A stretch of DNA of 35,454 nucleotides from Fibrobacter sp. Its GTDB lineage: Bacteria; Fibrobacterota; Fibrobacteria; Fibrobacterales; Fibrobacteraceae. Below the pieces are notes generated by a model. It saw only the letters and a program-made list of their open reading frames with translations, did no database searches and had not been told where the DNA came from. Position 1 is the stretch's first letter; the number at the start of each line of letters is the position of its first letter. Positions 1 to 35,454 of the stretch are shown in pieces. The position numbers and the translations under genes were made by a program. The stretch spans positions 1-35,454 of the forward strand of contig JAKSIF010000027.1 in NCBI GenBank assembly GCA_024398965.1, given 5' to 3'.

Positions 1-48
1 AGCGGACTCATAACCCGCCGGTCCTCGGTTCAAGCCCGAGAGGCTCCA
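1..48 (+). tRNA. tRNA with CAT anticodon (Met or Ile2), 3' part only
   Basis: The window opens inside a tRNA. An anticodon loop CTCATAA (7-13, anticodon CAT at 9-11) is followed by a T arm with stem CTCGG/CCGAG (24-28/36-40) around TTCAAGC. The 3' acceptor strand AGGCTCC ends at 47 with discriminator A at 48. No CCA is encoded. The D arm and 5' acceptor strand lie outside the window, so elongator Met, initiator and lysidine-modified Ile2 cannot be told apart. Confidence 0.85.
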
Positions 49-50
49 TT

Positions 51-82
51 GAAAAAGACAGGTCGTAAGGCCTGTCTTTTTC
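51..82. terminator. Intrinsic terminator after the tRNA, bidirectional
   Basis: GAAAAAGACAGG and CCTGTCTTTTTC pair around the loop TCGTAAGG. This gives a strong stem with an A-run on one side and a T-run on the other. It can end the tRNA transcript on the plus strand and the glycosyltransferase transcript arriving on the minus strand. Confidence 0.8.
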
Positions 83-125
83 ATATGCAATTTTTACGTG
101 TAAAGGGAGTGACGTAGCCCTTTCT

Positions 126-1562
126 CTATGCTCCCATTTCGCCAAGGATCAGCAGGTACTTGCTGATGGTGCGGCACCACTCATAATGGAAACCGCTGTA
201 GGCGTTGACCACGCACTTGTCCCAGTCGGCGACTTCGGTCTCGTAAACGTTCACTGCATCCTTGACGCTGTTCAGCATCAGGTAGGGTGCGTTGGCGTCG
301 TCTACCAGGAAGGCGTTTGCCTCGCCGGCAGTTTCGAGAGAATAGTTTGTAAGCATGGAGGACACGCCCACCGCACGGCCGGTGAGGGGCAGGGTTCCTG
401 CTGCCATGGCTTTGAGAATGATGGAGGACGATGGCTCGCGGAGGCTTGCGGCAAACAGCAGGTCGGAACCAGCCAGTGTGTCGCGAAGTTGTTCAGGGCC
501 GTCCTTCTTTTCGTCTTCCAGATTCTGCAGGTACATGACGTCTGGATACTGCTGGGCGAAGTCTTTGTAGTATTCCCAGTCGCTGACATCCCTTGCGGAG
601 ACGCTGACGATGATGAAGACGTTGAGGTGTGCCACATCGGAAAGAATAGTGGCCAAGGTTTCGGAAGTGTTGCCTGCTTCAGAATCCAGGTGGACGTAGA
701 CGACCATCTTGTTCTTGAAGTCGACACCGAGCTTTTGCTGGAGGGCAGCCTTTGCCTTGCGCTTTGCCTCCTTGATGGGGAGGTTCTCTTTTCGGTTGAA
801 GTCCCATACCTGGTAGCTTACGCCAAACTGCACGCCGATAAGCTTGTCGGCGTTGCGGTTGAGGAAACCGCTGAGGCCACCGGGAAGGTTGGTGTTCAGC
901 ATGGCGTCGCGGTAGCCCGGAGACGGGAACAGCACCTTGGTTGCGTAGAGAATGCCGGCTTTCAGCAGGCTTACCTTGCCCCAGAATTCGTAGCCGTCCA
1001 TGTTGTAGTCTTCGCGGGGAAGGCCGATCTTCTCGATTTCGCTGGACTGAACGTGGAAATCGTAGGTGATGTTATGGACGTTGAAGAAGAAGGGTATGCC
1101 CTTGGCGTAGTCTGCATAGACCGTTTTGGCCAGGGCGCCAACCAGCGCTCCGCCCCACTCGTGGGCAAGGATGGACTGGCACTCGAAGCCGCTGGCTTCG
1201 GCATAAGACAGTGCGGCAGACGCAAGGAATGCAAACCTGATGTGGTTGTCGGTATAGGGGACGTCGTCAGGGGGGCCGTAGACGTCGGGTCTGCCGAAAT
1301 ATTCTTCGTTGAAAATGTAGGTGTGGAGGGGGTCCTTTTCGGAGGTCCAGATTTCGTAAGTCTTTCCCTGAAGCTTTTCGGTACCCTGGAAGACGCACTT
1401 GTAGCTGTCGATGTCTACCATGAGCTCCTTGAACAAGGGGGAGCAGGTCAGCACCTTAACCCCGGCGCTAGCAAATGCGTCGGTCATGCGGTTCACCGCA
1501 GTGGCCAGGGGACTGGTGTGTTTCCAGTTGCCTGCTTCGGGGCTTACGACAAGGATGTTCAT
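126..1562 (-). CDS. Glycogen/starch synthase-like glycosyltransferase (GT5), divergent
   Basis: The 478-aa product fits the GT5/GlgA layout and length. It has an N-terminal Rossmann half starting MNILVVSPEAG, a central HEWGGAL...NVHNITY segment matching the HDWQ...TIHN region of glycogen synthases, and a C-terminal half with REPSSSIILKAMAAG matching the EPCGL...AMxYG nucleotide-sugar loop. Canonical residues are altered: the KTGGL motif near the N-terminus is KHTSPL, and the second Glu of the EX7E motif is not conserved. It may act on ADP-glucose in glycogen storage, but the changed donor-site motifs make specificity uncertain. The start at 1562 restores the family N-terminus and has GGAG about 12 nt upstream. 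ATG at 1574 is an alternative. It is transcribed alone, towards the tRNA terminator. Confidence 0.75.
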   Translation of the reverse strand: MNILVVSPEAGNWKHTSPLATAVNRMTDAFASAGVKVLTCSPLFKELMVDIDSYKCVFQGTEKLQGKTYEIWTSEKDPLHTYIFNEEYFGRPDVYGPPDDVPYTDNHIRFAFLASAALSYAEASGFECQSILAHEWGGALVGALAKTVYADYAKGIPFFFNVHNITYDFHVQSSEIEKIGLPREDYNMDGYEFWGKVSLLKAGILYATKVLFPSPGYRDAMLNTNLPGGLSGFLNRNADKLIGVQFGVSYQVWDFNRKENLPIKEAKRKAKAALQQKLGVDFKNKMVVYVHLDSEAGNTSETLATILSDVAHLNVFIIVSVSARDVSDWEYYKDFAQQYPDVMYLQNLEDEKKDGPEQLRDTLAGSDLLFAASLREPSSSIILKAMAAGTLPLTGRAVGVSSMLTNYSLETAGEANAFLVDDANAPYLMLNSVKDAVNVYETEVADWDKCVVNAYSGFHYEWCRTISKYLLILGEMGA

Positions 1563-1727
1563 TCCTAAAACCATCTCCAAAAGAAAATTTTACCTACAGT
1601 AGCAAGTATGTTACAAATTTATTTATTTATTTTTATGTTGTAAGGTCTAGCATCCAATTTAGCGGATAAAAGGCCGTCTAAGTTGGACGAACGTAAGTTT
1701 TTAACATAAACGCCGAAGGAATCAAAA

Positions 1728-2789
1728 ATGAAGAAAATCTTTCTTGCATCCCTGGCTGCAGCTGTCGCTTTCTCGATGGTTGGCTGCAAGGGCACCAATG
1801 AAAAGCGTGGTGACGAACATCTTAAGGAAGGTCGTTATCGCAATGCAATCAACTCCTACCTGGAAGCAAAGAAGAAGGGTAGCATGTCTGATGAATTCTA
1901 CGATAACTTTACCCTCGCACTGGTCCGTGCTGCTGAAGTAGAAGCCAAGAAGGATCTGAGCAGCGACTTGATCAACGGCTACTTTGACAAGGCTGGCGTG
2001 AACATGCCCGATGTCAAGAGCAACGAAGTTATCGAAGAATACGTAACCAAGATGGCTACCATCGGTAAGCAGCAGGCAACCCAGGAAGGTGTCGACTTCA
2101 ATACTGTCATCAACGCATTTGCCAAGATTGATACTGCCTTGGTTTATGCCAAGTCCAAGGGTATTGGCGAAGGTGCCGTAAAGACCCTGCGTCTCGAAGC
2201 TGAAAATGCCGTGGTTGCAAAGAGCATTCCCGAAATCAAGGACGAATCCGATCCTGTTGTTGCAGAATTCGGTCTCCTCCGCCTCGAATACGTTGCACCT
2301 GAAAATGCCGAAGTCAAGGCTGCTCTTAACAAGAACCGCAAGACCACTCGCGGCTACTTCCTGATCTTTGGCGAAAACATCGCCGATGCAGCAGGCAAGC
2401 GCTTTGTGGACAAGTGGGGCTACGTCATGGCCCTGCCGACCATCAAGATGGCTCCGGGCTCTCTCTCTGGCGAACTCCAGTTCTGGGCTTCTACCGGTAA
2501 CAACACCGAACTGAACCCGGATGGCATCAAGCTGGTTTCTACCGATGGCAAGGAAGTTGTTGCCAAGGTTAGCGGCGGCTGGTGCGAAGCTGAAGTCCTG
2601 GTCGGCAAGAAGGGTCAGGAAAAGATCGAAAAGAAGAAGCAGGCTATCAAGAAGGGCCAGAAGGGCAAGTTGATGAACGAATTCCAGTGCTCTGTGAACG
2701 TCAGCTTCTCTTACGACAAGTCCTTCGTTCCTGACTACATCGAATATAAGGATGAATTCGGTATCGGCCGTAAGTTCCTTGGTCAGTAA
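1728..2789 (+). CDS. Lipoprotein with TPR-like N-terminal region, unknown function
   Basis: The 353-aa product begins with a type II signal peptide and lipobox (FSMVGC, Cys near residue 21), so it should be a membrane-anchored lipoprotein. Residues 25-60 (GDEHLKEGRYRNAINSYLEAKKKG) read like one tetratricopeptide repeat. The rest is lysine- and glutamate-rich with no family I can name. The start is supported by GAAGGA 8 nt upstream. Codon use is strongly biased to C/G-ending codons (AAG, AAC, GGC), which suggests high expression. It is a single-gene unit between a divergent promoter region (1581-1727) and the terminator at 2886. A fully open antisense frame here is a by-product of that codon bias. 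Confidence 0.75.
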   Translation: MKKIFLASLAAAVAFSMVGCKGTNEKRGDEHLKEGRYRNAINSYLEAKKKGSMSDEFYDNFTLALVRAAEVEAKKDLSSDLINGYFDKAGVNMPDVKSNEVIEEYVTKMATIGKQQATQEGVDFNTVINAFAKIDTALVYAKSKGIGEGAVKTLRLEAENAVVAKSIPEIKDESDPVVAEFGLLRLEYVAPENAEVKAALNKNRKTTRGYFLIFGENIADAAGKRFVDKWGYVMALPTIKMAPGSLSGELQFWASTGNNTELNPDGIKLVSTDGKEVVAKVSGGWCEAEVLVGKKGQEKIEKKKQAIKKGQKGKLMNEFQCSVNVSFSYDKSFVPDYIEYKDEFGIGRKFLGQ

Positions 2790-2885
2790 GAGACCGCTCG
2801 CTTTTCGTCTAGAGAAGAACATACGACTTCGCTCGCTGCTTCACAGGATGAGAGTGCGTACTTGAAAGAGTTTTCAAAATAAAAA

Positions 2886-2913
2886 AGCCTCGGTGAAAAC
2901 CGGGGCTTTTTTT
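2886..2913. terminator. Bidirectional terminator between convergent genes
   Basis: AGCCTCGGT and ACCGGGGCT pair around a GAAA tetraloop with one G-T wobble. The stem is flanked by six A on the left and seven T on the right. The T-run overlaps the stop codon of the minus-strand gene at 2912. Confidence 0.85.
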
Positions 2914-3964
2914 ACTTGGGAAGTTTTGGCGACTTTGGCTCGCGGATTTTTGAAAGAATCCAAAGAAGCACGCAGGCTGCAACGGGAGCGAGAACGTTCC
3001 AGGGCTCATGGTAGCGGATGTCTCCGGGTATGGCGAACCATAGGTAGAGAAGAACGATGTGTGCCGTGTAGACGTCGAGGCTGTGTCTTCCAATGACGTT
3101 GGTCACCTTGAAATCCAGGGCCGCTGGCCATTTGCGGACAATGCCTGCAATGAGTAAAACGAAAACGAAAAAGTTTGCTGCACGCAGGGGGCCAACGAAC
3201 TGCTTGTCGGTCATGAATCCGGAGGGCAGTTCCAATGGGATGAACTGATGCGACCAGAGGAAGCAGAAGACGAACGGTATCAGGAACCAGGGGGTGATTC
3301 TTGTTACCAGCTGGCGATTGGCGTCGCTTGTACGCTTCCACCAGGCGGCGACTGCTGCTCCTGTGAAGTAGATGAACTGCCAGGAGAAGGGGCGGAAGTC
3401 CCCGTGGCTAACCCATTTGGGAAACAGTTCGTGTACCGTGGAATCAATGGAGCCGGTGAGGGCTATGGCCCAGAGTACGAGACTTGGAAGCCACAACAAC
3501 AGAATCTGAATTTTTGTCTTTGCCTTGACGAATAGGGGAAACGTGATGCTGCCAACAAGGAGCAGAATAACGTACAGGGGCAACACGTCCAGGTATTCCG
3601 GTGTGTAGGCCAGAATGGCTGAGAAGGGAATGGACGGGCCCAGGTGGTTGTACATGGGTCTGAAGAACCACTGGATGCGGGTCAGGGCGAAGTAGGCCAG
3701 GCCGCTGACGAAGAATAGCGTTGCCAAGTGGTAGATCCAGATTCTCAGGGATCGCTTGCGCATCCAGGACTGGGACGGATCCTTGATGGACTTGCTTGTG
3801 GCGGCAAGCATGCCTACAAATCCGGATAGGAAAAAAAAGCCTTCGGCTGCACTGAAGAAGCCGAAGCACTGGTAAAGGTAATATGAAATGGGCTTGCCGA
3901 AATGGTCCAGGGTCATCTGCAAAAGCAGCAGACCACGGATGGAATCAAGAGCCCTGATTCTCAC
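2912..3964 (-). CDS. OpgC-like polytopic membrane protein (acyltransferase-type)
   Basis: The 350-aa protein has about ten hydrophobic segments. Two stretches recall the OpgC_C family: RALDSIRGLLLLQMTLDHFG near the N-terminus (compare R-D-x-LRG-x-L-x-I-x-x-DH) and SAAEGFFFLSGFVGM. OpgC succinylates osmoregulated periplasmic glucans in proteobacteria; the acceptor here is unknown. The start is GTG at 3964, without a convincing ribosome-binding site. It lies 12 nt after the stop of the upstream barrel gene, so translational coupling is likely. Relatedness to the broader acyltransferase-3 superfamily is the main alternative. Confidence 0.65.
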   Translation of the reverse strand: MRIRALDSIRGLLLLQMTLDHFGKPISYYLYQCFGFFSAAEGFFFLSGFVGMLAATSKSIKDPSQSWMRKRSLRIWIYHLATLFFVSGLAYFALTRIQWFFRPMYNHLGPSIPFSAILAYTPEYLDVLPLYVILLLVGSITFPLFVKAKTKIQILLLWLPSLVLWAIALTGSIDSTVHELFPKWVSHGDFRPFSWQFIYFTGAAVAAWWKRTSDANRQLVTRITPWFLIPFVFCFLWSHQFIPLELPSGFMTDKQFVGPLRAANFFVFVLLIAGIVRKWPAALDFKVTNVIGRHSLDVYTAHIVLLYLWFAIPGDIRYHEPWNVLAPVAACVLLWILSKIREPKSPKLPK

Positions 3965-3976
3965 GGTTTCAGCAGA

Positions 3977-5113
3977 CTAGAAGCTTGCCTTGGCGCTCAT
4001 ACCCAGGGCGAACTTGGCTTCGCCGAAGGGGCTGTTGTCTTCTTCTGCAAAGTTGTAACCAAACCAGAAAACGACTTCGGTCTTCATGGTGGGGTACATG
4101 TAGAAGTTCATGCCCAGGAAGTTGTATTCGTCGTCATCGATTTCGGTATCGGGATCGTGGTGTTCGTAGCTGACGCCCATGGTGAACTTCTTGTGGAGGT
4201 TGAAGCTGGGTTCGATTGCGAACAACATCTGATCGTCGGTAAAGATCTGGGGTTCTGCGTCGTATTCGGTGTCGGTAATGGCGTAGAAGTAGGTGAAGCC
4301 CAGGTTGAAGATGCTGTAGTTCATGCTGGGTTCAACCAGGAAGGAGTGTACGCCGTTGCCCTTGTACGGATGGAGGCCCCAAACGGCGTAGATGCCGTAG
4401 TTGAACTTTTCGTAGCTCTTGGAGTAGTCCACCTCGGTACCGAGTACGTAGGTGTAGCCACGGCCGATGTTGGAGCCGAACAGCCAGTCAAAGCTGGGAG
4501 TCAAGATCAAGTGTTCGTCGGGGTGGTTCAGCAGGGGGATTGCGTAGGTGGCGAACATGGACACGGTATGGTCGGTGGCGTCGTTTGCGCCCAGGTAGAA
4601 CTGGCCATGGCCGTATTTTTCGTTACCGAATTCTACGCCAACGCCGCGGAGGCTTTCTTCGCGGGTGATCACGGCGTAGCGGGAGGCGTCACGCCAGAAG
4701 TAGTAGTTGTAGGCACCTGCGCTGTAGGTCATGTCGCCGAATACGACTGCTACGTCGTGAGTGACGTCCCAACGGAGCTGAACGCCGTCGAAGTCGAAGG
4801 AATTGCTGCGGCCTTCGTCGCCCATGGCGGTGGAGCGGGCAAGACCATGACGGACTTCGGATTCGGTCAGGTTGCCGTTGACATCGGTATAGGTGCTGTT
4901 GGTAACACCCTTGACGATCACAGAGATATTTTCGTCGAGGTTTGCCTTAAGTTGGAGGCTGATGTCCTGGTTGGCGGCGTTTGTGGGGTCGAAATCCTCG
5001 TCAAAGTAGCTGGCGTAGTCAAAGTTGACATCACCATGGACTTCGATGTCGGCTGCGGTTGCAAATCCGGCGGTCAATGCGGCCAAGGAAACAGGCAAAA
5101 TCAGTTTGCGCAT
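3977..5113 (-). CDS. Outer-membrane beta-barrel (porin-like) protein
   Basis: From the ATG at 5113 the protein has 378 aa with a clear signal peptide ending ...LAALTAGFATA-ADIEVHG. The mature part is rich in aromatic residues and Asp/Glu with alternating strand patterns (for example YNYYFWRDASRYAVI) and ends ...GMSAKASF, a C-terminal Phe as in outer-membrane barrels. I infer an outer-membrane channel; no family or substrate is recognised. A longer open frame to 5221 adds 36 basic residues with no signal-peptide logic and is rejected as the start. TGGA precedes ATG by 9 nt. It is the first gene of a two-gene operon with the OpgC-like gene. Confidence 0.7.
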   Translation of the reverse strand: MRKLILPVSLAALTAGFATAADIEVHGDVNFDYASYFDEDFDPTNAANQDISLQLKANLDENISVIVKGVTNSTYTDVNGNLTESEVRHGLARSTAMGDEGRSNSFDFDGVQLRWDVTHDVAVVFGDMTYSAGAYNYYFWRDASRYAVITREESLRGVGVEFGNEKYGHGQFYLGANDATDHTVSMFATYAIPLLNHPDEHLILTPSFDWLFGSNIGRGYTYVLGTEVDYSKSYEKFNYGIYAVWGLHPYKGNGVHSFLVEPSMNYSIFNLGFTYFYAITDTEYDAEPQIFTDDQMLFAIEPSFNLHKKFTMGVSYEHHDPDTEIDDDEYNFLGMNFYMYPTMKTEVVFWFGYNFAEEDNSPFGEAKFALGMSAKASF

Positions 5114-5309
5114 ACAATAATTCCAGTTAGCTAAAATTTTTCTGCGGTAAAGATACAAAAAACGTCGTCTGGAAAAAAAGAAGCTTTTGGCATAAAAGGG
5201 GGTTAAATGGGGCTTTCTCAAAAATCCCTAGGGATGGGTTTTCATAAGTGCTGTTCCAGACCGCGTTTTTGTAAATTTGAAGGGTATCATTATATATAGA
5301 GAGTTCAGC

Positions 5310-5948
5310 ATGGCGTTTTATAGATATTTGGTGTCTGCAATCCTTTTTTTGCTTTGTGCAGCCCAATACTCCTTTTCCATTACAGCAGACCAAGCTATGG
5401 AAAAATCCAAGGCCTGGTTCAAGACGGGCAAGGCATGGAGCCTTGATTTCAAGGTGCAGGTGTTTTATGCGGACTCTCCGGATATTGCCAGCCAGCAGGG
5501 TAGCCTGCTTGTAGCCGACGGTGACCGCTTCAAGCTGGACATTGCCGGCATCAAGTTCTACAGCGATGGCGAAAGCATGTGGCAGTACAACGTGGAACAG
5601 AAGCAGGTTCTGATTAAGGATGTGGAAGACCTGTCCAGTTCCCTTCACCCTTCCGAGTTGCTTTTCAAGTACTTGAACTGCAAGGCCAAGGAAATTGGCG
5701 AGGGCGAGTTCAACAAGCAAAAACTTTGGGTCTTGAAGCTTGACCCCTCTAAGTATGCAGGGCAGTTTACCCAGATGGAAGTATGGCTTTCCCAGAAGGA
5801 TTTTTCTCCGGTTCGTCTCTTTACTGTAGATCCGTCGGGTAATGGTTCCTGGTATAACATCGTGAACCTGAAGGTGGTAAAGTCTGTTGCCGCCGATGAT
5901 TTTAGATACAAGGCCGTAAAGGGTGTCGATGAAATCGACATGCGATAA
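5310..5948 (+). CDS. LolA-like periplasmic lipoprotein carrier
   Basis: From the ATG at 5310 the product has 212 aa. A signal peptide (MAFYRYLVSAILFLLCAAQYSFS) precedes a LolA/outer-membrane-lipoprotein-sorting type fold. Recognisable features are KAWSLDFKVQV, the QGSLLVADGDRFKLDI strand pair, SDGESMWQYNVEQKQVLI, and PSELLFKYL. LolA proteins ferry lipoproteins across the periplasm. A TTG 33 nt upstream is open but lacks signal-peptide character. It starts an operon of four closely spaced genes ending with recF (gaps of 8, 2 and 11 nt). Its two downstream neighbours are envelope or secreted proteins, so a role in their export or in lipoprotein sorting is plausible. Confidence 0.65.
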   Translation: MAFYRYLVSAILFLLCAAQYSFSITADQAMEKSKAWFKTGKAWSLDFKVQVFYADSPDIASQQGSLLVADGDRFKLDIAGIKFYSDGESMWQYNVEQKQVLIKDVEDLSSSLHPSELLFKYLNCKAKEIGEGEFNKQKLWVLKLDPSKYAGQFTQMEVWLSQKDFSPVRLFTVDPSGNGSWYNIVNLKVVKSVAADDFRYKAVKGVDEIDMR

Positions 5949-5956
5949 GGTGCAAT

Positions 5957-7615
5957 ATGTTTTATGATTTCTTGAAAGTCGAGGCTATGCGAAGCGCCGC
6001 TTCCCGCGTTGGAACTGCTGTTCGTGCTCTTGCCGTAGGTTCCATGCTGGCGATGCCTGCCATGGCTGCGGAAACCCTCTTCAGTAACTACGCCCTCAGC
6101 GTGAATGAAACCGGAGAGAACGGCTCCCTGTGGGTGTTTTCTCGCGGAGACATTTACAGCGGCTTGACCAAGCTTTCTCTTGACATCGGTAGCGGTGGCA
6201 ATGTGAAGGTTGACGAATCCAGACAGGAACAGGTTGCGGATTCATTGACTGCGGTGCAGGACGGAATCTTTAGTGATGTGATGGCAGAGCACCGCCGTAC
6301 CCCGGGAGCTATGGCTGGAAAGCTGGGCCTTGTTCTCCCCATGTTCGGGATGGACGATGACGGATACTATCTGCAACCTTCCGGATTTTTCTCTGTGAGG
6401 GGCGTGGACGATGTGATTGAGACGCCGCTGGCTGTGCCCGAGGTAATCGAGGAACTTGATACCGCCATGAACTATGCGGTAAGCGGTTTTGCCTATGACT
6501 CTTCTGCCAAGAAGCTTTGGATTGCCCGCGGTGTGGCGGGCCTTGGGGTCTATGACGTATCCAAGAGCGGGGCCAAGGTCGGCCTGTACGCTCTGTTCCA
6601 TAAGGAAGCTAAGCTTGATACCGCCAAGATGAACTTCAAGTGGAAGGCAAAGGAGAACCCGGCCATATTCGACGTGAAGTTGCATCCCGAAACCAGCGAC
6701 CTCTGGATGGCTACATCCAAGGGCCTGTGGATTCGCGAAAGTGACGGATCTGTTAAGAAGGCTTCTGCAGTGTTGGATACGACTGCCCGCGTCACAGGTC
6801 TTTGGATGGGTGGCGAGCCGTTGCAGATTATTGCTGAAACATCCTACATGGGTAAGGAATCTTCCGTAAAGGGAAATCTCTGGAGGATGTCTGCCGGCGA
6901 CAAGGACTTTTCCAAGGTGAACTTCCTGGATGTATCGGGCAAGGTTGAAAAGAAGGATGTTTACGACAATGGCGACTATACCGTAAGTGGCGTAGCCTTT
7001 ATTGGAAGTACAGCCTATGTTGCCGTGATGGCCGCGGGCAGTTCCGTAAGTGGTTACTTCAAACTGGATTCTGCAGGAATCCGTGCCTGGGATACCGACG
7101 ATGATGACAAGGGCGTGTGGCTCTACGGTTATGAAACCGGCGCTACGGACCGCGATGTTATAATCACGTCCATCTGTTCGTTCCCCTTGAATTCCAAGAC
7201 CATTGGTCTTGCCATCGCTACATACGGAAACGGAATTTCAGTTTCCGCAGATTCCGGCAAGACCTGGAATCCTATCTTGAACCGCGCCAAGTTGGGCAAT
7301 GACCTTGGTTCTGTTCGTATGGTTCCCTCTGTAATCGAGGCTGGCGACCAGTCCTTGGTTTCTTACAAGGTAAGCAAGGATTCCAAGATTACCATTGATG
7401 TCTTTAGTTACGACATGCGTAAGGTTCGTACCATTGTGAAAAGTGCTCATCGTGATGCTGATGCATCCCGTAGTACTAATCCCAAGGAAGATTTCTGGGA
7501 TGGCAAGGATAAGTATGGTAAGGCCTGTACCATGGGCGTGTATTACGTTCGCGTAAAGGATAATCATGGTCATGTGGGTTGGGGTAAGGTCATGACGGTA
7601 GGAGGGCATAAGTAA
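5957..7615 (+). CDS. Secreted protein with FlgD-type C-terminal Ig-like domain
   Basis: The 552-aa protein has a signal peptide (cleavage near AMPAMA-AET). The internal ATG at 5987, residue 11, would give a more usual signal length and has GAGG just upstream, so that start is possible. The middle contains beta-propeller-like stretches (KLWIARGVAGLGVYD, DLWMATSKGLWIRES, NGISVSADSGKTW). The last 75 residues (YDMRKVRTIVK...DGKDKYGKACTMGVYYVRVKDNHG...GWGKVMTV) look like the FlgD Ig-like domain seen at the C-terminus of type IX secretion cargo. The next gene, 2 nt downstream, encodes a PorV/PorQ-like barrel, which fits that pathway. The enzymatic role, if any, is unknown. Confidence 0.65.
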   Translation: MFYDFLKVEAMRSAASRVGTAVRALAVGSMLAMPAMAAETLFSNYALSVNETGENGSLWVFSRGDIYSGLTKLSLDIGSGGNVKVDESRQEQVADSLTAVQDGIFSDVMAEHRRTPGAMAGKLGLVLPMFGMDDDGYYLQPSGFFSVRGVDDVIETPLAVPEVIEELDTAMNYAVSGFAYDSSAKKLWIARGVAGLGVYDVSKSGAKVGLYALFHKEAKLDTAKMNFKWKAKENPAIFDVKLHPETSDLWMATSKGLWIRESDGSVKKASAVLDTTARVTGLWMGGEPLQIIAETSYMGKESSVKGNLWRMSAGDKDFSKVNFLDVSGKVEKKDVYDNGDYTVSGVAFIGSTAYVAVMAAGSSVSGYFKLDSAGIRAWDTDDDDKGVWLYGYETGATDRDVIITSICSFPLNSKTIGLAIATYGNGISVSADSGKTWNPILNRAKLGNDLGSVRMVPSVIEAGDQSLVSYKVSKDSKITIDVFSYDMRKVRTIVKSAHRDADASRSTNPKEDFWDGKDKYGKACTMGVYYVRVKDNHGHVGWGKVMTVGGHK

Positions 7616-7617
7616 TT

Positions 7618-8670
7618 ATGAATTGTGAAATACGAATTACTAGAGCCCTTGGGATTGTTGCGCTTGCCCTCTGTTCTGCAATTCCTTCCTTTGCTGTTAC
7701 GCCCAAGGCTACTCTCGGTGGCTTTGATGGCTTTGTAGAACGTATGGGTGCAGGTACTCGTGAACTGGGTCGAGGCAATACCGGTTCTGCTGACACGGCT
7801 TCGTCGCCGGCTGCCTACTGGAACCCGGCTATCCTTGGATTTAGAGAAAACTTCACCTATACGTTGAACGCCGAAAAGAGAGACCTTGATCGTATGGGCG
7901 GTTCCGTGGGTGTTGAAACCAAGGTGGGTAAGCGCATGGGCGTTGGCTTTGCCATGCTTTATCGCGGAGACCTTGCCTTTGACGTGATTAACGAAGACGA
8001 CGAAACCATGGGCACGGCATCGCCCTACTTTACCATGATGTACCTGGGCTTTGCCTATCGTGCAACCCGTCGTGACGCATTCGGCCTTTCCCTTTCCATG
8101 AGTTATGACAATCTGGATGTGGGGGAATACTTCGAGGGTGTGGAACTGGTGGATGACTATAGAAGCCCTGTGACCATCAACCTGAGCTGGCTTCGTCAAT
8201 GGAATAGCAAGTGGTCCTCCTCTGTGGTTATTCGTAACTTGAGTTTCAGTGAAAATCTAAGTGCCAAGTGGACAAAGAACACCAGCACCGATAACTCCGT
8301 GGCAAGCACCGAAGGCATTCGACCCAAGGTTCTCCAGATTGGCCTGGGTTACCGTTCCAGGATTGCGGGCAAGCCTGTATACGCCTGGATGGAAGCCATT
8401 GACTACCAGGTTGGAGATGAACTGCTGGCTTTCGATCCCGATGTTCATGTATGGACAGGCCGAGTTGGCTTTGAATGGGAAGCTATCCAGAATGGAACGC
8501 TTCGCCTAGGTATGGACGACTTGGACCTGACCGTTGGTGCGGGCTACAAGTTCGAAATCCGTATTGGCAAGAAGAAGTATCCCTTTGACGTGAACTATGC
8601 CTTGATTTATGAAACGGAAGCTGGCCTTTGGACTCCTCTTAGCCTTGGTCTCCGTGGAAACATTCCCTAA
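7618..8670 (+). CDS. PorV/PorQ (UPF0164)-like outer-membrane barrel
   Basis: The 350-aa protein carries a signal peptide ending SFA. It then has the family signature GAGTRELGRGNTGSADTASSPAAYWNPAI, matching the 'GMGGAGVA...AAYWNPA' start of PorV/PorQ and FadL-like barrels. Amphipathic strands fill the rest. PorV is the type IX secretion shuttle that delivers cargo to the attachment complex; PorQ-type relatives have looser roles. Adjacency to a FlgD-tailed secreted protein supports an export partnership, but this is inference. The start codon ATG lies 2 nt after the upstream stop. Confidence 0.65.
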   Translation: MNCEIRITRALGIVALALCSAIPSFAVTPKATLGGFDGFVERMGAGTRELGRGNTGSADTASSPAAYWNPAILGFRENFTYTLNAEKRDLDRMGGSVGVETKVGKRMGVGFAMLYRGDLAFDVINEDDETMGTASPYFTMMYLGFAYRATRRDAFGLSLSMSYDNLDVGEYFEGVELVDDYRSPVTINLSWLRQWNSKWSSSVVIRNLSFSENLSAKWTKNTSTDNSVASTEGIRPKVLQIGLGYRSRIAGKPVYAWMEAIDYQVGDELLAFDPDVHVWTGRVGFEWEAIQNGTLRLGMDDLDLTVGAGYKFEIRIGKKKYPFDVNYALIYETEAGLWTPLSLGLRGNIP

Positions 8671-8681
8671 GGCTTTTTGAC

Positions 8682-9869
8682 GTGATAAAGAATCTGCACA
8701 TTGATGGCGTTCGCAGTTTGAATGGGTTTGAACAGGAGTTTGGACCCGGGATTACTGTAGTGTATGGCCCCAATGGTTGCGGAAAGACTTCCATTCTTGA
8801 ATCGATTCACTTGCTTGCCCAAGGCTTTTCCTTTAGGGCCAAGGATTTGAAGGAACTGATTGCCTGGAAGGCTAGCGAGCTTATTCTGCGGGGAGAGCTG
8901 GAAGACGAAACCGGGTGCAGAAATCGCGGAATCCGTGTGCATCGCCGTGGGGCTGATGTACGTGAAAACGGCGAAAGCATGAAGTCGCCTGCAGCGTTTT
9001 TCGGAAACTGCCCCGCGGTGATTATGCAGCCTTCGGATATCGAACTCTTGCGTGGTGCGCCCGAAGTGCGTAGGCGTTGGCTTGATGAAATTCTTTGCTA
9101 CAGATCTTCCGCCAATGCGTCTATCCTGAGGCGCTATAAGCGAATCCTCCAGCAGCGCAACCAGTGGCTGAGGCAGTTCAAGAAGGAAGGAACTGCGGTT
9201 GGCGGCGATGAACTTTTTAGGGTTTTGACGGATCAGCTGATTGAATATGGCGCCAAGCTGTGGGCTGCACGCTTGCAGCTGGCAAAGGAAATTTCCCCGA
9301 TTATAACCGGCTATTACCGGAAACTTTCCGGTGGCGTGGACGAAATCACTTGCGCTTACCAGAGTTCCATTCTCAAGGAACTGGACGCTATGGACGGTGC
9401 GGAATTTTTGGATGACTTGGATGAAGTTCCCGGTAGTGTGGCCGTAGCTGCGGAAAGTGCGCCTTCCTATGACGCTGCCGAGGTGGTTGACGAAAACGCC
9501 TTGAGGGCTGCCTACGAACGAAAACTCATCGGTCTTGAATTTGTGGAAAAGATTCAGGGTATGACTATGGCGGGGCCTCATCGAGATGACCTGGGCCTTT
9601 GCATTGGCGGATACGAGATGCGATCCGTCGGTAGCCAGGGGCAGTGCAGGTCCGCTGCTGTTGCCATGCGTTTTGCGGCGGTGGATGTGGCGTCACGCTA
9701 CTTAAGCAAGCCAATCCTTTTGCTGGATGATATCTTTGCGGAACTGGATGTTCATAGGCGTGACGCCGTGGCGTCGCTCATTCGTGAGAAGGGATGCCAG
9801 GTGGTTATCGCGACGCCGCAAATCGAGGATTTGCCATTCACCGCCGATGCGGTTATCTGTCTGAAATAA
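8682..9869 (+). CDS. recF: DNA replication and repair protein RecF
   Basis: The 395-aa SMC-like ATPase shows Walker A GPNGCGKTS (about residues 29-37), the ABC signature region GSQGQCRSAAVAMR (about 316-329), and Walker B ILLLDDIFAELD (about 345-356). It also has the conserved AGPHRDDL. RecF loads RecA at single-strand gaps with RecO and RecR. Length is slightly above the usual 360-375 because of an insertion near residues 235-265 (a Glu/Asp/Val/Ala-rich stretch). The start is GTG 11 nt after the upstream barrel gene. Placement at the end of an envelope operon rather than with dnaA-dnaN is unusual. Confidence 0.93.
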   Translation: MIKNLHIDGVRSLNGFEQEFGPGITVVYGPNGCGKTSILESIHLLAQGFSFRAKDLKELIAWKASELILRGELEDETGCRNRGIRVHRRGADVRENGESMKSPAAFFGNCPAVIMQPSDIELLRGAPEVRRRWLDEILCYRSSANASILRRYKRILQQRNQWLRQFKKEGTAVGGDELFRVLTDQLIEYGAKLWAARLQLAKEISPIITGYYRKLSGGVDEITCAYQSSILKELDAMDGAEFLDDLDEVPGSVAVAAESAPSYDAAEVVDENALRAAYERKLIGLEFVEKIQGMTMAGPHRDDLGLCIGGYEMRSVGSQGQCRSAAVAMRFAAVDVASRYLSKPILLLDDIFAELDVHRRDAVASLIREKGCQVVIATPQIEDLPFTADAVICLK

Positions 9870-9888
9870 GACTGCCTTTTTCTGAAAT

Positions 9889-9998
9889 GCGTTAGGGGCC
9901 GTAACCCCTTAGGGCCGAGACAGTTCCCTGGCTCGGTGAGCGGGACCAATGTAATGGGCTCGCGAATAGGACCCGACCCGGCTTTTGCCGGGGAACGC
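9889..9998 (+). repeat. R element, copy R1 (110 bp structured repeat)
   Basis: This copy lies between recF and the mscL terminator, in opposite orientation to the three island copies. GCGTT at the left end pairs with AACGC at the right end. Internal stems are AGGGG/CCCCT (loop TTACGG), CCGAG/CTCGG, GTGAGC/GCTCGC and CCCGGC/GCCGGG. It shares the blocks GCGTTAGGG, CCCCTTRGGGCC, RCCCGACCC and GGGGAACGCCC with the copies at 21884, 27869 and 34852. The variable segments between blocks form different but still complementary stems. Confidence 0.75.
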
Positions 9999-10004
9999 CC
10001 TTAA

Positions 10005-10036
10005 AACAAAAAATCCGCGGCTTTGTGGGCCACGGA
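10005..10036 (-). terminator. Terminator of mscL
   Basis: On the minus strand TCCGTGG pairs with CCGCGGA (one G-T wobble) around CCCACAAAG. It is followed by a T-rich run, seen as A-rich 10005-10013 on the plus strand. Confidence 0.8.
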
Positions 10037-10074
10037 CTTTTTAAAACATTGCTCGTTCTTATCCGGCGAGAATT

Positions 10075-10521
10075 TTACTTCTTGAGAAGGTCGCGGATTT
10101 CGGTGAGGAGCTTTTCTTCTGCAGACGGTTCAGGAGGAGCCGGCGGTGCAGGAGGTTCTGCAGCAGCTTCTTCTGCCTTGCGCATATTCTGCATGAAGCC
10201 CATGAACTTCTTCATGACGAGGAAGACCACGATAGCAATGATGAAGAAGTCGACGATGTTCTGAACGAACATGCCGTAGTTCATGAATACAGCCGGAGTG
10301 TCGCCGTTAGCAGCAACCAGCTCTGCCTTGAGGTCCTTGAAGTCAACGCCGCCGATCATGACGCCAACTGCGGGCATGATGATGTCGTTAACGAAGGAGG
10401 AAACGATTTTGCCGAATGCACCGCCGATGATCACACCGACAGCCATGTCAACGATGTTGCCCTTGAATGCGAATGCCTTGAATTCGTCAAGAAGGGATGT
10501 TGCTTTACCTTTGATACCCAT
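10075..10521 (-). CDS. mscL: Large-conductance mechanosensitive channel MscL
   Basis: The 148-aa product matches MscL in length and order. It has an N-terminal amphipathic helix, TM1 with [30 protein letters not shown], a periplasmic loop, TM2 [20 protein letters not shown], and the C-terminal bundle helix [14 protein letters not shown]. MscL is a homopentamer that opens under membrane tension to release solutes on osmotic downshock. The linker to the C-terminal helix is unusually rich in Pro/Ala/Glu ([16 protein letters not shown]). AAGGAG lies 6 nt before the ATG. It is a monocistronic unit. Confidence 0.96.
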
Positions 10522-10604
10522 TTGGGGCTCCTTATGTTGAGTTTTGGGTTAAAGATACATTAAACCTTGGGGTTTGCAAGTGGTATTTCTAAATTGTGTG
10601 CGCT

Positions 10605-11477
10605 ATGTCATGGTTGATTCTTGCCCTTGCTTCTGCTGTGTTTCTAGGATTTTACGACCTGGCCAAGAAAAAGTCGGTCCAGGATAACGCGGTCCGTCCG
10701 GTGCTGTTCATGTGCAGCGCCTTTTATGCCCTATTGATGCTTCCGGTCCTTTTTACAGGGAATTGTCAGAGCCTTCCCTGGCAAAGTCACCTGTTTTTGG
10801 CTGGAAAGGCTATGATCGTGGGCGGAAGTTGGATTTTGACCTACAACGCTTTGGCTCATTTGCCCTTGTCCATTGCAACGACTATTCGCGCGCTTGCACC
10901 TGTATTTACCATTTTCCTGGCCGTGACCTTGATGGGGGAACGTCCCTTTGCTATGCAGTGGGTGGGCGTTGCCGTTTGCCTTTGCAGCTATGTGGCCCTC
11001 AGCATGGCTGGCCGCAAGGAAATGGGGCACTTCTTTAGCAATGGTTGGGTGATATGCATGGTGCTTGGAACCATGCTTGCTGCTTGCAGTGGCGCCTACG
11101 ACAAGTTCATTTTGCAACGTATGGATTTTGAACCCACTACGGTTCAGGTTTGGTTCAGTATTTACATGCTCCTGTGGCAATTTGCGGTTTGTGCCATTAC
11201 CTGGTACCCTAAGCGCAAGACCACTACTCCCTTCAAGTTCCGTTGGACTTTCCTGCTTGTAGCGGTGCTTCTGACGGTAGCTGACCGTTGCTATTTTTTG
11301 GCGGTAGGCGACCCTGATGCGCTGATTTCCTTGATTACGGTATTCCGTCGTTCCAGCGTTCTAATTGGCTTTGTTGCGGGTCTCGTGTTGTTCAAGGAAC
11401 GTAAGAGCCCTCTCAAGTGGGCGGCCCTTTTGGGTATCATAACGGGCCTTTGCATGATTGCCTTGGGTAAGGGTTAA
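10605..11477 (+). CDS. DMT-superfamily (EamA) transporter
   Basis: The 290-aa protein has about ten hydrophobic segments arranged as two EamA halves. Characteristic stretches are LIVG-type helix pairs such as IATTIRALAPVFTIFLAVTLMGERP and a C-terminal ALLGIITGLCMIALGKG. EamA proteins export metabolites such as amino acids; the substrate is not predictable. A GTG 9 nt earlier (10596) is open, but ATG at 10605 gives the usual hydrophobic start (MSWLILALASAVF). No strong ribosome-binding site is seen. coaE follows after 15 nt, so the two are probably cotranscribed. Confidence 0.75.
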   Translation: MSWLILALASAVFLGFYDLAKKKSVQDNAVRPVLFMCSAFYALLMLPVLFTGNCQSLPWQSHLFLAGKAMIVGGSWILTYNALAHLPLSIATTIRALAPVFTIFLAVTLMGERPFAMQWVGVAVCLCSYVALSMAGRKEMGHFFSNGWVICMVLGTMLAACSGAYDKFILQRMDFEPTTVQVWFSIYMLLWQFAVCAITWYPKRKTTTPFKFRWTFLLVAVLLTVADRCYFLAVGDPDALISLITVFRRSSVLIGFVAGLVLFKERKSPLKWAALLGIITGLCMIALGKG

Positions 11478-11492
11478 TTTAAAGGGCGTTGC

Positions 11493-12032
11493 ATGATTGG
11501 AATAACCGGACAGATCGGTGCTGGTAAGTCCTACGTCGGGGACGGCCTTCGTAAGAAGGGGTTCAAGGTGATTGACGCCGATACCGCGGTACATTACCTC
11601 TATGGAACAGACGAAAGGCTCCGTCAGAAGATTGCTGAGGAGTTTGGCAAGGCTGCCCTGACTTCTGAAGGCGTTGACCGTAAGTTTTTTGCAGATTTAA
11701 TCTTTAAGGACGAATCTGCTCGCCGCCGTTTGGAATCCTTGGTTTACCCGGCCCTTACGGAATACATCGTGGGGCAATCTCCCGATTATGTAGAAGCCGC
11801 CCTCTTTGAAAATGTTCCCCACCTGGTTGAGATGCTGGATGAACTCTGGATTGTTACCGCCCCGGCAGAGGTGCGACTTCGTCGCCTAACAGGCCCCCGC
11901 GGGCTTTCTCCGGAAGATGCCTCCCGCCGTATGGCGCTCCAGAAGGATAAGGATTCCGACGAGTTCTGGATGGATCTTTTCCCTAGGGATAAGTACCCCG
12001 GCCTTACGCTCAAGTTCATCCGTAACGATTGA
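11493..12032 (+). CDS. coaE: Dephospho-CoA kinase
   Basis: The 179-aa P-loop kinase has Walker A GQIGAGKS (residues 6-13), KVIDADTAVHYLY (the VIDAD substrate motif), LVYPALTEYI, LFENVPHL, and the lid LRRLTGPRGLSPEDASRRMALQ. It catalyses the last step of coenzyme A synthesis, phosphorylating the ribose 3'-OH of dephospho-CoA. It is somewhat shorter than the typical 195-205 residues, with a shortened C-terminus, but all core motifs are present. ATG lies 15 nt after the exporter gene. Confidence 0.88.
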   Translation: MIGITGQIGAGKSYVGDGLRKKGFKVIDADTAVHYLYGTDERLRQKIAEEFGKAALTSEGVDRKFFADLIFKDESARRRLESLVYPALTEYIVGQSPDYVEAALFENVPHLVEMLDELWIVTAPAEVRLRRLTGPRGLSPEDASRRMALQKDKDSDEFWMDLFPRDKYPGLTLKFIRND

Positions 12033-12107
12033 TACTTCGTAACGATTAATGCAAGGTCGGGAATATCTGTCGGGAATATCTAACTCCCGGACGGTTAGGA
12101 AATAAAA

Positions 12108-12136
12108 AACAGCTCTCGAATGAGAACTGTTTTTTA
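12108..12136. terminator. Bidirectional terminator between coaE and the GH9 gene
   Basis: AACAGCTCTC pairs with GAGAACTGTT around GAAT (internal CT/AA mismatches). The stem is flanked by an A-run on the left and a T-run on the right, so it serves both convergent genes. Confidence 0.8.
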
Positions 12137-12162
12137 TGTGGATTGGTTCTAGGAAACTCAGT

Positions 12163-14064
12163 TTAGCGAACGCGCTTGCCACCGACGTTGAAGTAGCTCT
12201 TGACGCCGTTGTTGTCGATGTATTCGACCTGGACCTTGTTGCCGCGGATAACCAGGCGCTTGCCGCTGTCCATAACGTTGGACTTCTTCAAGGACTGGCG
12301 TGCGAACGGAATGGAAGTCAGTTCGTACTTGGCTTCGGGAGCTTCTGCCATGTCGTAGGTCTTGCCGGTGGAGGCGATGGCCTGGAGGCTACCGATGACG
12401 TAGGCGAAGGGAGCGTTCCAGTTGATTGCAACTTCGTTGGTTGCGTAGCTGCAGGTGTTGTCGTTGTATGCCTTTGCAGGAGGATTGTTCTTTGCAATGG
12501 TCTTTGCGCAGTCGGTTGCACCAGTGTTGGGGCCGCCAGCGATCATGCCCGGAACAGGAGCTTCGATGCCATCAGCCTGGCTGGGGCGGTGATGAGGATT
12601 CATTGTGGACTTTACGCCGAAACCGGTGAGGTAGGAAATGTCCATGGGGTTACGGCCGAGGATGTAGTCAACAATGCCAAGAGCTGCGTTGTAGTACTTT
12701 TCTTCCTTGGTAATGATATAGGCGTGAATGAGAATCATTGCCTTGTTGGAGGCGGTACCGTTGGATCCCCAGTTGAAGTCTGCAGTTTCAAGTGCGATAC
12801 CGTAACCATTGCTATCGAGAGTCTTGAGGTAATTGTCAGCAAGGTCGGTAATGATGCCCTGGGCGGTGTCAACCATGTCCTTTTCGAAAATGTCCGGGTT
12901 GGTTGCCAAGGTGAAGATGCCGAGCATGTACTTGTTTCCCCAGCTCTGGAGCTTACCCTTCTTACGGCTAATGGGCCACTTGTGGATTTCTTCAAGGATG
13001 GAGGGATCCTTGCTGATGCGGTACAATTCGATAAGGCCCCATACGCGAGTAGCCCATTCAGTAGAGTTGGTGTAGGAACCAGTGCCTACGTCACCGGGCT
13101 GAACGTAGATGGCGGAGGGGTTCTTTGCTGCCCAGTTATGTGCGTGCTGTGCAGCGATGATGCACTTTTCGGAGAATTCTGCATCAAAGGGCTTGTAGAT
13201 TTCTGCAGCGAGAGTCATGGTTGCGGCAAAGTCCCAGGAGGCTTCGACGCCCTTACCGATAGCGTAGCGCTGAGCGGTTGCCTTTGCCGGCATAACGGTT
13301 CCGGCAAACTGCTTGGTAGTAAGCTTATGGAATATGCCGCCATCCTTGTCCTGCATGGTGAGCATCCATTCCAGGTTCCAACGGATTTCGTCAAGAATGT
13401 CGGGGACTTCGTTCTTGCTTTCGGGAATGTTCAGGTCGAGCTTGCTGAAGTATTCCTTGTTCTGCTGGTAGAGCTGCAGGAGGGAGTATACGCTAATGCT
13501 GGAGTTGACGATGTACTTGCCGTAGTCGCCAGCATCGTACCAGCCCTTGGATCCGTCGAAGGTGGCTTCGGTATCTTCGATGCCAGTGGAGGGATGGTAC
13601 TTCACGGCGGTATCCGGATGACCTGCTGCGCGGGCATAGATGCCGGCGAATTCTTCAGTCAGTTCCATGGATGCGCGCTGGAAGTAGAAGAACTTGAGGG
13701 AAGCCTTGGTTGCTGCTTCAAGAGCGTCGTCGGCAATGATAATCGGGTGACCGATGGCTTCGTCGCCAACGTATGCCTGGTAGGTTCCCGGAGTCTTCAA
13801 TTCGGAAAAGTCAACGAGAGATGCAATGAGACTATCGCCTGCGGGGCTCCACTTTTCGGCCTTGGGAACTTCAACGGTAAGGGCTTCCTTGCCGTCTGCA
13901 TCCTTAATGACGACCTTCTTTCCCTCGGCGTCAAGCACGGCCATCTGCTTCTGACTGTTGGTCATAAAGCCGACCTGATTTTGGAAAGCAGAGGCTGCAA
14001 ACAATGCAGGGGCTGCAACTGCGGTTATTGCGAGTGCACTAGCGATATTCTTGGTAATGCTCAT
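12163..14064 (-). CDS. Glycoside hydrolase family 9 cellulase (endoglucanase), secreted
   Basis: The 633-aa enzyme has a signal peptide (…APALFAASA), an N-terminal Ig-like CelD_N-type domain (about residues 25-115), and a GH9 (alpha/alpha)6 catalytic domain. Catalytic landmarks are GWYDAGDYGKY (nucleophilic-water Asp, about residue 176), HHRPSQADG (about 490) and the acid Glu in ATNEVAINWNAP (about 544). The last 80 residues end in a Lys/Arg-rich beta segment (LVIRGNKVQVEYIDNNGVK...GGKRVR), like the basic terminal domains of Fibrobacter cellulases. It should cleave beta-1,4-glucan outside the cell. AAGGATG precedes the ATG. It is monocistronic; codon bias is strong, suggesting high expression. 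Confidence 0.9.
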   Translation of the reverse strand: MSITKNIASALAITAVAAPALFAASAFQNQVGFMTNSQKQMAVLDAEGKKVVIKDADGKEALTVEVPKAEKWSPAGDSLIASLVDFSELKTPGTYQAYVGDEAIGHPIIIADDALEAATKASLKFFYFQRASMELTEEFAGIYARAAGHPDTAVKYHPSTGIEDTEATFDGSKGWYDAGDYGKYIVNSSISVYSLLQLYQQNKEYFSKLDLNIPESKNEVPDILDEIRWNLEWMLTMQDKDGGIFHKLTTKQFAGTVMPAKATAQRYAIGKGVEASWDFAATMTLAAEIYKPFDAEFSEKCIIAAQHAHNWAAKNPSAIYVQPGDVGTGSYTNSTEWATRVWGLIELYRISKDPSILEEIHKWPISRKKGKLQSWGNKYMLGIFTLATNPDIFEKDMVDTAQGIITDLADNYLKTLDSNGYGIALETADFNWGSNGTASNKAMILIHAYIITKEEKYYNAALGIVDYILGRNPMDISYLTGFGVKSTMNPHHRPSQADGIEAPVPGMIAGGPNTGATDCAKTIAKNNPPAKAYNDNTCSYATNEVAINWNAPFAYVIGSLQAIASTGKTYDMAEAPEAKYELTSIPFARQSLKKSNVMDSGKRLVIRGNKVQVEYIDNNGVKSYFNVGGKRVR

Positions 14065-14201
14065 GATTCACATCCTTTTGTTTGACTTAAATCTAGCCCT
14101 TTGCGTGCTAAGTAGGTATATGGGCCTGGATACAAAGTGTTTTCTCTTGAAACCACGGAGAAACCAGGCTGAAAAGGCTTTTTTTATATAGATTATGGGA
14201 C

Positions 14202-14525
14202 ATGGACCAGTATATTCATGAATTTGCCCGTTTTTTGCGTTTTCATATGGCATCAATTTCTGTAGGTATTGTGGCTACGTTTTTGATGATTTATGGTTCA
14301 AAAATCAATGGATTTTTCAAAAAGATTACCAGAAGCATTCCCTTTATCGGGCGATTTGCTCTTTTTGTAGTCTTGTGTTCTGCTGGCTATGCCTTTGTTA
14401 GTTCACAGGCCGCCAGGTATTTTAAATATTTTCTATTGAATCAGAAAGATTTGCCTTTGATTGGAATTGTGGCTGGCAGCTTTATTTTGTTAGCCATTCT
14501 TGCCTATCGAGGCAAGGATGTTTAA
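14202..14525 (+). CDS. Small inner-membrane protein, DUF3392-like
   Basis: The 107-aa protein has three hydrophobic segments, around residues 18-31, 51-68 and 85-101. The start and middle (ISVGIVATFLMIYGSKINGFFKKITRSIPFIGRFALFVVLCSAGYAFV) resemble the DUF3392 family of marine and gamma-proteobacterial membrane proteins, whose length it matches. Function is unknown. It opens a unit with the 57-aa gene (17 nt gap) and the NhaC antiporter. It is separated from the divergent GH9 gene by 137 nt, where promoters must lie but none is clear. Confidence 0.6.
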   Translation: MDQYIHEFARFLRFHMASISVGIVATFLMIYGSKINGFFKKITRSIPFIGRFALFVVLCSAGYAFVSSQAARYFKYFLLNQKDLPLIGIVAGSFILLAILAYRGKDV

Positions 14526-14542
14526 TTAGACAAGGAGGACTT

Positions 14543-14716
14543 GTGCCTGAAAAAATAATGAATAACGTCAGGGCTGTGATGGCCTTGAATGACTTGAAAA
14601 TTTACGCAAATACTCCGGCAATAGAAGCTCTGGATTATGCCATCGCTGTTCTGGAAAAACTGGAACAGGTTGGAATTACGGATCCTCTGAAAACCTTGAA
14701 ATCTCAGGGGAAGTAA
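14543..14716 (+). CDS. Small soluble protein (57 aa), unknown function
   Basis: A GTG start with a near-perfect AAGGAGG 4 nt upstream opens a 57-aa frame (begins MPEKIMNNVRAVMALNDLKI, ends DPLKTLKSQGK). It closes 3 nt before the NhaC start codon. The sequence looks mostly alpha-helical with an acidic/hydrophobic middle (PAIEALDYAIAVLEKLEQVG). I do not recognise a family. Its tight fit between two genes and the strong ribosome-binding site support it as real; it may be a small partner of the antiporter. Confidence 0.6.
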   Translation: MPEKIMNNVRAVMALNDLKIYANTPAIEALDYAIAVLEKLEQVGITDPLKTLKSQGK

Positions 14717-14719
14717 CCT

Positions 14720-16372
14720 ATGGAACAAGAAATTGATACTTTGAACCAAATGGTGGACAGTGCTGCACAGATCGCTTCTACTGCCGCTGACACTGCGGTC
14801 CAGACAGCTCCTGCAACTGTTGATTCCATTTCTCAGACCGCGACGGCTGTTGCTGATACCGTATCCCAGGCTTCTAACTGGATTTTTACACATGGAACAT
14901 TTTGGGCTCTTGTGCCGCCTATTGTGGCAATTGCCCTGGCACTGATTACAAAGGAAGTTTATTCCTCCTTGTTTGCTGGTGTGGTGATTGGCGCCTTCTT
15001 TATCTGTCAGGGTGACTTTAGTGGTTTTCTTAATGCGGTTTTCAAGGATGGTCTGGTTGCCAAGATTTCCGACCCGTGGAATGTCGGTATTCTGTTGTTC
15101 CTGGTAATTCTTGGAACTATGGTTGCCCTTATGAATCGTGTAGGCGGCTCCGCTGCCTTTGGAGAATGGGCTCGAACTCATATCAAGACTCGCGTAGGAG
15201 CCCAGCTTGCAACCATTTGCCTAGGCATTCTGATTTTCATCGACGACTACTTTAACTGTTTGACTGTGGGTAGTGTCATGCGCCCGGTTACAGATAAGTT
15301 TAAGGTTAGCCACGAAAAACTGGCATACCTGATTGACTCCACTGCAGCTCCGGTTTGCATTATTGCACCCATTAGTTCATGGGCGGCAGCAGTATCTGGT
15401 TTTGTGGAAGGCGAAAATGGCCTTAGCCTTTTCATTAAGGCAATTCCCTTCAATTTCTATGCCTTGTTCACGTTACTAGCAATTTTCTTCGTTGTTGCCT
15501 GGAAAATCGATTTTGGTCCAATGAAAAAATATGAGACCGCTGCAGAAATGATTGAAGCCAAACTTGCCGATGTCGATATTCCGGAAGGCAAGGGCAAGGT
15601 TATTGATCTGGTCTTGCCTATTGTTCTGCTTATAGTCCTTTGCACCATCGGCATGATTTATACCGGCGGCTTCTTTGCAAGTGGAGAAGACCATAAGGGA
15701 TTTGTGGATGCTTTCGCCAACAGCGATGCGTCCATCGGTCTGGTTCTTGGTTCCTTTGCAGCTTTGGTCTTGACTGTAGTCATGTATATGGCTCGCGGAG
15801 TTCTGCGTTTTGAAAAGTGCATGGAATGTCTGCCCGCAGGTTTCAAGGCCATGGTGCCTGCAATCTTGATCCTTTGCCTGGCCTGGACGTTGAAGGGTGT
15901 TACCGATACCATGGGCGCAAAGGAATTTGTAGCTGGCGTGGTGAGCGGCGGTGCAGCAAACCTTATGAACTTTATGCCTGCCATCATCTTTGTGATTGCT
16001 GCCTTCCTTGCTTTTGCAACAGGAACTTCATGGGGAACCTTCGGTATCTTGATTCCTATTGTGGTGGCTGCCTTCAGTGGTGTAGACTATAACCTGATGG
16101 TAATTTCTATTTCCGCCTGCATGGCTGGAGCCGTTTGCGGAGACCACTGCTCTCCCATTTCTGATACCACTATTATGGCAAGTGCTGGAGCCCAGTGTGA
16201 ACATGTGAACCACGTGAACACCCAGTTGCCTTACGTGCTATTTGTGGCCACCATTTCCTTTGTGACCTACATTGTTGCCGGATTTACCCGCAGCGCAGTT
16301 CTGTCCTTGATTCTTGGGGCGGCTATGATTGTGGGAGGCCTGTTTGTGATGAAGAAAAAATTTGCCCGGTAA
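14720..16372 (+). CDS. Na+/H+ antiporter, NhaC family
   Basis: The 550-aa polytopic protein has NhaC-family landmarks: IFIDDYFNCLTVGSVMRPVTDKFKVSHEKLAYLIDSTAAPVCIIAPISSW and, near the C-terminus, ATGTSWGTFGILIPI and GDHCSPISDTTIMASAGAQC. These residues line the ion path in NhaC and related antiporters, which expel Na+ in exchange for protons. The first 55 residues are an unusual Ala/Thr/Gln/Ser-rich, transmembrane-free extension (…IASTAADTAVQTAPATV…), probably amphipathic. ATG follows the small upstream gene by 3 nt, implying coupling. Confidence 0.85.
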   Translation: MEQEIDTLNQMVDSAAQIASTAADTAVQTAPATVDSISQTATAVADTVSQASNWIFTHGTFWALVPPIVAIALALITKEVYSSLFAGVVIGAFFICQGDFSGFLNAVFKDGLVAKISDPWNVGILLFLVILGTMVALMNRVGGSAAFGEWARTHIKTRVGAQLATICLGILIFIDDYFNCLTVGSVMRPVTDKFKVSHEKLAYLIDSTAAPVCIIAPISSWAAAVSGFVEGENGLSLFIKAIPFNFYALFTLLAIFFVVAWKIDFGPMKKYETAAEMIEAKLADVDIPEGKGKVIDLVLPIVLLIVLCTIGMIYTGGFFASGEDHKGFVDAFANSDASIGLVLGSFAALVLTVVMYMARGVLRFEKCMECLPAGFKAMVPAILILCLAWTLKGVTDTMGAKEFVAGVVSGGAANLMNFMPAIIFVIAAFLAFATGTSWGTFGILIPIVVAAFSGVDYNLMVISISACMAGAVCGDHCSPISDTTIMASAGAQCEHVNHVNTQLPYVLFVATISFVTYIVAGFTRSAVLSLILGAAMIVGGLFVMKKKFAR

Positions 16373-16384
16373 TGAAAATCGCGG

Positions 16385-17299
16385 TTATTCCTTGCCGATT
16401 TTTATCTGGGCGAGGATGACTGCGGTGAACATCAAAATGCAGCCGATGCCTTCTTGAAGGGAAAAATGTTCGTTGAGAATAGCCCAACCGCCAAGGACGG
16501 CGAATACAGATTCAAGGCTCATCAGTAGCGATGCTATGGTGGGCCTTATCTTGTTTTGTGCAACAATCTGCAGGGTGAATGCGACTCCGCTAGAGAGTAT
16601 GGCTGCGTACAGCAGTGGAATCCATGCGCCGGCGTGGGAGTAAATCTTCACTGCATTAACGAGTCCTGCGGAGGAACATTCCATGTCTACCAGTACCATA
16701 GGGATGGCGCTCATGACGCAGGCAACAAGACATTGGATTGCGGAAAGTCGAACGTTGTCTACCTCGGTGCCGTATTTGTCGATAATCAGAATTTGAATGG
16801 CGAAAGAAAGTGCGCAAAGAAGCAGAACGCCGTCGGAAGCCTGAACAGAAAATCCTTCCTTGATACAAAGCAGGTAGAGGCCGACCAGGGTGAGCCCTAC
16901 GCAAAACCAGATCTTGGCAGAAATTTTTTTGCCAAGAAAAACGCTCAAGACGGGAACCAGGATAATGTAGCAGGTGGTAAGAAATCCGGACTTTCCGGCG
17001 GAAGACCCCAGGAACAGCCCCAGCTGTTGAAAATTCGTTCCAAAGGCGAGGGCGATGCCGCAAAGAATTCCTGCCTTCCATAGTTTGCGGTTTTCTGCGG
17101 GATTTTTCGGCTTACGGGGGCTTTTCCCCGCAACATCCAAAATTTTAGCCAGTCCGAACAAAAGGAAGGTGGCTATGAAGTTACGAACGCAGGTGAAAAC
17201 GAAAGGGCCTGCGCTATTGCCTTCCGCCTGGGCTACAAAGGTGGTTCCCCATATGAAGGCTGCTAAAATGAGCAAAAAGCTGTATCCGAGGTTTGCCAT
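16385..17299 (-). CDS. DMT-superfamily (EamA) transporter
   Basis: The 304-aa protein has ten hydrophobic segments in two EamA repeats. Typical stretches are AAFIWGTTFVAQAEG near the N-terminus and RPTIASLLMSLESVFAVLGGWAILNEHFS in the second half. It begins with the common DMT pattern 'FIWG(T/S)xF'. Substrate is unknown. It converges on the NhaC gene with a 12-nt gap; a weak hairpin (AAAATCG/CGATTTTT, 16375-16402) spans the junction. It is unrelated at the sequence level to the DMT exporter at 10605 beyond the family fold. Confidence 0.78.
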   Translation of the reverse strand: MANLGYSFLLILAAFIWGTTFVAQAEGNSAGPFVFTCVRNFIATFLLFGLAKILDVAGKSPRKPKNPAENRKLWKAGILCGIALAFGTNFQQLGLFLGSSAGKSGFLTTCYIILVPVLSVFLGKKISAKIWFCVGLTLVGLYLLCIKEGFSVQASDGVLLLCALSFAIQILIIDKYGTEVDNVRLSAIQCLVACVMSAIPMVLVDMECSSAGLVNAVKIYSHAGAWIPLLYAAILSSGVAFTLQIVAQNKIRPTIASLLMSLESVFAVLGGWAILNEHFSLQEGIGCILMFTAVILAQIKIGKE

Positions 17300-17378
17300 G
17301 CCGTATATATAGAAAAAATGGGATTTTTTACAAAAAATGCACTTTGTTGTTGATTTTGTTCACATAAAAGAGGACTCA

Positions 17379-17426
17379 ATGCGTTTATCTTCTTACAATT
17401 TGCCGGAAAAGAGGCCTCTTTTGTAG
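17379..17426 (+). CDS. Possible 15-aa leader peptide ORF
   Basis: ATG at 17379 follows AGAGGA by 4 nt. It opens 15 codons (MRLSSYNLPEKRPLL) ending at TAG. It lies in a 516-nt gap with no long gene, 35 nt upstream of a second mini-ORF. The good ribosome-binding site is the only support; no homology is known. Confidence 0.3.
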   Translation: MRLSSYNLPEKRPLL

Positions 17427-17461
17427 TTTAGTTGCAGTAAAGTAAAAAAAAGGTGGTGCCT

Positions 17462-17545
17462 ATGAAGTCCCATAACATGTTCATTGTGAAGCAAACAATT
17501 GCCTTTATGGCCATAGCAATCGCTCTAGGCTGGATTTACGGATAA
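17462..17545 (+). CDS. Possible 27-aa single-span membrane peptide
   Basis: The frame starts at ATG 17462 behind AGGTGG and ends at TAA. It encodes a short basic start (MKSHNMFIVKQ) followed by one hydrophobic helix (TIAFMAIAIALGWIYG). An intrinsic terminator begins 25 nt after the stop, so a short transcript is likely. The layout fits a small membrane protein or a type I toxin-like peptide, but no family is recognised. Confidence 0.45.
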   Translation: MKSHNMFIVKQTIAFMAIAIALGWIYG

Positions 17546-17570
17546 ACTTTTCCAATATACGAGAGAGAAG

Positions 17571-17605
17571 GTCGACGCTGTTTTCGGATGGCGTCGGCTT
17601 TTTTT
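17571..17605 (+). terminator. Intrinsic terminator after the mini-ORFs
   Basis: GTCGACGC pairs with GCGTCGGC (one T-G wobble) around TGTTTTCGGATG and is followed by seven T. Confidence 0.8.
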
Positions 17606-17614
17606 ATGGGAAAA

Positions 17615-17642
17615 AAGCCCCAGGGAAAAATCCCTAGGGCTT
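17615..17642 (-). terminator. Second terminator-like hairpin, minus orientation
   Basis: AAGCCC-C-AGGGA pairs with TCCCT-A-GGGCTT around AAAA. Six A on the left would act as a T-run for minus-strand transcripts, although no minus-strand gene is evident just to the right. It may insulate the 17816 gene pair. The remainder to 17815 holds only an inverted repeat CCTTTG/CAAAGG (17714-17734) and a TATATT (17780-17785) that may belong to the promoter of the next gene. Confidence 0.5.
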
Positions 17643-17815
17643 ATATGGAGTGTGTTTTGTGCTATGTAATCTAGATTTTGAAGAAACACATTTGTAGGAT
17701 CATGGAATATATCCCTTTGTAATTATTGCAAAGGTGAATGGGGGCGATAGGGTGAAATTTTGAGTGGCGTAGGCTATCTTATATTCGATAAATTATGTAG
17801 AATTAGGAATGGCCT

Positions 17816-18721
17816 ATGCTGAATATTGACGAAATTGGTGATTACAGAGATCTGCTGAAGAATTACTATGCCCAGCGCAAGCTGGAGCTTCCTCTGTATT
17901 CCTACAAGATGATGGGCCAAAAGCTGGGGCTTGAAACCAGCCAGATGTTCCGTGTGCTGAACAAGGAACTTCACTTGCCCAATCGTAGCATACCCCTGGT
18001 CAAGGATCTGCTCGACCTGAAGGGCCGTAGTGGTGAACTGTTTGAAATTCTGGTGGCGGCATCCAAGACCAAGTCTCCGGCAAAAAAAGACAAGCTTTAT
18101 AAGATGGCGCTGTCCCTGAAGGACGTTAAGATGCGCCAGCTCAATACAAACGAACTTTTGTTCTTGGGTAAGTGGTGGATTCCTGTGGTCCGCACCTTGA
18201 TCGAAATGAACAACGGTTCGGCAGTAGTTTCTCAGTTGGTCAAGCAGATTACACCAACGGTTTCTAAGGAACAGGTGGAAGAGGCTATCCGCGTATTGAG
18301 GGAACTGAAATTGATTACTCCCTTGGCTTCTGAACGTTTTGCCGTTGGTCAGACCAATTTCACATCGTCGGGTACGGCCAAGGTGACTGCGATTCGCAGC
18401 TACCAGAATCAGCTTTTGGCGCTGGCACAGAACGCTTTGGCAACAGTTGAACCGGAACAGCGAAACATGTCTTCGTTGTTGGTTGGCGTAGACGAGGATT
18501 GCTTTAACGACCTTAAGGAAATGACTTTGGAATTCCGTCGTCAGGTGCAGAAGCGAGTTGAAGAAGTGCAGAAACCGACGAAGGTGATGCAGTTCATGTT
18601 CTCTCTGTTCCCCGTGGCCGATATGAACATGGGAGTGAATGGTGGCTCTGCAGGTAAGTCTGTTGCGGGCGGTGTCGCAAAAACCGGTGAGGCTTCCGCA
18701 GCGAAAGGGGTGAAGAAATGA
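17816..18721 (+). CDS. TIGR02147-family protein
   Basis: The 301-aa protein fits the TIGR02147 (DUF4423-containing) paralogous family, which I associate with Fibrobacter and relatives. It begins with IDEIGDYRDLLKNYYAQRK...YSYKMMGQKLGLETSQMFRVL, a helix-turn-helix-like start. It continues with LFEILVAASKTKSPAKKDKLY, KWWIPVVRTLIEMN and a winged-helix-like VEEAIRVLRELKLI. It ends in a Gly/Ala/Lys low-complexity tail. The family is thought to be regulatory; its target is not known. AGGA lies 7 nt before ATG. Its stop overlaps the start of a secreted lipoprotein gene (ATGA), so the two are translationally coupled. Confidence 0.8.
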   Translation: MLNIDEIGDYRDLLKNYYAQRKLELPLYSYKMMGQKLGLETSQMFRVLNKELHLPNRSIPLVKDLLDLKGRSGELFEILVAASKTKSPAKKDKLYKMALSLKDVKMRQLNTNELLFLGKWWIPVVRTLIEMNNGSAVVSQLVKQITPTVSKEQVEEAIRVLRELKLITPLASERFAVGQTNFTSSGTAKVTAIRSYQNQLLALAQNALATVEPEQRNMSSLLVGVDEDCFNDLKEMTLEFRRQVQKRVEEVQKPTKVMQFMFSLFPVADMNMGVNGGSAGKSVAGGVAKTGEASAAKGVKK

Positions 18722-20058
18722 GGTGTGGTATGGTAAAGAATTTCTGGCGAGGCGCACTGCCTTTGGCTGCGTCTACTTTTGCTGCCGTCGGTTTATCCGC
18801 TGGCCTTATGGCCTGTTCTTCCGATGAAAAGGTGGCTGGTGTCAGCACCGTAGAAACAGAAAATGCCTATGTCATTAAGGTTGTGGACGAAGGTGGCGTT
18901 CCCGTTGCTAATGCCACGGCTCGTTTAAGGCCTGCCGATTATTTGCCAGAGCTGAATTCTGCATTGACGAAAAAATCTGTGGCAGAAGACTCGGATATTA
19001 TGATGCCGGCGGATAGTTCGGTGAAGCCGATGGATCTCTCCAGGGGAACTTGTTACAAGGATCGTCAAATTTGTGTGTATAGGTCCGATTCTCTCGGGTT
19101 TATTTCTCTTGATAGCCTGATTGCGGATTCCATGACTCTGGAAATCCTGGATGGTCAACGTGGTTCCTTTACGACGCTTGTTGCCAATGAAATTCAGGAG
19201 GGAGATTCTGCTGAAATCACGATAAATCCCTATGGTATGATGGTCGGCAAGGTTGATTTGCCCGAGGGTGAAAAATTTGCTTGGGTTCAAATCTATGGTA
19301 CCGACCGCAAGATGAAAACAGATAGTCTCGGTAATTTTGGATTTGGATTGCTTGCACCAGGTGACTATCGCATTCGTATTGTGGTTGGCGAAACTGTTAC
19401 GGAAGAATCGAAGAATGTCGTACCTTACGTAAGGCCTGCGGAGTCTTCTTCCAGTTCTTTGCCAGAGTCCTCCAGTTCCGAGGAAGTCCTCAACTACTTG
19501 AGTGTCTTGGATTTTGAAAATGGACTAAAGTCCAACATCGTGTTCGCCGGAGATTCCTGTGAACTTTACCTGAAGCCGACGGATACCACATCGGTGGTGA
19601 TGTCTCCGGGAGAATATGAGGCTGAATTGTCCATTGTGGAGGCGGGCGCAGGTCGCGAAGGCCATGCCATGCATTGGACTACTTCTGCGAAGACTGGCCA
19701 GTGGTCTTTCATGGGCCTGTGGATGTGCTCCAGCACCAATCCCTGTGATTTCAGCGTGGTGGACTCCATCGTGTATTACGTCCGCGGTACGGGCTCCTAT
19801 TCCTTCAATCTGGAAACCATTATTGAAGGTGCTGCCGGCAAGGCCGTGTTCCTGGACACCTTGCAGAGTGCTGATGAATGGGAGCGTGTGGTGATCAAAG
19901 CTTCCGATTTCATGGAAGGCGATAGCACCTACGGCAACATGGGCTGGGACTTTGTCAGCAAGCAGGTGACCAACATCGCGGTTCCCGCTTACTTTGATAC
20001 AGAAATCTGGATCGATGACATTCGATTCTACGGCGTTACCAAGGAAGACTTGCCGTAA
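18718..20058 (+). CDS. Fibrobacter surface lipoprotein with Ser linker and CBM11/CIA30-like C-terminal domain
   Basis: The 446-aa protein has a long signal peptide and lipobox (GLMACSS). An N-terminal region with carboxypeptidase-regulatory-like beta domains follows (YVIKVVDEGGVPVANATARLRP; DSLGNFGFGLLAPGDYRIRI). A serine linker (SSSSSLPESSSSEE, about residue 243-256) leads to a C-terminal jelly-roll-like domain (LDFENGLKSN ... TEIWIDDIRFYGV), whose end is typical of CBM11 or CIA30-type galactose-binding folds. It may bind plant polysaccharide at the cell surface. It overlaps the upstream TIGR02147 gene by 4 nt and ends before a strong terminator. Confidence 0.7.
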   Translation: MRCGMVKNFWRGALPLAASTFAAVGLSAGLMACSSDEKVAGVSTVETENAYVIKVVDEGGVPVANATARLRPADYLPELNSALTKKSVAEDSDIMMPADSSVKPMDLSRGTCYKDRQICVYRSDSLGFISLDSLIADSMTLEILDGQRGSFTTLVANEIQEGDSAEITINPYGMMVGKVDLPEGEKFAWVQIYGTDRKMKTDSLGNFGFGLLAPGDYRIRIVVGETVTEESKNVVPYVRPAESSSSSLPESSSSEEVLNYLSVLDFENGLKSNIVFAGDSCELYLKPTDTTSVVMSPGEYEAELSIVEAGAGREGHAMHWTTSAKTGQWSFMGLWMCSSTNPCDFSVVDSIVYYVRGTGSYSFNLETIIEGAAGKAVFLDTLQSADEWERVVIKASDFMEGDSTYGNMGWDFVSKQVTNIAVPAYFDTEIWIDDIRFYGVTKEDLP

Positions 20059-20108
20059 ACTTTTGGCTGTTTCATAAAGCGGAACAGATAAAGAAATGGA
20101 TGAAAAAA

Positions 20109-20136
20109 GGCAGGCTCTTTCGAGTCTGCCTTTTTT
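20109..20136. terminator. Strong bidirectional terminator
   Basis: GGCAGGCTC pairs with GAGTCTGCC around TTTC, with six A to the left and six T to the right. It ends the lipoprotein transcript and can also end minus-strand transcripts leaving thrS fragment D. Confidence 0.85.
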
Positions 20137-20148
20137 AGCTGTCATTGG

Positions 20149-20179
20149 ATCCTATCGGACGCAAAGCGTCCTCCAGGAT
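20149..20179. repeat. REP-like nested palindrome at the end of thrS fragment D
   Basis: An outer ATCCT/AGGAT stem encloses an inner hairpin GGACGC-AAA-GCGTCC. The same layout with a different inner stem recurs after thrS fragments B (27504-27541) and C (33632-33670). Confidence 0.6.
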
Positions 20180-20193
20180 GACGTGCGGTTCTA

Positions 20194-20355
20194 TTAGCGA
20201 ACAACCTTGCGGTCGTCTTCGGTCATAGCGAGGAATTGGACTCCTACGGAGTCCCAGCCGTAGCGGCTCGGAAATGCCCATATAAATATGGTCACATCAC
20301 TCGCCTTGGACGGCTGTCTGCGACGGTCATCTGACCCTTGGGCACACCTTCGATG
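20194..20355 (-). pseudogene. thrS remnant D: last about 30 codons, split by a P element
   Basis: The minus strand ends in TEDDRKVVR-stop, the same C-terminus as fragment B. The frame is interrupted by an 80-bp P element. Beyond it, GVPKGQMTVA matches the DKGAMTVA segment that should directly precede FLAMTEDDRK. The remnant then runs into the terminator of fragment A. It is only the extreme 3' tip of a threonyl-tRNA synthetase gene. Confidence 0.6.
20238..20317. repeat. P element P-D (80 bp) inside thrS remnant D
   Basis: Hairpin 1 is GGACTCC-TAC-GGAGTCC and hairpin 2 is CCATAT-AA-ATATGG. They are joined by the conserved linker with CGGCTCGG, and the element ends with ACTCGCCTTG. Removing exactly 80 bp restores the reading TVAEFLAM across the junction. 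Confidence 0.7.
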
Positions 20356-20368
20356 TGAATGCATTTGC

Positions 20369-20397
20369 AAAAAAAAACAGGCTTCAAAAGAAGCCTG
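20369..20397 (-). terminator. Terminator of thrS fragment A
   Basis: CAGGCTTC and GAAGCCTG pair around AAAA. Nine A on the left become a T-run for minus-strand transcripts. Confidence 0.8.
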
Positions 20398-20609
20398 CTT
20401 TTAAGAACCTAAGATTGATTTAGACTAGCGAACGACCTTACGATCATCAGCAGTCATATCCAAGAAGGCCTGAACAGTCATGCTGCCCTTATCGCCTTCC
20501 TTACGCTTGTTGACGGAAACCTTGCCTTCGGCCATTTCCTTTTCGCCAACGATGATCTTGTACGGAACCTTCTGGAGTTCGCACTGACGGAACTTGTAGC
20601 CCAGCTTTT

Positions 20610-20690
20610 GACGCCTGCGGCGTCCGCGGCTGCACCTCGGTCATAAAATTATGCGAGCATAATTTTGCGACACTCGGTTTGCACGCTTTT
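20610..20690. repeat. P element P1 (81 bp) in thrS fragment A
   Basis: Hairpin 1 is GACGCC-TGC-GGCGTC and hairpin 2 is AAAATTATGC-GA-GCATAATTTT. GCTTTT occurs on both sides (20604-20609 and 20685-20690) but only once in uninterrupted fragment C, so it may be a 6-bp target duplication. The length is a multiple of three. Confidence 0.7.
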
Positions 20691-20770
20691 CGTTGGATTC
20701 GTCGATGTCGCAGCGGACGCCGGCGTTCACCAGTTCGCGTTCCACCTTGTGGGCGTATTCAGCGAACTTT

Positions 20771-20850
20771 GGACGCCGATGGCGTCCGCACTACGGCTCA
20801 CCAATAAAAATACGCAAGCGTATTTTTGCAGGATTCGCCTTGTATGCTAT
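20771..20850. repeat. P element P2 (80 bp) in thrS fragment A
   Basis: Hairpin 1 is GGACGCC-GAT-GGCGTCC and hairpin 2 is AAAATACGC-AA-GCGTATTTT. Linker CTACGGCTCA lies between them and ATTCGCCTTG follows. Defined by comparison with uninterrupted fragment C around 33970. Confidence 0.7.
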
Positions 20851-21280
20851 TCAGAAATGGGGAGGACGCGTGCCTGGACCGGAGCGAGCCACAGCGGGAA
20901 ATCGCCCATGAATTCTTCGATGAGGATGCCCAGGAAGCGTTCGATGGAACCCACGGCTGCACGGTGCAGCATAACGGGGATGTGCTTCTGGTTGTCCTTA
21001 CCCACATATTCTGCACCGAGGCGCTGCGGGAGGTTGAAGTCCACCTGGATGGTACCGCACTGCCAATCACGGCCGAGGGAATCCTTCAGGGTGAATTCAA
21101 GCTTCGGGCCGTAGAAGGCGCCTTCGCCCGGGTTCAAGATGTAGTCGAGGCCAGCAAGCTTGGTGGCTTCTTCGAGAGCGGCTTCAGCCTTGTCCCAAAG
21201 TTCGTCAGAACCCACGCGGCGTTCCGGACGGGTGGAGAACTTCACCACGATGGAATCGAAACCGAAGTCGTGGTAGATTT

Positions 21281-21359
21281 GACGCCTTCGGCGTCCGTGG
21301 CTACGCTCGGTCATGCCAGTCTGCAAGCAGCCTGTCGCGACACTCGCTTGCACACTTTT
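21281..21359. repeat. P element P3 (79 bp) in thrS fragment A
   Basis: Hairpin 1 is GACGCC-TTC-GGCGTC. Linker CTACGCTCGGTCATG and tail ACTCGCTTGC match the family. The second hairpin is degenerate around TCTGC-AA-GCAGC. The insertion shifts the thrS frame and brings a stop at 21301. Confidence 0.65.
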
Positions 21360-21677
21360 CCTTCACGAGAGCGCAGAAGTCTGCCACTTCGGAAGCGATC
21401 TGTTCTTCGGTACAGAAGATATGAGCGTCATCCTGCACGAAGCCGCGGACGCGCATCAAACCGTGCATGGTACCGGCAGGTTCGTAACGGTGGCACTTAC
21501 CGAATTCAGCAAGACGCATCGGGAGATCACGCCAGCTGCGGAGGCCGGTGTTGAAGATCTGAATGTGGCAGGGGCAGTTCATGGGCTTCACAGCCATTTC
21601 AACGTCGCCAGCCATGGTCTTGAACATGTTTTCGTTGTACTTGTCGGCGTGGCCGGACTTGATCCACAAAGTCTTGT

Positions 21678-21753
21678 GGCGACTTCGTCGCCTCCCGCAT
21701 CGGCTCGGCTATGGGCAAACGCGTTTGCCCGCAGCACTCGCCTTGGGCGGTAG
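21678..21753. repeat. P element P4 (76 bp) in thrS fragment A
   Basis: Hairpin 1 is GGCGAC-TTC-GTCGCC and hairpin 2 is GGGCAAAC-GC-GTTTGCCC. Linker CGGCTCGGCTAT and tail ACTCGCCTTG match the family. It is absent from fragment C at the equivalent site near 34721. Confidence 0.7.
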
Positions 21754-21760
21754 TCACGAT

Positions 21761-21835
21761 TGGGATGCAAGCATCCCAGCTCTTCGGCTCGGCAATGGAC
21801 AAACGAGTTTGTCCGCTGCTCTCGCCTTGCATCGC
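21761..21835. repeat. P element P5A at the 5' boundary of thrS fragment A
   Basis: Hairpin 1 is GGGATGC-AA-GCATCCC and hairpin 2 is GGACAAAC-GA-GTTTGTCC, with linker CTTCGGCTCGGCAAT. The orthologous element beside fragment C (34729) keeps hairpin 1 but has a different hairpin 2. About 48 conserved nt join it to the R element. Confidence 0.7.
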
Positions 21836-21883
21836 TGTCCGGAGTAATGACTTCAAGGTAGCCACGAAATCTGCTTATTATGG

Positions 21884-22018
21884 GCGTTCCCCGCACTATC
21901 GTGTGGGTCGGGCTATATTGCAAGGCCACCCGTGCGCACCTGCGGCACGCCCGCGCGGCTCTTGCAACCAAGCCTCGCTCCGCGAGTCTTGTCCCCAAGG
22001 GGTCACTATCCCTAACGC
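21884..22018 (-). repeat. R element, copy R2 (135 bp)
   Basis: GCGTT/AACGC ends are paired. Internal stems include CCCCGCAC/GTGTGGG, TTGCAAG/CTTGCAA, a long GC-rich inner arm, CTCGC/GCGAG and AGGGG/TCCCT. It follows P5A after 48 conserved nt. On the minus strand it precedes thrS fragment A. Its outer end is about 30 nt from the truncated lipoprotein frame at 22052. Confidence 0.7.
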
Positions 22019-22051
22019 AAAACATCTTCATGCTTAAATTGATTCTTTTGA

Positions 22052-22840
22052 AGAAATTATAATTACCAGGTATTCGTCTTGAAGGTGATGGACCTCTGCT
22101 ATGTCGAGGCGGATCTCCTGACAAAACGTTTAGGCGACACCTTGGAAATCGAATATGGCCCCGACCGTGTGGAATCAACATGCACGTGCTATAGCGACCA
22201 CTGGTTCGATATTGCCCCCGAAAACAAGGACATCAGGTATTTCAAGTTCAGCGGAAAAATCTACGAAATTGACCCCGGCCCCGCTCCAGGACCTTCGAAA
22301 AAAGTAAAAAAAGCAGACGAAGGCCCTGAACTGACAGATGCCCGAGACGGACAAGTTTACAAGACGATTCAACTCGGCGAACAGACCTGGACGGCCGAAA
22401 ATCTCAACTTTGAAATTGAAGATGGTGTCCAAAGTTGGTGCAACGGAAACAAAGGCGAAAACTGCGATAAGTACGGTCGTCTATACACACTCGCCGCCGC
22501 AAAGACAGCCTGCCCACCCGATTGGCACTTGCCTTCAGTTGATGAGTGGCCCACAAAGGGGAATGGTGGCTACTCGGCGTTTTACGCTTATGGCGTTGAG
22601 GGTTGGGGAAATGCAAAAGACGAATACGGGTTCGCAATTTTGCCCGCAGGGAACTATCAAGCAGAATTCCAAAATTATCTTGAGCCGGGCCTTTTAGCAT
22701 TCTTTTGGACATCCACAATAGACAAACTCAATCATAATTGTCCTAAAATGATTCATGTTGGCGACGGTTCCGAAGGAATGGTAAGCGTCTGTAGCGACAA
22801 CGAAAACGACGGATTATCAGTCCGCTGCGTAAAGGACTAG
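22052..22840 (+). pseudogene. 5'-truncated FISUMP-domain protein (Fibrobacter major paralogous domain)
   Basis: The frame opens right after a stop at 22049 and has no signal peptide. Its first usable start is TTG at 22079, giving about 253 aa. The C-terminal 170 residues are the Fibrobacter succinogenes major paralogous domain: DARDGQVYKTIQLGEQTWTAENLNF, CDKYGRLYTLAAAKTACPPDWHLPS, FAILPAGNY, FFWTST and LSVRCVKD. In this family such domains sit on secreted lipoproteins, so the missing signal sequence suggests the 5' end was cut off at the R2 junction. A cytoplasmic product from TTG is possible but less likely. Confidence 0.6.
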
Positions 22841-22864
22841 ATTTACAATATTATATTTATAGCC

Positions 22865-24028
22865 ATGAACATAAGGCTGCGTAAAATTCTGAGAAAAATA
22901 TTCCTTTCTTCTACCGCGTTTCTATGGTTCGGATGCGATAACGGCTCTACTGATGATGGTCTTTCCTTCAAGTATGACACTTCCATCAATTACGACGAAA
23001 ATTTCTTCGCATTGGATTCCATTTCGGACTGTGCCAAGACCCAAGTCGATGTCGAGGAAATCGAAAGTCAAGATACCGTATTCATCGAAAATGACAATGG
23101 GCAAAACAGAATCTTTTTTCCTACGCAAATATACTATTCAAAGGATAATGTGAAATCCATTGGTGTCCATATCAACGAAGACACCTTGACTGTTGCTCTG
23201 ATTGAAAAAGAAAAGACCCCAAATATTAGCCTTGATTGTCCCGTTAGAGTCTATGCAACTCAAATAAACGATGCAGACCTGAATGGCAAGATTCTTAAAA
23301 TACAATATACCGGAAAATTGCCGCTCGTTTATCGCAAAAACGCATTGTATGGTAGTTCAACGGAATGCCATAGTGAAATTCAATGTGAAAATATGGATGA
23401 ATCGGACATCAGCACATGGGCATTCACTGTAAAAGATTCCGTCGGCAACGATATAAAATACATCACCGACACAAGATATGTTGAAAAGAACAGTTGGGGA
23501 CAAGGCGACTATACAACGACAGAAACATTCACAGTCAGAAAAGACGGTTCAAGAAAAGTCAGACACGCGATGCAATACTCGAATGGAGACACACTATGGA
23601 GAAAAGAATTTTTTGAGGCAACTGTTTCAATTTGCAAGGAAATGGTCGAAAATCAATGTTGTAGAAATCCCGAAAGATGCATTATACATGAAGAAGATGC
23701 TTTGAAGATAAACTGTTACGCCACATTCTTACCCCTTGAAACAGGCGATTCTTTGAAGATTGCTGAATGCGAAAATGGGCAGATGTTCCTTTATGAACCT
23801 GATGATATTTTTTGGAGAGATGACAAGGATATTCCCGAAGGGGTCGAACGTAATTTCACGCCAAAAGAAAATGTTGGTGTAAATTGTGAAAGGGAACTAT
23901 CGTGCTATGATGGATATGACGCGCAAGGAAATCCGTTTGGGGATTGCGCTTACACACCATTTTGTCCGCCGAAGCCTGTGATAGTAGAAAAGGCAGAAAA
24001 CAAGGTTTCGAACAATGTCTTATGGTAG
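22865..24028 (+). CDS. Lipoprotein, Cys-rich, unknown function
   Basis: The 387-aa product has a basic start and a lipobox (TAFLWFGCDN, Cys near residue 24). The mature part holds at least sixteen Cys (for example QCCRNPERC, CERELSCYDGYD, DCAYTPFCPP), suggesting disulfide-rich extracellular domains. No family is recognised. Codon use is AT-richer than in the core genes upstream, consistent with island origin. It starts 24 nt after the truncated FISUMP frame and may share its transcript. Confidence 0.6.
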   Translation: MNIRLRKILRKIFLSSTAFLWFGCDNGSTDDGLSFKYDTSINYDENFFALDSISDCAKTQVDVEEIESQDTVFIENDNGQNRIFFPTQIYYSKDNVKSIGVHINEDTLTVALIEKEKTPNISLDCPVRVYATQINDADLNGKILKIQYTGKLPLVYRKNALYGSSTECHSEIQCENMDESDISTWAFTVKDSVGNDIKYITDTRYVEKNSWGQGDYTTTETFTVRKDGSRKVRHAMQYSNGDTLWRKEFFEATVSICKEMVENQCCRNPERCIIHEEDALKINCYATFLPLETGDSLKIAECENGQMFLYEPDDIFWRDDKDIPEGVERNFTPKENVGVNCERELSCYDGYDAQGNPFGDCAYTPFCPPKPVIVEKAENKVSNNVLW

Positions 24029-24076
24029 ATTGTTTGTGGTTTCTTCATGTTAAAAACGCATAAGAGGATTTGAGAA

Positions 24077-24931
24077 ATGAATAAGAGCCTAATTTACCTG
24101 ATAGCCGTTTCTCTGTGGCTTCTGGCCTGTAGCGATTCGTCGTCGGAACCGCAAAAAGAAGAATATGATATAAGCGGATGCTGCTCCGGGGAATGGACTA
24201 TCGAAAGAATCATTTCGATCAATAGTCTTGGAGATACCATAAACATACGAAATGGAGATTCCACATATACAAATAAGGGCGTGTGCAATCCACCGCCTCC
24301 GAGTGTAATGACTTTCATGTGTGCGGAAACTCCGTTTAGATTTGTTGATTCTGTCGTTATAGATTCAAGCATTTCATCTTCTAGCGAACAACTTTCTTCA
24401 TCTTCGCTTCATAATTCCGATTCTATCCAAACACTGGAAGCATTTCTCGAAGAATACGACATAACAGACTATTCCTTTGATAAAAATGTTCTCGCTTACA
24501 ACGAGACTTCCGGCTACTGCGATGCGTTGCAGAACACCTGCTTCGAAGCACCGGGCATAAGCGAGTTCAGAACATTAGGGCTGCACAGGTTCGAGGCAAA
24601 CGACATCACTGCATTGACGACAATTTTTCCGCACGCTGCGGCAGCGATGAACAATAAAATCGAGGGGTGCCCGCTTTATGTGCTGAATATCAGCGACACT
24701 TCGCCCGCAATCCACATTCTCACCAACATCACGAAAGACACCGTCACCATCGTAAATATCAGCGACGAGTGCGCCTATGTGCCGAGACCCTTCGACATGA
24801 ATGTCGGATTCTTGTTCACCTATTGCGACGAACTTTCCGAAAATCCCGAAGTCGTCACCACACAAGTGTTTGACGACAAAATGGAATGCGGAACAATTGA
24901 ATACGCGGAATGCATAAGCGAAAGACTCTAA
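24077..24931 (+). CDS. Lipoprotein with short Ser linker, unknown function
   Basis: The 284-aa protein has a lipobox (LWLLACSDSSSE, Cys about residue 18), a serine stretch (SSISSSSEQLSSSSLHNSDS, about residues 96-115) typical of Fibrobacter surface proteins, and a C-terminal domain with spaced Cys (CDALQNTC, CAYVPR, CDELS, MECGTIEYAEC). No family is recognised. The start at 24077 follows GAGGA-type sequence (AAGAGGATTTGAGAAATG). It probably shares transcription with the preceding lipoprotein gene. Confidence 0.6.
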   Translation: MNKSLIYLIAVSLWLLACSDSSSEPQKEEYDISGCCSGEWTIERIISINSLGDTINIRNGDSTYTNKGVCNPPPPSVMTFMCAETPFRFVDSVVIDSSISSSSEQLSSSSLHNSDSIQTLEAFLEEYDITDYSFDKNVLAYNETSGYCDALQNTCFEAPGISEFRTLGLHRFEANDITALTTIFPHAAAAMNNKIEGCPLYVLNISDTSPAIHILTNITKDTVTIVNISDECAYVPRPFDMNVGFLFTYCDELSENPEVVTTQVFDDKMECGTIEYAECISERL

Positions 24932-25037
24932 AAATCAACCAAATCTATGGCGGGGGGCAAAATATAAACGGATGCACAGCCCTCATGATAATAAGCCAAA
25001 AGATTTTTTGCTGCGAAACAGAGCCAACTAACTTTAG

Positions 25038-25196
25038 GGCACCTCTAATAATTGCTTTGAATGAAGAAAATCACGGAGAACCGAGCGATTGCAGGAACGA
25101 AAAATGGCCAATACTGGAGGTATTGGCCACTTTTGAGAGACGAACAAGCGCGATGTGTTACACGTGATTTTCTGAAAATGAATTATTAGAGGTGAC
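25038..25196. mobile_element. Foldback MITE (159 bp) with 6-bp target duplication
   Basis: Left end GGCACCTCTAATAATT and right end AATTATTAGAGGTGAC are inverted repeats (15 of 16 match). After a short spacer both arms also share GAAAATCACG. The direct repeat CTTTAG flanks the element (25032-25037 and 25197-25202). The centre is the perfect hairpin TGGCCAATAC/GTATTGGCCA, which may act as a terminator for the genes on both sides. There is no coding capacity. The rest of the 24932-25198 gap shows nothing else. Confidence 0.7.
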
Positions 25197-25198
25197 CT

Positions 25199-26617
25199 TT
25201 AGTCCTTCAGACACCGAACAGACCTGGCTGAGTCCATAGCCCCTCTATCGGCGTTATCCGAAAAAGAGTTGGTCAAGTTGGAACGATCGTCTGCCCATCC
25301 CAAACGCAGGAAATCGGCTACGCAGCTGCCCTTACTGGTAGTCCAAAAGTAGGCGTTATCGCCGACGCCGTAGAATTCATGGACTGTGTAAGTAATATTC
25401 CTATTAGCATAGGTACCAGCAGGCAAAGCTGAGAAACCTTTGGAATCAGAGCCATTGCCAACATATTGACTATTACTCTTCCAACCACTGGTTGATTTAA
25501 GATTAGCCCCTGCAACACTATAACCGCCAACATAACTAATTAGAGTTAGAAACTCTGATGCACTAGGCACGTGCCAGCCAACCGGACATACTCCACGGAC
25601 GATTCCACGTGGGGAGCTAGAAGCATGACAGCCACAACCCTTGCCTGCAGTAGAAAATACAGCCGCCGAATCTACGGTCGCAGACCACGTATAAAGTCGA
25701 CCATACTTGGAACAGGAATCCGCATAGCAGTAACTACGGGCCGTTCTATTGTTGTAATCGTAATTCAAATTTTCAGCCATCCAAGTCTGCGAACCGATCT
25801 CCACGGTCTTGTACACTTGGCCATCGCGGTCATCAATAATTTCGCCATAAGAAATTGCAGGATTCAAGTATTGCCATACGAGTTTTTCGATACTACTACT
25901 GGACTCTACAGAACTGGAGGATACCGCACTGCTGGAACTTTTTGCAGAAGACGAGCTAGCGACACTGGATGAACTAGCTGCACTGCTACTACTTTTGACA
26001 GAGGAACTGCTCACAAATGACGAAGAAGACGTTGCAGAACTGGAGGATACCGCACTGCTGGAACTTTTTGCAGAAGACGAGCTAGCGACACTGGATGAAC
26101 TAGCTGCACTGCTACTACTTTTGACAGAGGAACTGCTCACAAATGACGAAGAAGACGTTGCAGAACTGGAGGATACCGCACTGCTGGAACTTTTTGCAGA
26201 AGACGAGCTAGCGACACTGGATGAACTAGCTGCACTGCTACTACTTTTGACAGAGGAACTGCTCACAAATGACGAAGAAGACGTTGCAGAACTGGAGGAT
26301 ACCGCACTGCTGGAACTTTTTGCAGAAGACGAGCTCAAGAACAGAGTCGCCCCACCAATAATTTCTTCCTCAGCAGAAGCCTCCTTTGCAGAAATCTTTG
26401 TCCACTCGCCATCTAAACAGCGGCGAAAATCCTTACCAATTGCTTCAGCTACCCAGCCATCCAACTTTTCGTCACAAACTTTTTCTCCACTACCGTCAGC
26501 TAATGCAATAACATCTTTAGTTCCTTTTTCCACAGAATTAGAACCGCTATCGTCACCACAAGCTATAAAAAAAAGAGATGACACTAAAGCCATTGACGAA
26601 AGTATTTTTATAAACAT
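25199..26617 (-). CDS. FISUMP-domain surface lipoprotein with long poly-Ser repeat linker
   Basis: From ATG 26617 (AAAGGAG 6 nt upstream) the product has 472 aa. It has a lipobox (FFIACGDD), then a short globular region resembling a Cys-bracketed fold (KVCDEKLDGWV...RRCLDGEWTKI). A linker of about 140 residues follows, built of XXSSSS hexapeptides, and then the Fibrobacter major paralogous domain (DRDGQVYKTVEIGSQTWMAENLNYDY, CSKYGRLYTWSA, VCPVGWHVPS, FSALPAG, ARSVRCLKD). It should be exposed at the cell surface. The stop codon lies within the target duplication of the MITE at 25038. A longer upstream frame to 26695 lacks a signal peptide and is not used. Confidence 0.78.
   Translation of the reverse strand: MFIKILSSMALVSSLFFIACGDDSGSNSVEKGTKDVIALADGSGEKVCDEKLDGWVAEAIGKDFRRCLDGEWTKISAKEASAEEEIIGGATLFLSSSSAKSSSSAVSSSSATSSSSFVSSSSVKSSSSAASSSSVASSSSAKSSSSAVSSSSATSSSSFVSSSSVKSSSSAASSSSVASSSSAKSSSSAVSSSSATSSSSFVSSSSVKSSSSAASSSSVASSSSAKSSSSAVSSSSVESSSSIEKLVWQYLNPAISYGEIIDDRDGQVYKTVEIGSQTWMAENLNYDYNNRTARSYCYADSCSKYGRLYTWSATVDSAAVFSTAGKGCGCHASSSPRGIVRGVCPVGWHVPSASEFLTLISYVGGYSVAGANLKSTSGWKSNSQYVGNGSDSKGFSALPAGTYANRNITYTVHEFYGVGDNAYFWTTSKGSCVADFLRLGWADDRSNLTNSFSDNADRGAMDSARSVRCLKD
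25910..26335 (-). repeat. 126-bp tandem repeat encoding the Ser linker
   Basis: ATACCGC recurs at 25921, 26047, 26173 and 26299, an exact 126-bp period. Each unit encodes seven XXSSSS hexapeptides (AK, AV, AT, FV, VK, AA, VA variants). Units look identical in sequence, so the array of about 3.4 units is recent and can change length in frame. Confidence 0.85.
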
Positions 26618-26684
26618 TGTTGACTCCTTTAGTGGCTCACTTTTTCCAACAGAAAAATTTGTATTCCTAGTTGATTTTTCAGGC

Positions 26685-27110
26685 CTAGGCGACATTGTCT
26701 AGATGAACCCTTTCGAAATATACATCCGAAGGCGTGTTCCAGTCAAGGGATGAATGCAATCTTTCGTCGTTATAGCGTACAAAGTATTCCTTCAAGCCTT
26801 GCCTGCACTCGGTTACCGTTTCATAGCCCCTGATGTAGATGTCCTCCTGTTTCAACGTTCTCCAGAAGCGTTCAACGAATATGTTGTCGTAGGCCCTACC
26901 CTTGCCGTCCATGGAGAGCCTTGTCGGGCATCCCTCCCAAGTGAATATGCCGGTGAACTGTTCTGACGTGTACTGGCAGCCCTGATCCGTATTGAACACT
27001 TCCGGCCAGCCGTACGTGTTGATCGCTTCGCGCACGGCCTCCTCGCAAAATTCCGTTGACAGCGTGGTCGAAAGCCGCTTGTCGCATTCTGTAGAAAGAA
27101 GGCTCGTCAT
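26685..27110 (-). pseudogene. IS3 orfB (integrase core), C-terminal half
   Basis: RLSTTLSTEFCEEAVREAINTYGWPEVFNTDQGCQYTS carries the second catalytic Asp. DGKGRAYDNIFVERFWRTLKQEDIY carries the catalytic Glu, and RYNDERLHSSLDWNTPSDVYF is the usual IS3 C-terminus. The first catalytic Asp and the N-terminal half are lost. Confidence 0.8.
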
Positions 27111-27292
27111 TGGCTAATCTGGTTCGGGTGGACGTCAAACTCGGAGGCGAGTTCTGCCAGAGTCTTGTCTTCGCGAAGCGTGGCCAGAACGACCTTGGTC
27201 TTGAAAGCGTCATCAAGCACCCTGCGGGTGCGTTGCGACGTGGCGTTGATGCTTTCTTTGCTGCTTGCTGGTTTTGAGGCGTTGTTTTTCAT
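27107..27292 (-). pseudogene. IS3 orfA, truncated
   Basis: The fragment encodes [31 protein letters not shown], the helix-turn-helix of IS3-type OrfA. It ends at TGA overlapping the orfB fragment. The leucine-zipper half is gone. Confidence 0.7.
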
Positions 27293-27460
27293 TTTTTGAT
27301 TCCATTTTTTAGTTGAATTTCGCTTTTGTTTTTTCACCTGAGGAATCGAATTTTTCTGTCTCAAATTTTTAGGCCACTATAGGCATTGAATGGTCGAGTT
27401 TTTTTTATTTAACATCTATCTGAAAATAGACAAATCGAGATAGCGAAAATTCGCTACACA

Positions 27461-27491
27461 AAAAAGCCCTGCCACATTTCTGTGACAAGGC
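27461..27491 (-). terminator. Terminator of thrS fragment B
   Basis: GCCCTGCCACA pairs with TGTGACAAGGC (two C-A mismatches) around TTTC. An A-run on the left gives a T-run on the minus strand. The preceding 27293-27460 stretch holds no gene, only a small TAGCG/CGCTA hairpin near 27441. Confidence 0.6.
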
Positions 27492-27503
27492 AGAATACTT
27501 TAG

Positions 27504-27541
27504 ATCCTTCAACCTGATGCCTTACAGCATCATGCTCAGGA
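27504..27541. repeat. REP-like nested palindrome after thrS fragment B
   Basis: Outer ATCCT/AGGA and inner GATGC-CTTACA-GCATC. It is the same design as at 20149 and 33632, with its own inner stem. Confidence 0.5.
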
Positions 27542-27553
27542 CTAGTCGCGGAA

Positions 27554-27672
27554 CTAGCGCACGACTTTTCTATCGTCTTCGGTCATAGCGAGGAACTGAG
27601 CGACAGTCATAGCGCCTTTGTCGCCGTCCTTGCGCTTACGCACGGACACAACGCCATCGGCAACTTCCTTTT
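27554..27672 (-). pseudogene. thrS fragment B: last 39 codons only
   Basis: The minus strand reads KEVADGVVSVRKRKDGDKGAMTVAQFLAMTEDDRKVVR-stop, homologous to the C-terminus of fragments A and C. It is clearly more diverged from them than they are from each other. Two P elements and an R element replace everything upstream. An open frame reaches 27817 by reading through the P elements, but it is not ThrRS. Confidence 0.7.
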
Positions 27673-27768
27673 GGACCCCTTCGGAGTCCCAGCCGTAGCG
27701 GCTCGGCACAAACATCAAAGCGAGTAAAGCAGAAAAGCTTGCTTTTCTATTTTCGAGCGACATGTTTG
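27673..27768. repeat. P element P-B2 at the break of thrS fragment B
   Basis: Hairpin 1 is GGACCCC-TTC-GGAGTCC (one mismatch) and hairpin 2 is AGAAAAGC-TT-GCTTTTCT. An extra outer pair CAAACAT/ATGTTTG makes this copy longer than the others. The CGGCTCGG linker is kept. Confidence 0.6.
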
Positions 27769-27829
27769 GTACTTGTACAATGCCCACGCAAGCGTGGTCG
27801 CTGCTCTCGCCTTGCATCGCTGTCCGGAG
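27769..27829. repeat. P element P-B1 (shortened)
   Basis: Hairpin 1 is reduced to GTAC-TT-GTAC and the linker is almost absent. Hairpin 2 is CCACGC-AA-GCGTGG, identical to that of P5C. The tail CTCTCGCCTTGCATCGC is conserved and leads into the 48-nt spacer before R3. Confidence 0.6.
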
Positions 27830-27868
27830 TAATCACTTCCAGTTAACCGCGAAATCTGCTTATTATGG

Positions 27869-28002
27869 GCGTTCCCGCACATTCTGTGCGGTCGGGCTAT
27901 ATTGCAAGGCCACCCGTGCGCACCTGCGGCACGCCCGCGCGGCTCTTGCAACCAAGCCTCGCTCCGCGAGTCTTGTCCCCAAGGGGTCACTATCCCTAAC
28001 GC
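27869..28002 (-). repeat. R element, copy R3 (134 bp)
   Basis: It is nearly identical to R2, but the first hairpin is CCGCAC-ATTCT-GTGCGG instead of CCCCGCAC/GTGTGGG, keeping complementarity. It ends 36 nt before the DUF3800 promoter. Confidence 0.7.
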
Positions 28003-28037
28003 GAATGCAAAATAGTGCTTTTTTGTTCATTTTCTTA

Positions 28038-28066
28038 TTGACTTTAGGTTGAAATTTATGTATATT
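28038..28066 (+). promoter_or_regulatory. Consensus-like sigma70 promoter for the DUF3800 gene
   Basis: TTGACT and TATATT are separated by exactly 17 nt, putting the transcription start near 28073. A perfect 9-bp inverted repeat, TAGGTTGAA (28045-28053) and TTCAACCTA (28094-28102), brackets the -10 region and start site and could be an operator. Confidence 0.7.
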
Positions 28067-28106
28067 ATTAAGGAGCTGGTCGAAAGACCCAGGTTCAACC
28101 TAACTA

Positions 28107-28131
28107 GGCGGGCAAACTGTCCGCCATTTTT
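28107..28131 (+). terminator. Attenuator-like hairpin in the DUF3800 leader
   Basis: GGCGGGCA and TGTCCGCC form an 8-bp stem with loop AAC, followed by ATTTTTG. It lies between the promoter and the start codon. A GGTC-GAAA-GACC tetraloop hairpin (28078-28089) precedes it. The short transcript could be a separate RNA of about 60 nt. Confidence 0.6.
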
Positions 28132-28145
28132 GTTTGGAGAATTTG

Positions 28146-28826
28146 ATGAGTTGCCTAAGTATTTTTGTGGATGAGAGTGGGGATTTCGGCCCTTACGATT
28201 CAAAATCCCCATATTACATTGTGACACTCGTCATCCATGACCAATCAAAAGATATAAGCAACCATGTTCAAACTTTGAACGCCAAGGTCCAGTCGCTTGG
28301 ATTCGGCAACGATTTTGTCATTCACACAGCACCACTTATTCGCAGGGAAGAAATCTTCGTCAACGAGCCTCCAAACAAAAGAAGGTCTCTTTTTATAAGC
28401 CTGTTTTTCTTCGTCATGAAATCTCCGATTTCCTACAAGACTTTCGTCTTCGAAAAGCGACAAGGCGAAACTACTTTGGCTTTAGAAGGTCGTATGGCCC
28501 GCGAAATGTCTCTGTTCATCCGACAAAACCTAGCCTTCTTTCAAAAATTTGAGGATGTTGTCCTTTATTATGACAACGGCCAACACGAGTTGAACAGGAT
28601 TTTGAATTACATCCTTTCAACGGAACTATCCTCTTATACACTCCGAAAAGTGCTTCCCAAGGATTATAAGTTATTCCAAGTTGCCGACTTGATTTGTACC
28701 TTACAGCTTCTCAGCCTAAAATGCGAAAGTGGAGAACTTTCTAAATCAGAGCAACTTATATTCCACAGTAAGCGAGAACTAAGAAAGACTTTTTTAGGCC
28801 CAATACAAAAGAAACGATTTAATTAG
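28146..28826 (+). CDS. DUF3800 protein
   Basis: The 226-aa product shows DUF3800 hallmarks: IFVDESGDFG near the N-terminus, VVLYYDNGQ in the middle and FQVADLICTLQLL near the C-terminus. Their acidic residues are thought to form an RNase H-like active site; biochemical function is not established. ATG at 28146 has GGAG 6 nt upstream, which decides against the TTG at 28134. DUF3800 genes are frequent in mobile and defence loci. Here it converges on the PLD/helicase operon with only 9 nt between stops. The leader arrangement (promoter, hairpin RNA, terminator, gene) resembles that of type III toxin-antitoxin loci, although the protein is not ToxN-like. Confidence 0.75.
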   Translation: MSCLSIFVDESGDFGPYDSKSPYYIVTLVIHDQSKDISNHVQTLNAKVQSLGFGNDFVIHTAPLIRREEIFVNEPPNKRRSLFISLFFFVMKSPISYKTFVFEKRQGETTLALEGRMAREMSLFIRQNLAFFQKFEDVVLYYDNGQHELNRILNYILSTELSSYTLRKVLPKDYKLFQVADLICTLQLLSLKCESGELSKSEQLIFHSKRELRKTFLGPIQKKRFN

Positions 28827-28835
28827 CAATTTTCA

Positions 28836-30161
28836 TTATTGAAATTTCGCTATCTGTTTCTTTATTTCCGCTTCGTTTTTGATGATTGAAGATGTTTCTC
28901 CTCGTGCGTTCGGTTCGTTTCCACCACCAAAACTGAGCCAGTTGAAACTTCCCATTATCATAAACTCACTGTCGCAAATGACGATTTTGGAATGATCGTC
29001 CCGTTTAATAAAACGGAATAAATTTTTATCTAGCGAATTGAAAAACCTTTCTGATTCCTCATCAATCCCTATTTTGTCAAAACGATTTCGAGGCTTCATT
29101 CCATATTTTATGGTTACTTTCACACCTCTATTTATGGCGTTTTCTATATAATCCTTATATAGTTGCAATGTCCGCCAATTAATCCAAGGCGATTGGATGT
29201 AAATACTTTGCTTTGCATTTTCAAGAATGTAGATGAAATATTTCTTGTGTTCATCAACTTCAATTGTCTTACCTTCGGTAATATCAATTTTTTCAACAGG
29301 CTTTACCTTTTCTTCGACAATCTCCGAAGTCGTTCGTTCGAACGAGTCTTTATTTTCGTTTAGAAGTTCTCTACAGTTGGTCGATACATTGTCATTAAAT
29401 TTTTGTTCATTAGACAGTCGATCAAAAAGCTCGGTAGCCTCAGAATCCACTTCATAATTTTTGTCTATAGCCAACAGTTTTTCGTTATCTTCGCGATCTT
29501 TGTAAAAAAGGCAAAAATACTTGTTGAAGTATTTGTTGGGATCGACTTGCTGAATGTCGATTATATCATATTCTTCATTTTGCAGATTTTCGATCAATAC
29601 CTGCCGCAACGTTTTGTTGTCTGCAAACTCTTCGTCTAAAGATTCTATTCTAGGACGGATTTTCACATATGGCTTAAATTCAATCGCCCCTTCGCGAGCT
29701 TTCTTATCATCTGCATTAAATTTCCCGTCATCAGGAAGTGGAGTTCCATAGATTCCGTCAAAATTTATATAGCTACACATCAATTCTGTAACTATTTCTT
29801 TCTCGTTTTCGAGTATCTCAAGTCCGTTCTTTGAAAGCTGGAGAGAATCGCCCTGCTTCAGATATCCCTTTGTCGTAATATCAGCCAAGATATTGTCTAG
29901 TATTTTATCATCCAATTGTGTAATTTGTTTCAACTGTTGATAAACGTCCGGGCTGTCAAGCGATTCCAGGTACTTTATCATTTTAAGGACGGAAAGAATA
30001 ACAGGATGCAGTTTCTGTTCTTTTGCAACAGTGTAGGTCACCTTCGTCCTATACACAGGATAATCAAATTCACGAGCGTCATACCTCATAAATTGAGGAT
30101 AATAATCGCTAAATTTGTGAACGAGCAACTGCAAATCAGGCTTTATCGATTTATTAGGCAT
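28836..30161 (-). CDS. PLD-family nuclease (Mokosh MkoB-like)
   Basis: From ATG 30161 (GGGAG 6 nt upstream) the protein has 441 aa. The N-terminal half includes a winged-helix-like segment (SDSPDVYQQLKQI-type helices, ILADITTKGYLKQGDSLQLSKNGLEILEN). The C-terminal part is a single phospholipase D domain: SIYIQSPWINW, then the HxK motif HSKIVICDSEFMIMGSFNW (about residues 386-405). One HKD per chain implies a homodimeric active site, as in PLD nucleases. Its start overlaps the end of the kinase-helicase gene by 8 nt, so the two are coupled and probably act together. This pairing matches the architecture of type I Mokosh defence systems. Confidence 0.75.
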   Translation of the reverse strand: MPNKSIKPDLQLLVHKFSDYYPQFMRYDAREFDYPVYRTKVTYTVAKEQKLHPVILSVLKMIKYLESLDSPDVYQQLKQITQLDDKILDNILADITTKGYLKQGDSLQLSKNGLEILENEKEIVTELMCSYINFDGIYGTPLPDDGKFNADDKKAREGAIEFKPYVKIRPRIESLDEEFADNKTLRQVLIENLQNEEYDIIDIQQVDPNKYFNKYFCLFYKDREDNEKLLAIDKNYEVDSEATELFDRLSNEQKFNDNVSTNCRELLNENKDSFERTTSEIVEEKVKPVEKIDITEGKTIEVDEHKKYFIYILENAKQSIYIQSPWINWRTLQLYKDYIENAINRGVKVTIKYGMKPRNRFDKIGIDEESERFFNSLDKNLFRFIKRDDHSKIVICDSEFMIMGSFNWLSFGGGNEPNARGETSSIIKNEAEIKKQIAKFQ

Positions 30162-33100
30162 TCTGTGCTCCCATCTTGACAATTTCATACTCATTGCGAT
30201 TGTTGTTTATGCATTCGATAATCCTTACGAAAGGATTGTCTTGATCAGAACATTTCGCCCTATACAAGAAATTCATATCTCCCACAATAATAAGAAGTTT
30301 CTTCGCTCGCGAAAGAGAAACGTTTAGGCGCTTTTCGTCGGCAATAAAGTCAATTTTCGCCTTACCATTGCGTTGTGCGGCACGGACACAATCATAAACG
30401 ATGATATCCCTGTCACTTCCCTGAAAACTATCGACCGTTCCAATATCAACAATATAGGATCGGAAATTTTTTCTCGGCTGAAGTCGAGAATCTAGCAGTT
30501 CCTTTTGCGCTTTATAAGGAGTAATTATTCCAACATCGTATTTTAGCTTCTTGTCATCCATTTCGCGTTTTATGCGATTTAGCACATTGGCAATACATTT
30601 TGTGTTGCAATAATTGATTTTTCCTGTTCCTTTCTGCTTATCTTGTTTATCTGGCAACATGCCTGTGTCATACCAAACAACGCTAGACTTGAAACTAAGC
30701 TGATGTTTTTTGATTTTGTTGACTTTGTCCAAAGTCTTCAAGGCTCCTTCATAGAAAGCGTTGCTATATAGGTCGCAAATACGCCTTTCTGCACGATAAT
30801 TGTATGTTAGCGTATGCAATAGATTTTCTCGGTCAACGCTTTGGATTCTTTCAAACAGCCTTTGGAAAAATGATGTTTTCGCCTCGTTCTTATCTTCAAT
30901 TTTTTCTATTACTTCATCATCGATTATAGGAGCAAGCTGTTTGTGGTCGCCCACAAGTATTAACCTTCTCGCTTTAATACATGGAACAAGCAATTCACTA
31001 AGAGTTGCTCGCCCCGCCTCATCGACAATGACCATATCAAAAGTCATGTCTCTAAAATTCTTCCATGAAGAAATCCCAAGAAGAGTTCCAAAAATAAGCC
31101 TGATATTATTTGTAAAAAGTGAAGCAAGTTGGGCGTCTTTATTTTCTTTTCTTGCAATGTTGAAGCTCATTTTAGAGGTAATATGTTGCAATTGCTCTTT
31201 AAAATCCTTTTGAAGGGTTTGCAATTCGTTCTGAATATTCCCGTTTGAATGGCGAATCGTATTTTTATTAATACGCTCAATATTGTCCCTTAACAATTTG
31301 TTCAATACCTTTTCGGGCGTGTAATTTCGAGCCACTTCGCTCATTTTCTTTTCGTCATTTCCAATACGGAGTATCTTGTTCTCAATACCGCAAACCTTTT
31401 CAAGAACATTGTCAACGGCCTGGTTGCTTTGGGAGGCAATCAAGATTTTTGCATTTGATCGATTTTTTAAAACTTGGGTCACGATTTCCGTTATTGTAGT
31501 CGTTTTTCCTGTGCCAGGAGGTCCCTGTATAATTAGGGCTTCGCAATCATCGTTTAATGACAGACTTTTCCGCACAGCCAGTTTTTGGTTGTCATCTAAA
31601 TCTTTGTTATAGAATGTCTCAACATCAACTAATTCGTTTTTAATGAATTCTTGAGGGCGGTTTACCTTCCTGAGGAAATTTGGAATGGCGGTATTTCCGT
31701 TCTGCAACATTTCAAGGGCCTTTTCTCGTTTTCCCCATATAATTTCTTCTACCTCGTAATCATAACTTAGATAGTATTCATTGCCCTTTTTTAAGCCTAG
31801 CGTTTGGTTTTTAGAATCTTCCGATTTAAGGATTGAATATTTTTCAAACTTTATCGTTACGGAATCCCCCGATGACGTGCTCTGAACAACACCTTTTAGT
31901 GATTCTCCGTCACGGGTATTTTCTTTCACAATCACAGCTTGTGATTGCTTAAAATCTCTTTTAGGAAAAACTGGATTTTCGTTGCCTTCTTCTACAAAAA
32001 CAAATGTTGCGGTATCGTTGCCTTTGTCAAGGCTTTTTAGAACCATCTTTTGTGTATTTTTTTTCTCATCTATAGTATTCTTTTCCGCTTTCAGAAGTTC
32101 TTCCTCAGAGACTATGCATTTTTTATCTATTTCATATTGAAGGTTTATTCGTTGTCTTTGTTCATATTTATCTTTTAGCGTTTCAATCACTTCGCCAGCG
32201 CTATCGCATTCAAAATATCGTGAATTTTGAGTTCCTATTTTAAATTTGTCATTCGTCGGCAATCCATATTTCTGCATTCGTTCCGTAATACTTGGTAACT
32301 CTAGAATCTTAAAGCAAAAGAAAAACCTTTGATCATTTTTTGCAGAGCAACAGAAAGTTATATCCCCAACAGAAATTTTTATTTCTTCTCGTTCAGATTT
32401 GTCTTTGCCAAATTCTAGATACGCACGGTGACCTTCAATTCTTTTTTGGATATCTTCGGTTACGGCGTATATGTCATAAACATCTTCATGACTTTCGAGC
32501 CATTGCTGGCAAATCTTATCCATCACCTGGATTGCAAATTTTTTACTAGGCTCAATCTGGTTTAGCAGGTTTTCTAGATTGTGACATGTGTCGGCAACAG
32601 AAATCCTTTCGTCGGGATTTTTCAGAAGCATCTTCTTAATTAACAAGAATATGTCCGCATTGATTTTGTTCAAATAACGGTTGTTTTCAACGACATATTC
32701 AAAAATATGCTCTAGTGAGGAATAATCTTCATACTCTTTCGCAAAAGAAAATGAATCAAACTGCGATTCTAACAACATTTTGAGCATGCACAATCCAAGT
32801 GAAAATACATCACTGGCTTGGAAGCACTCATTTTGTTCTATTTGTTCAGGAGAATAAAATTTATTGTCTCTTTGAAATTTTAATGCGGCATAAATATAGC
32901 AGCGTCCAAAATCAAGCAGATAGGCGTTGTCGTTTCTATCAACAATAATGTTATGCGGGTTGATGTTTCCATGATACATTCCATTCTTATGTATGAAAGC
33001 GACTGCATTTACAATTTGTATGTAACATTTTATGAGCGAAGCGTAATTACTTCCGAACCATTGGGCTTTCAAATCCGAATATCCTTCGCCAAAATTCTTA

Positions 33101-33321
33101 TCTACAAAATAAAAGTTTCTAGAATCTTCTTCTATCTTGAGATTGCTGATATTTTTATGAGAAACAGAATTAATTTGCTTGGCAATATCCGAATATTTCC
33201 CACAAGAAGGAGTCTTCGCAACGATTTCTATGCGATACTCGTTTCCATTGTATATGCCATATTTAAGGATATCGTTATCCTCTTTGATAATTTGATATTT
33301 GCCTAAGATTCTTGAACTCAT
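30154..33321 (-). CDS. Kinase-like/SF1 helicase fusion (Mokosh MkoA-like)
   Basis: The 1055-aa protein starts with a protein-kinase fold (about residues 8-250): IVAKT lysine, YHGNINPHNIIV catalytic loop (about 116-127), LLDFGR (about 137), YSPEQ and SDVFSLG. The HRD motif reads HGN, so the catalytic Asp is Asn. Residues about 250-560 are a linker with lysine-rich helices. A COG1112/Upf1-like SF1 helicase follows: Walker A QGPPGTGKTTTI (about 597-608), VIVDEAGRA (about 763), LVGDHKQLAP, YNYRAERRI, GTVDSFQGSDRDI (about 962) and RLNVSLSRAKKLLIIVGD (about 1001). Kinase plus helicase plus a separate PLD nuclease is the type I Mokosh anti-phage architecture. It is AT-rich compared with core genes. 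The start codon has only a weak GGG upstream. Confidence 0.8.
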   Translation of the reverse strand: MSSRILGKYQIIKEDNDILKYGIYNGNEYRIEIVAKTPSCGKYSDIAKQINSVSHKNISNLKIEEDSRNFYFVDKNFGEGYSDLKAQWFGSNYASLIKCYIQIVNAVAFIHKNGMYHGNINPHNIIVDRNDNAYLLDFGRCYIYAALKFQRDNKFYSPEQIEQNECFQASDVFSLGLCMLKMLLESQFDSFSFAKEYEDYSSLEHIFEYVVENNRYLNKINADIFLLIKKMLLKNPDERISVADTCHNLENLLNQIEPSKKFAIQVMDKICQQWLESHEDVYDIYAVTEDIQKRIEGHRAYLEFGKDKSEREEIKISVGDITFCCSAKNDQRFFFCFKILELPSITERMQKYGLPTNDKFKIGTQNSRYFECDSAGEVIETLKDKYEQRQRINLQYEIDKKCIVSEEELLKAEKNTIDEKKNTQKMVLKSLDKGNDTATFVFVEEGNENPVFPKRDFKQSQAVIVKENTRDGESLKGVVQSTSSGDSVTIKFEKYSILKSEDSKNQTLGLKKGNEYYLSYDYEVEEIIWGKREKALEMLQNGNTAIPNFLRKVNRPQEFIKNELVDVETFYNKDLDDNQKLAVRKSLSLNDDCEALIIQGPPGTGKTTTITEIVTQVLKNRSNAKILIASQSNQAVDNVLEKVCGIENKILRIGNDEKKMSEVARNYTPEKVLNKLLRDNIERINKNTIRHSNGNIQNELQTLQKDFKEQLQHITSKMSFNIARKENKDAQLASLFTNNIRLIFGTLLGISSWKNFRDMTFDMVIVDEAGRATLSELLVPCIKARRLILVGDHKQLAPIIDDEVIEKIEDKNEAKTSFFQRLFERIQSVDRENLLHTLTYNYRAERRICDLYSNAFYEGALKTLDKVNKIKKHQLSFKSSVVWYDTGMLPDKQDKQKGTGKINYCNTKCIANVLNRIKREMDDKKLKYDVGIITPYKAQKELLDSRLQPRKNFRSYIVDIGTVDSFQGSDRDIIVYDCVRAAQRNGKAKIDFIADEKRLNVSLSRAKKLLIIVGDMNFLYRAKCSDQDNPFVRIIECINNNRNEYEIVKMGAQNA

Positions 33322-33350
33322 TTTTTACCCATTATGATTCATCATTTTTA

Positions 33351-33380
33351 AATATACCTTATTCAATTGAAAACGAACAA
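33351..33380 (-). promoter_or_regulatory. Candidate promoter of the helicase-PLD operon
   Basis: On the minus strand TTGTTC and TATATT are 18 nt apart. The -10 ends about 30 nt before the ATG at 33321. Confidence 0.45.
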
Positions 33381-33404
33381 ATTCCATCAAATGAGAAAAA
33401 ACGT

Positions 33405-33590
33405 TTTGGGCGGGTGGGTCGGGTAAGCCAGGGTGTTGCGGGTGCGGCGATTGAGCACCCGCTAGAAGGGGTAGCGGAAGCCCCGACTGGGTGTGGGTCA
33501 TATAGAAGACGCCCACTCAAAAGAGTGGGCGTGATTATAAGGGCGGGTCGGGGCTGAAGCGAGGGGAAGGCTTTCCCCTCCATACACAAA
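33405..33590. repeat. GC-rich structured segment between the defence operon and thrS fragment C
   Basis: This block is strikingly GC-rich inside an AT-rich island. It contains a perfect hairpin ACGCCCACTC-AAAA-GAGTGGGCGT (33509-33532), GGGGAAGG-CTTT-CCCC, and GGGTCGGG motifs that recall the TCGGG block of R elements. No gene is supported. It may be another repeat family. Confidence 0.45.
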
Positions 33591-33620
33591 AAAGACCGCA
33601 GCATTTATTGCTACGGTCTT
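33585..33620 (-). terminator. Terminator of thrS fragment C
   Basis: AAGACCGCAGC pairs with GCTACGGTCTT (one mismatch) around ATTTATT. The left A-run is the minus-strand T-run. Confidence 0.8.
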
Positions 33621-33631
33621 TAATGTTCTAG

Positions 33632-33708
33632 ATCCTTCGACTTCACGCCTTACGGCGTTCCGCTCAGGATGACTCGCTGATGCGTTCCCTTCGACAGGCT
33701 CAGGGAAC
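33632..33708. repeat. Two REP-like palindromes after thrS fragment C
   Basis: The first has outer ATCCT/AGGAT with inner ACGCC-TTAC-GGCGT (33632-33670). The second is GTTCCCT-TCGACAGGCTC-AGGGAAC (33684-33708). Both carry the TTCGAC...GCTCAGG theme common to dispersed bacterial palindromes. Confidence 0.65.
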
Positions 33709-34728
33709 TTAGCGAACGACCTGGCGATCAGCTTCGGTCATAGCGAGGAATTCCTGAACAGTCATAGCGCCCTTATCGCCTTCCTTACGCTTGTTTACGG
33801 AAACCTTGCCTTCGGCCATTTCCTTTTCGCCAACGATGATCTTGTACGGAACCTTCTGGAGTTCGCACTGACGGAACTTGTAGCCAAGCTTTTCGTTGGA
33901 TTCGTCGATGTCGCAGCGGACGCCGGCGTTCACCAGTTCGCGTTCCACCTTGTGGGCGTATTCAGCGAACTTTTCAGAAATGGGGAGGACGCGTGCCTGG
34001 ACCGGAGCCAACCACAGCGGGAAATCGCCCATGAATTCTTCGATAAGGATGCCGAGGAAACGTTCGATGGAACCCACGGCTGCACGGTGCAGCATAACGG
34101 GGATGTGCTTCTGGTTGTCCTTACCGACATATTCTGCACCGAGGCGCTGGGGCAGGTTGAAGTCCACCTGGATGGTACCGCACTGCCAATCACGGCCGAG
34201 GGAATCCTTCAGGGTGAATTCAAGCTTCGGGCCGTAGAAGGCGCCTTCGCCCGGGTTCAAGATGTAGTCGAGGCCAGCAAGCTTGGTGGCTTCTTCGAGA
34301 GCGGCTTCAGCCTTGTCCCAAAGTTCGTCAGAACCCACGCGGCGTTCCGGACGGGTGGAGAACTTCACCACGATGGAATCGAAACCGAAGTCGTGGTAGA
34401 TTTCCTTCACGAGAGCGCAGAAGTCTGCCACTTCGGAAGCGATCTGTTCTTCGGTACAGAAGATATGAGCGTCATCCTGCACGAAGCCGCGGACGCGCAT
34501 CAAACCGTGCATGGTACCGGCAGGTTCGTAACGGTGGCACTTACCGAATTCAGCAAGACGCATCGGGAGATCACGCCAGCTGCGGAGGCCGGTGTTGAAG
34601 ATCTGAATGTGGCAGGGGCAGTTCATGGGCTTCACAGCCATTTCAACGTCGCCAGCCATGGTCTTGAACATGTTTTCGTTGTACTTGTCGGCGTGACCGG
34701 ACTTGATCCACAAAGTCTTGTTCACGAT
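33709..34728 (-). pseudogene. thrS fragment C: 5'-truncated threonyl-tRNA synthetase, uninterrupted C-terminal half
   Basis: About 340 codons align with ThrRS from roughly residue 315 of the E. coli enzyme to the end. Motif 2 ([17 protein letters not shown]), motif 3 ([23 protein letters not shown]) and zinc ligands (Cys of KPMNCPCH, His of DDAHIF, His of MLHRAAVGS) are intact. The anticodon-binding domain ends GDKGAMTVQEFLAMTEADRQVVR. TGS and editing domains and motif 1 are missing; P5C and R4 lie where they should be. An open frame continues through P5C to an ATG at 34800 (363 aa). Dimerisation and activity are unlikely without motif 1, so I call it a pseudogene, although translation is possible. 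Confidence 0.75.
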
Positions 34729-34803
34729 TGGGATGCAAGCATCCCAGCTCTTCGGCTCGGCAATGCCCACGCAAGCGTGGTCACAGCTCTCGCCTTGCAT
34801 CGC
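34729..34803. repeat. P element P5C at the 5' boundary of thrS fragment C
   Basis: Hairpin 1 GGGATGC-AA-GCATCCC is the same as in P5A. Hairpin 2 is CCACGC-AA-GCGTGG, replacing the GGACAAAC/GTTTGTCC stem of P5A while flanks are unchanged. The thrS-sense frame reads through it. Confidence 0.7.
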
Positions 34804-34851
34804 TGTCCGGAGTAATCACTTCCAGGTAGCCACGAAATCTGCTTATTATGG

Positions 34852-34984
34852 GCGTTCCCCGCACTATCGTGTGGGTCGGGCTATATTCTGGGGGTAATCG
34901 GCTGCGCTTACGCTTGCCACTCACCTCCCAGAACCAAGCCTCGCTTCGCGAGTCTTGGCCCCAAGGGGTCACTATCCCTAACGC
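34852..34984 (-). repeat. R element, copy R4 (133 bp)
   Basis: It shares both ends with R2 and R3. The central arm is completely different: TTCTGGG/CCCAGAA enclosing GGC/GCC and GCG/CGC, in place of TTGCAAG/CTTGCAA. The stem CCAAG/CTTGG replaces ACAAG/CTTG. It ends 18 nt before the -10 of the rod-shaped RNA. Confidence 0.7.
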
Positions 34985-35014
34985 AAATGCGAATAGTTTT
35001 GTTATATTAGAGAC

Positions 35015-35240
35015 GACATAGTTTGGCTCCGGCCGAACGTTTGGAATTTATAGAGTTTTTGCTCTTATTCTCTGTCCTGAAACTACCACTTTCTAATGCA
35101 CTTGAGAATAAGGCGAATGCTCACGTCCCATTTGGGGCGTGGGCCGTTCGTGCTTATTTTGTGCAAGGGTGTGGTAGCCCTCAGGACAGATAAGTGCTTT
35201 CGGTTCCACGCCTTTTTTTGTTTGGCCAAGCCGATGTCCT
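35015..35240 (+). ncRNA. Rod-shaped RNA, candidate 6S RNA
   Basis: A closing stem GGCT-GGCC-AAC (35025-35038) pairs with GTT-GGCC-AGCC (35220-35232). A symmetric 25/25-nt central bubble follows. The apical rod is CTTAT...CTGTCCTGA (35064-35080) with TCAGGACAGATAAG (35181-35194), CTACCAC/GTGGTAG, TGCAC/GTGCA, AATAAG/CTTATT, CGAA/TTCG, and an 11-bp tip ending in loop ATTT at 35130. Size (about 200 nt), central bubble and interrupted apical rod match bacterial 6S RNA, which sequesters RNA polymerase. A -10 TATATT sits at 35003-35008; no -35 is clear. Identity with ssrS is inferred from shape, not sequence. It fills the 34985-35288 gap. Confidence 0.5.
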
Positions 35241-35288
35241 TTTGAATTTGAGTGGAAACAGATCACTTTTATTTGGAAGGACGATAAT

Positions 35289-35454
35289 ATGTCAAAGAAA
35301 AATTTCGGCACGAAGTGGTGGACTCTTAAACTGCAGGCAGGTACGAAAATTAGTGGAATTATTAAGATTGATTTCTCTAAATACATGAGTATAGTTGAGA
35401 AATGGCTCTTCATCAACATGTGTGGGTGGCTTCGCCACCCTTTTTTGTTGACTT
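35289..35454 (+). CDS. Partial ORF at window end, unknown
   Basis: ATG at 35289 follows GGAAGGA with good spacing. It opens 55 codons (MSKKNFGTKWWTLKLQAG...) without a stop before the window ends. No family is recognised. A strong intrinsic terminator lies inside this frame at 35424, which argues against a long gene. Confidence 0.25.
   Translation, partial: MSKKNFGTKWWTLKLQAGTKISGIIKIDFSKYMSIVEKWLFINMCGWLRHPFLLT
35424..35446 (+). terminator. Intrinsic terminator near the window end
   Basis: GGGTGGC-TTC-GCCACCC is followed by six T. Confidence 0.8.

Follow-up and report, generated by a model that had tools for sequence, protein, structure and literature searches.

Comparison at the sequence level suggests that a two-gene operon of this Fibrobacter sp. 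is a type I Mokosh anti-phage operon, horizontally acquired and carried as one cassette of a thrS-linked island, a reading to which we assign a probability of about 0.86. The window, the whole stretch of 35,454 nt that was analyzed, is the complete contig C27 of a 3.59-Mb draft genome (G000). Both ORFs of the pair reported in a preliminary description were found there, running in the same direction on the minus strand: mkoA at 30154–33321 (1055 aa) and mkoB at 28836–30161 (441 aa). The reported 8-nt overlap, ATGCCTAA, was obtained with the mkoB start at ATG 30161, 7 nt downstream of a ribosome-binding-like GGGAG; taken from 30194, as the longest ORF, mkoB overlaps mkoA by 41 nt and encodes 452 aa. 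The region is AT-rich, as had been stated, with a GC content of 35–40% across 28–33 kb vs. ~50–55% over most of the contig's left part. Minus-strand copies of a structured element of ~145 nt, here called E, bound the cassette of the operon, and each is then followed by a 3′ fragment of thrS. The operon does sit between thrS fragments B (27557–27673, −; residues 631–669) and C (33709–34728, −; residues 331–669), both located by tblastn with the intact thrS.

The search with defense-family HMMs that had been suggested was carried out with PADLOC, which assigned the pair to MkoA and MkoB, with other defense families far below, and supports the type I Mokosh label. MkoA matched PDLC03920 (2.4e-198, 660 bits) over aa 4–1044 and profile positions 6–1103 of 1112 (99%); this better-matching model is the shorter MkoA model (1112 vs. 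1607 positions). MkoB matched PDLC03922 (2.1e-60, 203.6 bits), the best match spanning only profile positions 4–363 of 610. A chance match is excluded by these scores. Pfam domains agreed with the description of both genes, with Pkinase (aa 50–247) and AAA_11/AAA_12 SF1 helicase (aa 575–1016) domains in mkoA and one PLDc_2 domain, that of a single-HKD PLD nuclease, in mkoB. The operon resembles Mokosh type I in having a kinase-like domain fused to an SF1 COG1112-type helicase, then an overlapping PLD nuclease gene, and in the HMM match over the whole of MkoA. It differs in the replacement of the kinase Asp and loop Lys, in the lack of a NERD domain in the Pfam scan of the operon proteins, and in its identity of 22–36% to the relatives found. 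The kinase catalytic residues are not known as a requirement for type I membership, and NERD was not taken as defining. The source that lists NERD for Mokosh type I does not state it to be required in every type I system (PMC10952713). Mokosh type II consists of one fused protein, MkoC, which the helicase and PLD parts match partially (9.8e-39 and 5.9e-22). Type II was ruled out because two separate genes with a kinase-like domain are present here, which makes the operon type I.

The kinase-like domain is degenerate. The expected catalytic loop of a kinase is HRDxKPxN, and alignment with relatives placed HGNINPHN at this position in mkoA (aa 117–124; 32950–32973, −). The Ser/Thr-kinase domain of the preliminary description is therefore present as a Pkinase match, but the catalytic Asp and the catalytic-loop Lys are missing from it. 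The Asp was kept by every relative that aligned at the loop (HNDIKP, HRDIKP, HRDVKP, HRDLKP, HRDIN, HGDLS, and HGDIT), and the Lys varied among them (HRDIN, HGDLS, and HGDIT). A DFG motif was present and a glycine-rich loop was absent. Because both loop residues are replaced while the aligned relatives keep the Asp, the kinase is probably inactive, and the domain would be a binding or regulatory pseudokinase, not an active enzyme. Structure prediction, also suggested earlier, gave low-confidence models of both proteins (mean pLDDT of 64 and 62), and the AlphaFold model was too weak for judging the kinase fold. Since its kinase-like domain is probably a pseudokinase, this naturally occurring type I operon offers a direct test of the need for kinase activity.

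The best Foldseek matches of the low-confidence mkoA model were Upf1/IGHMBP2. MkoB combines a winged-helix-like N-terminus with the nuclease domain, whose HKD motif, HSKIVICD (28971–28994, −), is conserved in three aligned relatives. Its model, likewise of low confidence, resembled TrmBL2 in the winged-helix part and NucT, Nuc, and Zucchini in the nuclease part. Mokosh has been viewed as degrading viral transcripts, and domain homology to the piRNA pathway has been described (PMC11291487). From this view and the protein families, we infer a mechanism in which the Upf1-like SF1 helicase of MkoA would engage and remodel nucleic acid of phage origin, either RNA or a replication intermediate, and the associated MkoB PLD nuclease would cut it.

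Relatives with the same two-gene order were found in several phyla, on an Aliarcobacter plasmid, on Nostoc and Anabaena plasmids, in Pseudactinotalea, Streptomyces, Saprospiraceae, and Flavonifractor, and on viral contigs. The best match was the Aliarcobacter plasmid relative (36% identity), which is adjoined by SIR2, DUF87, and DEAD/DEAH-helicase genes; CBASS-like genes adjoin the Nostoc copy, and the Flavonifractor partner protein does not keep the HKD motif. Among 100 sampled Fibrobacteraceae genomes, no full-length orthologue was found. Since these genomes gave only partial matches, the best of them to the helicase part at 32–36% identity, the operon was most likely acquired horizontally, and it extends Mokosh to Fibrobacter. 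Two of the partial matches were examined, in G029 (L216, G029:C7, 7397–10834) and G005 (L218, G005:C108, 4096–7389), and both are MkoA-class helicases. A kinase domain was not detected in either, their neighbors gave no match to MkoB or PLD models, and the neighbor of the L218 helicase is a zinc-ribbon; these loci possibly represent a different helicase pair.

The changes in the kinase loop could also mark a Mokosh copy in decay that has lost its defense function, in which the kinase has already degenerated and the rest is to follow. The loss of Asp and Lys and of a glycine-rich loop fits such decay, as does the state of the adjoining thrS fragment A (20428–21832, −; tblastn with intact thrS), which is decayed with a broken frame. 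We nevertheless consider it unlikely, given that both ORFs are full length, that the overlap and ribosome-binding-like site are retained, and that the checked helicase motifs (Walker A GPPGTGKT, VDEAG, and GDHKQL) and HKD motif are intact. Moreover, some relatives vary at the loop Lys, and therefore the kinase may be relaxed more widely. No orthologue close enough to test the kinase region for selection was found (best 36%, plasmid). A housekeeping pair of Upf1-like RNA-surveillance helicase and nuclease, serving no defense, would suit the closest solved structures of the helicase, which are IGHMBP2, UPF1, and SEN1. It is very improbable for a pair that is sporadic, with no full-length form in the 100 sampled relatives, that lies in an AT-rich island, and whose homologues occur on plasmids, on viral contigs, and beside other defense genes.

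The type I Mokosh operon might be thought to include a third functional part. A DUF3800 gene (28134–28826, +; longest ORF, start uncertain; Pfam DUF3800, 1.8e-9) is convergent with mkoB across a 9-nt gap and shares its cassette, and a DUF3800-XI RNA (28072–28122, +; Rfam RF02975, 49.5 bits, E-value 3.2e-8) lies directly upstream of this gene. We find little reason to believe that these belong to the Mokosh system, as E is also accompanied by both gene and RNA at the V-ATPase hotspot of G026 and by the RNA at the nifJ hotspot of G012. The MkoA/MkoB profiles reported no mkoAB pair in the G012 locus, and no Mokosh was among the matches listed for the scanned cassette ORFs of the G026 locus. Because they adjoin E at other hotspots where no Mokosh pair was reported, DUF3800 and its RNA look like an independent module of E cassettes. 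The DUF3800-XI RNA adjoins E, and is divergent from it, at three hotspots, namely thrS, the V-ATPase operon, and nifJ (window 28072–28826; L250 11659–12408; L211 10710–10760), with the DUF3800 gene confirmed at two.

The operon is ordinary in kind, and the cassette system is the part that deserves dedicated study. The island context described earlier held in that thrS pieces flank the operon; it was refined in that these fragments are not incidental but part of a genus-wide cassette architecture. The intact thrS of the genome is on contig C11. Within the window, E copies lie beside thrS fragments C (34843–34988, −; strong fold, z −5.0, with covariation), B (27860–28006, −), and A (21875–22022, −), and a diverged copy lies at 9888–10005 (+). 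In a related genome, G057, five E copies, one of them truncated in the sequence search, come after the intact thrS, and beyond them, at the edge of the stretch examined, lies DNA coding for a 47-residue piece with 98% identity to window gene 16385–17299. Window cassette genes 22079–22840 and 24077–24931 have 98–99% identical counterparts in the G057 array. Several array-free genomes carry a convergent gene ~100 nt after thrS, and the same gene abuts E in G059. On the basis of the G057 array and this thrS neighbor, the array is placed at the thrS locus, downstream of the gene, and the right end of C27 is predicted to join C11. A PIN-domain (VapC-like) gene was observed just downstream of thrS in G000, and the same gene follows a thrS fragment in G057, with a short upstream ORF that is a possible antitoxin (loci L214 7042–7422 and L202 2342–3033).

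Element E behaves as a structured sequence. Across 27 copies, a standard pair was formed in 97.0% of base-pair cells vs. ≤54% with the partners slid, although this comparison favors the structure, which came from the alignment itself, over the slid versions. Changes on both sides were found in 18 of 39 pairs of the 27-copy alignment, the shuffle control ignoring relatedness. An attC site would have complementary RYYYAAC/GTTRRRY boxes; the ends of E carry GTTAGGG and GGGGAAC, which by inspection are not complementary. A known RNA was rejected as its identity, as Rfam gave no match even at E ≤ 10. E was found in seven of the 41 sampled genera of the phylum, all in Fibrobacteraceae.

At the junctions, E is followed by up to 20 unmatched nt and then, at many, by 28–43 nt belonging to the target gene. 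A second repeat, R (~75 nt), frequently comes next, after which the target gene resumes with little or no loss. Beside fragment C, 30 nt identical to the intact thrS (34806–34835, −) separate E from R, which is REP-like, hairpin-forming by inspection, and located inside the thrS fragment (34730–34805, −). The same placement near the 5′ start of the fragment, with the gene contiguous across R, was seen in L242, L245, L248, L266, and L268. Some thrS tails that lack E carry R as well, just behind the thrS terminator. At many junctions R is 34–56 nt from E; a fixed-length guide after E is not claimed, because some junctions are without R and some R-bearing fragments are without E.

Intact and truncated thrS copies are ~100% identical near the junction, and in G000 identity falls to 74–79% in the last stretch. 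One G057 thrS fragment drops to 74%, another stays at 94–100%, and in G097 identity declines, more noisily, to 72%. The topology would suit a circle integrated by single crossover, but divergence rises mainly towards the 3′ end in G000 and G057 and less sharply in G097. Because the copies match near the junction and diverge at the 3′ end, a plain crossover with a diverged donor is disfavored. Gene conversion could mask a single crossover, and the simplest account has integration by such a crossover followed by gene conversion; a dedicated E-based process is the most interesting one. Neither explains all of the junction data.

A target gene was identified within 1.2 kb after E for 39 of 62 distinct copies: thrS (13), nifJ (9), carB (7), the V-type ATP-synthase operon (7), and valS (3), this list being taken from the same loci as the 62 copies. 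The 39 junctions are not independent events, because copies at one site share ancestry, and in several V-ATPase and carB cases the target match begins 600–1100 nt from E. An intact target copy is often upstream of the E-linked fragments. Where the region reached far enough upstream, E was followed by a copy of DNA from ≤9 kb upstream in 8 of 19 cases vs. 9 of 116 random sites (Fisher p 4e-4), with an upward bias from five of the 20 regions having been chosen partly for known thrS copies; without the four testable ones the count is 5 of 15.

The arrays resemble integron arrays in that the cassettes follow one another in a single orientation and each closes with a structured repeat tolerant of sequence change, and in their cargo of toxin-antitoxin, restriction-modification, and small variable genes. 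Unlike in integrons, the IntI integrase (TIGR02249) was not over the cut-off in the genome of the window or in the other sampled Fibrobacteraceae, the cassettes are set apart by 3′ fragments of housekeeping genes, and E is multi-branched and by inspection has no matching attC core boxes; E is therefore probably not an integron attC. Islands that insert into the 3′ end of a conserved gene and regenerate it also have an intact gene upstream and a truncated 3′ copy at the far boundary. Here, in contrast, fragment starts vary within and between thrS, nifJ, carB, valS, and the V-ATPase operon, the structured E stands at the boundary, and no recombinase recurs in the examined cassettes. ORF clustering, used to look for a recombinase common to the cassettes, yielded chiefly target genes, Fib_succ_major-like proteins, and small families.

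We tentatively propose, as a possibility somewhat short of even odds, that the operon is carried by a so far undescribed kind of Fibrobacteraceae cassette, with E as its end and the 3′ end of an essential gene as its anchor, that gene being kept intact and a truncated copy left. In such a class E, tens of nt of the target and often R would help to choose or make the insertion site, with no integron integrase. A gene-capture route of the E type was found neither in Rfam nor in a limited search of the open-access literature. If it holds up, Fibrobacter would capture genes by a route outside Rfam, with the structure-conserved E standing family-wide at the ends of defense, toxin-antitoxin, and surface-protein cassettes behind essential genes. 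Fib_succ_major proteins, toxin-antitoxin modules, and restriction-modification genes are among what E cassettes carry. In the window, the serine-rich part of a Fib_succ_major gene (25199–26695) contains tandem 126-nt repeats, with three copies 98% identical (25902–26335).
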